From the NCBI RefSeq assembly GCF_001580915.1, contig NZ_LHZQ01000222.1, positions 124,001-188,000 of the forward strand: a stretch of DNA of 64,000 nucleotides. The letters are read 5' to 3'. The notes beneath the pieces are model-generated. The model saw nothing but the letters and a program-made list of their open reading frames with translations. It searched no databases and was not told the DNA's origin. Positions within the stretch are counted from its first letter, which is position 1; the number at the start of each line of letters is the position of its first letter. Below, piece by piece: positions 1-64,000 of this stretch. The DNA is from Acetobacter tropicalis (GTDB taxonomy: Bacteria; Pseudomonadota; Alphaproteobacteria; Acetobacterales; Acetobacteraceae). The translations under genes were made by a program, and so were the position numbers.

Positions 1-611
1 AGTCCGTCCTGATCAATGTTCAGGGCGTAATGGGTGGGGTCTTTCGCATCCGGGTTGATACCCAGAGAGAAAGGAGAGGTTGCAAAGCTGCCTGAAGCCG
101 CACCTGCAACGGTAGCAAACGTCTTGGCGTCAGTTATTTTGCGGATGCTTTCCAGATCGCCTTTCAGGGGCTTGGTGCCCTGTTTTTCCACGGATTTTTC
201 ATCCATGAAAGAGGCGTAGTACGTGCCCAGCTTTTCCTCGATAGTGGTCGGATGCTTGACCGGGTGAGCAGAAAGCTCGTTCAGGATGGTCTGAACACGC
301 TGGCGCGAAAGTTCAGCCAGCGCATTGAACGGGCCATAGCTGGTCATGTCTGACGGAATGGTCAGATTGTCCAGATAGGTGCCATTGGCATAGCGGAAAA
401 AGTCATTTCCAGGTTTGACCGACGTATCACGGCCCGCAAGATCAACACCCCAGGCCCCGAAGGTGGCGGGGGGAACGGCTGCCGGTGCCGTTACAGGTGC
501 AGCAGCTTGCGCGGTGGCGGCATGGGCTGCCCCGGCCACACTGGTCAGGCCGATGGCAGCAGACAGAAGAAGCCCGACCCGCAGTGACACTTTATTATTA
601 TGCTTAAGCAT
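1..611 (-). CDS. M13 family zinc metallopeptidase (neprilysin/PepO-like), N-terminal part only
   Basis: The gene starts at 611 and runs off the left edge, so about 200 N-terminal residues are visible. Residues 1-32 form a signal peptide: a basic MLKHNNK start, a hydrophobic core and an AHAA-type cleavage region. An Ala/Pro-rich linker leads into the M13 N-terminal domain, recognised from the FGAWGVDLAGRDTSVKPG stretch, the following NDFFRYANGTYL and SYGPFNALAEL. This matches family openings in which a mature enzyme begins with a D-x-S-V-x-P-G-D-D-F/Y-Y motif. The family cleaves oligopeptides in the periplasm or at the surface. The HExxH zinc site would lie outside the window and cannot be checked. 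Family assignment is firm; substrate is unknown. Confidence 0.85.
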   Translation of the reverse strand, partial: MLKHNNKVSLRVGLLLSAAIGLTSVAGAAHAATAQAAAPVTAPAAVPPATFGAWGVDLAGRDTSVKPGNDFFRYANGTYLDNLTIPSDMTSYGPFNALAELSRQRVQTILNELSAHPVKHPTTIEEKLGTYYASFMDEKSVEKQGTKPLKGDLESIRKITDAKTFATVAGAASGSFATSPFSLGINPDAKDPTHYALNIDQDG

Positions 612-982
612 CTGTTGATGTTTCTCCAAATAAATGCCGGGAAAGATAAAATGATGTCTTCTTTCCCTGTTAGTTCTTTAGATACCGTTCTTTAGGTGAT
701 GGTAGGTTAAGCATGCCCAGCATAGAATGACTACCCCACCGGAATGATTTTTAATTCAACAGGCCATCCCTTTGTTACGTGACGTAGAGCCAAGCAGTGT
801 GAAGGCCGCAGCTTTGATGGCGGGCGTATTTTTCTCCTTGTAAATGCCTCTTGCCCATTGTTCACGCATGGAAGTGCAGGCACTCTTGATGTGAGTGTGA
901 CACAGTTGTTTGTTGGGGCTGCGGAGCGCAGCCTTGAGTGGTGGCACTTCATTTTCCGGCGGTATCAGGGAGAGCTGAAGGC
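612..982. other. Intergenic region between divergent genes
   Basis: About 370 bases separate the M13 peptidase (leftward) from the hydroxyacid dehydrogenase (rightward). It should hold both promoters. Short open frames here have no family-like sequence and no convincing ribosome site. A purine-rich AGGGAGAG near 967-974 serves as the ribosome-binding site for the gene at 983. I see no RNA gene or strong hairpin. Confidence 0.5.
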
Positions 983-1930
983 ATGGCGTGTCTGGTGGTG
1001 AAGGCTGGAGGACGGTCTGTCTTTCCGGAGTGGAAAGCTCTGTTTGCTGAACTCATGCCCCAACTCGATGTAAGAGATTGGTACGATCCATCTCTTGATC
1101 CGACGGAGGTGACTTATGCACTGGTATGGGAACCGGATGCCGGTCGGCTGGCCCAGATGCCTTACTTGAAAGCGGTTCTGAGTGTTGCCGTGGGGGTTGA
1201 TCATATTACGGCAGATCCGAACAGGCCGCGTCAAGTGCCCATTATCCGTATGGGTGGAGCAGAGACCGCCATTCAGATGGCGGATTATGTGCAGTGGGCC
1301 GTATTTTCTCTGCTGCGGGAAGCACCGCGTTGGCATACAGGGCAGCAGGAAAGAAAATGGACGCGGCGTGGTATGCCGCAAACCCGGCTTTCTACAGAAA
1401 CACGCGTGGGCGTTATGGGTCTGGGCAGTTTGGGCGGCCATGTGGCGCAAAGGCTGGTACAGACAGGTTTTCAGGTTTCCGGCTGGGCACGGCATGAAAA
1501 ATATATTGAAGGCGTAACCTGCCATACCGGGCCGGAGGGCTTACCGGCTTTTTTGGGCGAGTGCGACACACTGGTATGTCTCTTGCCGGAAACAGCGGAA
1601 ACGCGCGGTATCATTACATATGATGTTCTGACCCAACTTAAAAAACCTTCGGGCTTTGTTAATGTAGGGCGCGGGGCGCTGGTGGTTGAAGCGGACCTTT
1701 TGCGGGCGTTGCAGGATGAAACCCTCCATGGTGCCGTGCTGGATGTGTTTTCTACAGAACCCTTACCGGAAACCTCGCCTCTCTGGGGGCAACCGGGCGT
1801 GCTGATTACCCCGCATGTGGCATCCGAAGCCTCACGCGCAACGCGGGCACGGTATGTTGTGTCTGTTATTCAGGCACTTGAGCAGGGGCAGGATGTGCCG
1901 CTGCGGTATGATGCGGAGCGTGGATATTAG
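983..1930 (+). CDS. D-2-hydroxyacid dehydrogenase, glyoxylate/hydroxypyruvate reductase A type
   Basis: Cytosolic NAD(P)H-dependent reductase of 2-oxoacids, about 315 residues, normal for the GhrA group. The Rossmann motif GVMGLGSLGG is at residues 143-152. The catalytic set is present: Arg230 in VGRGAL, Glu259 in STEPLPE and His278 in ITPHVASE. The start at 983 is preferred over an upstream ATG at 938 because AGGGAGAG lies 8-15 bases upstream and the protein then begins like family members (MACLVVKAGG). It stands alone, between a peptidase and a TonB receptor, and ends in a terminator near 2015. Glyoxylate or hydroxypyruvate is the likely substrate, but related enzymes accept other 2-oxoacids. 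Confidence 0.88.
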   Translation: MACLVVKAGGRSVFPEWKALFAELMPQLDVRDWYDPSLDPTEVTYALVWEPDAGRLAQMPYLKAVLSVAVGVDHITADPNRPRQVPIIRMGGAETAIQMADYVQWAVFSLLREAPRWHTGQQERKWTRRGMPQTRLSTETRVGVMGLGSLGGHVAQRLVQTGFQVSGWARHEKYIEGVTCHTGPEGLPAFLGECDTLVCLLPETAETRGIITYDVLTQLKKPSGFVNVGRGALVVEADLLRALQDETLHGAVLDVFSTEPLPETSPLWGQPGVLITPHVASEASRATRARYVVSVIQALEQGQDVPLRYDAERGY

Positions 1931-2309
1931 AGGGGGTTTGACGCTTCTGGAAAGAGAGCGTGCACGGCGCGCTTGGGCAGTTTGGTGGGGTTTTTGGAAA
2001 CCTTTCCAAGAGTGAAAAGGGAAGGAATATCCCTTTTTCTCCATAGAGTTAGGACGACATCCGTATGCAAGCCGCGTGATAAAGAAAGAGAATACGGACT
2101 GCGTGAAGAGAACGAGTTCTCTCTATTCCATCGGTTACTCTTTGGCGTAAAATCCGATTTTGCAGGGCTTCAGGGTTGCAAGAGCAGGGGCACGCCCGCC
2201 ATACGGGAGCCGTCTGGCTCGGAGAGGGGCTGATAGATTTAAAGGCATGGTGGGAGCTGGCTGACAGAGGCCACGGCACCGCTTCTGTTGCAGGTGCGCA
2301 GGGGGCTTC
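1931..2309 (+). other. Non-coding leader region upstream of the TonB receptor, with inverted repeats
   Basis: About 380 bases lacking a credible gene. Beyond the terminator it holds a wide inverted repeat (TCCGTAT near 2060 with ATACGGA near 2093-2099). It also holds a 16-base near-perfect palindrome, AGAGAACGAGTTCTCT, at 2107-2122. These may be operator or leader-RNA structures for the receptor gene starting at 2310. An AGGGGG stretch about four bases before 2310 is the ribosome site. Confidence 0.5.
2015..2040 (+). terminator. Probable rho-independent terminator after the hydroxyacid dehydrogenase
   Basis: An 8-bp stem (AAAAGGGA at 2015-2022 with TCCCTTTT at 2030-2037) has a 7-base loop and runs into a short T-rich tail. 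Stem GC content is modest, so strength is uncertain. Confidence 0.55.
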
Positions 2310-4895
2310 ATGCTTTTTAAGAGAAGTGGGAGCGGTCGGATTTTTTACCGAGGTTTTAACGTTGAAAGCAAAGCGGGGCTGATACAGGACCGCAGAACAT
2401 GGGCTTTCAGTTCGGCGCTGACGGTGTTGGGGCTCCTGCCTGCAGGATTGATTGCTCCAATGCCTTCTGCCCGAGCGGCGGATATGCCGGTGCCGGTAGG
2501 CAGCCGGACTGTTGCATCTGCGAATGTGTTCCCTGCGCAGATGGATGGTCAGACGGCTTCTTCGCATGGAGGGCAGGCAGGAGCTCTCCCGGCTTCTGCT
2601 CATCGTCAACAGGGAGGGGATCATGGCCACCTGCGAAAGGGGCGATCCTCAAAAACAGCCTCGGGAGAGGGCGAGGGGATGCTGCGTGCTTCTGGGGCGG
2701 GGGCCTTACCGTCTACCGTCCGGCCTGTGCGGCACGGTGGGCCAGTTGTGTCCAGCCATGCTACGGATGTTGATGTCAGCGCCCGGCGGCATGATTTTGC
2801 CTATCCGGATGCCCAGCATCAGCCTGATGCAACCACCCGCATTACCTTGGAACGCCTGAAAGAGCGGGATATTGTGACCTTGCGCGGGTTGGAGCGCGTG
2901 GCTCCCAACCTGACCATGCAGAGCATAAACGGCACAGCCTCCAGCAATTTCTATCTGCGTGGTGCCGGATTTAATGATTTCACACAGAACAATATGGGGC
3001 CGGTGCTGACCTATATTGATGATGTGGCTTATCCGTATTCCACAATGTCCAACGGCCAGATGTTTGATCTGGCCGGGGCTACCGTGACCCCCGGCCCGGT
3101 GGGCACGGAACATGGGCAGTCCGACACGGGTGGGGAAGTGCATCTGCACACCAATGACCCCACGGATGTCTGGCATTATGGGGCGTCTCAGGACATTGCC
3201 TCCTACGCACGTAGCCGGAGCGAAGCTTATGTGTCTGGCCCGTTGGCCAAAGGGCTCAGCTTTCGCCTGGCCGGACAGACCCGCCATGGAGGAGGGTGGC
3301 AGACCAATCCGCAGAACGGAGACCATCTGGGGGATGCGGATTTATGGGCGTTACGCGGCAAGCTGCAATGGAAGCCTGATAGCCACACCACTATTCTGCT
3401 GGGCGGTCATTTTGTGCAGGATAACAGTGAGGTTGTCTCCAGCGTGCCTGTGCATCGCCTCATAGGGAAACAACCCCTGCCACAAATGGGGTCATGGAAA
3501 GAGGCGGAATGGTCCTCCCGCCCTGAATTTGCACGACTGATCGGGCGCAAGGCCGGTATCAAACCCAGTGAACACAACCAGTTCTGGGGGGCGGATCTTC
3601 ATATCACGCATGATTTCGGGCCGGTGACATTCGCTGCCATCAGTGCGTTTGAAACTGAGCGTGAAGGGGAATACACAGATCAGGATGGCACGGCGCAGTC
3701 TCAGGCTGATACCTATCGCACCATAGATGCCAACAGCTTTACGCAGGAAGTGCGGCTGAGTAATTCCCACCCTGATGACAAACTGCAATGGGTGGTGGGC
3801 GCTTATTATCAGCGCACCCGTATGAACCAGCGCTTTTTCTTTGATTATACGGACTACTCAGCCCGCGGCTACATGATGGCCACCAATTTTGGCATGAATC
3901 AGGAAAGCGTTTCTGAATTCGGGCATCTTAGTTATCGGCTGCCGCATGGAGTGACCATCTGGGCTGGACTGCTGCATGAATTGGATGATCGGTCCATTAC
4001 TGGTCTGCAATCGCAGATATTTGGTGGTGTCACACGGAATTTTCATGCGGAAAGCACGGCGTCCAACCAGTTTGCGGGGCAGGTGGGTGTTTCCTGGCAA
4101 ATGGCACGCCATGCCCTTGTCTATTACAAGATGAGCAAGGGCTTCAAACCCGGAGGCTTTACCGCCAACAATACGCAGATTCAGGCACAGCTTGACCCGT
4201 TCAGGCCAGAAACCGTGCTGACCTATGAAGCCGGGTTCAAGGCAGACCCTATCCCTAACCGGCTCCGTATCAATGGCGCAGCATTTTACAATGATTTTCA
4301 TAACCAGCAGATTCTGGGGACGGTATTGATCCCCAATTATGGACCGTTGAGCGAAATTACCAACGCACCCAAATCTGAAAGTTGGGGGTTTGAAGGGACC
4401 ATAGAAGCTCATCCGTTCAGCCATCTGTTTGTGACGCAGAACATTGGCTGGCAGCGTGGCAATTTTCAGAATTTTCCTACGGTCAATCGCGCCAAAACCA
4501 ACGCGTATTACGCACAGCATGGTGTGTGGAAAGCCATTAACGATAATTTTGGCGGAGTTGATAATGGGCAACCCAAGCTGACACTGAATGGCTCGGCGGA
4601 CTGGCGGCAGCCGATCGCCCATGCGTATTCTCTGGATTTCGGGCCGGACTGGCTCTATCGCGGGAGTCAGGCCATTACCCCAGGGGGCACAGGATTTTAC
4701 CGTCTGCCACCTTACTTTCTTCTGGGGGCGCATGTTACGTTTCGTCCGGCTTCCGGTAAGTGGGAGGCAACTCTTTACGCCCGGAACATTCTTGATCGGC
4801 GCTACGCGGAAAGCGGAGGGCAGGCGACAACAACCTATTTCTATATTCCGGGTGAGCCGCGCTTTATTGGTGGCCGGATTTCCTGCGGCTTCTAA
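2310..4895 (+). CDS. TonB-dependent outer-membrane receptor
   Basis: An 861-residue outer-membrane receptor. An extended signal sequence has its hydrophobic core at about residues 32-50 and a PSARA-AD cleavage site near 57. A low-complexity Gly/Ser/His-rich stretch follows. The plug domain (about 175-300) carries LRGLERVAPNLTMQS, the NFYLRGAG motif and the YIDDVAYP element. The remainder is a beta barrel that closes with an aromatic residue (ISCGF), and the late ARNILDRRYAESGG motif is typical of these barrels. The plug style resembles the FecA/CirA-like 'TonB-dependent receptor' class of alphaproteobacteria rather than the siderophore class at 28170. No Fur-like site was found upstream. The ligand is unknown. 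Confidence 0.88.
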   Translation: MLFKRSGSGRIFYRGFNVESKAGLIQDRRTWAFSSALTVLGLLPAGLIAPMPSARAADMPVPVGSRTVASANVFPAQMDGQTASSHGGQAGALPASAHRQQGGDHGHLRKGRSSKTASGEGEGMLRASGAGALPSTVRPVRHGGPVVSSHATDVDVSARRHDFAYPDAQHQPDATTRITLERLKERDIVTLRGLERVAPNLTMQSINGTASSNFYLRGAGFNDFTQNNMGPVLTYIDDVAYPYSTMSNGQMFDLAGATVTPGPVGTEHGQSDTGGEVHLHTNDPTDVWHYGASQDIASYARSRSEAYVSGPLAKGLSFRLAGQTRHGGGWQTNPQNGDHLGDADLWALRGKLQWKPDSHTTILLGGHFVQDNSEVVSSVPVHRLIGKQPLPQMGSWKEAEWSSRPEFARLIGRKAGIKPSEHNQFWGADLHITHDFGPVTFAAISAFETEREGEYTDQDGTAQSQADTYRTIDANSFTQEVRLSNSHPDDKLQWVVGAYYQRTRMNQRFFFDYTDYSARGYMMATNFGMNQESVSEFGHLSYRLPHGVTIWAGLLHELDDRSITGLQSQIFGGVTRNFHAESTASNQFAGQVGVSWQMARHALVYYKMSKGFKPGGFTANNTQIQAQLDPFRPETVLTYEAGFKADPIPNRLRINGAAFYNDFHNQQILGTVLIPNYGPLSEITNAPKSESWGFEGTIEAHPFSHLFVTQNIGWQRGNFQNFPTVNRAKTNAYYAQHGVWKAINDNFGGVDNGQPKLTLNGSADWRQPIAHAYSLDFGPDWLYRGSQAITPGGTGFYRLPPYFLLGAHVTFRPASGKWEATLYARNILDRRYAESGGQATTTYFYIPGEPRFIGGRISCGF

Positions 4896-5079
4896 AGCAT
4901 GGAAAATCCGGTTTGCGGCAGAAGGTGCCGGGTATGGAAACAGAGCCACTCAGGCGGACGCCCTGGCACGCCAGGTTCGTACGGCCTGCTCATGTCGGTG
5001 TGGGCGGCGGGGCTGTCTAAGGTGTTGGGGGGTGTCGTCAGTTAGGCTGTGCGGTTTGATGACGCTACCGTCCTTCTAC

Positions 5080-6351
5080 TCATGATGCCCTTTGAGGGTG
5101 GAGTTTGGCGTTCAGGAGTGTCAGCACCAGAACGCCAAGGGCCGCCAAGCCAACTGTCAGCATCAGGGCAGGGGCAAGCCCTCGACCCAGAACGCGGCCT
5201 ATTTCAGTTTGTAAAAGGGCGTTGCTGGCCGCCAGAAGATTTCCACATTGATAGGCCAGACCGGGGAAGGTGGCGCGTATGGAGGCGGGGGAAAGTTCGC
5301 TCAGATACGCAGGCACCACGCCCCATGCCCCCTGAATACAGAACTGGATGCACATGGCTCCTACCGCCAGCCAGAAGGCAGATTGGGGTAAGGTCCAGAG
5401 TGGCAGCAGCGGGATGGTCAGCAAGGCGGCAAGCGCAATGGCATATTGCCGCCCAATGCGCTGGGAGAGAACGCCAAAGAAAAGTCCACCAGCAATGGCC
5501 GCCACATTATACAGAACCACAATCAGCGTAATGGACGGGGGTGGGATGTGCCGTTCCAGAGCCAGAAACACTTTGGGATACAGATCCTGTGAGCCATGGC
5601 TCATGAAATTGAAGCCCGTCATGAGGGTAATGGCAAAAACGCAAAGAGCCGCATTCTGGCGGACAATGGGCCACAGACCCTGATGTTTCTGGGTCGGACT
5701 GGCCGGCGCTTTCTGTCGAGCCAGCCAGTCCGGGCTTTCCGGCACCCGGAGCCAGATATAGAGCGCCGAAAAAACGGCGCTTCCGCCAAGAATAAACAGG
5801 CCACGCCAGCCCACCACGGGCAAGGTGAGAAAAAGAATGGAGGCCAGCAGGTATCCGGCAGGGTACCCTGCCTGCAAAATGCCGGAGGCCGTACCGCGCC
5901 ATGATACAGGCACACTTTCCATAATCAGAGACGTGCCGACACCCCATTCTCCCCCCAGCGCGATGCCGAAGAGAGTGCGCAGAACAAGAAAGACCCATAG
6001 TGTAGGAGAAAAGGCGGACAGCACTTCAATAACGGAATACACCAGAATGGTGATGATCATTACCGGCTTGCGCCCGTAAGTGTCTGCTGCCCGCCCACAC
6101 AGATAAGCGCCTATGGGGCGGGTCATCAAGGTGAGGGTGGGGGCCAGCAACACGCTTTCCAGAGAGGTATTGAAGCTGTGGGCCACGTTATCCAGCGTGA
6201 AGAGCACAAGAAAGAAATCACACGCATCCAGCATCCATGCCAGAAAGGAAGCCGCCACCACATGCCGGGCAGTAGCGCGCTCCTGCGGGGTAAGCGGTTG
6301 TGCGGTAGGTGAGGACAGGTCAGGCTGAGATGCGGTAAGTGTCATGGGCAT
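5080..6351 (-). CDS. MFS transporter, metabolite:H+ symporter type
   Basis: A 423-residue inner-membrane permease with about 12 predicted helices. The N-terminal half has DACDFFLVLF in helix 1 and the conserved loop RAADTYGRKP between helices 2 and 3. It also has RTLFGIALGGEWG in helix 4, a motif shared by the MHS/NanT/ShiA-like branch carrying organic or aromatic acids and sialic acid. PESPDWLARQ marks the central cytoplasmic loop. Two start codons lie close together (6351 and 6345). It is divergent from the ABC transporter at 6578 and convergent with the TonB receptor. The substrate is not identifiable, but a carboxylate is likely. Confidence 0.82.
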   Translation of the reverse strand: MPMTLTASQPDLSSPTAQPLTPQERATARHVVAASFLAWMLDACDFFLVLFTLDNVAHSFNTSLESVLLAPTLTLMTRPIGAYLCGRAADTYGRKPVMIITILVYSVIEVLSAFSPTLWVFLVLRTLFGIALGGEWGVGTSLIMESVPVSWRGTASGILQAGYPAGYLLASILFLTLPVVGWRGLFILGGSAVFSALYIWLRVPESPDWLARQKAPASPTQKHQGLWPIVRQNAALCVFAITLMTGFNFMSHGSQDLYPKVFLALERHIPPPSITLIVVLYNVAAIAGGLFFGVLSQRIGRQYAIALAALLTIPLLPLWTLPQSAFWLAVGAMCIQFCIQGAWGVVPAYLSELSPASIRATFPGLAYQCGNLLAASNALLQTEIGRVLGRGLAPALMLTVGLAALGVLVLTLLNAKLHPQRAS

Positions 6352-6577
6352 GTATCCGTTTCTTGCACCATTCTGTGTGTCATGAACGGAAAGAGGGTTC
6401 TATCGGCTCCGGGCATCACGAATAGGATAGACACAAGGCACGGAAGGTTTTGCACCGTCACTCCTGCGTGAGACAGAGGGGTTCCGCCGGGAAAATCCGT
6501 CCATTGCTTCATACTCTTGACGGCTTTCCGGTCTCACCGGCACCATGGCGGGTGACATCCCGCAATGGAGCCGAAGT

Positions 6578-7426
6578 GTGTCTGAGCCTGTTTTTCCGTT
6601 AGAAATTACGCATCTTGTCAAAGAGTTCAGCACAAAGCGGGCGCTGGATGATTTCAATCTGACACTGGCGGAGGGCGAAATAGCTGCTCTGCTGGGGCCA
6701 AATGGTGCAGGCAAGACCACGCTGATTGGATGCCTGCTGGGGTTTCTTTCAGCCGATGCGGGGCAGATCCGTCTGTTTGGCGAGGATGTCAATCACCTGA
6801 CGCCACAGGTACGTAATCGCATAGGGTTTGTGCCCCAGACCCTGACAGGCTTTACATGGTTCAAAGTGGGGGAACTGTTGAGCTATCTGGCGGGATATCG
6901 GCCGGCCAACACCCCGCAGGATAACCGCTGGCTGGAATGGGCGGCACTGGACCCTGCGGCGCGTATTAAGTCTCTCTCAGGTGGGGAGCGGCAACGCTTG
7001 GCCATTGTTCTGGCACTGCGTTTCCGGCCTGATCTGATCGTGCTTGATGAACCCGTTGCCAGTCTTGACCCTCAGGCACGGCATGATTTTATGCGGCTGC
7101 TGCCAGACTATGCGAACCAGCATGGTGCTACTGTTCTGATTTCGTCTCATATTATCTCTGATCTTGAGAATATCTGTGATCGCTTTGTCATTATGCGGCG
7201 GGGGCAGATTGTGCTGGATGTTTCGGAGGCCGTCTTGCAGGGGCAGGTGCGGCACCTGTCTGCGGTGCCGCCTGATGAATGGGGCGTGCGTGTGTTGGCC
7301 CCGGCGGAGGATGGTGGTGTGTGGGTGGATGGGTGGCAGCCCGTTCTGGATCAGGCCGCCGCCGGTCAGGGGCTTGATGTGGCTTTGCCAGATGTAGAAA
7401 CCCTCTTTCTGGCCCTGTCACGATGA
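6578..7426 (+). CDS. ABC transporter ATP-binding protein
   Basis: The nucleotide-binding subunit of an ABC-2 type exporter, about 282 residues. It has Walker A GPNGAGKT (40-47), signature LSGGERQ (133-139), Walker B LIVLDEP (153-159) and an H-loop His at 191. A C-terminal extension of about 70 residues follows. The GTG at 6578 is chosen because GGAG sits seven bases upstream. The in-frame ATG at 6545 lacks a ribosome site and would add 11 residues. The stop overlaps the next start (ATGA), so translation is coupled to the membrane partner. The closest types are CcmA/NodI-like ATPases; the cargo is unknown. Confidence 0.88.
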   Translation: MSEPVFPLEITHLVKEFSTKRALDDFNLTLAEGEIAALLGPNGAGKTTLIGCLLGFLSADAGQIRLFGEDVNHLTPQVRNRIGFVPQTLTGFTWFKVGELLSYLAGYRPANTPQDNRWLEWAALDPAARIKSLSGGERQRLAIVLALRFRPDLIVLDEPVASLDPQARHDFMRLLPDYANQHGATVLISSHIISDLENICDRFVIMRRGQIVLDVSEAVLQGQVRHLSAVPPDEWGVRVLAPAEDGGVWVDGWQPVLDQAAAGQGLDVALPDVETLFLALSR

Positions 7427-8994
7427 AAAACGCCCTTCATGCGTTGCGGCTGTATGTTAAGCCCGTTTTTTGGCGGGAAAACTACACCTTGTTGACCGGG
7501 CTGTTATGGACGATGGTCGCTTTCTTCGTCGCATTTACGGATCATTCGGCCACACACTGGCAGAACGGGCTGTTCAAATTACCCTCTTCCTTTGGCACCT
7601 GGTGGTGGCTGGGGTTGCAGGCGCTTATTTCCGGAGTGGCATGCCAGTATTGGCGGCAGGTCCGCAGTCCGCTCGCCAGCATGACACCTGGCATGATTGA
7701 GGCTGAATATCAGGCCGTGCAGGTTGCCCTGTCTGGTGTGGTGGTGCTTATGGCAGTGCCTTTGCTGCATCTGGGTGCGCCGTTTCTGAATAGTCTGGCA
7801 CAGGAATCCATCTGTCTGGCGCTGGGCGTCAATGGCGATATGACCGGCCCCAAAAACCTGCGCAAACCCGTGCGCTGGTTGCGGATGTTCATGATGTTCG
7901 TGTTGTTTGTTGCCTTCATGTTTCCGCAATCACAGGAACGGATTTTGTCTGCGCCATGGTATGTGGCGGTAGGGCTTCTGGCTGTTGGTATCAGCATGAC
8001 CCTCATTGAACTCGGTCATCGGCCACAGCCTGCGGCTCTGCCGGGTGGCGCAGCGCCAACAGTTGCACAGCCTCGCTATCAGGCACGGAGGAACGCTCTT
8101 CAGGCGGCCAGAACCCAAGGCCAATCTTACCCGTTTCAAAGGGATGGGATGCCTGCTGGAAGTGGGTGGGCTACGGAAAGCGCTTTTGCGGGAGAGTATG
8201 GGGTTACGGCTGCTTCCTCTTACCATGCCGTTACCATCAATGGTGGCGCGCGTGCGCAGGAGGGCACCGGAATCAGGAATTTGATGCAATGGCAGTTTCC
8301 ATGGTTACGGAAGCCGCCCGTGCCGAATACCATGATGACACCCGGGCCTGTTGGATTTCTGGCCAGCAGTGTGGTCGTTCTGGTTTTTCTTTTTATTCTG
8401 AACATGATTCTGGAGGCTTTTTCTGCAGGAGGTATGCCGCATTGGTCTGCCATCAGAAAATCCATGCTGATTGCGCCGCAGATGATCTGCATGATGTCCG
8501 CCAGTGGTCTGGCTTCCTGGATGCTGATACGGGCGGACTGGCCGTTTCTGCTTAATCTGGCAGGGTATGGCACCCGGGCGGATTTTGCGCGGGCGCTTTA
8601 TAGAACCCACGCCAAGCGTGCGGTGCAGAGTGCTGCACTTGCGGCTCTGTTCTGCGCTCCTTTGGGGATTGTGTTTGGCGCAGAAAGCTGGAGAGAGTTG
8701 TTTCTGAGCATGGGAGCAATTTTCTCGGTTATGATGGGTGCCAGCTATCTTCCTAGCTTGCCGTTGCTTTTCTCCCGCAAAACACGCCCGGGTGTTCTTC
8801 AGGCCTTCAATCTGCTGGGGAGCTTTGTTTGCGTGCAGATGGGCGTTAGCCTCCTGTTCTCCGAGGCCTCGCCCCCTGCGTGGTTGTGGGGAACCCTGTT
8901 TGCAGGTCTTCCATTTTCTGCACTTATGGCATGGCTTGCACCGCGTGCACTGGCACAGGCTGACTGGCCCATTGAACCGTTGGCAGCCCCCTAA
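7423..8994 (+). CDS. Putative ABC transporter membrane subunit (large, non-canonical)
   Basis: A 523-residue integral membrane protein translationally coupled to the ATPase by an ATGA overlap, which is the main evidence for its role. Hydrophobic segments fall at roughly 25-45, 55-75, 100-120, 155-200, then 320-345 and several from 375 to the end. A hydrophilic, Ala/Gln/Gly-rich central part (about 203-300) separates the two halves. I recognise no standard ABC-2 permease motif. It may be a two-halved permease or a family confined to acetic acid bacteria. The function as an export channel is inferred from context only. Confidence 0.7.
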   Translation: MKNALHALRLYVKPVFWRENYTLLTGLLWTMVAFFVAFTDHSATHWQNGLFKLPSSFGTWWWLGLQALISGVACQYWRQVRSPLASMTPGMIEAEYQAVQVALSGVVVLMAVPLLHLGAPFLNSLAQESICLALGVNGDMTGPKNLRKPVRWLRMFMMFVLFVAFMFPQSQERILSAPWYVAVGLLAVGISMTLIELGHRPQPAALPGGAAPTVAQPRYQARRNALQAARTQGQSYPFQRDGMPAGSGWATESAFAGEYGVTAASSYHAVTINGGARAQEGTGIRNLMQWQFPWLRKPPVPNTMMTPGPVGFLASSVVVLVFLFILNMILEAFSAGGMPHWSAIRKSMLIAPQMICMMSASGLASWMLIRADWPFLLNLAGYGTRADFARALYRTHAKRAVQSAALAALFCAPLGIVFGAESWRELFLSMGAIFSVMMGASYLPSLPLLFSRKTRPGVLQAFNLLGSFVCVQMGVSLLFSEASPPAWLWGTLFAGLPFSALMAWLAPRALAQADWPIEPLAAP

Positions 8995-9150
8995 ACGGGC
9001 ATTTTTTCTTGTCGTTTGAAGGAATGTATGGCGGCGTGGGGCATCTGTGTGTCTGCGTGCGCGTAACGCTCTCTCAGCAGGCTCGGTGGTTACAGAATAG
9101 AATTGCTCCGCCGCGATGTTTTTTTGCATCGGGGTTTCAAATCCGTCTTT

Positions 9151-10341
9151 TCAGTTTAAAGCCTCTCGCGCCCTTTCTCCTTGTGGCGGACTTTTCAAAG
9201 TGCGTCTGAGTATCCTGTTGAGTGGTTCGGCAAAGAAGTGGCCAATCAGACTGGCTATGCCGCAGGAGCCAATAAAGAAAACTGCCAGCAGCACAACGCG
9301 TATTGGGCCGGTGGTGGGCACGGTGCTGGCGGGGAGGAAAGTGCGCAGAAGCCCCAGAACAATCAGATGAAACAGGTAGAGTTCGTAGCTCAGGCGGCCA
9401 GTCCATTCCACGCCACGCAGGAGGCGCACACGGGAGATAATGCGCCCTTCAGCATGAGGAACGGACGCGATCAGCAGGATGGCAGTGCCTAACGCCATGG
9501 TGGAAACACCCCAGATATTGGTGCCGCCTATGGAGCGATAGAGATAAAGGCTTGCCATACCAATAATGACAACGGGTTGCAGGATACGGGCCAGTTGGTG
9601 CTGCAACTGCCATTTTGAGACCAGAACCGCAGCCATGCAGCCAATGGCGATGCCGTCAAAAGATGCAAAATAGGCGAAGAGAAAGCCGGATTCATCATCC
9701 TGATGAGCCATGCGGTAGAAAGGGCCAATTACGGCAATAAGGGCCCAGAACGCCATAATGAAAGACTGGCGACGCAGCAGCAGGGCGACCAGTGGAAACG
9801 TGGCGTAAAAGACTTCCTCAACCGAGAGCGACCAGAGAACACCCAGAGCATAATTGGCCCAGCCATGGTGGGCAATAAACACATTCATGCTGAAGGTGAG
9901 GGCGGCAAGATTGGCCCGTAGCATACCGGCCAAGGGGGGAAGGCCGGGGCAATGAGTGGCAAAAATGGGAAGGCCTGCAAGAGCCAGACTATTTACCACA
10001 GCCAGCAGCAGAAGCAGGCAGGGCAGAATGCGCGCTATGCGAAAGGCGTAGAAAGACCGGACATTGAGTGCTGCCAGACTGCCCCAGCGTGCTAGCGCGT
10101 TGCTGGTAATCAGAAAGCCGGAAATGACAAAAAACAGCGTCACGCCGTAATTGCCGTTACGGGCTATGGCGCGCACCCCGTCTGGGGTGAGCAAAGTGCC
10201 CAACCAGGAGTGGTTGAGCGGATAGGCAATGCAGAAATGGTGAAACAGCACCAGCAGAATGGCCACGCCGCGTAGCAGATCAATCCGCCGGTTACGGTGG
10301 CTGAGGGGGAAAGGGGGAGCCACAGAACCTGAAGGGAGCAT
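9151..10341 (-). CDS. Acyltransferase family 3 membrane protein (OafA/YrhL-like)
   Basis: A 396-residue integral membrane O-acyltransferase. The N-terminus has the family hallmark RRIDLLRGVAILLVLFHHF with the catalytic His, followed by the GVTLFFVISGFLIT helix and the RSFYAFRIARILP segment. SVEEVFYATFPL in the middle is also typical. Such enzymes move acetyl or other acyl groups from the cytoplasm onto surface polysaccharide, LPS O-antigen, peptidoglycan or small molecules. It stands alone, and a short positively charged C-terminus (RRTLKSPPQGERAREALN) is cytoplasmic. The substrate cannot be told from the sequence. Confidence 0.88.
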   Translation of the reverse strand: MLPSGSVAPPFPLSHRNRRIDLLRGVAILLVLFHHFCIAYPLNHSWLGTLLTPDGVRAIARNGNYGVTLFFVISGFLITSNALARWGSLAALNVRSFYAFRIARILPCLLLLLAVVNSLALAGLPIFATHCPGLPPLAGMLRANLAALTFSMNVFIAHHGWANYALGVLWSLSVEEVFYATFPLVALLLRRQSFIMAFWALIAVIGPFYRMAHQDDESGFLFAYFASFDGIAIGCMAAVLVSKWQLQHQLARILQPVVIIGMASLYLYRSIGGTNIWGVSTMALGTAILLIASVPHAEGRIISRVRLLRGVEWTGRLSYELYLFHLIVLGLLRTFLPASTVPTTGPIRVVLLAVFFIGSCGIASLIGHFFAEPLNRILRRTLKSPPQGERAREALN

Positions 10342-10473
10342 ATGCGGTGTATCCGACGCGGATGGAAAGCCGAAGAACTACCCGGGGTTCATGGTGGAAA
10401 TGGGGCTGATTTCTTAAGAATGAGGAATGCAGGGAAGAGTGATGCCCTCAGATGAGGCCGTTTGTAGACCGCT

Positions 10474-10854
10474 CTAAAGGCCACTCTGGAAGGACATGGC
10501 GCGTTGAAAACTGTTGCCAATACATTCGGCCCGGTTTTGCAGCAGGGCCGCAGCTTCTGGCGAGAGGAGTTCCGTGGTGGTCTGTTGCCACAGCGTCAGC
10601 CAGCGTGTGAAGGCGGCTGGAGTCATGTGCTCGCGGTGTTTGAAATGGGCGGGCACTGGCCGCCCATTATAGCCCGTGTTGCCGTATAAAAGGGAGGCCC
10701 AGAAATGGAACAAGGTTTCCTGATGGGCGTTCCAGTCAGAAATGGATGCGTTGAAAACGGGGCCGATTAAAGGGTCCTTGCGCACCCGTGTATAGAAAAC
10801 GGCAATCAGCTTGCGGAGAGTCTCATCTGGGATGCGGGGGATGGGCTGCTGCAT
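10474..10854 (-). CDS. Group III truncated haemoglobin
   Basis: A 126-residue globin of the truncated group III (Ctb-like) class, which binds O2 or NO. Visible features are the N-terminal LRKLIAVFYTRVRKDPLIGPVF, then FHFWASLLYGNTGYNG and RPVPAHFKHREHM with the probable proximal His70. FTRWLTLW follows, with the conserved Trp. The start at 10854 has GGAG about seven bases upstream. A longer in-frame reading from 11031 would add 59 residues with no globin character and is rejected. The gene is divergent from acoA. A role in NO or oxygen handling is inferred from the family. Confidence 0.88.
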   Translation of the reverse strand: MQQPIPRIPDETLRKLIAVFYTRVRKDPLIGPVFNASISDWNAHQETLFHFWASLLYGNTGYNGRPVPAHFKHREHMTPAAFTRWLTLWQQTTTELLSPEAAALLQNRAECIGNSFQRAMSFQSGL

Positions 10855-11032
10855 ACGTCTTCTCCAGTAGCGGGGAATTACTCCCTCATCAGGTCTGTTC
10901 AAAGATGTGCGGATTATAAAGGTGGCAGGCCATAAAAGTAAGGCAGAGCACGCCTGTCCAGACCGACACTGAGTGGGCCGTGGAAAATGGGGAAAACAAA
11001 GCCTTTCTGATATAAAAATTAAGAAATTCACA

Positions 11033-11078
11033 TATGCGTGAATCGCATGAATTGAGCTGACGTATGCGCAACGGTACG
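11033..11078. promoter_or_regulatory. Palindromic elements upstream of acoA
   Basis: A perfect inverted repeat ATGCG-TGAAT-CGCAT lies at 11034-11048. About 30 bases downstream is a related element centred on GTATGCGCAACGGTACG. Both share TATGCG and sit 65-110 bases before acoA, in the region shared with the divergent haemoglobin gene. They may be operators; the cognate regulator is unknown. Confidence 0.4.
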
Positions 11079-11142
11079 TAACATGGGGGCGTTGGCACTC
11101 TAACTCTCATAACACTCAATAATAAGGGGAAGGATCTCCTCC

Positions 11143-12108
11143 ATGCAGATTGCCAGAGAAACACTGCTCCAGTCCTACCGGGCCATGCGTACCATTCGTG
11201 CGTTTGAAGAACGGCTGCACGTGGAATTTGCCACAGGGGAAATTCCCGGCTTCGTACATCTTTACTGTGGCGAGGAAGCGTCCGCAGTAGGCGTGTGTGC
11301 GCATCTGACGGATAATGACACCATTGCCAGCACACACCGCGGCCACGGGCATTGCATTGCCAAGGGCGTGGATGTTGGCGGCATGATGGCCGAAATTTAT
11401 GGGCGCCAGACAGGGGTGTGCCGTGGCAAGGGAGGCTCCATGCACATTGCGGACCTCTCCAAGGGGATGCTGGGCGCAAACGGTATTGTTGGTGGTGGTC
11501 CGCCGCTTATCTGCGGTGCGGCGCTTTCTCACAAAACTCTGAAAGATAATGGTGTGGCCATTGCCTTTTACGGGGATGGTGCGTCCAATGAAGGGTTCAC
11601 GCTTGAAAGCCTGAATCTGGCCAGCGTGTGGAAACTGCCAGCCGTATTTGTGGTGGAAGATAATGGGTATGGTGAAGCCACCGGCGCTTCCTATGCCTGT
11701 GCAGGTACACAGAAAGACCGGGCTGCCGGATTTGGTATGCCGTACATGGAGTGTGACGGGACGGATTTCTTTTCTGTTTATGAATCAGCGCGTGAGGCCA
11801 TTGATTATGCGCGCTCAGGCAAAGGTCCGGTGATGCTGCATGTGCATCTTAGCCGCTGGTATGGGCACTTTGAAGGCGATGCCATGACCTACCGTGTTGC
11901 TGGCGAAGTGGCAGAACAAAAAGAACATCATGATTGCCTGAAGCATTTCCGTGAGCGTGTAACCTCTGCCGGTTTGTTGGAAGCCACCGCGCTGGATGAC
12001 ATTGATGCAGCCGTGGCGGATGAAGTTGAAAGCTCCGTTATTGCCGCCAAGGCTGCTCCATGGCCTGAGGATTCAGCCCTGATGGCTGATGTCTATGTGA
12101 AATACTGA
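11143..12108 (+). CDS. acoA: Acetoin dehydrogenase E1 component, alpha subunit
   Basis: A 321-residue TPP-dependent E1 alpha subunit. With AcoB it cleaves acetoin to acetaldehyde and passes an acetyl group to lipoylated AcoC. The TPP/Mg motif runs from GDGASNEG at residue 144 to Asn174 in EDNGYGEAT. Earlier RGHGHCIAKG and GKGGSMHI are the phosphate and active-site loops shared with pyruvate dehydrogenase E1 alpha. AAGGA lies just before the start. It is the first gene of acoA-acoB-acoC. A pyruvate dehydrogenase alpha subunit is the alternative, but the attached AcoC hydrolase fusion specifies acetoin. Confidence 0.93.
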   Translation: MQIARETLLQSYRAMRTIRAFEERLHVEFATGEIPGFVHLYCGEEASAVGVCAHLTDNDTIASTHRGHGHCIAKGVDVGGMMAEIYGRQTGVCRGKGGSMHIADLSKGMLGANGIVGGGPPLICGAALSHKTLKDNGVAIAFYGDGASNEGFTLESLNLASVWKLPAVFVVEDNGYGEATGASYACAGTQKDRAAGFGMPYMECDGTDFFSVYESAREAIDYARSGKGPVMLHVHLSRWYGHFEGDAMTYRVAGEVAEQKEHHDCLKHFRERVTSAGLLEATALDDIDAAVADEVESSVIAAKAAPWPEDSALMADVYVKY

Positions 12109-12216
12109 GCACAGCTTCAGATAAACAGGAACAACGCCAGCCGGTGGTAGGGCTTAAACGCAGTAAGCAGTTACAGCGTAAGGGCGCTCCCGGCAGGACA
12201 GAAGGACGAAAAGACA

Positions 12217-13245
12217 ATGAGTAAAAAGAGTTTTCGTCAGGCCATTAATGAGGCCCTGCGGCAGGAAATGCGGCGTGATCCGCGCGTGATCCTGATGGGG
12301 GAAGATGTGGCTGGCGGCCGAGGCGGCACATCCGGCGTGAAGGATGCGTGGGGTGGCGTGCTGGGGGTAACCAAGGGTCTCCTGACCGAATTTGGGGAAG
12401 ACCGTGTGCTGGATACCCCGATCTCGGAAGCCTCCTACATTGGGGCCGCCGCAGGTGCTGCGGCAACGGGCCTGCGCCCGGTGGCAGAACTGATGTTTGT
12501 TGATTTTATCGGGTCCTGTCTGGATCAGGTGCTTAATCAGGCAGCCAAATTCCGGTACATGTTTGGCGGCAAGGCCCGCACGCCCATGGTTATCCGTGCC
12601 ATGTATGGCGCCGGGTTCAATGCGGCCGCGCAGCACAGCCAGTCCCTTTATCCGCTGTTTACGCATATTCCGGGGCTGAAAGTGGTGATCCCGTCCTCGC
12701 CGTATGAGGCCAAGGGGCTGCTGATTGAAGCCATCCGTGATGATGATCCGGTCATTTTCCTTGAAAACAAGGTGATGTATGATGAGGAGGAAGATGTTCC
12801 TGATGAATCCTACACCATCCCGTTTGGGGAAGCGAACCTGACGCGCGAAGGTGAGGATGTGACCATTGTGGCCATTGGCCGCATGGTGGGTATGGCGAAT
12901 GAAGCTGCGGATCGGCTGGAAAAACAGGGTATTACCTGTACCGTGATCGACCCCCGTACCACATCCCCGTTTGATGAAGACACCATTCTGGAATGTGTGG
13001 AAGAAACGGGTCGCCTTGTGGTGGTGGATGAATCCAGCCCACGCTGCAACATGGCCTGCGATATTTCAGCCCTTGTGGCGGAACGTGCCTTTGGGGCGCT
13101 GAAAGCTCCGATTGTGCGGGTTGTGCCACCGCATACGCCAGTGCCATTTTCTACACCGCTTGAAAAACTCTATATGCCCAGTGCAGAAAAAATTGAAGCT
13201 GCTGTGAAAAACGTCATGAAACAGCATGCGCGTGAGGTTGCCTGA
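12217..13245 (+). CDS. acoB: Acetoin dehydrogenase E1 component, beta subunit
   Basis: A 342-residue E1 beta subunit pairing with AcoA. It opens with SFRQAINEALRQEMRRDPRV, followed by MGEDVAGGRGGTSGVKD and FGEDRVLDTPISEASYIGAA, all typical of the pyrimidine-binding domain of 2-oxoacid/acetoin dehydrogenases. The C-terminal transketolase domain ends in PHTPVPFSTPLEKLYMPS. It starts 108 bases after acoA and ends three bases before acoC, so the three genes form one operon. Confidence 0.93.
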   Translation: MSKKSFRQAINEALRQEMRRDPRVILMGEDVAGGRGGTSGVKDAWGGVLGVTKGLLTEFGEDRVLDTPISEASYIGAAAGAAATGLRPVAELMFVDFIGSCLDQVLNQAAKFRYMFGGKARTPMVIRAMYGAGFNAAAQHSQSLYPLFTHIPGLKVVIPSSPYEAKGLLIEAIRDDDPVIFLENKVMYDEEEDVPDESYTIPFGEANLTREGEDVTIVAIGRMVGMANEAADRLEKQGITCTVIDPRTTSPFDEDTILECVEETGRLVVVDESSPRCNMACDISALVAERAFGALKAPIVRVVPPHTPVPFSTPLEKLYMPSAEKIEAAVKNVMKQHAREVA

Positions 13246-13248
13246 ACC

Positions 13249-14388
13249 ATGACAAATACCATTGTAGCCCTGACAATGCCCAAATTCGGTCTGGCCATGA
13301 CAGAAGGCAAACTTGCCTCCTGGCTGGTGGAACCGGGGCAGAGCGTGAAGCAGGGTGATGAACTGGCTGATATTGAAACTAGCAAGATTACCAGCGGATA
13401 TGAAAGCCCCACGGCAGGGGTGCTGCGCAAACAGGTGGCACCAGCCGGTGAAACGCTGCCCGTTGGTGCGCTGATTGGCGTATTGGCTGACCCCGCTGTG
13501 TCTGATGCGGATATCGAGGCTTTTGTGACCCGTTTCCAGGCAGAACAGAGCACGGGTGAAGAAGCGGAGGGAGCAAACTCTGCCGATACGGAACCTCATC
13601 AGGTGCAGGCTGGTGAGTATAGCCTGAACGTGCGTGATGTCGGGACCGGGGATGACCTGCCGCTTCTGCTTATTCATGGGTTTGGCGGTGATATCAGCAA
13701 CTGGCTTTTAACGCAGGACGCCCTTGCCTCCGGCCGCCGGGTAATTGCGTTTGATCTGCCGGGCCATGGGGCCTCCACCAAAGCAGTGACGGATGGTTCT
13801 CTGGCGGGGCTGGCGGGTGCCGTGGCGGACCTGCTGGACGCACTCTCCATTTCCAAGGCGCATGTCATGGGGCATTCGCTGGGCGGTGGCATTGCCCTCA
13901 CACTGCTGCGCGACCATGCGGATAAAGTCGCCTCGCTTTCTCTTGTGGCTCCTGCCGGGCTGGAAAAGGCGGTGAATATGGCGTTCATTACCGGCTTTAT
14001 TGAAGCAGACCGAAACCGGGCCATGCAGCAGGAACTTGAAAAACTGGTGCATGACAAAAGCCTGATTGGGCGCAAAATGGTGGACAGCGTGATGCGGGCA
14101 CGCCGGTTGGATGGCGCACGTGATGCGCTGCGCACCATTGCTACGGCATGTTTCCCCAATGGGGAGCAGGGGGATGATCTGCGTCCTGTGCTGGATGCGG
14201 CGAAAGTGCCGGTACAGCTTTTCTGGGGAGAAGCTGATGAGGTGCTGCCTGTAGCGGGTGCCGAGAATGTTCCTTCTTCTGTAAAGAAACATATTCTGCC
14301 GGGCGTGGGGCATCTGCCCCAATTGGAAAAAGCATCGGACGTGAATAAAGAGACGGAAGAGTTTCTGAAGGAACGCGTGCCTGCCTGA
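13249..14388 (+). CDS. acoC: Acetoin dehydrogenase E2 component: lipoyl domain fused to alpha/beta hydrolase
   Basis: A 379-residue protein with a lipoyl domain at about residues 5-80 (lipoylated Lys46 in IETSKITSGYES). A short linker leads to an alpha/beta hydrolase domain from about 125 to the end. The nucleophile elbow is GHSLGGG (Ser210), and the late GVGHLPQ holds the His. This lipoyl-hydrolase architecture is diagnostic of AcoC, the acetyltransferase of acetoin catabolism that yields acetyl-CoA. No E3 (dihydrolipoamide dehydrogenase), lipoate ligase or acoR lies nearby, so E3 must be shared from elsewhere. The operon ends in the terminator at 14450. Confidence 0.93.
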   Translation: MTNTIVALTMPKFGLAMTEGKLASWLVEPGQSVKQGDELADIETSKITSGYESPTAGVLRKQVAPAGETLPVGALIGVLADPAVSDADIEAFVTRFQAEQSTGEEAEGANSADTEPHQVQAGEYSLNVRDVGTGDDLPLLLIHGFGGDISNWLLTQDALASGRRVIAFDLPGHGASTKAVTDGSLAGLAGAVADLLDALSISKAHVMGHSLGGGIALTLLRDHADKVASLSLVAPAGLEKAVNMAFITGFIEADRNRAMQQELEKLVHDKSLIGRKMVDSVMRARRLDGARDALRTIATACFPNGEQGDDLRPVLDAAKVPVQLFWGEADEVLPVAGAENVPSSVKKHILPGVGHLPQLEKASDVNKETEEFLKERVPA

Positions 14389-14449
14389 AACGGCGCAGGA
14401 GGTATTCGGTCAGGATGCCTCCTCGGTTTTCACATAAGGTAAAGTTGGG

Positions 14450-14482
14450 GACGGCAGAGTAAATGCTCTGCCGTCTTTTTTT
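14450..14482 (+). terminator. Rho-independent terminator of the aco operon
   Basis: A perfect 10-bp stem GACGGCAGAG / CTCTGCCGTC with a 6-base loop is followed by seven T residues. Confidence 0.92.
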
Positions 14483-14750
14483 GTGGCGGATGGAGAATGG
14501 GGAAAGAGAGGCTGGTGGCGGAGATGCGCCATTCATTTACGTCTGAAAGGCCGGGAGCCTGATCCCTTTTTGCAGTGCGGTGCTATCAGTCTGGATGGGG
14601 TTTTTGATTTATTCATATAAATGGAAGCGTTTTTCATAAAAAAGAGAAGTCTTATGCCATGCAGTGGGCGCATTGCGGCGTTTCTGGTCGTTCTCTGGAT
14701 TATTTGATCTGGATCAAAGGAGAGCAAGCAGAAAAGGGAAATCATGCCCA
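14483..14750. other. Intergenic region upstream of the hsp20 leader
   Basis: A stretch of about 270 bases after the aco terminator with AT-rich patches around 14600-14640. It must contain the heat-shock gene promoter. I could not place a convincing sigma-32 or housekeeping promoter by eye and see no gene in it. Confidence 0.4.
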
Positions 14751-14752
14751 TG

Positions 14753-14797
14753 TTCAGAGGCTACGGTCGGTAGCGCCTCTGAAAAGAGGAGGATGAG
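14753..14797 (+). promoter_or_regulatory. Candidate RNA thermometer in the hsp20 5' leader
   Basis: Two mutually exclusive hairpins can be drawn. Stem A pairs TTCAGAGGC (14753-14761) with GCCTCTGAA (14775-14783), 9 bp. Stem B pairs CCTCT (14776-14780) with AGAGG (14785-14789) across a GAAA tetraloop, which covers part of the Shine-Dalgarno AGGAGG (14787-14792). Because stem B is short, it should melt on heating. Repression of alphaproteobacterial small heat-shock genes by leader hairpins (ROSE, FourU types) is established; this element's function is inferred. Confidence 0.5.
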
Positions 14798-15274
14798 ATG
14801 ACGTATTCAGCAAATGGTCGGTCGCCGGTTGTACGTGTTCCGGTTGGCAGTGTGCGCGTGGCAGATCCGTTCACAGCGCTTCAACGCCAGATGAGCCGTC
14901 TGTTTGAAGATTACAAAGCGCCTGATGCCAGCGGAGCCCACCGTTTTGGGGCAACCGATATTACAGAAACAGCAAAAGCGTATCAGATTGTTGCAGAAGT
15001 GCCGGGGTGCTCTGAAGAAGACATCAAGCTCGGAACGGCCAATGGTGTTTTGACCATAAGCGGGGAGAAGAAAAAGCCCGTTACGGAAGAACCAGCGAAG
15101 CATCATGTTAGTGGGCGTCAGTTTGCAGCGTTTGAAGAAACGTTCACGCTTCCGGACGATGTGGATGTGGAGAAGATTTCTGCCGGTCTCAAGTTGGGCG
15201 TGTTGACCATTACGTTGCCCAAAAAGGTAGAAAGCAAACCGGCCGAGCGGCATATTGCCATCAAGGCCGAATAA
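14798..15274 (+). CDS. Small heat-shock protein, Hsp20/alpha-crystallin family
   Basis: A 158-residue cytosolic holdase chaperone. The N-terminal region is short (VADPFTALQRQMSRLFEDY). The alpha-crystallin domain spans about 50-145, with YQIVAEVPGCSEEDI and NGVLTISGEKK, and ends in the conserved GVLTITLPK at 134-142. A strong AGGAGG lies five bases before the ATG. The gene is followed 15 bases later by a 58-residue gene, making a two-gene unit with the terminator at 15503. Confidence 0.92.
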   Translation: MTYSANGRSPVVRVPVGSVRVADPFTALQRQMSRLFEDYKAPDASGAHRFGATDITETAKAYQIVAEVPGCSEEDIKLGTANGVLTISGEKKKPVTEEPAKHHVSGRQFAAFEETFTLPDDVDVEKISAGLKLGVLTITLPKKVESKPAERHIAIKAE

Positions 15275-15289
15275 ACAGGACGAATGAAA

Positions 15290-15466
15290 ATGAGTGTAAA
15301 AGACCGCAAGGTTGACGTTTCTGGAACCCACTACACCATGCTGGGCACCGTTAACGATGGAGAGTGCAAGGTCCGGCTGAAGAACACCAAAGGTGAAGTG
15401 GTGGAAATGCTGTGTGAGCATTTTATTGAGGGCCTGAATAAGGGCACCGCAAAATATCTGGATTAA
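15290..15466 (+). CDS. Small conserved-looking protein of unknown function co-transcribed with hsp20
   Basis: A 58-residue acidic/basic mixed protein without membrane segment or signal: MSVKDRKVDVSGTHYTMLGT opens it, with KVRLKNTKGEVVEMLCEHF in the middle. The alternating pattern suggests a small beta-barrel fold. The ATG at 15290 is preferred because AGGA lies about nine bases upstream; an ATG at 15284 is only three bases from it. The position directly behind the heat-shock gene and before a shared terminator suggests stress-linked expression. I do not recognise the family. Confidence 0.65.
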   Translation: MSVKDRKVDVSGTHYTMLGTVNDGECKVRLKNTKGEVVEMLCEHFIEGLNKGTAKYLD

Positions 15467-15502
15467 ACTGTTCCTGCCCTCTGGCGGAAAGAGCACAAAA
15501 CA

Positions 15503-15536
15503 AAACCCTGCGTGATTCGCTCACGCGGGGTTTGTT
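15503..15536. terminator. Terminator between convergent hsp20 unit and NDH-2 gene
   Basis: A 13-bp stem (AAACCCTGCGTGA with TCACGCGGGGTTT, one G-T wobble) has a 5-base loop. The A-run on one side and T-run on the other allow bidirectional use. Confidence 0.85.
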
Positions 15537-15614
15537 GTCATGCAGAAACAGGCTTTGAAAAACACAGATTGGCTCCAGACGATACTTCATACCGTCTGAA
15601 GTGGGAGACCGGAC

Positions 15615-16901
15615 TTAGTCCATTCGGATGGGTGGGCGTACAAAGCCATCCAGCCAGTCTGTAAAGCAGGCAATCAGCCCGCGTGTCACGCCGTAGAGCT
15701 CAATCTGATGCTGGCGATACAGGGCTGTGTGGCCAAGCCGGGCGCTTAGTCCATGCAGGGCACCACCGCCAAAGGTCTTACCATCTGCAAAGGCACCCCA
15801 GCCGTTGTAGCTGCCAAGGGCCACAATGGCGCCTTTGTTATGGAATTTGAAAGGCGGTACGGGCTTTTGGTGCAAAATCCAGTCTGGCAGATATTTTGCC
15901 AGATGATGCGCTTCCTGCCGGGCAACCTGTGCTGTGGGCGGGAACGGATTTTCAGTAATGAAGGAGCAGTCCCCGACAGCAAAAATCCGATCATCCTGCG
16001 TGGTCTGGAGATTGGGTTTGACCACAAGCTGCCCGCCACGGGCGCAGTCCAGACCATCCAGAACGCGGGTGACATCCGGTGCTTTCACTCCGGCAGCCCA
16101 GACACGGAACTGGGCATCCACGCGAGAGCCATCCTTGAGGATAAAGCCTTTCTCATCCACACCGGAGACCATGGCACCCGTGCGGACGGAAATTTTCAGC
16201 GCCTCAAGCTGTTTACGTGCGCCTTCCGATACATCTTCCGGGAAGGAAGGCAGGATGCGGGGACCAGCTTCCAGCAGCGTAACGCGCATTTCAGGCGTTT
16301 GGGGGGTGAAATTGTAAAGGGAGCCGATGTCCAGCGCCTTGTGCAGTTCCGCCGCTAGCTGCACGCCAGTCGCGCCGCCGCCTACAATGGCAATATCAAG
16401 CGGAGTGCCGCGCCCGTAGGACTGGAGCAGCGCATGGCGGAAGCGTTCATTGAAGTTGTTCGCTTCAACCACGTTATCCAGAAAAATGCAGTGCTGTTCC
16501 ACGCCGGGGGTGCCAAAATCATTGGCGCGACTGCCAATGGCAAAAATCACGGCATCATAATCCAGATACCGTTCTTCCAGAATCACATCCTCATCGTCCT
16601 GCTCCACCAAGGGGGCAAGAGTGATGCGCCGATTGGTGCGGTCCAGCCCTGCAATCTCACCATAGCAAAAGCGAAAACCGTGTCCTGCCGCATGGGAGAT
16701 GAAGGTGATGCGATCATTCTCGTTCCGGGCTGTGCCTGCGGCAAAGCAATGGAGCATGGGTTTCCAGACATGGGCAAAGCCTTTGTCCACCAGGGTAATA
16801 TCCAGCTTGCCCGCACGGCCAAGGCTGTTGCCAAGGCGCGTGGCCAGAGCGAGCCCGGCAATACCGCCACCCACAATCACCAACCGAAACTGATCACTCA
16901 T
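15615..16901 (-). CDS. ndh: Type II NADH dehydrogenase (NDH-2), NADH:ubiquinone oxidoreductase
   Basis: A 428-residue single-subunit, non-proton-pumping NADH dehydrogenase on the inner face of the membrane. The FAD motif VIVGGGIAGLALATRLG is at residues 8-24. The second Rossmann fold for NADH, IAIVGGGATGVQLAAEL, is near 170. AVGDCSF binds FAD, and PPTAQVARQEAHHLA is the quinone-site motif typical of NDH-2. The C-terminal part (GLSARLGHTALYRQHQIELYG) supplies the membrane anchor. Acetic acid bacteria feed much NADH to ubiquinol oxidases through this enzyme, which keeps sugar oxidation fast. It is monocistronic, convergent with the hsp20 unit. Confidence 0.92.
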   Translation of the reverse strand: MSDQFRLVIVGGGIAGLALATRLGNSLGRAGKLDITLVDKGFAHVWKPMLHCFAAGTARNENDRITFISHAAGHGFRFCYGEIAGLDRTNRRITLAPLVEQDDEDVILEERYLDYDAVIFAIGSRANDFGTPGVEQHCIFLDNVVEANNFNERFRHALLQSYGRGTPLDIAIVGGGATGVQLAAELHKALDIGSLYNFTPQTPEMRVTLLEAGPRILPSFPEDVSEGARKQLEALKISVRTGAMVSGVDEKGFILKDGSRVDAQFRVWAAGVKAPDVTRVLDGLDCARGGQLVVKPNLQTTQDDRIFAVGDCSFITENPFPPTAQVARQEAHHLAKYLPDWILHQKPVPPFKFHNKGAIVALGSYNGWGAFADGKTFGGGALHGLSARLGHTALYRQHQIELYGVTRGLIACFTDWLDGFVRPPIRMD

Positions 16902-17021
16902 ACCAAATTAACCCTCCATTGCTCCTCACCTATTTGGCGAGAAGCGGATAGACGCAACGCACTGCTTGTTGAGGTCACGCAAATGTTGTCTGCCAGACGC
17001 ACAGGGTCTGGCAGACCTGCG

Positions 17022-18074
17022 TCAGGCAGCGGCCAGATCAACCAGACCGATCAGTCCTTCTTCCGTGCCAAAACCCAGCATGCAGCCATCTGCGCTATAG
17101 GCCAGAGCACTTATGGGACCATTACCGCCCAAGGAGACTGGTAGCACTCGTTCCGTGGCAGGTTCAATCATAAGCACCGTACCATCGGCAAATCCTGCTG
17201 CAACAACTTCCTGTTCAGGATGAAACGCCACCCGGGTGCAGAGGGCACCACCGGCACCGGGCAGTTCCGCAGGTGGTTTGCCCATGGGGCCACCACCAAA
17301 GAACGGCCACATGACCACGACATCCGCCCCGCTGGTAGCCAGCCACTTGCCGTTGGCGGAAAAGGACATGGAACGGACCTTGGTGGGGTAGCCGCTCATG
17401 CGGATATTGTGGCCATCAGACAGCCGCCAGCCATGCAGATCATTGTCCTGCATGGCAGTGACCAGTGCCTCACCCTGCGGGTGCATGGCTATGCCAATGT
17501 GACTGCCTTTCCATTCCAGCAGGCGTGGATTGTCACTCTTGGACTGCGTGTACCACAGCGAAGCGCCGTTATAGTGTGAGGCCGCAAGCCGCTTGCCCTT
17601 GGCGTCAAACGTGATGCCCGACACAGAAGAGGGGTGCTCAAACGTTTTCAGCACGGTTCGTCCCGTAGCATCCCGCAGTTCAACCTGTTTGCCCATGGCA
17701 GCCGCAATGTAAGACGTTTTATTGTCCACATAACTCAGCACATGCTCCACCCATCGGCGGCTTTTGCCCAGTTCCTCAATCTCCCCGTGCATGTCCAGTC
17801 GGCACAGGCGGCCATCATCACCACCTGTCAGAAACCCATGTGGGTCTGTGTCAGGTGTTACGGAAAGGGCTGGGCCATCATGCACGGCATAGGTGGCCCA
17901 GCTTGCCGCATCGGTCAGATCGCTCCGATGCGCCACAATCACGTCACCCTCGCCTGTGGTGAAGGCAAAGCGTTGATGATCGCGGGAGGCAGCGCAAGAC
18001 GTGATATGGCCTTCCACCACGCGGGATGCGCCGCGTTTTTCAATCAGGCCACGCAGGGTCAGGGTCTCGCTCAT
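17022..18074 (-). CDS. WD40 repeat protein, partner of the CobW GTPase
   Basis: A 350-residue protein with repeated beta-propeller blades. Segments such as ISGITFDAKGKRLAASHYNGASLW, RSMSFSANGKWLATSGADVVVMW and ISALAYSADGCMLGFGTEEG follow the WD40 spacing, though the GH and WD signatures are degenerate. There is no signal peptide, so it is cytosolic. Its ATG overlaps the stop of the upstream CobW-type GTPase by four bases, so the two are translationally coupled. A scaffold or metal-dependent sensor function is plausible but unproven. Confidence 0.85.
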   Translation of the reverse strand: MSETLTLRGLIEKRGASRVVEGHITSCAASRDHQRFAFTTGEGDVIVAHRSDLTDAASWATYAVHDGPALSVTPDTDPHGFLTGGDDGRLCRLDMHGEIEELGKSRRWVEHVLSYVDNKTSYIAAAMGKQVELRDATGRTVLKTFEHPSSVSGITFDAKGKRLAASHYNGASLWYTQSKSDNPRLLEWKGSHIGIAMHPQGEALVTAMQDNDLHGWRLSDGHNIRMSGYPTKVRSMSFSANGKWLATSGADVVVMWPFFGGGPMGKPPAELPGAGGALCTRVAFHPEQEVVAAGFADGTVLMIEPATERVLPVSLGGNGPISALAYSADGCMLGFGTEEGLIGLVDLAAA

Positions 18075-19063
18075 GCTACGGCACAGCTTTCAAGCCCACG
18101 GCGGAGCTGGGGCCGGTTGAGGTTGCGGCCAATGAACACCAGACGGGAGTCTCGGGGTTCACCTTCTTTCCACGGGCCGATGTTATTGCCATCCGCCATC
18201 ATGTGCACGGCCTGAAAGGCAAAGCGGTCAGGCTGGCCCTCAAAATTCAGAATCCCCTTGGTGCGCAGAATGTCCGCTCCTTTTTCCTGAAGCAGTGCGC
18301 CAATCCACATCTGAAATTTGCCTGCATCCAGCGGGGTCTTCACCGTCAGGGAAACGCTGCTCAGATCCTCTTCATGGTGGTGTTCCGGGTTTTCCAGAAA
18401 GTCCGGCATGTGTTCCAGAACGCGCTGAAGATCAAAGCCACCGCGGTCCATAACGTCCGTCAGCTTCACATTGCCTTTTTGGGCACGGTGGATGGGGGCA
18501 ATGGCATTGATGCTGCGCAGGGTGTCTTCCACCTGTTTCAACTGTGCATCATCCACCAGATCTGTCTTGTTCAGAATCATGACATCGGCAAATGCAATCT
18601 GCTGATGCGCTTCCGGGCTTTCCTTCAGGGTTTGCAGGATATTCAGGGCATCCACCACCGTCACCACAGCATCCAGCCGTGTTTTGGCGCGTACGTCTTC
18701 ATCCGCAAAGAAGGTCTGGGCCACGGGGGCGGGGTCTGCCAGGCCCGTGGTTTCAATAATAATGCCGTCAAACTTGCCACGGCGCTTCATCAAACCACCC
18801 AGAATACGGATCAGGTCTCCGCGCACGGTGCAGCAGATGCAGCCATTGTTCATCTCGAACACTTCTTCATCGGCATCGACTACAAGGTCATTATCCACAC
18901 CGAGTTCACCGTATTCGTTAATCACAACGGCATATTTGCGGCCGTGTTCGGCGGTCAGAATATGGTTGAGCAGGGTGGTTTTGCCAGCACCCAGAAAACC
19001 CGTGAGCACGGTAACAGGAACAAGTGCGTCCTGAGTATCAGAAGGAAGGGGCGCATCAGACAT
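18071..19063 (-). CDS. CobW/COG0523-family GTPase, putative zinc metallochaperone
   Basis: A 330-residue G3E-family GTPase. The Walker A motif GFLGAGKTT is at residues 22-30. The metal-binding CICC is at 75-78, the signature of the COG0523 zinc-chaperone group. ETTGLADPAPV is the switch region and NKTD the guanine-specificity motif. A His/Glu-rich patch (NPEHHHEED) near 230 is a likely extra metal site. The C-terminal CobW_C domain ends near 320. Related proteins deliver zinc, or occasionally cobalt or iron, to client enzymes, often under Zur control. No clear Zur box was found. It is translationally coupled to the WD40 gene. Confidence 0.9.
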   Translation of the reverse strand: MSDAPLPSDTQDALVPVTVLTGFLGAGKTTLLNHILTAEHGRKYAVVINEYGELGVDNDLVVDADEEVFEMNNGCICCTVRGDLIRILGGLMKRRGKFDGIIIETTGLADPAPVAQTFFADEDVRAKTRLDAVVTVVDALNILQTLKESPEAHQQIAFADVMILNKTDLVDDAQLKQVEDTLRSINAIAPIHRAQKGNVKLTDVMDRGGFDLQRVLEHMPDFLENPEHHHEEDLSSVSLTVKTPLDAGKFQMWIGALLQEKGADILRTKGILNFEGQPDRFAFQAVHMMADGNNIGPWKEGEPRDSRLVFIGRNLNRPQLRRGLESCAVA

Positions 19064-19343
19064 GAATAACAGGGCCTCCGTTAACAGAAACAGGTGTCAT
19101 TCATATAGGGCTCGGGGCGGCATCACACCAGAGTAGGGGAGAAGCTGCCTTGTTCAGGAGGGACGGGGAGGTGGTTCTTGGCTGTCTTCGCCAGTTTTTT
19201 GGCAGGAAGCGATACGAAAAGAGGCCTGTTAGAAAAAATCAAAACGAATCGCGAGTGTTAATAGTTTTGCTAACTTTAAATTAATAATTTGGAATTATGT
19301 AAATCAAGGACGAAATTTTTATGTATTAATGAAAGGTTAAGAC

Positions 19344-21077
19344 ATGGCCGGTGCTCTCGTTAAAATCAATGCAGGGGTTGCTACTGTATACAGTAGTGGC
19401 GATCTGTCATCATTAGCTGGTGTTTCGGCACTGAGTGCTATTGTCGTAACCAAAAATGCGGATACGCCAGCAGGCGATAATGTTGTTGTCGATCTGTCGA
19501 CCGGATTGGCGGGTGTCAGTGCAATTTCTTCCATTACCGTACAGAATGGTGCAACAGCCAAAGTGGGCGGAGGACTTCTGGATGCAGGGGTTGCAACCTC
19601 TCTCACTGTCAATGGCGGAATACTGGATTTGCAAGGCAGTGTTATTGGCGCAAAAGTCCTTAATACTGTTACAGTTGGTCCCGCTGGTGGCGAAATTAAA
19701 GTTGAACCTACCGGATTGTCGCTTGGTGTGTTGAGCCTGCCAGTGTCATTTGTTGATACGAATGGGAACACAACGACAACCATTCCCAAGAATTTTGTAA
19801 TGGATTTTCCAAGCAGCAGTTCAATTCCTGCGTCGTACAACCCACTAACAAACACAACGACAATTGGCGATGGTGTCAGTTTGCTGGGGATTCTAGGGAT
19901 TGGACGAGCGATTACATTGTCTGGAGACCCCTTTGATCTAAGGAATACAGGAACCCATAACTGGAGTGGTAATTACAGCAAGAATTTTACTCAGTCTGAT
20001 GGCAATGGTGGCGTAATTACCTGCTTCCTGCCTGATTCCATGATCCGCACTCCCGAGGGAGATGTGGCTGTTCAGGATATTTGGTTTGGAGACAGTGTTG
20101 TTGCTTACGTGGATGGGCAGCAGCAGGTTCGGAAAGTGGTGTGGGCTGGCAAGGCGCACGTTACAGTCAAGGCTGGTTTGCCGGACGATGAAGCCGGGTA
20201 TCCGGTGCGTATTCTGAAAGACGCGCTGGCGGAAGGTGTCCCCTACAAGGACATGCTGGTGACACCAGAACATTGCCTGTTCTTCAATGGTCTGTTTACG
20301 CCTGTGCGCATGCTGGTGAATGGTGCATCCATTTTCTATGATCACTCCATTACCTCTTACGATTACTATCACATCGAAACCGAGCAGCATTCCGTTATTG
20401 TGGCGGATGGTATGATGACAGAAAGCTATCTGGATACCGGTAACCGGGGTTCTTTCCGGCAGGAAGGCACTGTTGTCAGCCTCAACGCTGGTTCCCACAA
20501 GACCGTTCGTACATGGGCGGAAGATGCTGCTGCGCCGTTGGTTGTGGATCCGAGTGTTGTGGAGCCGATTTTCCGCAAGATTGAAGCCCGTGCAAAGCAT
20601 GCCGGAATTGAAGCTGTTACCCCGGCACCCGTTCTGACCAATGATGCTGACGTGCATCTGGTGACAGAAAACGGTGCTATTATTCGTAAGGCTCGTGAAC
20701 AGAACGGCAAAGTGTTCTTCCTTGTGCCCCCCGGTGTTGAGCGCGTGTGGCTGGCGTCTCGTACAAGCCGCCCGGCAGACACAATTGGTCCGTTTGTGGA
20801 TGATCGGCGTCAACTGGGTGTTCTGGTGAGCAACATCAGCCTGCAGGAAGGGGTTGGTGCGGCCCGTCAGTTGGAAACAATCATGCAGGATGCAGACTTG
20901 CAGGGTTGGCATGGTGTGGACGCTGGCCACAGCATGCGCTGGACGGCAGGATGTGCGGAAATTCCACTCAGCGGGCGTAAGCCGGGTGCGCTGGCTATGT
21001 TGAGTGTGCGGATTGTTGCTGCAGGTCCCTATGTGCTGGAAGACGTGCAGACGGAACAGAAAATTGCCAGCGTGTAA
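19344..21077 (+). CDS. Hint-domain (hedgehog/intein-like) surface or secreted protein
   Basis: A 577-residue protein in three parts. Residues 1-225 are Val/Ser/Thr/Gly-rich with repeated beta-strand units (GVSALSAIVV, GVSAISSITV, ATSLTVNGG), like a beta-solenoid adhesin. A Hint_2-type domain follows, from Cys227 in TCFLPDSMIRTPEGD through VTPEHCLFFNG (TxxH block) to ESYLDTGNRGSF near 378. The last 190 residues are a less familiar C-terminal domain. Hint domains self-cleave at their first Cys, so processing is expected but not shown. The first part is visibly AT-richer than the rest and the upstream region is very AT-rich, hinting at transfer or fast evolution. No classical signal peptide is present. 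Confidence 0.82.
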   Translation: MAGALVKINAGVATVYSSGDLSSLAGVSALSAIVVTKNADTPAGDNVVVDLSTGLAGVSAISSITVQNGATAKVGGGLLDAGVATSLTVNGGILDLQGSVIGAKVLNTVTVGPAGGEIKVEPTGLSLGVLSLPVSFVDTNGNTTTTIPKNFVMDFPSSSSIPASYNPLTNTTTIGDGVSLLGILGIGRAITLSGDPFDLRNTGTHNWSGNYSKNFTQSDGNGGVITCFLPDSMIRTPEGDVAVQDIWFGDSVVAYVDGQQQVRKVVWAGKAHVTVKAGLPDDEAGYPVRILKDALAEGVPYKDMLVTPEHCLFFNGLFTPVRMLVNGASIFYDHSITSYDYYHIETEQHSVIVADGMMTESYLDTGNRGSFRQEGTVVSLNAGSHKTVRTWAEDAAAPLVVDPSVVEPIFRKIEARAKHAGIEAVTPAPVLTNDADVHLVTENGAIIRKAREQNGKVFFLVPPGVERVWLASRTSRPADTIGPFVDDRRQLGVLVSNISLQEGVGAARQLETIMQDADLQGWHGVDAGHSMRWTAGCAEIPLSGRKPGALAMLSVRIVAAGPYVLEDVQTEQKIASV

Positions 21078-21103
21078 AACCTGTTAATCTTTAGGCATCA
21101 AAA

Positions 21104-21147
21104 CAGAAAAGGGGAGCGCTGTTAACGCAGCGTTCCCCTTTCTGTTT
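21104..21147 (+). terminator. Rho-independent terminator after the Hint-domain gene
   Basis: A long stem (AAAGGGGAGCGCTG with CAGCGTTCCCCTTT, one wobble) is joined by a short loop TTAACG and ends in T-rich sequence. It may also terminate the convergent ClC gene. Confidence 0.85.
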
Positions 21148-21179
21148 ATGGGCCTGTTATCCCGTTCCGGAAGGTGAAA

Positions 21180-22553
21180 TCAGCGTGCTGTATCTGTGGC
21201 GGTGGAGGGGCGGGTGGACATGCCGGGGCGTGGGTTGGCGGAGCGCAGGAATTTTACGGCCAGTGCGCCGTAAAGAGCGTGGCTGCAAATGGCACGGGAA
21301 ACACCAAACGCCAGAAAGGCGCTGGCCAGCAGCGCCAGTGTGACCTGCTGGTTATCGCACATTTCCATCACAATAACTGTTGCTGTAAGGGGAGACTGGG
21401 TCACGGCGGCAAAATAGGCCACTGTTCCCAACAGAACGACGGCTCCTGGTGTGGTGTGGGGCAGAAACTGTGCAATCCAGCCACCCATACCAGCGCCAAC
21501 GGAAAGGGAAGGGGCAAACAAGCCGCCGGGAATGCCGGAACAATAGGAAACAATGGTAGCAACGCATTTCAGCACAAAGTAGGAGGCCGGGTAATGTTCG
21601 TCTCCCATAATGATATCACGCGCCTGGAGATAACCCGTTCCGTAGGTCATGCCGCCAGACAGAAGGCCAATCACAGCCAGAACAAGGCCGCACAGCGCAG
21701 CAAAAGTGATCGGCCAGTTTGCAACGAACTTGCCGAATTTTCCAGGAATACCTCGTGAAATTCGAATAAGCAGGGCAGAGAACATGCCACCGCTTACCCC
21801 ACCCATAATGCCGCAGGCCAGAACAGCCAGCCAACTGATGCCAACAGGCACCACAGAATCCGTATGCCCGAAATAGGTGTAGTTGCCGACCAGAGCAATG
21901 GCGGTTACCCCCGCCAGAACCACACAAGTCAGCATGGTGCCACTGGTGCGCTGTTCGTAGGAATGAGCCAGTTCCTCAATTCCGAATACAATACCAGCCA
22001 GAGGGGTGTTAAAGGCTGCCGCAACCCCGGCTGCTCCCCCTGCCTTGATGAGCGCATGCTGCCGTACCGGATCATTGATGCCGATAAATCGTCCTACCGT
22101 GTGCATGATGGAAGCGCCAACCTGTACAGTTGGTCCTTCTCGCCCGATGGAAGCGCCGGACAGTAGCCCGAGTGATGTGAGAAAGATTTTGGCGATGGCG
22201 ATTTTAAGAGAAAGAACACGGTCCACAACCCGGAAATCATGCAGATGCATGCAGGCAATGGCCTGAGGAATACCGCTGCCCTGTGCCCCCTTGAACCATT
22301 TGCGTGTCAACCACGTGGAGAGCGCGAGCCCTCCTGGGGTGACAATCAGCATAAGCCAAGGGCTGAGCGTGATAATGTGGTTTCTCAGGTCTGCCGCTTT
22401 ATCGGCAAGCGCGGCGAACGCAACTGCGATGATCCCGACCATAACCCCGCCGGACCAGTAAATGAGTTTGCGCCGCCAGTTGACGGTGCCTGCTTTGGCC
22501 TGCTCCCGGATATGGCGGAGATGAGCAGAGGTGGCGGTCACGCTGGCGGGCAT
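21180..22553 (-). CDS. ClC-family chloride channel/transporter
   Basis: A 457-residue membrane protein with the three selectivity-filter motifs: GSGIPQ (92-97), GREGP (137-141, gating Glu139) and GGLFAPSL near 360. The retained gating Glu is typical of Cl-/H+ exchangers, which in enteric bacteria support acid resistance; the same use fits an acid-producing host. The internal inverted repeat of about 18 helices is visible from hydropathy. The start at 22553 has AGGA seven bases upstream. An ATG 57 bases earlier has no ribosome site. It lies downstream of two CDF transporters on the same strand. Confidence 0.9.
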   Translation of the reverse strand: MPASVTATSAHLRHIREQAKAGTVNWRRKLIYWSGGVMVGIIAVAFAALADKAADLRNHIITLSPWLMLIVTPGGLALSTWLTRKWFKGAQGSGIPQAIACMHLHDFRVVDRVLSLKIAIAKIFLTSLGLLSGASIGREGPTVQVGASIMHTVGRFIGINDPVRQHALIKAGGAAGVAAAFNTPLAGIVFGIEELAHSYEQRTSGTMLTCVVLAGVTAIALVGNYTYFGHTDSVVPVGISWLAVLACGIMGGVSGGMFSALLIRISRGIPGKFGKFVANWPITFAALCGLVLAVIGLLSGGMTYGTGYLQARDIIMGDEHYPASYFVLKCVATIVSYCSGIPGGLFAPSLSVGAGMGGWIAQFLPHTTPGAVVLLGTVAYFAAVTQSPLTATVIVMEMCDNQQVTLALLASAFLAFGVSRAICSHALYGALAVKFLRSANPRPGMSTRPSTATDTAR

Positions 22554-22730
22554 GAGACTATCCTGAAAGTCCGAGGAAATATTAGGGGCCTTGTAACATG
22601 CTCGTTCCATGAAGGAAGCAAAGTCTTTCCTTGTCGAAAGGCTTTATGAGCCAGACGCACATAGCGTGGAGTGTGTCATGCTTGCAGAGGGACGCGGGCC
22701 CAGGCGTGACCAGAGGGGTATCAGGCCGCT

Positions 22731-23666
22731 TTACTGGCCAGATGCTGTGTCTGGCCGAGGCCAAAACACAATCCCTTCATGCTTGGCCTTGTTGTCCGGC
22801 TCTACATGGATATGGACCAGCGTATTGCCCATTTTGCCCTCAAGCGCATTTTCAATCCGGTCACAGATCTCGTGCGCTTCATGCACGCTCATGCTGCCCG
22901 GCACGACCAGGTGGAAATCAAGGAAGGTCATGGCCCCTACCACGCGGGTACGGATGTCATGCGCTTCTATGGCCCCGCGTCCGTTATCGGCAATGACCTC
23001 GCGGATCTGATCCAGCGTTTCAGGGTCTGGAGCCTGATCCATCAGCCCGGCAATGGAGTCTTTCATCACGTTCCAGCCTACCCGGAGCACGTTCAGCGCA
23101 ATCAGCCCAGCCAGCACGGCATCCAGCCGTACCCAGCCTGTCAGCGGAATTAGCAAAATACCGACCACCAACCCAACGCCGGTCCACACATCAGAAAGCA
23201 CATGTTGGCCGCCTGCCACCAGAGCAGGAGAGCGGCGTGCGCGTCCTGCCTGAAGCATGGTCAGGCCCCAGCCCAGATTGACCAAGGTGGCAATGCCGTT
23301 CAGCGCTACACCTGCATAAGGAGCTAGTGCGGGATGAGGGTGTAACCACCCTTCTACAGCTTCCCGCCCGATAATGAACGCTGTCACCAGAACCATAGTC
23401 CCTTCCGCCACGGCGGAAAGATATTCGGCCTTGTAATGGCCATAGGTATGGTTGTGGTCAGCCGGACGTTCAGACACAGCCAGAGCCCACAGTCCCCCGA
23501 CCGCTGCGACCACGTTGATGATGGTTTCCACGGCATCGGAATACAGCGCCACGCTGCCGCTAACGGCCCATGCGGCGTATTTCAGCCCCAGCGCGACAAG
23601 ACTGATAACAAGGCTGCACGCTGCAATACCTTTGTTGCTTTCGGGTAGGGGGAGACGCAAGGTCAA
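22731..23666 (-). CDS. Cation diffusion facilitator (FieF-like metal efflux)
   Basis: A 311-residue inner-membrane metal/H+ antiporter with six helices in residues 12-215 and a cytosolic C-terminal metal-binding domain. Key sites are ALYSDAVETIINV in helix 2 and GGQHVLSDVWTG in helix 5, giving the acidic and His ligands. HTYGHYKAEYLSA is the loop shared by FieF/YiiP. The dimerising C-terminal domain contains HDIRTRVVG and FHLVVPGSMSVHEAH. It follows a second CDF gene with a 52-base gap, so a two-gene operon is likely. Zn2+, Fe2+ or Mn2+ are possible substrates. Confidence 0.9.
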   Translation of the reverse strand: MTLRLPLPESNKGIAACSLVISLVALGLKYAAWAVSGSVALYSDAVETIINVVAAVGGLWALAVSERPADHNHTYGHYKAEYLSAVAEGTMVLVTAFIIGREAVEGWLHPHPALAPYAGVALNGIATLVNLGWGLTMLQAGRARRSPALVAGGQHVLSDVWTGVGLVVGILLIPLTGWVRLDAVLAGLIALNVLRVGWNVMKDSIAGLMDQAPDPETLDQIREVIADNGRGAIEAHDIRTRVVGAMTFLDFHLVVPGSMSVHEAHEICDRIENALEGKMGNTLVHIHVEPDNKAKHEGIVFWPRPDTASGQ

Positions 23667-23718
23667 AACAGGCGGAACCCTTTATACGAAACACATGTGA
23701 GAGAGCGGAAAAACGCAG

Positions 23719-25032
23719 TCAGACAGTATGCGGATCAACCAGATGGCAGGAGGGCGCGTAGCAGGCTTCTTCAATCTGCACGGTGGGGTGGGCAATATTG
23801 AAGCGTGAGCGTAGCCCCTCAACCACATTCTGCAACAGGGCCGTCTGGGCGGCGGAATTGATGGGTGGTGTGGAGACCAGCACCAGATGGACCGTGAGGG
23901 CGGTTTCGGTTGTGCTGATCGGCCAGATATGCAGGTCATGAAGATCTGCCACAGCGGGAATAGTGCGTAGAAAATCTTCCACGGCCGCATGGTCAATGGA
24001 GCGGGGTACGGCATCCAGCGCCATATCCACGGAATCGCGCAGCAGGCCCCATGTGGTCAGCACCACCAGCGCGGAGATGGCCAGACTGACAGCCGGGTCT
24101 ATCCAGTTCAGGCCGGTCAGCAGAACCAGACCGCCAGCAATCACCACCGCCAGAGAGGTAACGGCATCCGCCATCATGTGCAGAAAGGCACCACGAATGT
24201 TGAGATCGTTTTTCTGGCCAGATGCGAACAGCATGGCGGTGCCGCCATTCACCAGAATGCCTATGGCTGCCACAATCATGACGGTCTTGCCCGCCACCGG
24301 GCTGGGTTCCAGTAGGCGGCCAAGGGATTCCCACGCGACCCCGCCTGTAACAACCAGCAGGATCACGGCGTTTGAAAGGGCTGCCAGAATGGAGGAGCGC
24401 CGAAGGCCATAAGTGAATCGGGCCGAGGGGGAGCGTTTGGACAGTTTTTCCGCCAGCCATGCAGCGGCCAGTGCCAGCACATCGGACAAATTATGGCCAG
24501 CATCGGCCAGCAGCGCCAGAGAATGGGAGAATACGCCCCACAGGGCTTCAGCCGCCAGATAGACCAGATTCAGAGTGATGCCGATAGCAAAGGCTGTGCC
24601 AAAGGAAGCAGGCGCATGAACATGATGATGGCCAAATCCGTGGTGGTGATGGTCGTGGTCAGCATGATCATGATGGTGATCATCATCATGATCGCTCCCG
24701 GTAGCATGCGCGTCATGCGTATGATCATGGGTATGGAGATCAGCCGAGCCATGGGGCTGTTCTGGTTCGGCGTGATCGTGCGCGCAGGCCTCATGCCCGT
24801 GGTCCAGATGATCAGACTCATCCTGCTGGCCAGTGTGTGCGTGGGCTGGCGTTTCAGTGCCTGTTGGCGCCCCTAAGGAGTCCTGAGGCCCGTCAGCGGT
24901 CTGTTTCGTTCCGTGGTGGTAGCCTGCGTGATCTGTGTGGGGCGTGGTGTGGCCAGAATCCTCAGGAATAGGCGTTGCGGCGGGGGCGGTTCTGTTCGTG
25001 TTGTGCGGGTTCTGTGGAGTGGTGTCGGCCAT
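23719..25032 (-). CDS. Cation diffusion facilitator with long His-rich N-terminus (CzcD/ZitB-like)
   Basis: A 437-residue Zn2+/Co2+/Cd2+ efflux protein. The first 140 residues are hydrophilic and dense in His and Asp (for example HDDDHHHDHADHDHHHHGFG), a probable metal-buffering sensor. Six helices follow, with LLADAGHNLSDVLAL in helix 2 and HMMADAVTSLA in helix 5, the HD/HD ligand sets of zinc CDFs. A cytosolic domain (HDLHIWPIS, then the C-terminus) completes the protein. The His-rich region is longer than the short His loop of Escherichia coli ZitB. It is the first gene of a probable operon with the second CDF. Confidence 0.9.
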   Translation of the reverse strand: MADTTPQNPHNTNRTAPAATPIPEDSGHTTPHTDHAGYHHGTKQTADGPQDSLGAPTGTETPAHAHTGQQDESDHLDHGHEACAHDHAEPEQPHGSADLHTHDHTHDAHATGSDHDDDHHHDHADHDHHHHGFGHHHVHAPASFGTAFAIGITLNLVYLAAEALWGVFSHSLALLADAGHNLSDVLALAAAWLAEKLSKRSPSARFTYGLRRSSILAALSNAVILLVVTGGVAWESLGRLLEPSPVAGKTVMIVAAIGILVNGGTAMLFASGQKNDLNIRGAFLHMMADAVTSLAVVIAGGLVLLTGLNWIDPAVSLAISALVVLTTWGLLRDSVDMALDAVPRSIDHAAVEDFLRTIPAVADLHDLHIWPISTTETALTVHLVLVSTPPINSAAQTALLQNVVEGLRSRFNIAHPTVQIEEACYAPSCHLVDPHTV

Positions 25033-25158
25033 GAAACGCTACATCCTTGCGGGCTGGAGTGCCACCATACCGTTGCGTTCAGACGCTGTCCGGCATAGGA
25101 AGCCCGGGCTCCCTTTTTCTGAATTTTTTGTACTATCACATCTGATGAAGGTCACGCC

Positions 25159-26823
25159 ATGCTCCGACTGACCGAACTGCGGCTTCCACTCGATCATCCC
25201 CCCCAAGCACTGGAGGACGCGGTGCGCGAGCGCCTTGCGCTGGCTCCGGATGAGCTGGAAAGTGTCAGTGTGTTTCGGCGCGGGCATGATGCGCGGCGGC
25301 GGAGCGCCATCAAGCTTGTCTATACTGTGGACTGCGTGGTGAAGAACGAAGCCGCTGTCCTGGCGCGTTTTCGGGCAGAGCATCCCACCAACCCTCACGT
25401 GACCATAGCGCCTGATATGGCTTGGCGGCAGCCGGTGGCAGCGGAGCAGGGGGCGGTGCTGGCGGCAAAGCCCGGTTATAAACGGCCTGTTGTGATTGGT
25501 GCTGGCCCCTGTGGGTTTATGGCTGCACTGATGCTGGCCCGCATGGGGCTGCGGCCTTTGCTGCTGGAACGGGGCAAAGTGGTGCGGGAACGCACGGTGG
25601 ATACGTTTGCCCTGTGGCGGCGCGGGGAGCTGACGCCGGAAAGCAACGTGCAGTTTGGAGAAGGCGGGGCAGGAACGTTCTCGGACGGTAAGCTGTACAG
25701 TCAGGTGCGGGACCCACGCTTTCTGGGCCGCCGCGTGCTGGAGGAGTTTGTAAAAGCCGGTGCCCCGGAGGAAATTCTCTATCTGGCGCACCCGCATATT
25801 GGCACGTTTCGGCTGGTTTCCATGGTCGAGCATATCCGCGCAGAGATTGAAGCCGCCGGAGGGGAATATCGCTTTGGCACCCGTGTGGACGGACTGGTTC
25901 TGGAGGATGGAACACGCCGGATAAAAGGCGTGCGCACGGCTACTGGTGACGTGATAGAGGTGGATCATGTGGTCATGGCCGTGGGCCACAGTGCCCGTGA
26001 TACGTTTGCCATGCTGCGGGACGCAGGTGTGGAAATGCAGGCCAAGCCGTTTTCCATTGGGGTGCGGATTGAACACCCGCAATCGGTCATTGATACCGCC
26101 CAGTTCGGGCCGAGTGCAGGCAACAAGCTTCTGGGTGCGGCAGAATATAGGCTGGTGCATCACGCCAGTAACGGACGCGGGGTGTATTCTTTCTGTATGT
26201 GTCCCGGTGGCACGGTTGTGGCGGCTACGTCCGAAATCGGGCAGGTGGTTACCAACGGGATGAGCCAGTATTCCCGTGCAGAACGAAACGCCAATTCCGG
26301 CATGGTGGTGGATCTGCGCCCCGGTGAGGATTATCCGGATGATCCGCTGGCTGGCATTGATTTCCAGCGCCATTGGGAGCGACAGGCCTTTGTGGCTGGC
26401 GGCTGCAATTACAACGCTCCCGCCCAGCGTGTGGGGGATTTTCTGGCCGGACGACCTTCCACCACATTGGGGAATGTTGTGCCATCCTACAAACCCGGCG
26501 TAACACCCACGGATCTTTCAACCTGCCTGCCTGATTTTGCAGTGGAAGCCCTGCGGGAGGCGTTGCCGCGTTTTGATCGGAAGCTGCGCGGGTTTGCTAT
26601 GGAAGACGCGGTCATGACTGGTGTTGAAACCCGTACGTCCTCTCCCGTGCGCCTGCCGCGCGGGCAGGACGGGCAATCTGTAGGAACGCCCGGCCTTTAC
26701 CCGGCAGGAGAAGGAGCCGGATATGCGGGCGGCATTCTTTCCGCCGGGATAGACGGCATCCGTATTGCGGAAGCAGTGGCGCTGGATATGGCAGGTCGTC
26801 CGGTGGAAGGGCTCGGGCTGTAA
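25159..26823 (+). CDS. FAD-dependent dehydrogenase of the COG2509 group
   Basis: A 554-residue flavoprotein. The FAD Rossmann motif VIGAGPCGFMAALMLARMG is near residues 111-130. An N-terminal domain of about 100 residues precedes it (LRLPLDHPPQALEDAVRERL). VQFGEGGAGTFSDGKL and GGTVVAATSEIGQVVTNGMS are characteristic of this uncharacterised family, and the C-terminus ends in GAGYAGGILSAGIDGIRIAEA. There is no Cys-x-x-Cys or membrane segment. AAGG lies nine bases upstream of the start. It is divergent from the His-rich CDF and convergent with the esterase. The substrate is unknown. Confidence 0.85.
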   Translation: MLRLTELRLPLDHPPQALEDAVRERLALAPDELESVSVFRRGHDARRRSAIKLVYTVDCVVKNEAAVLARFRAEHPTNPHVTIAPDMAWRQPVAAEQGAVLAAKPGYKRPVVIGAGPCGFMAALMLARMGLRPLLLERGKVVRERTVDTFALWRRGELTPESNVQFGEGGAGTFSDGKLYSQVRDPRFLGRRVLEEFVKAGAPEEILYLAHPHIGTFRLVSMVEHIRAEIEAAGGEYRFGTRVDGLVLEDGTRRIKGVRTATGDVIEVDHVVMAVGHSARDTFAMLRDAGVEMQAKPFSIGVRIEHPQSVIDTAQFGPSAGNKLLGAAEYRLVHHASNGRGVYSFCMCPGGTVVAATSEIGQVVTNGMSQYSRAERNANSGMVVDLRPGEDYPDDPLAGIDFQRHWERQAFVAGGCNYNAPAQRVGDFLAGRPSTTLGNVVPSYKPGVTPTDLSTCLPDFAVEALREALPRFDRKLRGFAMEDAVMTGVETRTSSPVRLPRGQDGQSVGTPGLYPAGEGAGYAGGILSAGIDGIRIAEAVALDMAGRPVEGLGL

Positions 26824-26834
26824 CGGGACAGCCC

Positions 26835-27620
26835 TTATAATTTCGAGAACTCTTCCACCAGTTCTGCAAACCTTCTAGGGGCATCTGCATGCACCCAGTG
26901 GCCTGCGCCGCTTATGGTTTCCAGCGTGTAATGCGGGAAGAGTTTGCGCATGACAGGATAGTTGCGCGGCTGGATGTAGGGAGAAATTTCTCCGCGGATA
27001 AACAGTGTCGGACCATTATAAACGCAGGTTTCGGGCAGATCAGGCCATCCCATGATGGCTGGAAGCGAGGACATGATCTCATCCAGCCCGATCTGCCAGC
27101 CCGGATGCTCCCCTAACCGCATGTTCTGGATCATCAACTGGCGTACGGATTCATTCGGGATAAGGGGGCGCAACAGCGCGTTTGCACCGGCAAGATCCAG
27201 CGAAGGGGGAAACTCCAGATTTTCCAGCCCTGTGGGAATGTCCAGACGGGTAAAGCCACCTTGCGCGGGGGCGATATCAACAACCACCAGACTATGAACC
27301 TGCGTAGGGTGGGTTAGAGCCAGCATCATGGCTGTTTTACCACCCATGGAATGCCCGAGTATCATCGCCGGCAGCGCGTTGTGGTGCTGCAATGTTTCCA
27401 GAACATCGTCCGCCATGGCCTGATAACTGACCGGCCCATGCGGGCTATCTCCATGGTTGCGCAGGTCAAGCGCCAAAGTGCGGCGTGTGGTGGCCAGCCG
27501 CCGTTGTACAAAACCCAGATTCCGGGCGCGCCCGAACATGCCGTGCAGAAGCGCAATGGGGGGCAGGTCCGGGGTGGCGGCGGCGTCTTCTGGGCCTCGT
27601 TCAATCACATTCAGCAGCAC
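26835..27620 (-). CDS. Alpha/beta hydrolase, YbfF-like esterase
   Basis: A 261-residue cytosolic hydrolase. The oxyanion-hole LLHGMFG is at residues 24-30, the nucleophile elbow GHSMGG at 89-94 (Ser91). VVDIAPAQ and the terminal SGAGHWVHAD with the catalytic His are also present. DLRNHGDSP is typical of YbfF/abhydrolase-11 type thioesterases, which act on short acyl-CoA or small esters. The physiological substrate is unknown. The gene converges on the flavoprotein gene, with an 11-base gap. Confidence 0.87.
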   Translation of the reverse strand: MLLNVIERGPEDAAATPDLPPIALLHGMFGRARNLGFVQRRLATTRRTLALDLRNHGDSPHGPVSYQAMADDVLETLQHHNALPAMILGHSMGGKTAMMLALTHPTQVHSLVVVDIAPAQGGFTRLDIPTGLENLEFPPSLDLAGANALLRPLIPNESVRQLMIQNMRLGEHPGWQIGLDEIMSSLPAIMGWPDLPETCVYNGPTLFIRGEISPYIQPRNYPVMRKLFPHYTLETISGAGHWVHADAPRRFAELVEEFSKL

Positions 27621-28059
27621 GATGTTCTCTGGTCCTTATGTCTTGAAGCCTCACTATGCATGGATAGGCCCTGCTCTGATTTTTGCGCATCCTGCCGGGA
27701 AAGGCGAGGGGGTAAAGACTTGTTTTCTCGTCACCTTCTGGAGAGAGGGGTTAAAAGAAAGCAGAATAAGCGCGATCAAAGCCGGTTGGCGGGTGAACAA
27801 GGTTAAAGAAGCAGATGCCTTGCTGGCGAAAGGACTGCTGGTGTGGGTGGTGGGAGGCTGCCTTTTTGTGAGCCGTAGTAAAGGTGGGTTTTTCTAGCAG
27901 CCATTATTTCAGACGCAGAGTGGTGAGGCTGCATATGGCTCTTTTGAGAGAGATATGCAGAATTTGGTGATGAGATATGCTTTGCGGTGGACTGGATACT
28001 GTAACCGTCAAGAAGTTCTGGAAATAAAAAGGTTTTCCCGGAAATAAAATTTTTTTTAT
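27621..28059. other. Non-coding region upstream of the siderophore receptor
   Basis: About 440 bases with short open frames on both strands, none resembling a protein family. The 3' part is AT-rich and has a direct repeat GGAAATAAAA at 28020-28029 and 28040-28049, spaced 20 bases (two helical turns). Promoters for the receptor and the divergent esterase should be here. Confidence 0.45.
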
Positions 28060-28075
28060 GCGAATGAGAATTGGA
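28060..28075 (+). promoter_or_regulatory. Fur-box-like site, distal copy
   Basis: GCGAATGAGAATTGG resembles the GAGAAT/ATTCTC half of the Fur consensus and shares GCGAAT with the stronger site 47 bases downstream. It is a weak match on its own. Confidence 0.4.
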
Positions 28076-28105
28076 AACACTTAAATCCTGCTTACTAAAA
28101 GCACT

Positions 28106-28124
28106 TGCGAATAATTATCATTCA
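28106..28124 (+). promoter_or_regulatory. Fur box upstream of the siderophore receptor
   Basis: TGCGAATAATTATCATTCA reads on the other strand as a near-classical GAATGATAATTATTCGC and fits the 6-1-6 arrangement of GATAAT/ATTATC units. It lies about 45-65 bases before the chosen start of the TonB siderophore receptor, which is expected to be iron-repressed. Confidence 0.7.
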
Positions 28125-28169
28125 TGGATAACAGCGCAATTCCATTTTCTTAAAGCGGGTGTGCGGTTC

Positions 28170-30626
28170 ATGCGTGTCTATAGTGTTCGTCGGCGTCTCC
28201 GTCCTGCGCCATTAGCTGTGGGTTTGACCTTGGGATGTACCGCAGCGTTCTATATGGCTGAGGATCAGGCGGCGGCCGCACGTGGCCATTCTCTGGCTGA
28301 TGCAAAAACACCCGGGCACCGTGATCATAAAAAAGGAACGCACCGGGATCAGGCTGGCGTAAAAGGAGCGCCGGTTTCTGCAACGGCTCCTTCTGCACCG
28401 GAGGGTACCAAAGCCACTCTTGCCAACGCCAAAGGCAAGGGGCCCGCTTTGGTAGCCGACAAAGGCGGCGCAGAGGCTGAGGAATGGACTGTTACAGCCT
28501 CTCCCATGAACACATTGCGGACTCCTATCGGCTTGAGCCGTATGCCGCAGGATGTTTTGCATACGCCGCAGACCATTGATGTTGTGCCGCAGATTGTCAT
28601 GCAGCAGCAGAATGTGAAATCTCTTGATGAAGCCTTGAAAAACGTGCCGGGAATCACTGCCTCAGTTGGTGAGGGAGAAGGCGGCATGGCGGGGGATCAG
28701 TTCCTCATCCGTGGCTTTGCCGCGCAGAATGACATTTACGAAAATGGCTTGCGTGATTTTGGTGTTTATACCCGTGACAGCTTTGATTATGACCATGTAA
28801 CAGTAATCAAGGGTCCTTCTTCCCAAGTGTTTGGTAATGGCACAACCGGGGGTGCTATCAACATTACAACTAAAACGCCTACAGCCGGAAACCATGTTAA
28901 CGCCAGCTTCTCTGGTGGCAGCGGGGCCTATTATCGCGGCACGCTGGATTTTAATCACAAGATTACAGACAGCATTGCATTCCGTATCACGGGTATGGGT
29001 AATGAGAGCAATATGGTGGGGCGTGATGCCGTTTATTCCCACCGCTGGGGTATTGCTCCATCCATTATTTTTGGTCTGGGTAAAAAGGTAAATTATACCA
29101 TCGAGTATCTGCACCAGACTGACAACCGCGTTCCGGATTATGGGGTGCCGGTGGTTAAAAAACCGGGTAGCAGTTACGGAAAGCCTGTTACGGAATACGG
29201 CGTGCGCCGTACCAACTGGTATGGCACCACGTTTGATCAGGACAATTCAAACGTTGATATGTTGACGGGCCGCCTGCAATGGGAGGTCAATAAATATGTC
29301 ACGGTTTATAATGATACGCGGGGGGGGCTTTATAGTCGCTACTTCTCCGCATCACAGGAATCCTGCAATGCGGCCTGTAATTCTGCACTTTTCTCATCTA
29401 ATCCGCAGGCGGCTCAGGTCTCCCGCATTGGGGGCGTAGGGGGACCAAACCCTTACCAGCAAAATGACTGGTCAGTACAGAACGTGGCGTCTGCCGTGGC
29501 CAACTTTAATACGGGCAGCATCAAGCACCAGATGATTGGTGGCTTTGATATTGAGCATATTTATGATCGGCGCCAGAATTATGCTTATAATAATCCGGCC
29601 ATTCGCCGCTGGGCCAATTTGCTGAATCCTGTTGCTTATATTCCGGGGCTTGATGTGGGTGTTGGGTCACTTAATCCCGGAAATCTTGTGAATATTCCAA
29701 ACGGAGTGGGCCGTAAGGAATGGAAGACAAGTGCGGCAACAGATGTTGGAGCATTCTTTTCAGAACAGGCATGGTTGACGCCATGGTTCTCCATCAAGGC
29801 CGGGTTCCGGTGGGACCATTGGAGCAGTAATTATAGCGCGACCGGAGGTGTTGCCAGCACGTCTGATACGCATCTGGGCCAGAAGCAGGATACGTTTAAC
29901 CCCAACGTTAGCCTGATGTACACTCCCAATGATCATACCATGGTGTACTTCAACTGGGCGGAATCCACCACACCGCTTGGCTTGTATGTCACGAACAGCT
30001 CGGAGCCGCTTTCTCCCAAAAACTCCAAGTTTGAGCCAGAACGCAGCAGGCTTTATGAACTCGGTGCCAAATATTCGGCTTTTCATGATCGGATTGGCTT
30101 TACGGCTTCCGTTTTCCGTCTGGAAAAAGGAAATTCGATCCTGACTGACCCGAGCAGTGGGCAGGTAACGGATTCTGGTGATACGCAGCGCAACCAGGGT
30201 ATTGAATTGAGTGTATCTGGTCAGATTTTGAAAAACTGGAACATGATTGCCACATATGCCCGGTATGACAGCAAGACCACCGGCGGGACACTGGCGGATA
30301 TTGGCAAGCAGATTCAGTATGTTCCACGAAATCAGGCGACTGTGTGGAGCACTTATGAAATTGCCCCCAAGACACCCTATAACCTGACTCTTGGTGGTGG
30401 CGTGACGTGGCGAGAAGGTGTGTTTCTTGATCCGGCCAATACGGCCCGGGTTCCGGCTAACGTGGAATTTGACGCCGTGGTTTCTCATCAGTTCGGCTCA
30501 CATTGGAGAGTGGCCATGAATGGTTACAATCTCGCCAATCGTTTGAACTATGGCAATCTGTTTAGTAATCGCGTGACACCCTCCATCGGGCGTGCGTTCC
30601 TGTTCCAGCTTTCTGCTAATTATTGA
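28170..30626 (+). CDS. TonB-dependent siderophore receptor (Fiu/FhuE-like)
   Basis: An 818-residue outer-membrane receptor. A basic start (MRVYSVRRRLRPAP) and hydrophobic segment form the signal. A His/Lys/Ala-rich spacer follows. The plug, at about residues 125-250, has RMPQDVLHTPQTIDVVP, DEALKNVPGITASVGEGEGG and DQFLIRGFAAQNDIYENGLRD. YDHVTVIKGPSSQVFGNGT and GGAINITTKTP are the diagnostic motifs of the siderophore-receptor class. The barrel ends in FLFQLSANY. I start it at 28170. A longer reading from a TTG at 28071 would start within the Fur-like sites. Expected ligands are catecholate or hydroxamate ferric siderophores. Confidence 0.9.
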   Translation: MRVYSVRRRLRPAPLAVGLTLGCTAAFYMAEDQAAAARGHSLADAKTPGHRDHKKGTHRDQAGVKGAPVSATAPSAPEGTKATLANAKGKGPALVADKGGAEAEEWTVTASPMNTLRTPIGLSRMPQDVLHTPQTIDVVPQIVMQQQNVKSLDEALKNVPGITASVGEGEGGMAGDQFLIRGFAAQNDIYENGLRDFGVYTRDSFDYDHVTVIKGPSSQVFGNGTTGGAINITTKTPTAGNHVNASFSGGSGAYYRGTLDFNHKITDSIAFRITGMGNESNMVGRDAVYSHRWGIAPSIIFGLGKKVNYTIEYLHQTDNRVPDYGVPVVKKPGSSYGKPVTEYGVRRTNWYGTTFDQDNSNVDMLTGRLQWEVNKYVTVYNDTRGGLYSRYFSASQESCNAACNSALFSSNPQAAQVSRIGGVGGPNPYQQNDWSVQNVASAVANFNTGSIKHQMIGGFDIEHIYDRRQNYAYNNPAIRRWANLLNPVAYIPGLDVGVGSLNPGNLVNIPNGVGRKEWKTSAATDVGAFFSEQAWLTPWFSIKAGFRWDHWSSNYSATGGVASTSDTHLGQKQDTFNPNVSLMYTPNDHTMVYFNWAESTTPLGLYVTNSSEPLSPKNSKFEPERSRLYELGAKYSAFHDRIGFTASVFRLEKGNSILTDPSSGQVTDSGDTQRNQGIELSVSGQILKNWNMIATYARYDSKTTGGTLADIGKQIQYVPRNQATVWSTYEIAPKTPYNLTLGGGVTWREGVFLDPANTARVPANVEFDAVVSHQFGSHWRVAMNGYNLANRLNYGNLFSNRVTPSIGRAFLFQLSANY

Positions 30627-30670
30627 GCTACGTTCCCCATCCAGAGAGAATTCCTCTCACATTTTTCCAA

Positions 30671-30704
30671 AAAAAGCGCCGGACAAAGTGTCTGGCGCTT
30701 TTTT
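30671..30704 (+). terminator. Rho-independent terminator of the siderophore receptor
   Basis: The stem AAAGCGCCGGACA / TGTCTGGCGCTTT (one wobble) has a 3-4 base loop and a run of T. Confidence 0.9.
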
Positions 30705-30976
30705 GCTTCACTGCTTATCCGAAGGCTGGATTTTTGTAAGAGAGACCTTGTGTTCAGCTTCTAAAGGCTTTTGTGGCCATCCTAATCTGATCAGATCTGT
30801 CTTTTTGAGATTTCAATGCCTTTTTGGGAAAGTTCATTTTTTGGTATTTACGCAGGTCCGGTCTCATACGACCTGGGCAGGGAAACTGTCTGAAACGCGT
30901 TATGAGATGCCTTGTTTTACCCCTGGGGCAGGGTTCTGGGCCTGCCTCAGGGAATAAAACATAAGCAGTTTTCAGA

Positions 30977-32968
30977 TCATTGTGTTGGTTCCGGTTTCAG
31001 CACTGTGCGGGAAAACCAGAGGCAGATTGCGCAGAAAATTATAAAACCCAACACAGTTGTTACGGAGGCGGGGAACCATGCGGCGAGGGACAGGGCATCG
31101 TCCTTCCCCAAAGCGCCAGACAGAATGGCGAGCGCTACGCCAGTCAGGCTTTCTCCTACAATAAAGCCCGAGGCCAACATGGTGCCAACGCTGGCATCAT
31201 GCTCTGCCACTGGTGTTGGGGAAGTCGTGTGTCGGGATGAGGCCGCATGTGCTCGGCTGCGCATCATGTGCCGTTTCAGCAGCCAGCCCATAATAGCGCC
31301 TACTGCGAGCGTAACACTGACGGAAGGAGGGAGATAGATACCAACAGCTACGCCCAACGGCGGAAGAGAAAGTTTGCGACGCCGTAGCAGCAGATCAAGA
31401 ATAACCAGAACGACGCCAAGCCCGATGCCCAGAGACAGCATGCTCCAGTCAAGGGAGTGGGTGAAAATCCCTTTGGCAATGAGAGAAATCAGGGCTGGTT
31501 GAGGGGCGGAAAGGGCGTGGGTGGGGTCCATGCCCGGCCGGGGCATGGCGCCTGCAAACCCGTAGGCCTGATAGAGAACGTTCAGCACGGGCGGAATAAC
31601 GGCAGCGCCCACCACGCATCCTGCAATAAGTGCGACTTGCTGCTTCCAGGGAGAAGCCCCTACAAGCTGGCCGGTTTTCAGATCCTGCAGGTTATCATTG
31701 GAAATGGCGGCAATGGCCGTAATGGCGGAGAGCAGCAGGATGGTGAAGCCGGTTGCAAGTGTCTGGTTGTTGGCCATCAACTCGGCAGGCATCAGTCCGA
31801 GTGTTTCAAGTCCGAGAATCATCAGGGCGGACAGCACTGCGGCAATAATGACAATGCCGGAAATAGGGGAGGAGGAGGAGCCAACAATCCCGGCCATGTA
31901 GCCGCATGCCGCAGCCATAATGAACCCGAACACAACACAGAACAGCACGGCCGAAATAACAGCAGGCCAGATACCATGGGCGACGGGTGCCAGAAACGCT
32001 GCAAAAAAACTGCCCAGCAGCACGACGGTCACGGCAAGCAGAAGGCCCAGCATGCGTGGAGACAGATCTCGGTCACGATCGGTTGTCAGAGGGTCGCGGC
32101 TGGCAAGCACCATGGAGCGCAAACCACGGGCGACTGGCCCCATCAGTTCCACAAGGGTCCACACAGAGGCCATGGCGATGGTGCCTGCTCCAATAAAGCG
32201 GACCTTATGCAGCCACATGGATTGCGCGAAGGTGGCGGCACTCAAATGGTCCGGGTTGGGCATATGCGCAGTTAGCCATGGCACCCCCAATCCCCACGCC
32301 AGTATGCACCCTACCAGCATGGCCAGCCCTCCGGCTAACCCCACCAGATAACCAGCCCCGATCAAGGCCAGAGAAAGGCCGCCACTCGCCTGAAAGACGG
32401 CTGCTCCCACAGTGGTGGTGAGGGTAACGGTATCCGCCAGTAACCTCAGGCCATTGCTGGCGAACGTGAAGAGGGCAGCAACCACGCTCCCGCTGATTAG
32501 TGCGCTTAGGCTTCGGCTGTTTCCGTCTTCCGCTCCGGCACGTAGGATTTCGGCTGCGGCAACGCCTTCCGGGTAAGGCAATGCGCTTTCCGTTACTAGG
32601 GCGCGGCGAAGGGGAATGGTAAACAGCACTCCGGCAATGCCTCCAGCAAGAGAAATACCCGCCGTCTGCCAGAACGGAAAGTTGCTCCATATTCCCGTCA
32701 TGATCAGACCGGGAAAGGTGGCGAATACGCAGGACAGCGTACCGGCGGCAGAAGCCTGACTTTGCACCATGTTATTTTCAAGAATGGTGCCTTTGCCCAA
32801 CGCCTTCAGCACCGCCATGGAAATAACGGCTGCTGGAATGGAGGATGCGAAAGTAAGGCCTATACGCAGGCCCAGATACACGTTTGATGCCGTAAAAACG
32901 ACGGTAATCAGTGCCCCAAGAATAAGCCCGCGCAGGGTAAGTTCTCGCAGGGGGGAAGGATGCGTCAT
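30977..32968 (-). CDS. OPT family oligopeptide/metal-chelate transporter
   Basis: A 663-residue membrane protein with about 15 hydrophobic segments. The N-terminus RELTLRGLILGALITVVFTA and NVYLGLRIGLTFASSIPAAV is the hallmark of bacterial OPT proteins, as is the PYPEGVAAAEILRAG motif. Later TGQLVGASPWKQQVAL is also characteristic. Members carry di- to hexapeptides or peptide-like metal chelates. Starts at 32968 (chosen) and 33061 (with AGAAG nearby) are both possible. Longer frames to 33235 would cross the terminator of the upstream porin gene and add no family sequence. It may be independent of the porin gene. Confidence 0.87.
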   Translation of the reverse strand: MTHPSPLRELTLRGLILGALITVVFTASNVYLGLRIGLTFASSIPAAVISMAVLKALGKGTILENNMVQSQASAAGTLSCVFATFPGLIMTGIWSNFPFWQTAGISLAGGIAGVLFTIPLRRALVTESALPYPEGVAAAEILRAGAEDGNSRSLSALISGSVVAALFTFASNGLRLLADTVTLTTTVGAAVFQASGGLSLALIGAGYLVGLAGGLAMLVGCILAWGLGVPWLTAHMPNPDHLSAATFAQSMWLHKVRFIGAGTIAMASVWTLVELMGPVARGLRSMVLASRDPLTTDRDRDLSPRMLGLLLAVTVVLLGSFFAAFLAPVAHGIWPAVISAVLFCVVFGFIMAAACGYMAGIVGSSSSPISGIVIIAAVLSALMILGLETLGLMPAELMANNQTLATGFTILLLSAITAIAAISNDNLQDLKTGQLVGASPWKQQVALIAGCVVGAAVIPPVLNVLYQAYGFAGAMPRPGMDPTHALSAPQPALISLIAKGIFTHSLDWSMLSLGIGLGVVLVILDLLLRRRKLSLPPLGVAVGIYLPPSVSVTLAVGAIMGWLLKRHMMRSRAHAASSRHTTSPTPVAEHDASVGTMLASGFIVGESLTGVALAILSGALGKDDALSLAAWFPASVTTVLGFIIFCAICLWFSRTVLKPEPTQ

Positions 32969-33317
32969 ACGCCAAGGCCTCGTGTGGTCGTTATGGACTG
33001 GACGGCTGGTGCAGGATCGGTGCTCCGGGCAGGCGGAAGCAGCCTGCTGACCGTCTTTCATAAACTTCTCGATACGATGCCTGAGCGGGCTTGTCTGCCC
33101 CTGAATGAACCGGAACAGCAACGGTGCAGGTGAGCGGGGCGGAGCAAGCCCGTAATTCATGGAGTGCGGATGGGCCGTTCGTTCTATAAAAAAGACCTGC
33201 GAGGCCGGGCCTGCAGATCTTTTCCGGGAAGGCAAGCTCGGGAAGAGCTTAGAAGTTGTCCCTTGTATTCTGTTGTTACCGTTTGTGTCCCGACTGATAG
33301 TTATCAGGACGATACGA
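32969..33317. other. Gap between OPT transporter and porin gene
   Basis: About 350 bases that contain the porin terminator and presumably the OPT promoter. Open frames here are short and without recognisable family features. Confidence 0.4.
33188..33224 (-). terminator. Probable terminator of the alginate-export-type porin gene
   Basis: On the minus strand AAAAGATCTGC pairs with GCAGGTCTTTT (one mismatch) around a GC-rich apex and leads into TTTTTTATAG. It lies 90-130 bases beyond the porin stop and before the OPT start. Confidence 0.6.
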
Positions 33318-35084
33318 TCAGAATGTCAGTTCCAGATTGGTTTGTACAAATGCGCCAGAAGACGCCCCTACCTTGATCAGGGATTTGGAGGCAAAGGCAT
33401 ATTCTCCGTCTATGCTGAATGTTACGTGTCTGGTAGCGCGCCACGTAAAGCTGGCCTGTGGCATGGTGGCCGTATAGGCTCCGCTGGGCCGGAAAGCATA
33501 TGGCGCGGTGGGGTTGGAATAAATGGCGTCATTCACGCTGCTGCGCCAGATAACGGGCACTTTCATGAGCAGGGATGTGTTCCGGCTGGTGGCGATTGTG
33601 GCAATCGGCCCAACATCAATAAGGTTGGAGTTGCCGATATAGGTGCTGATATCCAGATAGTACGCGCTCGGCACATACGGGGAGAGGAAGTTCCCCCAAC
33701 TGCTGGTCTGGCTCTTGCGGGTATCACCGCCTGAAATATCGTCAGCCTGAATGCCGATGGCCGGACGCCCCCACCAGTTGGCAAAGCGCCATGAAACGGT
33801 GGCGTTAAAGGAATAGGCAGATACGGGGCGGGTACGTCCATTATTGGCCGGACGGAACTCACCACCCTGCCACATGCCGCCCAGCGAGAATTCAATGGGG
33901 CCAGCGTTGCCCCATACGCGCATGCCGGGTGTATCGCGGTGCGTGGACCCGGGAATGGTACCACGGCTTGCAGCAATTGGGTTGCTGGCCAGCAAGTAGC
34001 CCAGATAAAATGTATCAACAAAAATCTGGCTGTTTCTGTTCATTAGCTTGAAGTTGGGCAGCGCATAGGATGTGTAAGCTCCAAATAGCCGCGACCGCCA
34101 CCCCACCTGATCATGAAAGGCTACGGGCGGAGCGTTATTGGTCAGGCTGAGGTCAAAGATGTCAAACCGGAAGCGCTTCCAGAAGGCGTAACCGCGTAGC
34201 CCGTTCCAGGAATAGGGCAGGGTGGGATACACCGCGCCAGCGGTCACGTAGGGCGGGGCATCCAGGAAGGTCATGCGCCCCACCATGGCGCCCATGGTGG
34301 CCCCAAGCATATGACCGCGCACTTCAACAAATGCCTGCTGGGCATCCAGCTTGCTGCGCCAGCGGCCACCGGCGTAGCCAAAATAGTTCATCCCGCCTGC
34401 CTGCGCGCTCATCAACTCACCATAGAGGCGTACATGCTGGCCCAGATGCAGGTCTGCACCGGCGTTCCAGCGCAGGTTGGACCGGTAGGAGGGGCTGGTG
34501 CGCAGGGTGCCAAACCCGGCCTTCTGATCATAAAATCCGTGGTGGCGGAAGTTGCCGCTCAGGCTGAGATAGATGGAGCCGCTGTCATTGAACGGGATGT
34601 ATTTCAGGGGGTCCAGCATATCAATGCGGTTACGTTTGTCCCGCAGGGAAGACCAGTCTTCCGCCCAGCGGGAGACTGCGTAATAGCCAACGGTGCCAAA
34701 ACCGGCAGCCGCCCCCGTGTTGGCGTTGAATACCCCCCAAGGCCCCTGATGCAGCAGCGCTGACGGAAGAGGTTTCAGTTCCAGAGACTGCGGCTGGCCG
34801 TAGGCTTCCGGTCGGCTGGTCAGCGGTGGCAGAAGCATATTGTCCCAGAATCCAGGTCTTTTCATGGGTTCTGGGTGTTCATGCTCCGGGGTTGGCCCGT
34901 GAGGGTCTGCCAGCGTGTTTGTCTGGGTGGAGGGGTGGGATGTAGGCACATTCGGGTGCTGCATAATGGCGGAGTTGGGTGCCGTTTCTGGCGTATGTGC
35001 CGCATGTGCCGCAACCGGAAGACAGGCCATGGCCACGAGGAGGCCAAGAGACGTGAACGGTGCGGGCGTGAGGGAAGAAGACAT
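33318..35084 (-). CDS. Alginate-export (AlgE-like) family outer-membrane beta-barrel
   Basis: A 588-residue outer-membrane porin. A signal peptide occupies residues 1-29 (VAAHA-AH cleavage). A His/Pro-rich linker extends to about 75. The rest is a beta barrel with alternating hydrophobic strands, including SGSIYLSLSGNFRHHGFYD, HVRLYGELMSAQ and AFVEVRGHMLGATMGAMVGR. This is the arrangement of the alginate-export domain family. The last strand ends with Phe (NLELTF). In Pseudomonas AlgE secretes alginate, but most alphaproteobacterial members stand alone, as here, with unknown substrate. The start at 35084 is set by GGAG five bases upstream; an ATG 48 bases earlier has no site. Confidence 0.78.
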   Translation of the reverse strand: MSSSLTPAPFTSLGLLVAMACLPVAAHAAHTPETAPNSAIMQHPNVPTSHPSTQTNTLADPHGPTPEHEHPEPMKRPGFWDNMLLPPLTSRPEAYGQPQSLELKPLPSALLHQGPWGVFNANTGAAAGFGTVGYYAVSRWAEDWSSLRDKRNRIDMLDPLKYIPFNDSGSIYLSLSGNFRHHGFYDQKAGFGTLRTSPSYRSNLRWNAGADLHLGQHVRLYGELMSAQAGGMNYFGYAGGRWRSKLDAQQAFVEVRGHMLGATMGAMVGRMTFLDAPPYVTAGAVYPTLPYSWNGLRGYAFWKRFRFDIFDLSLTNNAPPVAFHDQVGWRSRLFGAYTSYALPNFKLMNRNSQIFVDTFYLGYLLASNPIAASRGTIPGSTHRDTPGMRVWGNAGPIEFSLGGMWQGGEFRPANNGRTRPVSAYSFNATVSWRFANWWGRPAIGIQADDISGGDTRKSQTSSWGNFLSPYVPSAYYLDISTYIGNSNLIDVGPIATIATSRNTSLLMKVPVIWRSSVNDAIYSNPTAPYAFRPSGAYTATMPQASFTWRATRHVTFSIDGEYAFASKSLIKVGASSGAFVQTNLELTF

Positions 35085-35632
35085 CAAACTCCAAAAATTT
35101 TTTTTTGGAAGAACGTAGCCAATGTTTTCCATGGTTCGTAACTTTGAACTGACATGTTTTGGAAAGAGAGCCGATCCGTATTTTTTATTGTTGGTTGGGG
35201 AAGCGGACTCTCTACGGTCTGAACACCTGTTACGGTGTCAGACGGGCGTTGACATCGTTCTACGCCTGAAGGGAGTAGGTCGCGCGTCAGAATGCGGGAG
35301 AACAGCACAGGGCACAGCCGGGGGGAAAAAAGAAAGAGACGTAGACTGAAAGACCGGTTCAGTCTTCAAAAGAATGCTGTGCATCGCGAGTACCTTAAAA
35401 TTGGGTGGCATAGTGAGGTGAAAACACCGGCTATGCTCTTTGGTTTTTTCTGCTCTGCATTATGGGTATGACTATATGAGCAGATTGTCATCTCGCGTTT
35501 GCGTGTGAAAAATAAAATTTAAAAAGCAGTTTCTTGGGGAACCATCACCGAAAGTCCACGCCAGAGGGCGCACTCTACTGCGGATAGAGTGCAAAACTGC
35601 GAAAGGGCTCTGGAACACAGCAGGACAATTTT
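35085..35632. other. Long intergenic region with a perfect hairpin
   Basis: About 550 bases with no credible gene on either strand. It contains a perfect 8-bp inverted repeat GCACTCTA / TAGAGTGC at 35570-35577 and 35585-35592 with a 7-base loop and no T-run, so it is not a standard terminator. An AT-rich stretch at 35400-35530 could hold a promoter for the leftward porin gene. Confidence 0.45.
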
Positions 35633-36157
35633 TTAGTGTGCGGCGGAGCCATCCAGCGCCTTCAGGCAGGTATCTGCACGCACGGAAAAGTGAATATCAT
35701 GCATCGCCATTACGGCCTGTCGGGCACGCACGCGCCAGCTGCGGGGCATACCTTCCGGCGAGCAGACGGTCTGTGTGCTGAAATTGGGGTCTCTGGCCTG
35801 AGTTGTAGAGGCCAGCACCGCCGCAGGGTGAGCCGGCAATGCATACCGCATGGCCAGCCGTAACGAGCGGGCGGTGGAGGCATCCGCCAAAGGCATGAGG
35901 GCGGGGATGACGCGCGCGGTGTCCAGTTGTCCGCTGCTTACGGCCTGCCTGACCTCGGACCATTTGTGTGTCTTGTTCAGGGTTTCGGCCGTCTGACGCG
36001 CGCCATCCGTTTCAATCATGTGTAACAGGTGAGAGGAAGAGGAATCAGTCGTCTGATGAGGAACTGCCTGAAGAGGGTGATCCGTGAGGGTAAGGGAAAA
36101 GGCCCCAACTGTTCCCGCGGCAAGCAGAAAGAGGGCCGAGAAACGGGCAAGACGCAT
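35633..36157 (-). CDS. Small exported protein of unknown function
   Basis: A 174-residue protein with a clear signal peptide (MRLARFSALFLLAAGTVGAFS). It continues as a mostly helical, Ala/Arg-rich soluble domain: AETLNKTHKWSEVRQAVSSG, then SLRLAMRYALPAHPAAVLAS. Two Cys residues near the C-terminus (TVCSPEG and DTCLKALDG) could form a disulfide in the periplasm. I do not recognise a family. It stands alone on the minus strand. Confidence 0.7.
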   Translation of the reverse strand: MRLARFSALFLLAAGTVGAFSLTLTDHPLQAVPHQTTDSSSSHLLHMIETDGARQTAETLNKTHKWSEVRQAVSSGQLDTARVIPALMPLADASTARSLRLAMRYALPAHPAAVLASTTQARDPNFSTQTVCSPEGMPRSWRVRARQAVMAMHDIHFSVRADTCLKALDGSAAH

Positions 36158-36424
36158 GAAATCGGTCTCCTTTCCTGACAGTAAGGGCGCTGAGGGTGGC
36201 AGTAAAAAAACCGGATAAAACTGATGAAAGAATAGCTGCCCGAAAATGGCGGGGAGAAGGCGTTTAAACGGAAAGGTTGCGGCAAGAGGGCAGGCTATTC
36301 TATAGCAGGCCCAATTCGTCAGACATCAGGGGAACCTGAACCATGGCGGCGCCGCGGGTTGCCGCTATAAGCCCTGTGTGATCTGGCTATGAACCCGCAA
36401 CCCCACCCCAAGGATTGAGTCTCC

Positions 36425-36658
36425 ATGAGCGGCAGCACCCCATCACCTTCTGAAATCGCCCGTTTGCAAACAGCCCTGCGCCGCCTGCTTGGGTCTGCCG
36501 GGCTGACGGTCAACAAGCCGCCGCGTGCCGGTATGTCTGTTGAGCTGGCCGTAAATGGCGAAGTCATTGGCACCATTCATCGTGATGATGATGAAGGTGA
36601 AGTGTCTTACGCCATCAACATGGTTCTGCTTGAAGAAGATCTTCCCGCCGAAAAGTGA
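36425..36658 (+). CDS. DUF3126 family protein
   Basis: A 77-residue cytosolic protein. SEIARLQTALRRLLGSAGLTV followed by VELAVNGEVIGTIHRDDDEGEVSY and a DL-containing tail is the DUF3126 pattern found across alphaproteobacteria. AGGA lies 11 bases before the start. Its function is unknown. The gene has its own strong terminator, and the neighbours on both sides face away, so it is monocistronic. Confidence 0.88.
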   Translation: MSGSTPSPSEIARLQTALRRLLGSAGLTVNKPPRAGMSVELAVNGEVIGTIHRDDDEGEVSYAINMVLLEEDLPAEK

Positions 36659-36703
36659 GGTTTCTCTCCTGCGATTGCAGAGGCTTTCCGGTACCAGAGA
36701 CGA

Positions 36704-36740
36704 AAAAAGGCTGCATGGCTTTATAGCATGCAGCCTTTTT
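36704..36740 (+). terminator. Rho-independent terminator of the DUF3126 gene
   Basis: AAAAAGGCTGCATG pairs perfectly with CATGCAGCCTTTTT over a 9-base loop, ending in a T-run. Confidence 0.93.
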
Positions 36741-36948
36741 AATGGCCGAGCCGGCGGCTGGTGGGGTGCGGACCGCACGGTAGCCTCTGAAAGAGTGTTT
36801 GAAAAGCCGGCGGTCCAGCGGGTTTCTTGGTGGCAGAAGAGTTACTCTTTACCCGGAGGCGATGGCCGCGCATCAGGCCATGAAACCTGCCTTTTCAGCC
36901 TCGGAAACCCTTCCCGAACCTCTGACTGTTGGCTCTCCCACCGTGCCT

Positions 36949-37563
36949 TCAGGCGTTGGAGGGCGTTGCCGAGGCGGTAAGGGTCGGCTGCCGTGCCACG
37001 GGGAAATCCACCTTTGTGATCTTCCAATGCCAGCCCTGAATGCGCATCTCAATTTTCAAGGGAGTTTCCCGTTCATGGCCGGGCAGAGGAATGGAAGCCT
37101 CAAACTGGTCCAGCCGTGCAAAACGGAATGAAGTTTTGCTGATCAGCGCCCCCAGAGAGGGTGCTGGCTGCTTGGCAGGGAGGGCTGCAGGCATGGCTTC
37201 ATCCACCAGCGTGCCCAGATTGGCCTGCGTCACATTGATATCAACTGCGTTGGAGACGGCTGTGGAAGCAAAGGAGGAGCCAAACTCCGGTAGATCATCC
37301 GATGCGGGTTGAAGCAGATTAAGACCGGAGAGCGCCTGATGTTTGATGGACGCATCCAGAGAACCCCAGTTGATGACATGCCCCAAGGAGGCCATATCAT
37401 GCGTCTGGAGAGACGTTCCAACAGTCCATAGCGTGACAAAAGGAGACGCAAGATAAAGCCCGAAGGCTGCCGCTGAGGCACCAACACACACTTTTCGCGC
37501 GGTCTGGCGCGAAGGCAGACTGGCTGACCGGGCAGAGCGTCCGGGTGTGGTGAGGGCAATCAT
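36949..37563 (-). CDS. DUF2939 domain-containing protein
   Basis: A 204-residue protein with one N-terminal hydrophobic anchor (ASAAAFGLYLASPFVTLWTV). HDMASLGHVINWGSLDASIKHQ follows, the motif of the DUF2939 family. The C-terminal half, including FRFARLDQFEASIPL and IQGWHWKITKVDFP, is predicted to face the periplasm. The ATG at 37563 has GAGGA about nine bases upstream; an earlier ATG at 37635 is unlikely. It is divergent from the MoeB-like gene. Its function is unknown. Confidence 0.8.
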   Translation of the reverse strand: MIALTTPGRSARSASLPSRQTARKVCVGASAAAFGLYLASPFVTLWTVGTSLQTHDMASLGHVINWGSLDASIKHQALSGLNLLQPASDDLPEFGSSFASTAVSNAVDINVTQANLGTLVDEAMPAALPAKQPAPSLGALISKTSFRFARLDQFEASIPLPGHERETPLKIEMRIQGWHWKITKVDFPVARQPTLTASATPSNA

Positions 37564-37746
37564 GCTATGCAATCCTCGTATGCTAAATTGGTAATTCACA
37601 TATAGCAGACGCATGCCACCCATGCATAGTTTCATGACTAATTTGTCATATTTCTTTCAAGATATGACACAACTCCCCCAAATCCTTACAACGCGGGGAA
37701 AATCGGGCTCTATGCTCTGCTTGGTGTTCTGGAAAGGATCAGATTG

Positions 37747-38523
37747 ATGGCGCTTGAATTTACCGAAGCCGAAATTCAGCGCTATTCCCGCCATATTCTG
37801 CTGCCTGAGGTGGGCGGTACGGGGCAGGCCGTTCTACGGGCTGCCTCCGTGCTGATTATTGGTGCAGGTGGGTTGGGCTCGCCCGTGGCGCTGTATCTGG
37901 CCGCCGCCGGTGTTGGACGGATTGGGCTTGTCGATGATGACGTGGTCGAGCTTTCCAATCTGCAACGACAAATTGTGCATGTCACGGAGGCTGTGGGGGT
38001 GCGAAAGGTGGACTCCGCCCGTGCCCGGCTGGAGGCGCTTAATCCGGAAACAACTGTTGAAACATGGCCCATGCGTCTGACGGCTGAAACCGTGGATGAT
38101 CTGGTGCAGCGGTATGATCTGGTGTGTGATGGATGTGATAATTTTTCTACCCGCTATCTGGTGAACGCGGCGTGCGTAAAAGCGCGTAAGCCGCTGGTGT
38201 CTGCCGCCGTGCAGCGGTTTGAGGGCCAGCTTTCCACATTTCGCCCTTGGCAGGGTGGCCCCTGTTACCATTGTCTTTATCCGGAAACAGATGGTGTGGC
38301 GGAGGGTTTAAGCTGTGGGGAAGCAGGCGTTTTTGGGGCTGTTACCGGGGTAATGGGTACATTGCAGGCGACAGAAGCCCTGAAAGAATTGCTGGGGCTG
38401 GGCACATCCCTGGCCGGACGCCTTCTGATGTGGGATGCTCTGGCCACGCGCTTTACCACCATTGCCCTGCGACGGGACCCTACATGCCCCGTTTGCAGCG
38501 CCGAGCAGGATGTTTCCGCATGA
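37747..38523 (+). CDS. ThiF/MoeB/HesA-family adenylyltransferase
   Basis: A 258-residue E1-like enzyme that adenylates the C-terminal Gly of a ubiquitin-like sulfur carrier (MoaD or ThiS). The nucleotide loop GAGGLGSP is at 39-46. DLVCDGCDNFSTRYLVN is the Asp-containing active-site helix. Cys190 in LSCGEAGVFGA matches the MoeB catalytic Cys position. The structural zinc pairs are C173/C176 and C247/C250. There is no C-terminal rhodanese domain. The ATG at 37747 is chosen over an adjacent TTG. It overlaps the DsrE-like gene by four bases. MoeB for molybdopterin is most likely; ThiF is the alternative. Confidence 0.87.
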   Translation: MALEFTEAEIQRYSRHILLPEVGGTGQAVLRAASVLIIGAGGLGSPVALYLAAAGVGRIGLVDDDVVELSNLQRQIVHVTEAVGVRKVDSARARLEALNPETTVETWPMRLTAETVDDLVQRYDLVCDGCDNFSTRYLVNAACVKARKPLVSAAVQRFEGQLSTFRPWQGGPCYHCLYPETDGVAEGLSCGEAGVFGAVTGVMGTLQATEALKELLGLGTSLAGRLLMWDALATRFTTIALRRDPTCPVCSAEQDVSA

Positions 38524-39008
38524 GCACGTCTTCCGCTGGTTCCCGCACGCCATCACGGTCTCACGCTTCTGCCTCGGTGGGGCCGCTTGCAGGCGTTTCC
38601 GGCCTGTCCGCCGCCTATGCGGAAGGGGGTATGTGTGATCTGGCCATCATGGTGGTGGAAGCGCGGTACGAACGTGTGCATGCCGCGCTGATGCTGGCTG
38701 TTACGGCCAGTGCGCTGGGGCAAACAGTTTTGTTGTTTGGCATGGGGGCTGGCGTGGCAGCCTTTTGTGAGAAATGGGATGGGCTCGAACAGCCCGAGCA
38801 GGATGCTGCGCGGCAGAAAGCCGGGGTGGCAGGCGTGGAAACCCTGCGCACTGCGTTGACTGAACTGGAGGAGGTGAGCCTGATGGTGTGCGACTCCGGT
38901 TTGAAAGCCATGTCTGTGTCTGAGCAGGCGCTTCTTCCGGGTGTGGCTGTGGTGGGGCTTCCTACTTTTCTGGACCAGGCAGGGGCAGCCCGTTTGGCTG
39001 TTTTCTAA
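38520..39008 (+). CDS. DsrE/DsrF-like family protein
   Basis: A 162-residue protein whose ATG overlaps the stop of the MoeB-like gene. After a Ser/Ala-rich N-terminus, the fold shows DLAIMVVEARYERVHAALML and a Gly-rich GQTVLLFGMGAGVAAF. VSLMVCDSGLKAMSVSEQ places a single Cys where DsrE/TusD-type sulfur-relay and peroxiredoxin-like members carry their active residue. Coupling to a sulfur-carrier-activating enzyme suggests persulfide transfer. That role is inferred; many DsrE-like proteins have no known function. Confidence 0.82.
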   Translation: MSTSSAGSRTPSRSHASASVGPLAGVSGLSAAYAEGGMCDLAIMVVEARYERVHAALMLAVTASALGQTVLLFGMGAGVAAFCEKWDGLEQPEQDAARQKAGVAGVETLRTALTELEEVSLMVCDSGLKAMSVSEQALLPGVAVVGLPTFLDQAGAARLAVF

Positions 39009-39097
39009 GGAACCAACACGGTTTGGGAGAGAGTGCCCGAGGGTTCAAACGTGCAAGCCTCTTGCCGCGATGGCCCTCTCTTGGCAGGGATGCAGCC

Positions 39098-40120
39098 ATG
39101 ATGTTCAGAATGTCTTCAATGTTCCGGTTTCAGTTGCTGTCCTGCGTAGCAGGCTGCGTATTTGCCGTGTCTGGTGCCGTGGCGGCTGAAAAGAAGCCAG
39201 CCCCCCATAAACACCATACGCATGCAGCCTCTGCTGCACATGATGCGGCAGTCAAAAAAAAGGCCGCGTCTCATAAGGCAGGAGAGGCAAAGGATGCCTC
39301 CGGCCAGAAGGCGGCTTCCGGCAAGCATGCGCATGGTGCGGCTGCACATCATGAGGACAAGGCCCACGGGGGCTCCAAGGGGCATCACGCAACTGCGGGC
39401 CATACGGCTGTTCATCACGGAACGGACAAGCACAAAGCGGCGGTAGCTGCTGGTGCAGCGGGTGTTGCAGCCGGAGCCGCTGCTACCAATGCCGCGGCAA
39501 CACCTGCGGACGCCGCACCACCACCCGAGGCAACACCGCCTGAACCCCCGAAAGGTTCTGTAACAGGGCTACCTCTGCCCCGTTATGCCTCCTTGCGGGC
39601 GGATGAAGTGAATATGCGGGCCGGGCCGGGCCGTCGGTTCCCCATTCTATGGGTGTATCATCGCCGTGGCATGCCCATGCGTATTGAGCGCGAATTTGAC
39701 GTGTGGCGCTTGGTTGAAGATCCTACCGGGCAGAAAGGCTGGGTTCAGCAGGCAACCATCTCTGGTGGCCGGGACTTCCTGATTCCGGGTGAGGCACCCG
39801 GCGATGAAAGCCCTATTCCCGAAAAAACAGATAAAAATGGCGTGAAAATCCCGCCCTCCGGTCATATGGATACGCGCGTGCTGGGCACTGTGGCGACGGC
39901 TGATGATGCCAAGTCTATTGCCGGGGCGGTACCGCTTTATGCCAGCGCCCGGACTGATGCCCCGGTTGTGGCGATCCTGAAACCGGGTACAGTCGGCTCA
40001 GTTAAAGAGTGTGCGGCTGGTGCGGACTGGTGCAAGGTTTCGGTCAAGCAGTACACCGGCTGGATATCCCGTCGTGCGATCTGGGGTGTGGACGCAGAGG
40101 AAGCGATCTCACCTTCCTGA
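39098..40120 (+). CDS. Exported SH3 (bacterial SH3b) domain protein
   Basis: A 340-residue protein with a signal peptide (MMFRMSSMFRFQLLSCVAGCVFAVSGAVAA). A low-complexity segment of about 130 residues rich in Ala, His and Lys follows, then a Pro/Glu-rich stretch. Two SH3-like modules complete it: SLRADEVNMRAGPGRRFPILW at about 165-225, and VPLYASARTDAPVVAILKPG with DWCKVSVKQYTGWISRRAIWG at 270-330. Such SH3b proteins usually bind cell-wall peptide stems. The His/Lys-rich region could bind metals or polyanions. AGGG lies about nine bases before the start. Confidence 0.82.
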   Translation: MMFRMSSMFRFQLLSCVAGCVFAVSGAVAAEKKPAPHKHHTHAASAAHDAAVKKKAASHKAGEAKDASGQKAASGKHAHGAAAHHEDKAHGGSKGHHATAGHTAVHHGTDKHKAAVAAGAAGVAAGAAATNAAATPADAAPPPEATPPEPPKGSVTGLPLPRYASLRADEVNMRAGPGRRFPILWVYHRRGMPMRIEREFDVWRLVEDPTGQKGWVQQATISGGRDFLIPGEAPGDESPIPEKTDKNGVKIPPSGHMDTRVLGTVATADDAKSIAGAVPLYASARTDAPVVAILKPGTVGSVKECAAGADWCKVSVKQYTGWISRRAIWGVDAEEAISPS

Positions 40121-40156
40121 AGACCGGTGGCGGGCGGATAAGGAAAAAGATAAATC

Positions 40157-41593
40157 ATGCCTACAACAAACGCGCTGCATTGCCGTACAAAGATTGTGGC
40201 AACGCTCGGCCCGGCTTCTTCCGATTATGAGACAATCCGTGACCTGGCTCAGGCCGGGGCAGATGTGTTTCGCTTCAACTTTTCCCACGGCACGCATGAG
40301 GACCATGCCGCCCGCCATGCCATTGTAAGGCGGGTGGAAGCGGAACTGGGGGAACCCATTGGCATTCTGGCAGACATGCAGGGCCCCAAGCTGCGTGTAG
40401 GAAATTTTGCTGAAGGCAAGGTGACGCTAAAGTCGGGAGCCCCGTTCCGTTTTGACCTCTCGGATGAACCGGGGAATGAAACGCGCGTCCGTCTGCCGCA
40501 TCCGGAAATTATTGCTGTCGCCAAGCCCGGCAGCCGTTTGCTGATGGATGATGGCAAACTGGCCGTGATTGTAGAGCAGGTGGGGCCGGACTGGCTGGAT
40601 ACGCGGGTTGAGGTCGGGGGTGTTCTCTCCAACCACAAAGGCGTCAATGTGCCGGATGTGACGCTGCCTATTCCTGCCCTGACAGAAAAGGACCGGCGTG
40701 ATCTGGCGTTCGCGCTGGGGCTTGGAGTGGATTACGTCGCGCTTTCGTTCGTGCAGCGGCCGGAAGATGTGAGCGAGGCGCGCGCCCTGATCGGGGATCG
40801 CGCCAACCTGCTGGTGAAGCTGGAAAAACCGCAGGCCATGGATAATCTGGAAGCCATTCTGGAACTGACAGATGCCGTTATGGTGGCCCGTGGAGATCTG
40901 GGCGTGGAACTTCCGCCAGAAAACGTACCGCTGGCCCAGAAACGGATTATTCGTCTGGCCCGCAAATTGGGCAAGCCGGTGGTTGTTGCCACCCAGATGC
41001 TGGAAAGCATGATTTCTTCCCCCACGCCCACCCGTGCCGAAGCATCGGACGTGGCGACGGCGGTGTTTGATGGGGCGGATGCCGTCATGCTCTCTGCTGA
41101 ATCTGCAGCAGGGCAGTATCCGCGGGAAGCGGTAAGGATCATGAACCGGATTATCTGGCGCATTGAGCAGGACCCGGAATGGCAGTCCATGATGGCCGTT
41201 GCCCGCCTTGCGCCAGAAGATTACGTGGTGGACGCCATTGCCAGCGCTGCCCAGCAGGTGGCGGACACGCTCAAGGCTTCCGCCATTGTAGCGTATACAC
41301 ACCGTGGGGCTACGGCGTTCCGTATTGCGCGCGAACGCCCGCTCTGCCTCGTGCTGGGCATTACCCCCACCAAGGAAGCCGCCAGGCGCATGGCGCTGGT
41401 ATGGGGTGTGCGTGCTTTTGTGAGCGATGACCGGCGCAACGGCACCAGTGTGGAAGAAATGGTGACGATCGCGCAGGAAGTGGTTGCACAGGCCAAGGTG
41501 GGAAGCTCTGGCAATTCTATTGTCATTGCCGCAGGGGTTCCCTTTGGTGTTGCAGGGTCCACCAATCTGTTGCGGGTGGCAAAAATTCCCTGA
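40157..41593 (+). CDS. pyk: Pyruvate kinase
   Basis: A 478-residue glycolytic enzyme converting phosphoenolpyruvate and ADP to pyruvate and ATP. It opens with KIVATLGPASSDYETI and the FRFNFSHGTHEDH nucleotide segment, then LADMQGPKLRVG. The active-site signature is LVKLEKPQAMDNL with the catalytic Lys. VMVARGDLGVELP and VVATQMLESMISSPTPTRAE follow. DAVMLSAESAAGQYP carries Ser-Ala where many enzymes have Gly-Glu-Thr. The C-terminal allosteric domain ends near 475. Start context is AAGGAAAAAGATAAATC before ATG. Its neighbours are an SH3 protein and gluconolactonase. Confidence 0.94.
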   Translation: MPTTNALHCRTKIVATLGPASSDYETIRDLAQAGADVFRFNFSHGTHEDHAARHAIVRRVEAELGEPIGILADMQGPKLRVGNFAEGKVTLKSGAPFRFDLSDEPGNETRVRLPHPEIIAVAKPGSRLLMDDGKLAVIVEQVGPDWLDTRVEVGGVLSNHKGVNVPDVTLPIPALTEKDRRDLAFALGLGVDYVALSFVQRPEDVSEARALIGDRANLLVKLEKPQAMDNLEAILELTDAVMVARGDLGVELPPENVPLAQKRIIRLARKLGKPVVVATQMLESMISSPTPTRAEASDVATAVFDGADAVMLSAESAAGQYPREAVRIMNRIIWRIEQDPEWQSMMAVARLAPEDYVVDAIASAAQQVADTLKASAIVAYTHRGATAFRIARERPLCLVLGITPTKEAARRMALVWGVRAFVSDDRRNGTSVEEMVTIAQEVVAQAKVGSSGNSIVIAAGVPFGVAGSTNLLRVAKIP

Positions 41594-41720
41594 TAATGGG
41601 AAACGCATGGCTTTCCATGCTCTATGGTCTGGGAAGCGGTGCGGAACCACCGGATGACAGGGGGTGTATGACACGGTATTTCCCCGCCAGCATGATGATA
41701 CAAGGCAGGAGAGATAACGG

Positions 41721-42926
41721 ATGAAGCCAGCCAACGGACACTTGCCGCGCCGTAAATTATTACAGGGGCTGGGGTGCCTTTCTGCCGGGCTGGCTGCAAC
41801 CGGGGCTGCACCGGTGGCGGATGTCACGGAAAATGTGCGTCCGCCAGATGTCACGACCAATCCTCCCCGCCAGTGGGGGTCGGGCGCGCCGCCGTCTTAT
41901 ACGCCAGACCCGGATGTGGTGATTATTGATCGCTCTTTCCGGGATTTGCTGTTCAGTGCAGCCACCATTCATCGGGTGTGGGATCAGGGAACATGGCTGG
42001 AAGGGCCCGCCTGGTCTTCTGAAGGGCGTTATCTGCTGTTCAGTGATACCGTAACCAGCCGCCAGTACCGCTATTTGTGGGAAACGGGAGAGGTAACGGT
42101 TTTCCGCCCGGAATCCTACCACTCCAATGGCAATACGTTTGACTATCAGGGGCGCCAGATCTCTTGCGAGCACTTCCTGCGCCGTGTGATCCGATGGGAG
42201 CATGATGGGTCCGTGCGCGTGATTGCAGACCATTATGAAGGTCGCCCCTTGAATTCGCCTAATGATGTGGTGGTGCATCCGGATGGCGGCATCTGGTTTA
42301 CAGACCCGGGTTATGGGGATGGCTTTACCGAGGGCCACGCGGATGAACCGGGCGGTGAAGCCAACCCGGATGGCAAGATACGCTGGCGTCTGGGTGAAGA
42401 ACTGATTGGCGAGATTGGCGGCAACAAACGGCAGGCTGATCATACCTTCCGTGTGGATCCTTCAGGCCGGATTGAAGCGGTGCTGACACAGGCCCAACTG
42501 CCCAACCCCAACGGACTGTGTTTTTCGCCCGATCATAAAAGTCTTTACGCCATCTCCTCAGGTCGGCAGCCCGGAGGGAATGGGCATGACGGCGATCAGG
42601 CCATTCATGTGTTTGATATCCAGAAGGATAACACACTGGCCAATCCGCGCCTGTTTACCAACATGCGGTTTCAGGGCGTGCAGATGGGGCCAGATGGCAT
42701 GAAGGCCGACATTTTCGGCAATCTGTGGTGCGGGGCCGGGGGACCGCTGGGTCTGTGCGGTGTGTTCGTGTTCAACCCGGAAGGGCATCTGATAGGCCGC
42801 ATTCGCCTGCCACATGGAGTCTCCAACCTCACATTTGGCGGTCCCAAGCGGAACTGGCTGTTCATGTGCGCCGGGGAATCCCTTTACCGCTTGCAGGTGA
42901 ACACACAGGGCGTTGCCCCTGCCTGA
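41721..42926 (+). CDS. Periplasmic gluconolactonase, SMP-30/gluconolaconase family
   Basis: A 401-residue six-bladed beta-propeller lactonase with a Tat signal (PRRKLLQGLGCLSAGLAATG), so it is exported folded. Metal and substrate residues are visible in WLEGPAWSSEGRYLLFSD (Glu), YHSNGNTFDYQGR, NSPNDVVVHPDGGIWFTDP (Asn) and NPNGLCFSPDHKSLYAISSG. In acetic acid bacteria membrane glucose dehydrogenase makes glucono-1,5-lactone in the periplasm, and such enzymes hydrolyse it to gluconate. That role is inferred. The TGA stop overlaps the first unit of a heptamer tandem repeat. Confidence 0.9.
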   Translation: MKPANGHLPRRKLLQGLGCLSAGLAATGAAPVADVTENVRPPDVTTNPPRQWGSGAPPSYTPDPDVVIIDRSFRDLLFSAATIHRVWDQGTWLEGPAWSSEGRYLLFSDTVTSRQYRYLWETGEVTVFRPESYHSNGNTFDYQGRQISCEHFLRRVIRWEHDGSVRVIADHYEGRPLNSPNDVVVHPDGGIWFTDPGYGDGFTEGHADEPGGEANPDGKIRWRLGEELIGEIGGNKRQADHTFRVDPSGRIEAVLTQAQLPNPNGLCFSPDHKSLYAISSGRQPGGNGHDGDQAIHVFDIQKDNTLANPRLFTNMRFQGVQMGPDGMKADIFGNLWCGAGGPLGLCGVFVFNPEGHLIGRIRLPHGVSNLTFGGPKRNWLFMCAGESLYRLQVNTQGVAPA

Positions 42927-42967
42927 GTGCTAAGTGCTAAGTGCTAAGTGCTAAGTGCTAAGTGCTG
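42926..42967 (+). repeat. Tandem heptamer repeat (AGTGCTA)n at the gluconolactonase stop
   Basis: Six head-to-tail copies of AGTGCTA run from 42926 to 42967, the last with a G in the final position. A degenerate seventh copy (AGTGGCT) follows. The first base is the last base of the TGA stop codon. Seven-base units are prone to slipped-strand change, but the tract lies just outside the reading frame. Confidence 0.95.
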
Positions 42968-43081
42968 AGTGGCTGCCTGCGACTAAGGGATGGGGGAAGA
43001 AGAGGGCGCGAGGTCCTTGTCTTCCATTCCGTTGGCAGGGAAGAAGATCCTCAGGCGGCAGTCAGTGCGTTACTGAGCGCC

Positions 43082-44248
43082 TTAGGCACTTTTCCTGAGG
43101 AAAATGGGCAGGAGCGTGAACAGACCGCAGGCCAGAGAGACAAAGTAAGGCAGGCCATGGCGGCTGATGTCTATGGCCGTGCCCGCCATTTCTGGGCCGA
43201 TGAAGGCACCCAGGCCCCAGGCAACAGAGGTTGTCGCGTAGATTGAGACAAGGTCTCCACCGGAAAAACGGCTGCCGACGACGGACATGGCCAGCGTATA
43301 AATAGCTGCAAAAAGACCATCCCACACAAACAGAAGCCCGTAGGCCCATGGTTGATGCGTGATCCCCAGCGGCCAGAGCAACGCGCCGAGGCAGGAGGCA
43401 ACGCCGAGGCCGATCATCAGGTGCCTGCGGTTCATACGGTCCCCCAGCCAGCCGAGTGGAAACTGGAGTGTAATGGCCCCAAGCAGCATGACAGACAGCA
43501 GCAGCGTGGCGGTCTGTTCGGTCCAGCCGTTACGAATGGCGTAAAGTGTCAGGAAGGAGGACCCTGCGGCCTCCAGCATGGCCATGAGCAACGTAATGCC
43601 GATGGCGATAGGCGCGAGGCTGATGTAGCGCCACAACCCCGAATGGGTTGCACGCTTCAGCGCGGGAGCGTGCATCCAGGGCATGCAGACCAGCACCAGT
43701 GCTGTCAGGACAAAGCCCGCACTTATGGCGTAGGGCGTGAATCCGTGTCGGCCGGCCACAGCAAGAATGAGCGGCCCCAGTGCGAATCCTAATGAGAGCA
43801 TGGAGCTATAGAGGCCCATGGTGCGTGTGCGGGTCTGGTCCGCTGTGATCTGGTTCAGCCAGCTTTCAGACAGGATGAGCAGAATTTCCGTGGCGCAGCC
43901 AAGAGCCAGCCGCAGGGGAAACCAGAACCAGATGGAGGGCACCACTGGCAGAAGCACGAGCACAGAAGCGATGACCCCAAGGGCAAGAACCAGAGGGCGG
44001 CGCGGCCCAAAATGGGCTGCAATGCGCGGCAGAAAAGGGGCAACGCTCAGAACCCCAACGGCGTGCATCATGGCGTTGGCGGCAATGATCTGTGCGCCGT
44101 AACCCCGGTCAAACAGTTCAAGCGTGAATAAGGGCGCGCTGAGCCCGTAGGTCAGACCGAAAATCATACCCACCGCCAGCAAGCACGCGATGGGTAGAAC
44201 GGGCGTGGCGGAGAGGGGTTTTATGCGCCCCTGTGAGGAAGAAGACAT
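43082..44248 (-). CDS. MFS transporter, YcaD-like
   Basis: A 388-residue permease with 12 predicted helices. LLILSESWLNQITADQTRTR in the loop after helix 4 is the hallmark of the YcaD branch (ESWLN). The first helix begins IACLLAVGMIFGLTYGLSAP. LGDRMNRRHLMIGLG marks the loop 8-9. These proteins are poorly characterised exporters. No regulatory gene or operon partner lies beside it. It is convergent with gluconolactonase. Confidence 0.85.
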   Translation of the reverse strand: MSSSSQGRIKPLSATPVLPIACLLAVGMIFGLTYGLSAPLFTLELFDRGYGAQIIAANAMMHAVGVLSVAPFLPRIAAHFGPRRPLVLALGVIASVLVLLPVVPSIWFWFPLRLALGCATEILLILSESWLNQITADQTRTRTMGLYSSMLSLGFALGPLILAVAGRHGFTPYAISAGFVLTALVLVCMPWMHAPALKRATHSGLWRYISLAPIAIGITLLMAMLEAAGSSFLTLYAIRNGWTEQTATLLLSVMLLGAITLQFPLGWLGDRMNRRHLMIGLGVASCLGALLWPLGITHQPWAYGLLFVWDGLFAAIYTLAMSVVGSRFSGGDLVSIYATTSVAWGLGAFIGPEMAGTAIDISRHGLPYFVSLACGLFTLLPIFLRKSA

Positions 44249-44401
44249 GACCCTTTGTAGCGCGCTTTTAGCAGGCTACCAGCGTGTCAGAGCTACAATG
44301 AAGGCTGTTTGCTTTGATTTTATTCTGAAGCCCGTTTTTGATCTGTCAGTAGGATGTGTTTTCAGGGGCGACGGCGTTGCAACGCTAGAAGACGCGCTGT
44401 T

Positions 44402-44638
44402 CTAGTGGCACCCGCCGTTTTTATCATCACAGCCTTTGCATCCGCCACAGCCGGGGCTTGCGCCGGAGGGTGTGGCAAGTCGCTCCGCTTTGGTGCGGAG
44501 GCCGGGAAGTGCCTGTGTGGCGACCAGCAGCCCTGCGAGGGCACGCCAGAGAGGGATCATGGCGGAAGGTGCCAGCCTCTGGAGCCAGTAGGCAGCACAG
44601 AGAAGGACAACAAGGCCGACAAGTAGAATCTGTGTCAC
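44402..44638 (-). CDS. FeoB-associated Cys-rich membrane protein
   Basis: A 78-residue protein with one N-terminal membrane segment (ILLVGLVVLLCAAYWLQRL). A C-terminal cluster CGGCKGCDDKNGGCH follows. It lies 16 bases beyond feoB on the same strand. Short Cys-rich membrane proteins in this place are known as FeoB-associated proteins and are thought to interact with Fe(II) transport, taking the place of FeoC. Iron binding by the cluster is inferred. Confidence 0.82.
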   Translation of the reverse strand: MTQILLVGLVVLLCAAYWLQRLAPSAMIPLWRALAGLLVATQALPGLRTKAERLATPSGASPGCGGCKGCDDKNGGCH

Positions 44639-44654
44639 AGGACGTCTCCTGTTG

Positions 44655-46496
44655 TTATCCGCTGATCAGTCGGGTGATGTGATAGGCCAGAAAAGAGGCC
44701 GCGTAAGCCATGCCGAACAGATAGGCCGTAGAGATCCAGACCAGTCGCCAGGAACCGGTTTCCCGGCGAATAACGGCCAGAGTGGAGAAGCATTGCGGCG
44801 CGTAAACATACCATGCCAGCAAAGAGAACGCTGTTGCAAGGCTCCATTGGGCCGAAAGCAGGGGCGCAAGCTGGGATGCGGCATCGGCTTCCGATGCACC
44901 GACCGAATACACGGTAGCAAGCGCGCTGACAGCAACCTCACGCGCGGCAAGGCCCGGAATAAGCGCCACGCAGATCTGCCAGTTAAAGCCAATGAACTGG
45001 AAGAACGGCAGCATCAGATGGCCAATGCGGCCAGCCAGACTATAGTCAATGGCTGGCCCTGTAGCACCGGCTGGGGGAGCAGGGAAGCTGGAAAGCGCCC
45101 ACATCAGCACGCTGAGCGTGACAATAATGGTGCCTACACGGGATAGAAAAATGCGGGCGCGCTGCCACAGTTCAATAGACAGGCTTTGCAGGCCGGGCAG
45201 ACGATAGTTGGGCAGTTCAAGCAGCAACGGGTGCTCATCTGTTGTGGCGCGCCGCTTCAACACACGCGCCACAACCAGCGCGCTGAGGATTCCGGCGGCG
45301 TACAGCCCGAAAAGAACAAGCCCCTGCAGGTTGAAAAGACCTGCAATATGCCGCGCGGGAATGAACGCCCCAATCAGAAGCGCATAGACCGGCAACCGCG
45401 CCGAACATGTCATGAGCGGCGCGATCATAATGGTCACCATCCGGTCTCGCGGGTTCTGGATGGTGCGGGTGGACATGATGCCGGGCACGGCGCAGGCAAA
45501 GCTGGATAGCAGGGGAATGAAGGAGCGTCCGCTCAGCCCTGCCGAGGCCATCAGCTTGTCCAGCATGAAGGCGGCGCGTGGCAGATACCCGGATTCCTCC
45601 AGTGCCAGAATCCAGAGAAACAGAATCAGAATTTGCGGCAGGAACACAATAACCGTCCCTGCGCCTGCAATAATGCCGTCCACCACAAGGCTGCGCAAAA
45701 CGCCGTCTGGCAGCAGGGCTCCCACATGGTCACCCAGCGATTTCATGCCGTTATCGAGCATGTCCATGAAAGGTTGTGCCCAGGAGAACACGGCCTGAAA
45801 CATGATAAATAGCAGCACAAACAGGATGAGCATGCCCCATACGGGGTGGAGCACCCAGCGGTCTAGCTTGTCTTCAAAAAGCTGTTTGCGTTCGGACGTG
45901 CGGGCAACACAGAGTGCTAGCAGGCGGCGCACTTCCGCATGCAGATCGGTGCCTTCAGGCAGTGGAGTTGGGGGGGGAGGAGGTGGGGCATCCAGCGCTG
46001 CCAGAATATTCTGGCCACCGCCCCGCTTGATCCCGACCGCTGTGACAACCGGCACCCCCAGTTCTGCCTGCAGGCGGGGGATATCAATGGTGAGACCCTG
46101 CTTGCTAATGGCGTCAATCATGTTGAGCACCACAATCATGGGGCGCCCAAGCTGCCGTAATTCCAGCATGAAACGCAGATGCAGGCGCAGGTTGGTGGCG
46201 GCAACAACACTTACCAGCAGATCTGGCGCGGGTTCGCCTTTGTAGACGCCACGGCAGACATCGCGGGTTACGGCCTCATCTGGGCTGGTGGCTGCCAGAC
46301 TGTACGTGCCGGGCAGATCAAGCACCTGCACGCGGCGGCCCGCCGGAGTGACAAGGCGGCCTGCCTTACGTTCAACCGTCACGCCTGCGTAGTTGGCAAC
46401 CTTCTGGCGACTGCCCGTCAACTGGTTGAAAATGGCCGTTTTTCCGCAGTTGGGGTTGCCAACCAGCGCGACGCGTAGAGGGGGGAGATCAGTCAT
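44655..46496 (-). CDS. feoB: Ferrous iron transport protein B
   Basis: A 613-residue inner-membrane Fe(II) transporter with an N-terminal G domain: G1 GNPNCGKT at 13-20, G3 DLPGTYS at 60-66 and the NMID guanine motif near 128. A helical spacer follows. The membrane core includes FLPQILILFLWILALEESGY, then SFACAVPGIMSTRTI and PLMTCSARLPVYALL, the conserved Gate and Cys motifs. It is shorter than the enterobacterial protein (about 770 residues). It overlaps feoA by four bases and precedes the Cys-rich partner, forming an feoA-feoB-partner operon. Confidence 0.94.
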   Translation of the reverse strand: MTDLPPLRVALVGNPNCGKTAIFNQLTGSRQKVANYAGVTVERKAGRLVTPAGRRVQVLDLPGTYSLAATSPDEAVTRDVCRGVYKGEPAPDLLVSVVAATNLRLHLRFMLELRQLGRPMIVVLNMIDAISKQGLTIDIPRLQAELGVPVVTAVGIKRGGGQNILAALDAPPPPPPTPLPEGTDLHAEVRRLLALCVARTSERKQLFEDKLDRWVLHPVWGMLILFVLLFIMFQAVFSWAQPFMDMLDNGMKSLGDHVGALLPDGVLRSLVVDGIIAGAGTVIVFLPQILILFLWILALEESGYLPRAAFMLDKLMASAGLSGRSFIPLLSSFACAVPGIMSTRTIQNPRDRMVTIMIAPLMTCSARLPVYALLIGAFIPARHIAGLFNLQGLVLFGLYAAGILSALVVARVLKRRATTDEHPLLLELPNYRLPGLQSLSIELWQRARIFLSRVGTIIVTLSVLMWALSSFPAPPAGATGPAIDYSLAGRIGHLMLPFFQFIGFNWQICVALIPGLAAREVAVSALATVYSVGASEADAASQLAPLLSAQWSLATAFSLLAWYVYAPQCFSTLAVIRRETGSWRLVWISTAYLFGMAYAASFLAYHITRLISG

Positions 46497-46855
46497 GCAG
46501 GGGGACCAGCCACGGGGGCCTGACGTGAGGAGCTGTCTGCTGTGCTGGTAGCGGGGGAGGGTGCAGCAGGGTCTGCCTGCTCATGGGGTTGGGCTGCGCA
46601 GGATGGGGCGGTGGCTGCGGTGTTGTCCCGCAACACAATACGGTGTGCTTCCGAGCGCCGCAGGGCGAAACGCGTAAAGCCGATTTCCACCGCCATCGGG
46701 TCTCCCCCCAGCGGGCCGAACGCAATGACCTTCACCGGTTCTCCCGGCACAAAGCCCAGCTCACCCAGACGCTGGGCAATGGCGTCGTGCGTGGAGAGGG
46801 CTTCTATATGGTCAATCACACCGGCGGTGCGAAGGGAAAGCTGGTTCAGGCGCAA
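46493..46855 (-). CDS. feoA: FeoA-like protein with a C-terminal Ala/Pro/Ser tail
   Basis: A 120-residue SH3-like protein that assists FeoB at the cytoplasmic face. The FeoA domain (1-78) contains RLGELGFVPGEPVKVIAFGP and a late FALRRSEAHRIVL. The tail from about 80 is low-complexity Ala/Pro/Ser/Gln and absent from typical 75-85 residue FeoA. It probably starts at a TTG (46855), as no in-frame ATG precedes the domain. It overlaps feoB by four bases. A Fur-like site lies about 45-60 bases upstream. Confidence 0.88.
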   Translation of the reverse strand: MRLNQLSLRTAGVIDHIEALSTHDAIAQRLGELGFVPGEPVKVIAFGPLGGDPMAVEIGFTRFALRRSEAHRIVLRDNTAATAPSCAAQPHEQADPAAPSPATSTADSSSRQAPVAGPPA

Positions 46856-46898
46856 GGCTTGGTCATCCTGCTCAGACGGACTAAGGAGTCACGTATAT

Positions 46899-46917
46899 AT
46901 TGAGAATGATCCTTAAT
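46899..46917 (-). promoter_or_regulatory. Fur-box-like site before feoA
   Basis: Read toward feoA it is ATTAAGGATCATTCTCAAT, an imperfect palindrome (ATTxAG...CTxAAT) containing GATCATTCTC, close to Fur consensus units. It lies 44-62 bases upstream of the feoA start, in the region shared with typA. Confidence 0.65.
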
Positions 46918-47136
46918 TCCAAGCTGGCCAGGTGTCCAATGTGTGGTGTAGGGGGCAGTTATGGGCCCGCAGCAGCAAGGCCTGCTGGCAGGTTCTGGGC
47001 GCCTTGTGAGGATTTTACGTGCATTTCTGCACGCTGGCGCTTATCAACGGGGCCAGCATTCTTTATACCGCAACTCAACCGCCCCGTTTGCATGACTGGT
47101 GGCGGCAGAACGCGCAGGGACAATCAGGCACCTTTC

Positions 47137-48960
47137 ATGGATATCCGCAATATCGCCATCATTGCACACGTCGATCATGGCAAGACCACTCTCGTTGACG
47201 AACTGCTGAAGCAGTCTGGCTCATTCCATGAGCATCAGCAGGTTGCTGAACGCGCCATGGACAGCAATGATCTGGAACGTGAGCGGGGCATCACCATTCT
47301 GGCCAAGTGCACCTCCGTTGTGTGGCAGAACACCCGGATCAACATTATCGATACCCCCGGACACGCCGACTTCGGCGGGGAAGTGGAACGTATTCTCAGC
47401 ATGGTGGACGGCGCGATTGTGCTGGTCGACTCCGCTGAAGGCGCATTGCCGCAGACCAAGTTTGTGGTGGGCAAGGCGCTGGCCCGTGGCCTGAAGCCGA
47501 TTGTGGTTGTGAACAAGATTGACCGTGGCGACGCCCGCCCGGACGAAGTGCATAACGAAATTTTTGATCTGTTCGCGGCTCTTGGCGCCAATGATGAACA
47601 GCTTGATTTCCCCATGCTGTACGCTTCTGGCCGTCAGGGCTGGGCCGATGTTGAGCTGGATGGACCGCGCAAGGACCTCAGCCCGATGTTCGAGCTGATC
47701 CTGAAGCATGTTCCCGCACCCAAGCTGGACAAGGAAAAGCCGTTCGCCATGACGGCCACCATCCTTGAAAACGACAACTTCCTCGGTCGTGTGCTGACGG
47801 GCCGTGTGGAACAGGGCCGCGCCAAGGTCAACATGCCGGTAAAGGTGCTGCGGGCTGATGGCTCTGTGGTGGAAACTGGCCGCCTGACAAAACTGCTGTC
47901 CTTCCGTGGGCTGGACCGCGTGGCGGTTGATGAAGTGGAAGCTGGGGACATTGTGGCCGTGGCCGGTCTGTCTGAAGCCACTATTCCTGACACCATTGCA
48001 TCCCCCGAAGTGGCTGCACCGCTTGAAGCCATTCCGGTTGATCCGCCGACCCTGTCCATGACGTTCCGTCTGAACGACGGCCCTCTGGGTGGTCGTGAAG
48101 GCAAGAAGGTGACGTCTCGCCAGATTCGTGACCGTCTGTTCAAGGAAACGGAAAGCAACATTGCTATCCGCGTGACTGACAGCCCGGAAAGCGAAGCTTT
48201 TGAAGTGGCTGGCCGTGGTGAACTTCAGCTTGGCGTGCTGATTGAAACCATGCGTCGTGAAGGGTTTGAACTGACCATCGGCCGTCCGCGCGTGCTGTTC
48301 AGCACGAACGAGGAAACGGGTGAGCGGGAAGAACCGTTCGAAGAAGTCACCATTGACGTGGATGAACCCTATTCCGGCGTGGTTGTGGAAAAGATGTCTC
48401 AGCGTAAGGGGCAGATGCAGGATATGCGTCCGTCTGGTGGGGACAAGGTGCGTCTGACCTTCATCATCCCGTCTCGCGGGCTGATTGGGTATCATGGCGA
48501 ATTCCTGACCGACACGCGCGGCACGGGTATCATGAACCGCCTGTTCTATGGGTATCAGCCTTATGCTGGCACCATTGAAGGTCGCCGTAACGGATCTCTG
48601 ATCTCTGCGGAAGATGGTTCAACCACCCAGTATTCCCTGTTCTCTCTGCAGGACCGTGGTACGCTGTTTGTGAATGCGGGTGAAAAAGTTTACGTGGGCA
48701 TGATCATCGGTGAGCATTCCCGTGAAAATGATCTGGAAGTGAACGCAGTCCGTGAAAAGAAGCTGACCAACATTCGTGCCGCAGGCAAGGATGAAGCTCT
48801 GCTGCTGGTTCCGCCGCGCCGTATGTCTCTGGAACAGGCGATTGCCTACATCGAAGACGATGAACTGGTGGAAGTGACGCCATCTGCCATCCGTCTGCGC
48901 AAGCGCTATCTGGACCCGAACGAACGCAAGAAGCGTGAACGTAAGGGTGATGCGTCCTAA
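47137..48960 (+). CDS. typA: Translational GTPase TypA/BipA
   Basis: A 607-residue ribosome-binding GTPase involved in large-subunit assembly and stress adaptation. G1 is AHVDHGKTTL at 10-19, with ERERGITI for switch I. G3 is DTPGHADFGGE and G4 NKID. The domain II beta barrel, EF-G-like domains III/V and the C-terminal TypA-specific domain (NIRAAGKDEALLLVPPRRMS through RLRKRYLDPNERKK) follow. The ATG at 47137 gives the family's usual MDIRNIAIIAHVDHGK start. An extended frame to 46900 adds 79 residues of non-family sequence that run through the feo Fur site. It ends in a strong terminator. Confidence 0.95.
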   Translation: MDIRNIAIIAHVDHGKTTLVDELLKQSGSFHEHQQVAERAMDSNDLERERGITILAKCTSVVWQNTRINIIDTPGHADFGGEVERILSMVDGAIVLVDSAEGALPQTKFVVGKALARGLKPIVVVNKIDRGDARPDEVHNEIFDLFAALGANDEQLDFPMLYASGRQGWADVELDGPRKDLSPMFELILKHVPAPKLDKEKPFAMTATILENDNFLGRVLTGRVEQGRAKVNMPVKVLRADGSVVETGRLTKLLSFRGLDRVAVDEVEAGDIVAVAGLSEATIPDTIASPEVAAPLEAIPVDPPTLSMTFRLNDGPLGGREGKKVTSRQIRDRLFKETESNIAIRVTDSPESEAFEVAGRGELQLGVLIETMRREGFELTIGRPRVLFSTNEETGEREEPFEEVTIDVDEPYSGVVVEKMSQRKGQMQDMRPSGGDKVRLTFIIPSRGLIGYHGEFLTDTRGTGIMNRLFYGYQPYAGTIEGRRNGSLISAEDGSTTQYSLFSLQDRGTLFVNAGEKVYVGMIIGEHSRENDLEVNAVREKKLTNIRAAGKDEALLLVPPRRMSLEQAIAYIEDDELVEVTPSAIRLRKRYLDPNERKKRERKGDAS

Positions 48961-49024
48961 GCGTCAGTCTGATTGCAAGGCGTAGCCGCCTTGTAAAAGG
49001 GACGGGGTAATTGCCCGAAGGAAG

Positions 49025-49057
49025 CCTGTCTGCATGAAAATGCAGGCAGGTTTTTTT
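49025..49057 (+). terminator. Rho-independent terminator of typA
   Basis: CCTGTCTGCAT pairs with ATGCAGGCAGG (one wobble) over a GAAA tetraloop, followed by seven T. Confidence 0.95.
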
Positions 49058-49082
49058 GTATCGGGAGGCCTGCCGCGATGTG

Positions 49083-49943
49083 TCAGGCTGTCAGCCGTGT
49101 TGCCACCAGTTTGCCTATCCCCGCAAAAACAGAGGAAAGCTGCTGTTCCGTCGGGTGGCCGCCCCGAGTGTAGGCGCAGACAACAATGCTGGTTTCAGGG
49201 TGCGGCCAGATAACGGCAATATCTCCTGCGGCATCCTTGCCATTATTGCCTGTTTTATCTCCAATCTTCCATGCGCTCGGAAACCCTGCGTGAAGCCGGT
49301 GCTCGCCCGTCCGGCATCTGATGAGCCAGTCTGTCAGGATAGTGCGGGAGGGAGCGGACAGAACCGGTCCCGACACCAGATGCTGCAGAATAAAAGCCAT
49401 GGAGCGCGGGGTGGTAGTGTTCTGTATGGCGCCCGGCGGAGTGCGGTTCAGATAGGGCTCGACATCATCAAGGCGTGTTGTTTTGTCCCCAAGATGTCGC
49501 CAGAAAGCTGTTAGAACAGAAGGCCCGCCAATGTGGGTCAGTAGCAGGTTGGCGCAGGTGTTATCGCTCTGCTCTACCGCGCCAGCACAGAGTTCCCGGA
49601 TGGTCATCTGGCCTTTTGCCAGATTGGCCTTGGCGACAGGCGCGTAAAGGTCCCCAATATCCGCCGCAGTGTAAGAGAGCGGGCGTTCAAGAGTATCCAG
49701 TCCTCCGTCAACGCGGGCCAGCACACAGGCCGCAAGCGATGCCTTGAATGTGCTGCACATGACAAAGCGTTCGTCTGTCCGCCACCCAAGAGTTGCGCCG
49801 GTTTTTGTATTTTCTGCGTAGAAACCAACGTGACCACCAGTCTCGTTCTCATACTGCGAGATCACGATGGGCGCTGATGTGCCAGCTATAGCGGGTGCGG
49901 CGAGCAAGGCGGAACTGCCCCATAAAAAATGTCGTCTCCTCAT
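49083..49943 (-). CDS. Class A serine beta-lactamase
   Basis: A 286-residue periplasmic beta-lactamase. The N-terminus MRRRHFLWGSSALLAAPAIAG is a probable Tat signal. Catalytic motifs are STFK (Ser64-Lys67), SDN (126-128), the omega-loop EPYLN (Glu162) and KTG (230-232). Cys63 precedes the nucleophile (VMCSTFK), as in CTX-M-like enzymes, but no partner Cys follows KTG, so the carbapenemase-type disulfide is absent. It is divergent from a MarR-GNAT gene 179 bases away. The spectrum of drugs hydrolysed cannot be told from sequence. Confidence 0.93.
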   Translation of the reverse strand: MRRRHFLWGSSALLAAPAIAGTSAPIVISQYENETGGHVGFYAENTKTGATLGWRTDERFVMCSTFKASLAACVLARVDGGLDTLERPLSYTAADIGDLYAPVAKANLAKGQMTIRELCAGAVEQSDNTCANLLLTHIGGPSVLTAFWRHLGDKTTRLDDVEPYLNRTPPGAIQNTTTPRSMAFILQHLVSGPVLSAPSRTILTDWLIRCRTGEHRLHAGFPSAWKIGDKTGNNGKDAAGDIAVIWPHPETSIVVCAYTRGGHPTEQQLSSVFAGIGKLVATRLTA

Positions 49944-50083
49944 GGCGTGCCTTTCCTTGCCTTATTCTCTCTTTATCAGCCCTCCGATGAGCAGGTTTTG
50001 TCAAAGGAAGAGTGACATCATCCTGTGCGGGATGTGTGTGGGCAGTTCAGCCACGTAGGCCGAAAGGGAAATGACGGGATATA

Positions 50084-50102
50084 TAGTTGACTTTAGCAAC
50101 TA
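50084..50102. promoter_or_regulatory. Palindromic operator between bla and the MarR-GNAT gene
   Basis: TAGTTG-ACTTTAG-CAACTA has perfect 6-base half-sites with a 7-base centre. It lies 20 bases upstream of the MarR-GNAT start. TAGTTG/CAACTA half-sites are common for MarR-type repressors, so self-regulation is likely and the divergent lactamase promoter may be affected. Confidence 0.65.
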
Positions 50103-50122
50103 ATTGCCTGCATCCTGCCAAA

Positions 50123-51247
50123 ATGCAGCAGACAATAGACGCCATCCGGACATTCAATCGGTTTTACACGCGTTTTATTGGCGCGCTGGATGCCCATTTT
50201 CTGGGAAGCAGGGTCAGCCTTTCAGAAGCTCGCCTGCTGCTGGAAATAGCCGGAAATGAACCGGTGCAGGCCAGCGCCTTGCAGGCCATGCTTGGGTTGG
50301 ATCGGGGGTACCTCAGCCGGATGATCAGTCGTTTTGAAAAGCACGGCTGGGTTTCGCGCGATCGCTCCGGTCAGGATGGACGCTCCCGCCCCATCAGTCT
50401 GACGGCGGAGGGGCGGGCGCTTTTCGCGGATATTGATCAACGCCAGCATGATGAAATTGCGGCCGTTCTTACCCGTCTGGATCAAGCAGGGCAGCAGGAA
50501 TTGGCATCAGCACTCACCACAGCCAGACGGCTGCTGTCAGAAGCCTCTTCTCCCGCGGGTGAAGCGCGTGCGGCCCGGAACGTGTTGGACAGGCCTGTCT
50601 GGAACGCGCTCACGGGGCGGCAGGCTGCGCTCTCAAGGGGCAATGACGTCGTGGGCTGTTTTGACCCGGCTATCAGTCCGTTTGGCGCGGTCAGGGAGGA
50701 AAGTGCGCAAAACTGGGACGCGCTGGTGGCGCTGGCGGACGGCGCAGAACTCTGGGTGATGGAAAAGGAACAAGTGGCTTTTCCTCCCCAGATCAGAAAA
50801 GTGCGTTCGGCGGAATGCCTTCAGATGGTGGCGCGGGATGTGCCTGCTGAAGACTGCGCTCTTTCATACTGTGATCTGGGGGAGGAGGATGCCGGTGATA
50901 TGCTGGCCCTTGCCAGACTGACGGCTCCCGGTCCGTTTTTGCCTCAGACGTATCGGCTGGGGGCATTTGTGGGCATTCGCGATCAGGGGCGGTTGGTCGC
51001 CATGGCGGGTGAGCGGCTGAAACCCGGAAATTTTACGGAAGTCAGCGGGGTCTGCACGCATCCTGACTATCGGGGGCGTGGCTATGCCCGGTTCCTCATG
51101 CGGGTGGTGGCACGCCGTATTCTGGCCAGGGGGGAGCAGCCATTCCTTCACTCCTATTCCAGCAATACGGCTGCTATCGCTCTGTATGCTGCGCTTGGGT
51201 TTGAACCGCACCAGACCATTACCGCGACGGTGATTCGCAAGGCATGA
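50123..51247 (+). CDS. MarR-type regulator fused to a GNAT acetyltransferase
   Basis: A 374-residue bifunctional protein. Residues 1-150 are a winged-helix MarR domain: IRTFNRFYTRFIGALDAHFL, then SEARLLLEIAGNE, the recognition helix region LGLDRGYLSRMISRFEKHGW and the wing DRSGQDGRSRPISLT. The C-terminal part (about 240-374) is a GNAT fold with the acetyl-CoA loop VCTHPDYRGRGYA and the late SNTAAIALYAALGFE. Such fusions combine gene control with acetylation of a small molecule, sometimes an antibiotic or amino acid. The start at 50123 is the first ATG after the operator; an upstream TTG at 50087 lies within it. Confidence 0.85.
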   Translation: MQQTIDAIRTFNRFYTRFIGALDAHFLGSRVSLSEARLLLEIAGNEPVQASALQAMLGLDRGYLSRMISRFEKHGWVSRDRSGQDGRSRPISLTAEGRALFADIDQRQHDEIAAVLTRLDQAGQQELASALTTARRLLSEASSPAGEARAARNVLDRPVWNALTGRQAALSRGNDVVGCFDPAISPFGAVREESAQNWDALVALADGAELWVMEKEQVAFPPQIRKVRSAECLQMVARDVPAEDCALSYCDLGEEDAGDMLALARLTAPGPFLPQTYRLGAFVGIRDQGRLVAMAGERLKPGNFTEVSGVCTHPDYRGRGYARFLMRVVARRILARGEQPFLHSYSSNTAAIALYAALGFEPHQTITATVIRKA

Positions 51248-51398
51248 GGTGATGGCAAGGGGCACGAATCTGCCCGCTTTTTCCTGCTGTCGGGCCACTC
51301 CTCTCTGGGCATCCAGCACAATCCATGGTTTTCTGCATGCCATTCAGGAGTTCGGGCGTTAGCCGATAGCCCGTAGAGATGTAAGGATTTTTACAGCA

Positions 51399-53045
51399 AT
51401 GGTTCAGATCAGCCCTATGGCCGGCAAGACTCTTCCTTCTGCTCAACTGACGGATATTCCAGCACTGATTGCTGCCTATTATGATCGCAAGCCTGATGTT
51501 TCGATCCCAACGCAGCGTGTGTCCTTTGGTACATCCGGGCATCGTGGCTCTTCATTCCATACGAGCTTTAACGAAAATCATATTCTGGCCATTTGCGAGG
51601 CCATCAGCCGCCACCGGAAGGCGGAAGGTATTGATGGACCGCTGTTTATCGGCATGGATTCCCATGCTCTTTCCGGCCCGGCCCAGAAATCCGCTATTGA
51701 GGTTTTTGCAGCACATGGTCTGGATGTGCGGATTGATGAAAAAGGCGGTTACACGCCCACGCCCGTTATTTCCCATGCCATTCTGACCTACAACAAAGGC
51801 CGCACCTCGGGGCTGGCCGATGGCGTGGTGATCACGCCTTCCCACAACCCGCCTTCTGATGGCGGGTTTAAATATAATCCCCCCAATGGCGGCCCGGCGG
51901 ATACAAGCATTACCAAGGCCATTCAGGATATGGCGAACGGCTTTCTTGCTGATGGCATGAAAGATGTAAAATGCCTGCCGTATGAAGAGGCCAAAAAGGC
52001 CGTCTGCATCAAGGGTCATGACTACGTGACCCCGTATGTGGAAGATCTGGATGCTGTCATTGATATGAAGGCCATTCGGGATGCCGGGGTAAAGATTGGC
52101 ATTGATCCGCTGGGTGGCGCTGCCGTGGGGTACTGGCAGCCGATTATTGACCGCTACGGCCTGAACGCCACGGTTGTTAGCACGGAAGTGGACCCGACAT
52201 TTTCCTTCATGACGGCCGACTGGGACGGACAGATCCGCATGGACTGCTCCTCTCCCTACGCCATGGCGCGCCTGATCGAGATGGGTGACCGTTTTGATGT
52301 GGCTTTCGCTAACGATACGGATGCAGACCGGCACGGTATTGTGGCGCAGCCGGATGGCCTGATGAACCCCAACCATTATCTGGCTGTAGCAATTTCCTAT
52401 CTGTTCCAGAATCGTCCGGAATGGGGCAAGGATCTGGGCATTGGCAAAACGCTGGTCAGCAGTGGCTTGATTGACCGTGTTGCCAAGGATATCGGGCGTA
52501 AACTGGTGGAAGTACCCGTTGGGTTGAAATGGTTTGTGCCCGGCCTGCTTGATGGTTCCCTTGGTTTCGGGGGGGAAGAAAGTGCTGGCGCCACCTTCCT
52601 GCGGCGTGATGGCACGGTCTGGACCACGGATAAGGACGGGATCATTCTCGGCCTGCTGGCGGCGGAAATCACGGCCAAGACAGGCAAGAACCCGAGCGTG
52701 CATTATCATGAGATCATCGCGCGTCTTGGCACACCGTACTACGCCCGCATTGATGCTCCGGCTTCCCCCGAACAGAAAGCCAAGCTGAGCAAGCTGACAC
52801 CCGAGCAGTTTCCGCTGGAAACCCTTGCAGGGGACAAGATCATCAGCAAGCTGACACGGGCTCCGGGGAATGATGCTCCCATCGGTGGCCTGAAGGTGGT
52901 AACGGAAAACGGCTGGTTTGCGGCTCGTCCGTCTGGCACGGAAGATGTTTATAAAATCTATGCGGAAAGCTTCAAAAGTGAAGCGCATCTGAAAGCGATT
53001 CAGGATGAAGCCCAGGCTGCCATTTCCAAAGTATTCGCCGCTTGA
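51399..53045 (+). CDS. pgm: Phosphoglucomutase (alpha-D-glucose, phosphomannomutase superfamily)
   Basis: A 548-residue enzyme interconverting glucose-1-phosphate and glucose-6-phosphate, supplying UDP-glucose for polysaccharide synthesis or feeding glycolysis. [10 protein letters not shown] is at 41-50. The active-site phosphoserine loop TPSHNP has Ser148. The metal loop is DTDADRHG near 308. The substrate loop is [12 protein letters not shown] near 390. The phosphate-binding loop [12 protein letters not shown] is near 510. Length and motifs match the bacterial pgm (E. coli Pgm) branch, not ManB. It is monocistronic. Confidence 0.94.
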
Positions 53046-53303
53046 AAGCGCGGTAGTGTGCCGCAGAGAGAAGGACTGTCCTCTGCCTGAGGCTCTCTCC
53101 TTTTACGGGATTGTGTCGGGAGTTAGGTGGCCTTGCGTCAAACTCACGGCACACTCCTGTTTTTTAGAATTATAGTGCGAGACGCGGGTTTTCCGACATG
53201 ATATGAGTCATGACAAGCCAGCCGGGTGCATGACCTCATACGCCGCTCTGGCACTATTAAATCATGGTCTTGATGGGCCTGATTATTCTTGGAGACAATT
53301 TTC

Positions 53304-53630
53304 ATGATTTCTCGTCGTCTTCTCGCAGCTCTGTCCACCGTTGCTCTGCTGGGCGCTGCTGCTCCGTCTTTCGCTCAGGAAGCTCCGGCTACCGCACCTG
53401 CTGCTCCAGCCGTTCCGGCCGCTCCTTCTACCCCTGCTGCTCCGTCTGCTGAAGCTCCGACCACTCCTGAAGCTGCACCTGCTGCTTCTGGCGCTGCGGA
53501 AACCGGCAAGGAAGAAGGCACCAAAAAGAAGAGCAAGAAGCACCACGGCAAGAAGCACCACCATGGCCACAAGAAGGCCAAGAAGGCTGCTGAAAGCGAT
53601 GCTTCTGGTTCCGATTCTTCTGCTCAGTAA
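53304..53630 (+). CDS. Small exported Ala/Pro- and Lys/His-rich protein
   Basis: A 108-residue protein. Residues 1-24 are a signal peptide (MISRRLLAALSTVALLGAAA, cleavage at SFAQ-EA). An Ala/Pro repeat linker follows (about 25-65). A highly basic segment rich in Lys and His follows at about 73-95 (KKSKKHHGKKHHHGHKKAKK). The tail is acidic and Ser-rich. It has no enzyme fold. It may bind metal, nucleic acid or anionic polymer at the surface; all roles are inference. The ATG at 53304 has GGAG about nine bases upstream. Confidence 0.8.
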   Translation: MISRRLLAALSTVALLGAAAPSFAQEAPATAPAAPAVPAAPSTPAAPSAEAPTTPEAAPAASGAAETGKEEGTKKKSKKHHGKKHHHGHKKAKKAAESDASGSDSSAQ

Positions 53631-53695
53631 TCAGAAGCTGGTGCAGGCTTAACAGCCTCCCACGTTTCTGCCTGAACAGGGTAGAGTCAAAGGCA

Positions 53696-53728
53696 GGGCT
53701 GGGGAGTTTCTCCTCAGTCCTGTTTTTT
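53696..53728 (+). terminator. Terminator of the Lys/His-rich protein gene
   Basis: An 11-bp stem GGGCTGGGGAG / CTCCTCAGTCC (two G-T wobbles) has a TTT loop and ends in TGTTTTTT. Confidence 0.85.
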
Positions 53729-53739
53729 ATGGGTATTTT

Positions 53740-54996
53740 TCAGTCGTAACGGCTGAGGGAAAGATCCAGAGCGGGAATATCTGTCTTTCTGCCATGGATC
53801 AGATCAGCAATAAGGCGGCCTGACCCACAGGCCATGGTCCAGCCCAGTGTGCCGTGTCCAGTATTGAGCCACAGGTTCCTGAATGCGGATACTGGGCCGA
53901 TTACAGGTGTTCCGTCAGGAGTGTTGGGGCGCAGGCCCGTCCAGTATGTGGCTGCGGACAGATCGCCCCCTCCGAACAGTTCAGAAAACGAGAGCTCAAG
54001 TGTTTCCCGCCGGTCCGGGCTCAGGCGCAGATTATAGCCTGTCAGTTCGGCCGTACCACCCACACGAATGCGGTTGCCCAACCGTGTGATGGCAACTTTG
54101 TAGGTTTCATCATTCACGGTGGAGGTCGGGGCGTGGCTCTCATCCGTCAGGGGCAGGGTGAGAGAATAGCCCTTCACTGGATAGACCGGCAGATGAATCC
54201 CAAGCGGCTTCAGAAGAAGAGGGCTGTAGCTGCCCATGGCGACCACATAGGCATCGGCCCGCAGGTGGCCAGCACTGGTGCGGACAGACATGATCTCATC
54301 CGCAGCTGCATCCATCCCCTTGATGGTCGTATTATACAGGAAGGTTACACCCTGTGCCTCGGCCATCTTGGCCAGCCGTTGCGTGAAAATATGGGCATCG
54401 CCCGATTCATCGCCGGGTAGATACAAGCCTGCTTTCAACAGGTGTTTTGCATGGGCCAGACCGGGCTCATGTTCCAGAATCTGATCTACCGTCAGCAGGG
54501 CGTGGGGAATGTGGCTTTCAGAAAGCAGGCGCATATCCCGCTGGACCTTGTCCACTTGTTTGTTGGTGCGGAAAAGCTGGATCAGGCCGCGCTGGCGGTC
54601 ATCATATGTCAGCCCGGTTTCCTCACGCAGGGCGTCCAGACAGTCCCGGCTATACTCGGCAACACGCAGCATGCGGGATTTGTTGATATCATACGCATGG
54701 ACGTTACAGTTTTTCAGAAACTGCTCAATCCAACGGAACATGGCCAGATCAAACCGCTTGCGGATAACAAGCGGACTATGGTGCCGTTGAAGAAGCCATT
54801 TCATGGCCTGTAGGGGGAGGGACGGTCCTGCCCAGGGTGTTGAATAACCGGGAGAGACCTGAGCCGCATTGGCAAAAGAGGTTTCAAGCCCGGGTGCGGG
54901 CTGGCGGTCCACCACGGTTACTTCATGGCCCAGTTTGGACAGGTACCAGGCAGAGGTGGTGCCAATGACGCCGGCGCCGAGAATGATGATTTTCAC
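53740..54996 (-). CDS. dadA: D-amino acid dehydrogenase
   Basis: A 418-residue membrane-associated flavoprotein that oxidises D-alanine and other D-amino acids to 2-oxoacids, passing electrons to quinone. The FAD motif ILGAGVIGTTSAWYLSKLG is at 4-22. ETSFANAAQVSPGYSTPWA is the DadA-specific segment. Late GLRPNTPDGTPVIGP and NTGHGTLGWTMACGSGRL complete the family signature. Four bases separate it from the alanine racemase upstream, making an alr-dadA catabolic pair that converts L-alanine to D-alanine and then pyruvate. Confidence 0.93.
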   Translation of the reverse strand: MKIIILGAGVIGTTSAWYLSKLGHEVTVVDRQPAPGLETSFANAAQVSPGYSTPWAGPSLPLQAMKWLLQRHHSPLVIRKRFDLAMFRWIEQFLKNCNVHAYDINKSRMLRVAEYSRDCLDALREETGLTYDDRQRGLIQLFRTNKQVDKVQRDMRLLSESHIPHALLTVDQILEHEPGLAHAKHLLKAGLYLPGDESGDAHIFTQRLAKMAEAQGVTFLYNTTIKGMDAAADEIMSVRTSAGHLRADAYVVAMGSYSPLLLKPLGIHLPVYPVKGYSLTLPLTDESHAPTSTVNDETYKVAITRLGNRIRVGGTAELTGYNLRLSPDRRETLELSFSELFGGGDLSAATYWTGLRPNTPDGTPVIGPVSAFRNLWLNTGHGTLGWTMACGSGRLIADLIHGRKTDIPALDLSLSRYD

Positions 54997-55000
54997 GGTG

Positions 55001-56131
55001 TCATCCTTTCCGGGGATCGTGGTGGGTGCGGTGGTAGCGTGAGCCGAGATCTGTCAGCAATTCGTAGCCGATGGTGTCTGCCAGAAAAGCTGTTTCATCA
55101 AGAGGGTTGTGGGGGCCAATCAGATCAAAAGCCACGCCTGGCGCGAGGGGCAGCCCTGCAAGAGCCGTAATGTCTACGGCCAGTGAATCCATGGAGATAC
55201 GCCCGATTATTGGCAGTTTGATGTCAGGCCGTTCTGGCAGAACAACAACACCTCTCTCACCCAGCCGACGAGGAAAGCCATCTCCATACCCGATACCCAG
55301 AAGCGCAATATCTGTCGGGCTAGGGGCAACAAAAGCGGCACCATACCCAGCACAGGCTCCGGCGGGGATATGGCGGGTCTGAATGACACGGGCTTGCAGG
55401 CGAATAGTGGCCTGCATGGGGTTGGGGCGCCCCGGTGTGGGGTTAATACCGTAAAGTGCTGCTCCGGGCCGGATAAGGTCAAACCGCCACTCCGGCCCAA
55501 GGAAAATACCGGAGGAAGCAGACAGGCTGGCGGGAGCAGCAGGCAGCCGTTTCCGCGTTCGTTCAAAACTGTCTCGCTGCTGCCGGTTTAGCGGATGCTC
55601 AGGGGTGTCTGCACAGGCCAGATGGCTCATGACCAGCACAATTTTGAGCCCCTCCAAGCCCGAGCCCTTGCTCAGTCCGGTTACTTCGTCTTCTGACAGT
55701 CCGAAGCGGGACATGCCGCTATCCACCTGCAAAGCCGCCGGCAGAGTGTTGTTCTGATCACGGGCGAGCGCCTGCCATTCCTGCACCTGTGGCAGGCTGT
55801 TCAGTACAGGTAACAGGTTGTGCGCCAGAAAAGCGGGAGCCGTTCCCGGCGGAGGGCCATGGAGTACAAAAATGCGGCTGTCACGAGAAATCAGGCTACG
55901 TAAGGCGACCCCTTCAGCCAGATGTGCCACAAAAAAAGTCCGGCAGCCTGCTTCATACAGAACAGGTGCAACTTCCGAGAGACCTAGCCCATAGGCGTTG
56001 GCTTTGACTGCGGCACCCGTTTCTGTGCGGGGGCCCACAAGGGTTTGAAGCTGCGTGTAGTTTGCTGCAATGGCGGCCAGATCAATCAGTAGATGGCCAC
56101 CTTCCCACCCATCATGAGGGAGAACACTCAT
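55001..56131 (-). CDS. alr: Alanine racemase
   Basis: A 376-residue PLP enzyme interconverting L- and D-alanine. The PLP Lys lies in AAVKANAYGLGL near residue 43. The catalytic Tyr lies in CAGYGAAF near 265. LGIGYGDGFPRRLG and GRISMDSLAVDIT are also typical. D-alanine feeds peptidoglycan synthesis and, through the next gene, catabolism. Direct linkage with dadA suggests a DadX-type catabolic isozyme, though it may be the only racemase. Confidence 0.92.
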   Translation of the reverse strand: MSVLPHDGWEGGHLLIDLAAIAANYTQLQTLVGPRTETGAAVKANAYGLGLSEVAPVLYEAGCRTFFVAHLAEGVALRSLISRDSRIFVLHGPPPGTAPAFLAHNLLPVLNSLPQVQEWQALARDQNNTLPAALQVDSGMSRFGLSEDEVTGLSKGSGLEGLKIVLVMSHLACADTPEHPLNRQQRDSFERTRKRLPAAPASLSASSGIFLGPEWRFDLIRPGAALYGINPTPGRPNPMQATIRLQARVIQTRHIPAGACAGYGAAFVAPSPTDIALLGIGYGDGFPRRLGERGVVVLPERPDIKLPIIGRISMDSLAVDITALAGLPLAPGVAFDLIGPHNPLDETAFLADTIGYELLTDLGSRYHRTHHDPRKG

Positions 56132-56246
56132 AAGTCGGAGAATGGCCGAAGGTAGGGGGAGAGAAGGGGGCTGTTTGGCCTGAGTATGTGCATGGCTGCT
56201 TTCCCTTCTTTCCGTTTACTTCGTGTTATTTATCCATAAGAGCGAA

Positions 56247-56264
56247 GCGGACGCAAAGGTCCGC
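56247..56264 (-). terminator. Possible terminator or mRNA-stabilising hairpin after the FAD reductase gene
   Basis: A perfect 6-bp GCGGAC / GTCCGC stem with a 6-base loop begins right after the reductase stop. The following sequence is only weakly T-rich. Confidence 0.4.
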
Positions 56265-56265
56265 C

Positions 56266-57285
56266 TCAGGCAGCGGGAACCCCTTTGCTGGTGGAATATT
56301 CAAAATGCAGCGCCTGATCCGGGTTCACAATGGGGTAGATGGCATGCGCAGCCATGGCCCCTTCACTGAAGCCCTGCAGAATGAGTTTCAGTTTGCCGGG
56401 GTAGGTGGCCACATCGCCAATAGCGAACACGCCCGGCATGTTGGTTTCACAACTTGAGGGCACAACAGGGATGGTGGAACGCACGGTATCCACGCCCCAA
56501 CGGGCAATGGGGCCAAGGTCTGTTGCCAGCCCGAAGAAGGGCAGAAGGGTATCGGCCTCTAGCGCACGGGTTGCGCCATCCAGATCTGCAACCTCCACGG
56601 CTTCCAGCACGCCGTTCTGCCCACGCAGGGCATGAAGCTGATAAGGCACCACTTTTTCAATCTGCCCTGCGGCAACAGCTTCATCCAACAGGCGCAGGCT
56701 TTCCGGCGCGCCACGGAAGCGATCCCGACGGTGTACAAGATACAGTTTTTCCGCCTTGTCTTTCAGCGCCAGAGCCCAGTCCAGCGCGGAATCGCCGCCG
56801 CCTGCAATCACAATGCGTCGGCCTTCAAAATCAGCTTTCCGGCGCACGTAATACTGCACGGCTCCTGTGCCTTCAAAGGCATCCAACCCATCAAGTGGCG
56901 GCCGATTGGGGCCGAAAGCACCCGCCCCGGCAGCAATGATAACAGCCTTACTGTTGACCTGCGCCCCTTTGTCCGTGCCCAGCGTAAAGGCGCCGCGGTG
57001 GCCGGTCAGGCTTTCAATGCGGTGTTTCAGCAGGCGAGGGATGGCAAAAGGTTCAATCTGTTTTTCAAGATTGGCGATAAGGTGCGCCCCTTCTACCGCC
57101 GGGCAGGCCGGAATATCATAGATGGGTTTTTCTGGGTACAGCGCCACGCACTGGCCACCTACTTCCGGCAGAACGTCAATTAACAAACACCGCAGGCGCA
57201 ACATGGCGCATTGAAAGGCGGCAAAAAGCCCGGCAGGGCCAGCGCCGATAATGGCGACGTCTGTCTCAATCGGCATGTCAGTCAT
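56266..57285 (-). CDS. Ferredoxin--NADP(+) reductase type 2 (thioredoxin-reductase-like)
   Basis: A 339-residue FAD/NADPH flavoprotein. The FAD motif AIIGAGPAGLFAAFQCAML is at 11-29, followed by DVLPEVGGQCVALYPEKPIYDIP, the FNR-type 2 signature. The NADPH Rossmann motif IVIAGGGDSALDWALAL is near 159. The redox CxxC of thioredoxin reductase is missing, which separates it from TrxB. AIGDVATYPGKLKLILQGF closes the FAD site. It delivers electrons to ferredoxin or flavodoxin. It is transcribed after icd on the same strand but beyond icd's terminator. Confidence 0.9.
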   Translation of the reverse strand: MTDMPIETDVAIIGAGPAGLFAAFQCAMLRLRCLLIDVLPEVGGQCVALYPEKPIYDIPACPAVEGAHLIANLEKQIEPFAIPRLLKHRIESLTGHRGAFTLGTDKGAQVNSKAVIIAAGAGAFGPNRPPLDGLDAFEGTGAVQYYVRRKADFEGRRIVIAGGGDSALDWALALKDKAEKLYLVHRRDRFRGAPESLRLLDEAVAAGQIEKVVPYQLHALRGQNGVLEAVEVADLDGATRALEADTLLPFFGLATDLGPIARWGVDTVRSTIPVVPSSCETNMPGVFAIGDVATYPGKLKLILQGFSEGAMAAHAIYPIVNPDQALHFEYSTSKGVPAA

Positions 57286-57383
57286 GGCGCGGCGGATCTC
57301 CCCTTTGGTCCGGCTGATGAAAGCTGTTTTTTTGCGCTACCACGCGGGCGGGCGCAATGGGGTAGCGCTACAACATGACCCAT

Positions 57384-57416
57384 AAAAAAGAGGGAGCGCC
57401 CAGGAGCGCCCCCTCT
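57384..57416 (-). terminator. Rho-independent terminator of icd
   Basis: On the minus strand AGAGGGGGCGC pairs with GCGCTCCCTCT (one wobble) and is followed by six T. Confidence 0.92.
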
Positions 57417-57443
57417 GCCATGCCACCTGAGAGATGTTTCAGG

Positions 57444-58664
57444 TCAGGATTTGGCGAGTTCCTTTTTCAGCCCGGCATCCAGCACATCAAGGAAAGGCTG
57501 CGTGTCCAGCCATTTTGTATCCTTGCCAACCAGAATGGCGAGATCCTTGGTCATCTGGCCGGATTCCACCGTGTCGATACACACTTTTTCCAGTGTTTCA
57601 GCAAAATGCACCACGTCCGGGGTGTCATCAAACTTGCCACGGTAAGCCAGCCCGCGTGTCCATGCGAAAATGGAGGCAATGGGGTTGGTGCTGGTGGGCT
57701 TGCCCTTCTGGTGTTCACGGAAGTGGCGGGTAACTGTGCCGTGGGCGGCTTCAGCTTCCACCACATCCCCCGTGGGGTTCAGCAGAACGGAGGTCATCAG
57801 CCCGAGGCTGCCAAAGCCCTGTGCCACAATGTCGCTCTGCACGTCGCCATCGTAGTTCTTGCAGGCCCAGACATACCCACCGTTCCACTTCAGGGCGCAG
57901 GCCACCATGTCATCAATCAGGCGGTGTTCGTAGGTCAGGCCGGCTTTTTCAAAGTCTGCCTTGAACTCTTTGTCATACACTTCCTGAAACACATCCTTGA
58001 ACATGCCATCATAGGCTTTCAGAATGGTGTTCTTGGTGGACAGATATACCGGCAGACCACGATCCCGCCCGTAGGAGAGGGAAGCGCGGGCAAAGCCTTC
58101 AATGGAGGCGCGGGTGTTGTGCATGCCAAGGGCCACACCGGGGCCCTTGAAGTCATGCACATCCAGCGTCACGGTTTCACCACCGCCTTCCGGCACATAG
58201 GAAAGAGTAACCTTGCCAGGGCCGGGGATCTTGGTTTCCGCCGCGCGGTAGATATCGCCATACGCGTGACGACCAATGACAATCGGCTTGGTCCAGTGCG
58301 GAACCAGACGCGGCACGTTTGAGCAGATGATGGGTTCACGGAAGATGGTGCCATCCAGAATGTTGCGGATGGTGCCATTGGGGGAACGATACATGCGCTT
58401 CAGCCCGAATTCCGTCACGCGGGCTTCATCCGGGGTGATGGTGGCGCATTTCACGGCAACGCCGTAGCGTTTTGTGGCTTCGGCTGCCTCAACCGTCACC
58501 TTGTCGTCCGTAGCGTCACGATGCTCAATGCCCAGATCATAGTATTTCAGGTCAATATCGAGATAGGGCAGAATCAGCCGTTCCCGGATGAAATGCCAGA
58601 TAATACGGGTCATTTCATCACCATCCATCTCTACGACGGGGTTTTTGACCTTGATTTTTGCCAT
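57444..58664 (-). CDS. icd: NADP-dependent isocitrate dehydrogenase
   Basis: A 406-residue homodimeric enzyme of the TCA cycle, of the eukaryote-like subfamily II rather than the E. coli type. [20 protein letters not shown] opens it. Substrate residues occur in [18 protein letters not shown], catalytic Tyr in [12 protein letters not shown], and metal Asp in [24 protein letters not shown] specificity is shown by [20 protein letters not shown]. The start is at 58664; a frame from 58706 adds 14 residues not seen in the family. This supplies NADPH and 2-oxoglutarate. Confidence 0.94.
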
Positions 58665-58906
58665 GGTTAAATCCGTTCCAGAAAAAATCTCGAAAAATTT
58701 GCGCAATGCGTATGGGCATCATGCAAGAGGCGGATGAACGGATTAAAAGCCTTGAGAGCCAGCGGCTATTCACATTCCTGACAGCATAGCCGTTGCAGGC
58801 GTGCCTGCTTTGCCGGAGTGTGCTCATAAAAGGCCAGTTTCCCGCAGCTTGCACGGGCTAGGCATATCTGTTCTAGGGAGTGTTATCACAATATGGTCAG
58901 GACTTT

Positions 58907-60406
58907 ATGACGGCATCTTTGTCTTCTTCGCCAACACGTTCGCAGTCTTTCTCAGTCGTGCTGGCTATTGAACTGTGGGAACGGTTCGGGTTCTACGGCA
59001 TGCAGGGCATCCTGCTACTGTATATGGTGCAGCGCCTTGGGTTTGATGATGCTCAGGCCAATCTGCTGTGGGGCACGTTTTCCGCCGTGACCTATGCCGC
59101 CCCGGCTATTGGTGGTTGGATTGGAGACGCCCTGCTGGGGTCCCGGCGCACCATGACAATGGGGGCCGCCGTGCTGGCCATTGGCTATGCTCTGCTGGGG
59201 CTGGATCTGGGTGGGCAGTTTGCCCTGTTCGTGGCGCTGGCCGTCATTGCCTTGGGGAACGGCCTGTTCAAGGCGAATGCCGCTAATCTGGTGCGCCGTA
59301 TCTATGAAGGGGATGATGCCCGGATAGATGTGGCTTTCACCATTTATTACATGAGCATCAACGTTGGTTCCACGTTCTCGCTCCTGTTAACACCGTGGTT
59401 GCAGCAGCATTATGGGTGGGGCCCGCCCTTTCTGGTGTGTTCGACCGGGTTGGTGTTTGGGCTTGCCTGCTATGCAGTTTTCCGGAGCCGTTTGCAAAAT
59501 ATTGGGTCCGCGCCGGATTTCCGGCCTGTTGTGCCCCGGCATCTTGCCGGTGTGCTGGCAGGAGTGGTGGTGGCTCTTGCCGTCATGGTTGGCATTCTGG
59601 GTGTGCCCGCAGCCGGTAAGGCCTGTGTGTGGATTGCTGCACTGACTATCGCGGTTATCTGGGTTCTGCTGTACCGGCGGGCAACGCCAGCGCATAGGCC
59701 CGGCCTGCGGTTGGCTTATCTGCTGATTGTGCAGACCATGCTTTATTTTGTATTTTATCAGCAGATGGTCACGTCCCTCACGCTGTTTGCGCTGCGTGAT
59801 GTGCAGTCCCAGTTCACACTGTTTGGTGTGCCGCTGTTTTCCATGTCAGCGGGCCAGTTTCAGGCGCTTAACCCGGTGTGGATCATGGCGGCTAGTCCGG
59901 TTTTGTCATGGCTGTATAAAGTCATGGAAGAACGTGGCTGGAATTTTCCCATTGCCGAGAAATTTATTGTCGGCTTCTCGCTGGTAGCCTTGGCGTTTCT
60001 GATCTGGTGGTGGAGTGCCGCTACAAGCACAACCCTTGTTTCTCCGTGGGTGATGTTCTGGGCGTATGGTGCGTTGTCTGTCGGGGAGTTGTTGATCAGT
60101 GCTCTGGGGCTGGCTGTGGTGGCGCGGTATGTGCCCGCCAATGTGGGTGGCTTCATGATGGGCAGTTATTGTGTGTCCAATGGGGTGGCCATGTATCTGG
60201 GCAGCATGATGGCCAATCTGGCCGCCATGGGCTCAGCCGTAAGTGGGGGCGATCCCTCTGTAACATTGCCGATCTATGCAGGATTGTTCCGCACCCTTTT
60301 CCTGCTGGCGGTGGGGTGCACTCTGCTGTTTGTAGTGTGCCTGCCATTTACCCGACGGTGGGATGCCCAGCATCGTGCCGCACAAGAGGCACGTCACGCA
60401 GGGTAA
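58907..60406 (+). CDS. POT/PTR family peptide:H+ symporter
   Basis: A 499-residue inner-membrane di/tripeptide transporter. The proton-coupling motif ExxERFxYY appears as ELWERFGFY at 22-30, with Phe in the first Tyr position. GNGLFKANAANLVRRIYEGDD is the second PTR signature. FTIYYMSINVGSTFSLL is the third. About 12-14 helices are predicted. AGGA lies five bases before the ATG; an in-frame start at 58880 has none. It resembles DtpT/YjdL-like proteins. A hairpin at 60524 follows. Confidence 0.91.
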   Translation: MTASLSSSPTRSQSFSVVLAIELWERFGFYGMQGILLLYMVQRLGFDDAQANLLWGTFSAVTYAAPAIGGWIGDALLGSRRTMTMGAAVLAIGYALLGLDLGGQFALFVALAVIALGNGLFKANAANLVRRIYEGDDARIDVAFTIYYMSINVGSTFSLLLTPWLQQHYGWGPPFLVCSTGLVFGLACYAVFRSRLQNIGSAPDFRPVVPRHLAGVLAGVVVALAVMVGILGVPAAGKACVWIAALTIAVIWVLLYRRATPAHRPGLRLAYLLIVQTMLYFVFYQQMVTSLTLFALRDVQSQFTLFGVPLFSMSAGQFQALNPVWIMAASPVLSWLYKVMEERGWNFPIAEKFIVGFSLVALAFLIWWWSAATSTTLVSPWVMFWAYGALSVGELLISALGLAVVARYVPANVGGFMMGSYCVSNGVAMYLGSMMANLAAMGSAVSGGDPSVTLPIYAGLFRTLFLLAVGCTLLFVVCLPFTRRWDAQHRAAQEARHAG

Positions 60407-60706
60407 TTTCTGCGCAAGTGTGGCAGCAGGCAGACAGAGGGGAAATATTTTCGTCCTTCTCTGGCCTGCTGCTTTCCTTGGTGAGTGTATGTCAAGTTAA
60501 CACTGCCCTGCGCGCTCTTGCCTGAGAGGCGAAGCGTCTCTCGAATGGTTTTCTCCAATTTTGTCAATCTGAGTCTGACAGATGGCAGTCGGCGCCATAT
60601 CAGCGTGTCGGCTTCTGTTCCGGTGTGTCCGGGGTCTGAACCTCTGCCTTCCTGTGGCGTTTGGTGCGTGTGCTGGCACCCGTTGTCAGTGGGGAGCGTG
60701 CCAAGT
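60407..60706. other. Gap before the acyl-CoA dehydrogenase-like gene
   Basis: 300 bases with a tight hairpin (8 bp GAGAGGCG / CGTCTCTC, 3-base loop) at 60524-60542 followed by GAATGGTTTTC, a possible weak terminator of the POT gene. An in-frame extension of the downstream gene to 60485 or 60545 is open but Cys-rich and unlike the family, so I treat this stretch as leader. Confidence 0.45.
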
Positions 60707-61840
60707 ATGTCCGTGTGTCATCCAGCAGAAAAAATACCCAAGACGATCGTTTTCCGATCTGCTCTCAAGCGGTTGTATGGGGATGGCTTTGAGACACACG
60801 CACCAACCCAGGAAGACGCCTTTCCATCGGTCTTGTTGGAAAAACTGACACATCTGGGCGCTTTGTCCGCTGTTTTGCCTGTCAAAAATGGAGGACTGGG
60901 GCTGTATGAGTCCCCAGAGGGTATGCAGGGATTGATTGACCTGTTGCGTGTCACGGGGAGACTGAGTCTGTCTCTGGGGCGGTGTATCGAAGGACATATC
61001 AATGTGGTGCGGCTGGTGTCCCTGTATGGATCGGACAGGCAGCAGAAGGATCTGGCCGCTCTTGTAAAGCGGGGCGTGCTGGGGGGAATCTGGGTGACTG
61101 ATGGTGCCCAGCCGGTCACGCTGGAGCCAACCGCAACAGGGTATTGTCTGAACGGCGTAAAAGGGTTTTGCAGTGCGGTGCGTCAGGTCGGTGTGGCGTT
61201 GATAACCGCACGGACGGCACAGGATCAGGATGTCATGGTTCTGGTGCCTACCACTGAACCTGAACGCATTGGCAAAGGCCCAGGCCGATTGACCGGTATG
61301 GCGGCCAGCGGCACGGGCGCATACGATTTTACGGGAGTGGAGATTTCAGCCGATTCAATAATCGGTCAGGCTGGTGATTATTTAAGGCAGCCGGAATTTT
61401 CTGCTGGTGCGTGGCGTGGCTCTGCCGTTGCGTTGGGCGGTATGGATGCGCTGGTTGATCTGATGCGTCAGGAGCTTCGGGCACGCGGGCGGGCAGAAAA
61501 CCCGCATCAACAGCGGCGTATTGGCGAGGCCCTTATTCTGCGGGAGACAGCAAGCCAGTGGGTGCATCGAGCTGCCAAAGCGGTTTACGGTGTGCATGTG
61601 GCACCCGAGGAATGCGCCGCCATAGTCAATCTGGCCCGCATTGCGGTTGAGCAGGCAGGAGTGCAGCTCCTTACTCTGGTGCAGCAGGCGCTAGGGCTTT
61701 CGGCTTTTATTCGGGGCAAGCAGGTTGAGCAGACACTGCGTGATCTGGCCACCTATCTGCGCCAACCTGCCCCCGATGAAACACTGACAGAAGCCGCAGC
61801 CTGGTTTGTGGAGCGTGACTGGCCGGAAGAGACATTATGA
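60707..61840 (+). CDS. Acyl-CoA/acyl-ACP dehydrogenase-like flavoprotein
   Basis: About 377 residues with the acyl-CoA dehydrogenase fold: an N-terminal helical part (TIVFRSALKRLYGDGF, LEKLTHLGALSAVLPVKNGG). A middle beta domain follows (GGIWVTDGAQPVTLEPTATG, LNGVKGFCSAVRQVGVALIT). The C-terminal helices end in RGKQVEQTLRDLATYLRQ and PAPDETL. The active-site Glu expected before the RDL motif is replaced by Gly, so normal alpha-beta dehydrogenation is uncertain. GGGGAG lies ten bases before the chosen ATG. Its stop overlaps the PIG-L gene. It is probably part of a glycoconjugate pathway. Confidence 0.8.
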   Translation: MSVCHPAEKIPKTIVFRSALKRLYGDGFETHAPTQEDAFPSVLLEKLTHLGALSAVLPVKNGGLGLYESPEGMQGLIDLLRVTGRLSLSLGRCIEGHINVVRLVSLYGSDRQQKDLAALVKRGVLGGIWVTDGAQPVTLEPTATGYCLNGVKGFCSAVRQVGVALITARTAQDQDVMVLVPTTEPERIGKGPGRLTGMAASGTGAYDFTGVEISADSIIGQAGDYLRQPEFSAGAWRGSAVALGGMDALVDLMRQELRARGRAENPHQQRRIGEALILRETASQWVHRAAKAVYGVHVAPEECAAIVNLARIAVEQAGVQLLTLVQQALGLSAFIRGKQVEQTLRDLATYLRQPAPDETLTEAAAWFVERDWPEETL

Positions 61841-62568
61841 AAAGCAGTGATCTGACTGCAGAATTTTTTCGCCTGCCTATAAGGACTCTGGACGAAATAG
61901 CACCGGGCACAACGTTGATTCTGGCACCTCATCCCGATGATGAAAGCCTGGGGTGCGGTGGATTTATTGCCGAAGCCGTCGCCCAGGGGCGGCCACCCGT
62001 GGTGGTGATTGTTTCAGATGGATCAGGTTCTCATCCAGCCTCACAGGAATGGCCTGCCGTGCGCCTTGTGGAGCAAAGAGAGAAAGAAGCCCGTAATGCA
62101 GTAAGAATTTTGGGCCTTCCCCCTGACCGTCTGCATTTTCTGGGGCTGCGGGATACAGCGGTGCCCACAGAAGGGGAGGCGTTTAGCGCCGCTGTAGAGC
62201 GTGTGGCTGATCTTGCTCTTGATTATGATTGCTCAACGCTTGTGGTGCCATGGCGGCACGATCCTCATTGTGATCATGAAGCAGTATGGCTGATGGGTAA
62301 GGTTTTAAAGGCTCTTTTGCCCCATGTGCGTCTGCTGTCTTATCCCGTATGGGGCCTGACCTTGCCGCCTGATGTTATTCTGGACCAGCCTTTTCCAGCA
62401 GGGTGGCGCCTGAACATAGAGCCGCATCTGCCCACGAAGCGAGAGGCCGTAAAGGCGCATGAAAGCCAGAGAGGGCTGGTGATAGAGGATGATCCGGACG
62501 GATTTATCATGCCGGAAGAGTTGTTGGAAAAAATCATCCAAAAATATGAGATCTATATTTTATCATGA
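61837..62568 (+). CDS. PIG-L (LmbE-like) family deacetylase
   Basis: A 243-residue zinc-dependent N-deacetylase. The metal motif PHPDDE is at 31-36 and the second His pair lies in HDPHCDHEAV near 147. VVIVSDGSGSHPAS follows the first strand. Family members remove N-acetyl groups from N-acetylglucosaminyl lipids or thiols and from antibiotic precursors. It overlaps both neighbours by four bases, so it is co-translated with the dehydrogenase-like and methyltransferase genes. Bifunctional PIG-L/methyltransferase fusions are known elsewhere, which supports a functional link. Confidence 0.9.
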   Translation: MKSSDLTAEFFRLPIRTLDEIAPGTTLILAPHPDDESLGCGGFIAEAVAQGRPPVVVIVSDGSGSHPASQEWPAVRLVEQREKEARNAVRILGLPPDRLHFLGLRDTAVPTEGEAFSAAVERVADLALDYDCSTLVVPWRHDPHCDHEAVWLMGKVLKALLPHVRLLSYPVWGLTLPPDVILDQPFPAGWRLNIEPHLPTKREAVKAHESQRGLVIEDDPDGFIMPEELLEKIIQKYEIYILS

Positions 62569-63161
62569 GCAAAAAAACATGGTCTCCTGATATTTTTGAC
62601 TCGTTATTCCAGAAAAATCCTGACCCATGGGATTTTGAAAAAAGCCTCTATGAACAGGAAAAACTTGCCCGATTATTATCTTGCCTGCCACAGGAGCCTA
62701 TCAACTTTGCGGTTGAACTTGGGTGTGCTGTGGGGGTGGGAACAAAGGCGCTTGCGGCCCGTTGCACGCATGTTCTGGCGGTAGATGGTTCCTCCACAGC
62801 TTTGGCGCTGGCCCGTGACAGATGCTCCCACTTAAAAAATGTCTCTTTTCTGGAAGCCTTTTTACCTGAGGGGTATCCAAAATCTGCCGTTCTTGGCTGT
62901 GATGTGATCGTGATATCAGAAGTCCTGTATTTCATGGCGCAGAACGATATCAAAAAACTTGTTGATTATATCATGGAGACTCTGCCCCCTTCTGCTACTG
63001 TGGTGCTGGTTAACTGGACAGGAGAGACAGATACACCTTGCACCGGGGATGACGCAGCAGACTGTTTTATTCAGGCCTGTCATCCGTATCAGTGGCTGCC
63101 GGTTCATGCGGAACGCGGTGAGACTTACCGGCTGGATTGCCTTCGTTCTGTGGTGACATAA
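62565..63161 (+). CDS. SAM-dependent methyltransferase, NodS-like
   Basis: A 198-residue class I methyltransferase. The opening DSLFQKNPDPWDFEKSLYEQ is the NodS-family hallmark. The SAM loop ELGCAVGVGT is at 51-60, with VLAVDGSSTALALARDR and VIVISEVLYFM as motifs II and IV. NodS N-methylates a deacetylated glucosamine of Nod factors, after NodB deacetylation. Here the preceding gene is a deacetylase, giving an analogous order. Base composition is a little lower in GC than upstream. Its 3' end overlaps the convergent glycosyltransferase by 95 bases. Confidence 0.87.
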   Translation: MSKKTWSPDIFDSLFQKNPDPWDFEKSLYEQEKLARLLSCLPQEPINFAVELGCAVGVGTKALAARCTHVLAVDGSSTALALARDRCSHLKNVSFLEAFLPEGYPKSAVLGCDVIVISEVLYFMAQNDIKKLVDYIMETLPPSATVVLVNWTGETDTPCTGDDAADCFIQACHPYQWLPVHAERGETYRLDCLRSVVT

Positions 63162-64000
63162 AAAATTTGCAGGCGTCTTTCTGAAGAAGAAAATCAATAA
63201 CGCGCTGGGCTCTACGATGATGCAGGTGTAAATCCGCACGGTTGACCCGCGTAGATGAATCTGACGACTTTAACGAAATATCATTTCTATCAGAGTATTT
63301 TTTCTTTTTTCTGAGGCGTAGCATGCAACGGGAGACAGGTTCGAGTGCGTCATCCAGATAATCATCTTGCTGGACAATGCGGCGGGAAATTGTATCGGCC
63401 ATGCCACCCCGCGCACGCCCAACCAAGCGGGCAGAAACATAGACTTTGACTTCTGGTGCATGGCGCACGGGAAGGCCTGCTTCATGCAAGGCAGCGTAAA
63501 AAGCGCGATCTTCACTCAAAGGTTCAGGAGGAATGCCCCCCACCTGCTGCCATGCTTCTCGCGTTACAGCAATACTGGCGCCGGACCGTTCGCTATGGCG
63601 GGGCCATGGATCATAAGGCGTGGGTGCCAGTAGGGCTTTTATGTGCTCCAGTAAGGCTGCGTAGGCTTGTTCTTTTTCGTCATCTTTATGTAGATGTAAA
63701 GGGATTTTCTTGAATTCTGACGGAAGCAGAAGCGCGCGCCCGAATACAGCGGCAACATTGTAACGGATAAAGGCCCCAAGGGTCTGTGTCATCCAGTCTG
63801 GCGCAACTTCTGCATCTGCATCGGTTGTGAAAAGAAGGGCGTCGGATGGTGCGTAATGAGCGGCATGGACCATGGCATCATGCCTGGCGCGGCCTGCATG
63901 GGCCTGATCCGGGGAATAGGAAACACAAACGCTTTCTACCTCAAAAGGCAATGTATCCTGCAAGGAGCGCACCTGATGCCGGGTGTCATCTTGCGTATTG
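63067..64000 (-). CDS. Family 2 glycosyltransferase, C-terminal part
   Basis: The gene enters from the right edge; its frame remains open to the last base, so 310 or so C-terminal residues are seen and the start is outside. The metal-binding DxD lies in LFTTDADAEVAPDWM. GASIAVTREAWQQVGGIPP and LSEDRAFYAALHEAG (the catalytic ED motif) are typical GT2 elements. A strongly basic Arg/Lys tail follows. It converges on the deacetylase/methyltransferase operon and overlaps the methyltransferase gene. The acceptor is unknown, but context suggests a shared glycan pathway. Confidence 0.87.
   Translation of the reverse strand, partial: NTQDDTRHQVRSLQDTLPFEVESVCVSYSPDQAHAGRARHDAMVHAAHYAPSDALLFTTDADAEVAPDWMTQTLGAFIRYNVAAVFGRALLLPSEFKKIPLHLHKDDEKEQAYAALLEHIKALLAPTPYDPWPRHSERSGASIAVTREAWQQVGGIPPEPLSEDRAFYAALHEAGLPVRHAPEVKVYVSARLVGRARGGMADTISRRIVQQDDYLDDALEPVSRCMLRLRKKKKYSDRNDISLKSSDSSTRVNRADLHLHHRRAQRVIDFLLQKDACKFFMSPQNEGNPAGKSHRVPHEPAATDTDDRPE

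Follow-up and report, generated by a model that had tools for sequence, protein, structure and literature searches.

A recurrent bacterial gene cassette uniting a PIG-L deacetylase, a NodS-like methyltransferase, a GT2 glycosyltransferase and an atypical protein of the acyl-CoA dehydrogenase fold

The synthesis of bacillithiol and mycothiol opens with a glycosyltransferase, followed by a PIG-L deacetylase, BshB or MshB. The locus described here, at the end of a 64,000-nt stretch of Acetobacter tropicalis DNA (the window), resembles this front end in having a glycosyltransferase and a PIG-L enzyme, the pair that there works on a small GlcNAc glycoside, and BshB is among the nearest solved relatives of its PIG-L protein; it differs in that the glycosyltransferase is GT2 rather than GT4 and that a methyltransferase (MT) and a flavoenzyme-like protein are found instead of a cysteine ligase. 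It also recalls the NodB-NodS step of Nod-factor synthesis, where a deacetylase, a NodS-family MT and a GT2 enzyme come together, but the window has a PIG-L rather than a CE4 deacetylase and an additional acyl-CoA dehydrogenase-like (ACAD-like) protein, and the cassette gives no match to NodA. The third likeness is to flavin monooxygenases of the ACAD fold, namely DszC/TdsC, MsuC, SfnB and the sugar N-oxygenases KijD3 and DnmZ, the last two of which act on amino sugars: the fold is shared and the nearest sequences are found there, whereas their LHDP motif is replaced by LRQ and the window cassette has no flavin reductase. Among solved structures, the one nearest to the MT family, 4isc, is titled 'Methyltransferase' in the PDB, with no function named there.

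The cassette begins with the ACAD-like gene (60707..61840, plus strand, 377 aa), followed on the same strand by genes for a predicted PIG-L/LmbE-family de-N-acetylase (61837..62568, 243 aa) and a NodS-like SAM methyltransferase (62565..63161, 198 aa). The initial annotation had these three genes overlapping by four bases each, and both junctions are indeed ATGA, combining the ACAD-like stop with the PIG-L start (61837..61840, plus strand) and the PIG-L stop with the MT start (62565..62568, plus strand). The convergent GT2-like gene that it described is likewise there, on the minus strand, at 63067..64000 and onward to about 64191 (374 aa; 11070-12191 in L002; the start is an ATG picked by hand on the contig, at window-equivalent 64191), and to this we can add a tail-to-tail coding overlap of 95 bp between the MT and GT2 genes (63067..63161), absent from that annotation and similar to one in the relative L018. 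Against three relatives, dN/dS was 0.08-0.16 for all four genes (10 of 12 comparisons computable, two saturated); the GT2, at 87% identity to its L018 relative, gave 0.08. These low ratios, and a gene order kept far outside the genus, suggest that the gene set is beyond chance. The window's flanking genes (a peptide transporter and icd, and downstream an aminotransferase, glnB and glnA) are not stress genes.

Three of the four products score above the cut-offs of their broad families. The PIG-L protein scores 87.1 bits against PF02585 (gathering cut-off 28.2) and carries both zinc-site motifs, HPDDE and HxDH: APHPDDE at residues 30-36 (61924..61944, plus strand), which aligns with solved deacetylases, and HCDH at residues 144-147 (62266..62277, plus strand), with H32, D34, D35, E36, H144, D146 and H147 invariant (8/8). 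Its closest solved relatives are TT1542, diacetylchitobiose deacetylase and BshB, and the solved relatives include enzymes acting on small soluble glycosides. At the same time it stays under the NCBIfam equivalog cut-offs for BshB1 and BshB2 (47.9 vs 182.5 and 48.7 vs 195.25 bits) and under that for MshB. The MT exceeds the PF05401 (NodS) cut-off, with 48.9 bits against 24, and is far under the NodS equivalog NF041650 (62.1 vs 300 bits). When built from eight relatives, the MT-family profile matches 4isc at 148 bits and NodS (3ofj/3ofk) at 99.5 bits, aligning to 3ofj with the DPW region included; NodS-like profiles match phosphoethanolamine and other methyltransferases too. The full-length GT2 reaches 45.8 bits against PF00535 (cut-off 23.3; 22.2 for the part that lies within the window) and has a DAD motif at residues 124-126 (63814..63822).

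The first gene had been described as acyl-CoA dehydrogenase-like. Its product has the overall acyl-CoA dehydrogenase fold, and it misses the Pfam cut-offs for the N-terminal, middle and C-terminal domains (19.4/22.4, 18/33.3 and 17.1/22.9 bits), which its Deinococcus relatives L009 and L267 reach for some domains. We take the catalytic glutamate of acyl-CoA dehydrogenases to lie at the EGT site or, as in IVD, before an arginine. EG was found near the former position in one of 123 homologues (ACAD-like proteins from loci that also encode PIG-L, MT or both), and none of the 22 distinct cassette rows of the alignment has a glutamate at the latter, so that the protein is implausible as an acyl-CoA dehydrogenase. 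Judged by its alignment, the subfamily bears a signature of its own, EGH / W / LRQ, in which H97 of E95-G96-H97 (60989..60997, plus strand) is kept in 121 of the 123 homologues (the other two being gaps), and Q353 and R352 of L351-R352-Q353 (61757..61765, plus strand) in 121 and 119. LRQ aligns where dehydrogenases carry ..EGT and monooxygenase-like proteins ..LHDP, the histidine of which presumably has a functional role in monooxygenases of the DszC/SfnB class; the C-terminal LHDP motif is missing here. The top sequence matches are the flavin monooxygenases TdsC/DszC/MsuC, with a small lead over dehydrogenases (87.8 vs 76.6 bits) and a tie in fold comparison, and the NCBIfam equivalog cut-offs for DszC and SfnB are far off (26.9 vs 850 and 23.5 vs 430.9 bits).

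The combination of ACAD-like, PIG-L and MT genes, with or without GT2, recurs in Alpha-, Beta- and Gammaproteobacteria, Deinococcota, Cyanobacteria and Actinomycetota. The order ACAD-PIG-L-MT is found with the GT on the opposite strand in Komagataeibacter, Deinococcus NW-56, Nostoc and Bradyrhizobium, and with the GT on the same strand in Sulfitobacter, Novosphingobium, Acinetobacter and Comamonas. The synteny check that the initial annotation had proposed thus shows a four-gene set that holds across phyla and is not limited to close relatives. All four genes are adjacent in 11 of 18 annotated plasmid regions, hand-picked for spread; one further region (L190) has all four roles, yet with a PIG-L 3 kb away, on the other strand and under 50 bits, and another (L189), counted for its catalase, has MT and GT without an ACAD-like gene. 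At 53 of 80 genome-contig loci and 29 of 39 second-set loci (22 of the 39 belonging to one family), PIG-L, MT and GT are all found no more than 6 kb from the ACAD-like gene; for MT the figures are 71/80 and 36/39. Nine of the 80 lack all three partners at that distance and 18 have MT without PIG-L. The neighbour profiles used here were partly built from loci later scanned, the first profiles giving the same picture; among the 39, the GT matches of L158 and L159 are close to threshold (54 and 58 bits), and L209 and L212, without a nearby partner, were kept in the counts. D. proteolyticus has no MT within the region examined, and Methylobacterium FF17 has the ACAD-like gene only.

Co-occurrence is also seen irrespective of linkage. 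In 299 Pseudomonadota genomes we found the ACAD-like protein in 21, PIG-L in 29 and MT in 31, with PIG-L in 20 of the 21 ACAD-like carriers (Fisher ~3e-23) and MT also in 20 (~2e-22); scoring took in the top 6 to 10 candidates of each genome, which makes absences provisional. Three genomes without an adjacent PIG-L hold a family-level PIG-L elsewhere. Moreover, the distance matrices of the genes correlate over 37 divergent loci (r 0.73-0.81), a correlation equalled in none of 1000 permutations. In Rubrobacter, a CE4 (NodB-family) deacetylase takes the place of PIG-L, before ACAD-like and MT genes, and single-chain fusions in other genomes comprise three GT2-NodS-CE4 proteins and one GT2-PIG-L. 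These swaps and fusions support the logic of deacetylation, methylation and glycosyl transfer already proposed in the initial annotation; the PIG-L/methyltransferase fusions that it cited did not appear among the loci covered here. The system had also been called a candidate undescribed one, in agreement with which the listings of a full-text literature search, thin on subscription journals, gave no description of it.

The surroundings of the cassette point, in part of its range, to stress genes. Of the 39 second-set ACAD-like loci, 14 have trehalose genes nearby, compared with 0 of 40 control stretches (P 1.2e-5; counted by genus, 10/22 vs 0/13, P 0.005); TreY is at 10 vs 0 and Ku at 8 vs 0, seven of the eight Ku loci being from one genus, and neither KatE (3/39 vs 0/40, P 0.12) nor OtsA (4 vs 0, P 0.055) reached significance by itself. 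For this comparison the controls were set by hand, at round-number positions, in 23 of the genomes that also supplied loci, target stretches measured 13-19.5 kb and queries were taken from annotated or read loci. Catalase is present in eight of the 18 annotated plasmid regions, a set with no controls. At the same time, 25 of the 39 loci lack any trehalose gene within range, and there is none near the window or in nine alphaproteobacterial loci (L140-L146, L158, L159). An EcfG-type promoter motif was found upstream of the ACAD-like gene in none of 95 loci, almost all alphaproteobacterial, with about 0.5 expected.

We consider it an even bet that the four genes form a biosynthetic cassette for an amino-sugar glycoside, either a small glycoside or an oligosaccharide, that is put to use under stress, and the cassette is best read as a mobile biosynthetic module. 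In such a pathway, GT2, elsewhere with extra GT2/GT4 enzymes, would attach or extend an N-acetyl-amino sugar, the PIG-L zinc enzyme would strip the N-acetyl group, the NodS-like MT would methylate the free amine with SAM, and the ACAD-fold protein would use flavin to oxidise the sugar or sugar amine. We infer this substrate, this step order, N- rather than O-methylation and the flavoenzyme reaction; the product may protect against osmotic, desiccation or oxidative stress.

Could the genes be no single pathway at all, but co-regulated stress genes? The catalase, Ku, LigD and trehalose neighbours are generic stress genes, as this explanation would have it; on the other hand, translational coupling, unlinked co-occurrence, matching distance matrices and fusions together argue for one pathway, and we find mere co-regulation quite improbable. 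A lipo-chitooligosaccharide-like (Nod-factor-like) signal seems to us more improbable still, to the point of being barely credible: a NodS-like MT, a deacetylase and a GT2 do occur together, and the Rubrobacter CE4 enzyme and GT2-NodS-CE4 fusions fit such a product, but the six window proteins scanned include no NodA-type or NodC equivalog match and the MT falls well short of the NodS equivalog.

The remaining explanations concern what is being modified. It might be a surface or extracellular polysaccharide, with GTs building the polymer and PIG-L, MT and flavoenzyme modifying its amino sugars; in favour are the four GTs in total that are seen in Sphingobium, Novosphingobium and Paracoccus loci and the further GT plus UDP-galactopyranose mutase of another locus. 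However, the annotation of the 18 regions names neither a flippase nor a polymerase of the Wzx/Wzy type, MFS transporters occur at L004, L006, L007, L188 and L267 but two MFS queries were without enrichment (0 vs 1 and 0 vs 0, 39 loci vs 40 controls), and the solved PIG-L relatives include enzymes of small soluble glycosides; polysaccharide tailoring appears rather unlikely. Trehalose itself as the acceptor, glycosylated or otherwise modified into a protectant, is less likely again, though linkage to OtsAB as well as to TreYZ-GlgX, which are unrelated routes to trehalose, OtsA or GlgX immediately upstream on the same strand (3/39 and 8/39 loci) and the nesting of the cassette between otsA and otsB in Comamonas speak for it; trehalose genes are absent near the window and the nine alphaproteobacterial loci, and the Ku, LigD and catalase neighbours suit shared regulation as well as a shared substrate.

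Returning to the amino-sugar glycoside, a bolder version can be put forward tentatively, as possible but on balance doubtful: a cross-phylum, horizontally spread pathway whose de-N-acetylated, N-methylated and flavoenzyme-oxidised (perhaps N-oxygenated) glycoside, on or beside trehalose, would be made as a stress metabolite by a new catalytic ACAD-fold subfamily (EGH/W/LRQ), as a counterpart of the bacillithiol and mycothiol glycosides in stress physiology. Should the glycoside reading be right, acetic acid bacteria, Acinetobacter, Comamonas, Deinococcus and Nostoc would share an unrecorded stress compound, a family annotated 'acyl-CoA dehydrogenase' would perform different chemistry, amino-sugar chemistry of the NodB/NodS type would extend outside symbiosis, and three to four genes, often plasmid-borne, would provide a genetic handle for finding the compound.

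As for other neighbours, queries for transglutaminase, ferritin-like, Gfo/Idh, TopoIB and CE4 proteins had no match in the 39 target loci. The same neighbour test gave PA2169 and DUF421 at 3 vs 0 each, GT4 at 4 vs 0 and DUF72 at 1 vs 0 (loci vs controls).

The cassette in the window comprises three plus-strand ORFs, an ACAD-like gene (encoding a protein of acyl-CoA dehydrogenase fold; 60707-61840), a PIG-L (LmbE-family de-N-acetylase) gene (61837-62568) and a NodS-like methyltransferase (MT) gene (62565-63161), which overlap by ATGA at both junctions, and a convergent minus-strand glycosyltransferase (GT2) gene that starts near 64191 and ends at 63067, within the MT gene (PF00535, 45.8 bits). 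An oligopeptide transporter and isocitrate dehydrogenase lie upstream; on the downstream side we read the ORFs as an aminotransferase, glnB and glnA. The closest named relative found for the ACAD-like protein is from Acetobacter senegalensis (L018; 80% identity), and dN/dS against three relatives was 0.08-0.16 in the 10 of 12 comparisons where it was computable.

The cassette is real and widely shared. At family level (E below 1e-100), the ACAD-like gene occurs in 11 of 37 same-genus genomes, the window's own included, and PIG-L and MT are also present in all 11 short same-genus loci (L091-L101). One of these (L093; G026:C6:113380-114492) has an in-frame TAG within the ACAD-like frame, and therefore the cassette may be decaying in that genome. 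Among 39 Pseudomonadota ACAD-like loci, 29 have all three partners (PIG-L + MT, 3; MT, 3; PIG-L, 1; MT + GT, 1; none, 2); the 40 control stretches gave no ACAD-like match. Among the best 80 of 527 matches in the genome_contigs scan, where some contigs were short, PIG-L, MT and GT lay within 6 kb in 53, MT and GT in six, MT alone in 12 and none in nine. Plasmid records gave ACAD-like matches in 46 and MT matches in 73; we inspected 20 plasmid regions chosen for spread, and in 11 of the 18 with annotation the four roles stand side by side. ACAD and MT, usually with PIG-L, were found in Alpha-, Beta- and Gammaproteobacteria, Deinococcus, Nostoc, Kitasatospora, Rubrobacter and one Solirubrobacterales bacterium.

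In one draw of 299 Pseudomonadota genomes, the same for all three families, the ACAD-like gene (E at most 1e-25) was present in 21, PIG-L in 29 and MT in 31 (both 1e-22). PIG-L occurred in 20 of the 21 ACAD-like genomes (the exception, G313, has a weak adjacent match), as did MT (exception, G335); in G087, G209 and G196 the family-level PIG-L is elsewhere in the genome and none adjoins the ACAD-like gene. Among the other 11 genomes with MT, the gene lies in open frames of 753-1218 residues (fusions) in eight, and two (G152, G283) carry a complete cassette whose ACAD-like score falls narrowly short of the threshold. Inter-locus distances correlate across the three families (r 0.92-0.94, 99 loci, 0/500 permutations as high; r 0.73-0.81 in 37 divergent loci, 0/1000), partly reflecting common descent of whole genomes.

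In the 39 loci and the 40 controls (19.5 kb each, from 23 of the same genomes) we looked for trehalose, repair and catalase gene homologues: TreY was found in 10 vs 0, GlgX 9 vs 0, OtsA 4 vs 0, Ku 8 vs 0 (nearly all within one genus), LigD 8 vs 2 and KatE 3 vs 0. TreY or OtsA occurred in 14/39 loci vs 0/40 controls (P 1.2e-5) and, recounted by hand-assigned genus because one family supplies 22 of the 39 loci, in 10/22 vs 0/13 (P 0.005). GlgX lies immediately upstream in the same orientation in eight loci, and OtsA likewise in L147, L156 and L210. The order in Comamonas endophytica is otsA, ACAD, PIG-L, MT, GT, otsB, and in Acinetobacter haemolyticus the cassette is flanked by a catalase at one end and by otsA-otsB at the opposite end. 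Catalases, manganese catalase among them, are annotated in 8 of the 18 annotated regions, a count without its own control. That genes of two unrelated trehalose routes are linked to the cassette suggests a connection with trehalose or with its inducing stress rather than with a single intermediate of a pathway. No trehalose gene was found in the window or in nine alphaproteobacterial loci of the 39, so a stress role there would be by analogy. In two loci with trehalose genes the cassette is followed by another PIG-L gene (L150:11245-12120; L152:6023-6793, minus strand). In L260, PIG-L is next to GlgX-TreY-MalQ-TreZ homologues, and the stretch gave neither an ACAD-like nor an MT match.

The initial annotation had proposed a candidate glycoconjugate system; our searches of an open-access library found no description of the cassette, and it would be a new variation on amino-sugar modification, not an entirely new kind. 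In Rubrobacter, where PIG-L was not found in the cassette stretch, a CE4 polysaccharide deacetylase (PF01522, the NodB family; 92 bits) directly precedes ACAD-like and MT genes. GT2, NodS and CE4 domains are joined in single chains of 1003, 1035 and 1131 residues in three alphaproteobacterial genomes (Pfam; L255:6373-9381; L256:6950-10054 and L263:6963-10355, both minus), which are a one-protein counterpart to part of the cassette, and one genome has a GT2-PIG-L chain. Long N-terminal regions, with no Pfam match above cut-off, mark Deinococcus ACAD-like proteins of 747-787 residues (L009:8543-10882, L267:6711-9074, L270:6744-8987). The roughly 400 additional residues in D. radiodurans look by eye like a glycoside hydrolase barrel (GH53 sub-threshold only), and the similarly long protein of Deinococcus sp. 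AJ005, in whose additional part Pfam names nothing, adjoins an annotated family 1 glycosylhydrolase. Together, these swaps, fusions and extensions point to carbohydrate work. Further possible GT2-NodS-CE4 chains were seen in L257, L264 and L266. In Rubrobacter L192, a pyridine-nucleotide-disulphide-type FAD oxidoreductase (9564-10766) lies between MT and GT2, a possible electron donor for the ACAD-like flavoenzyme.
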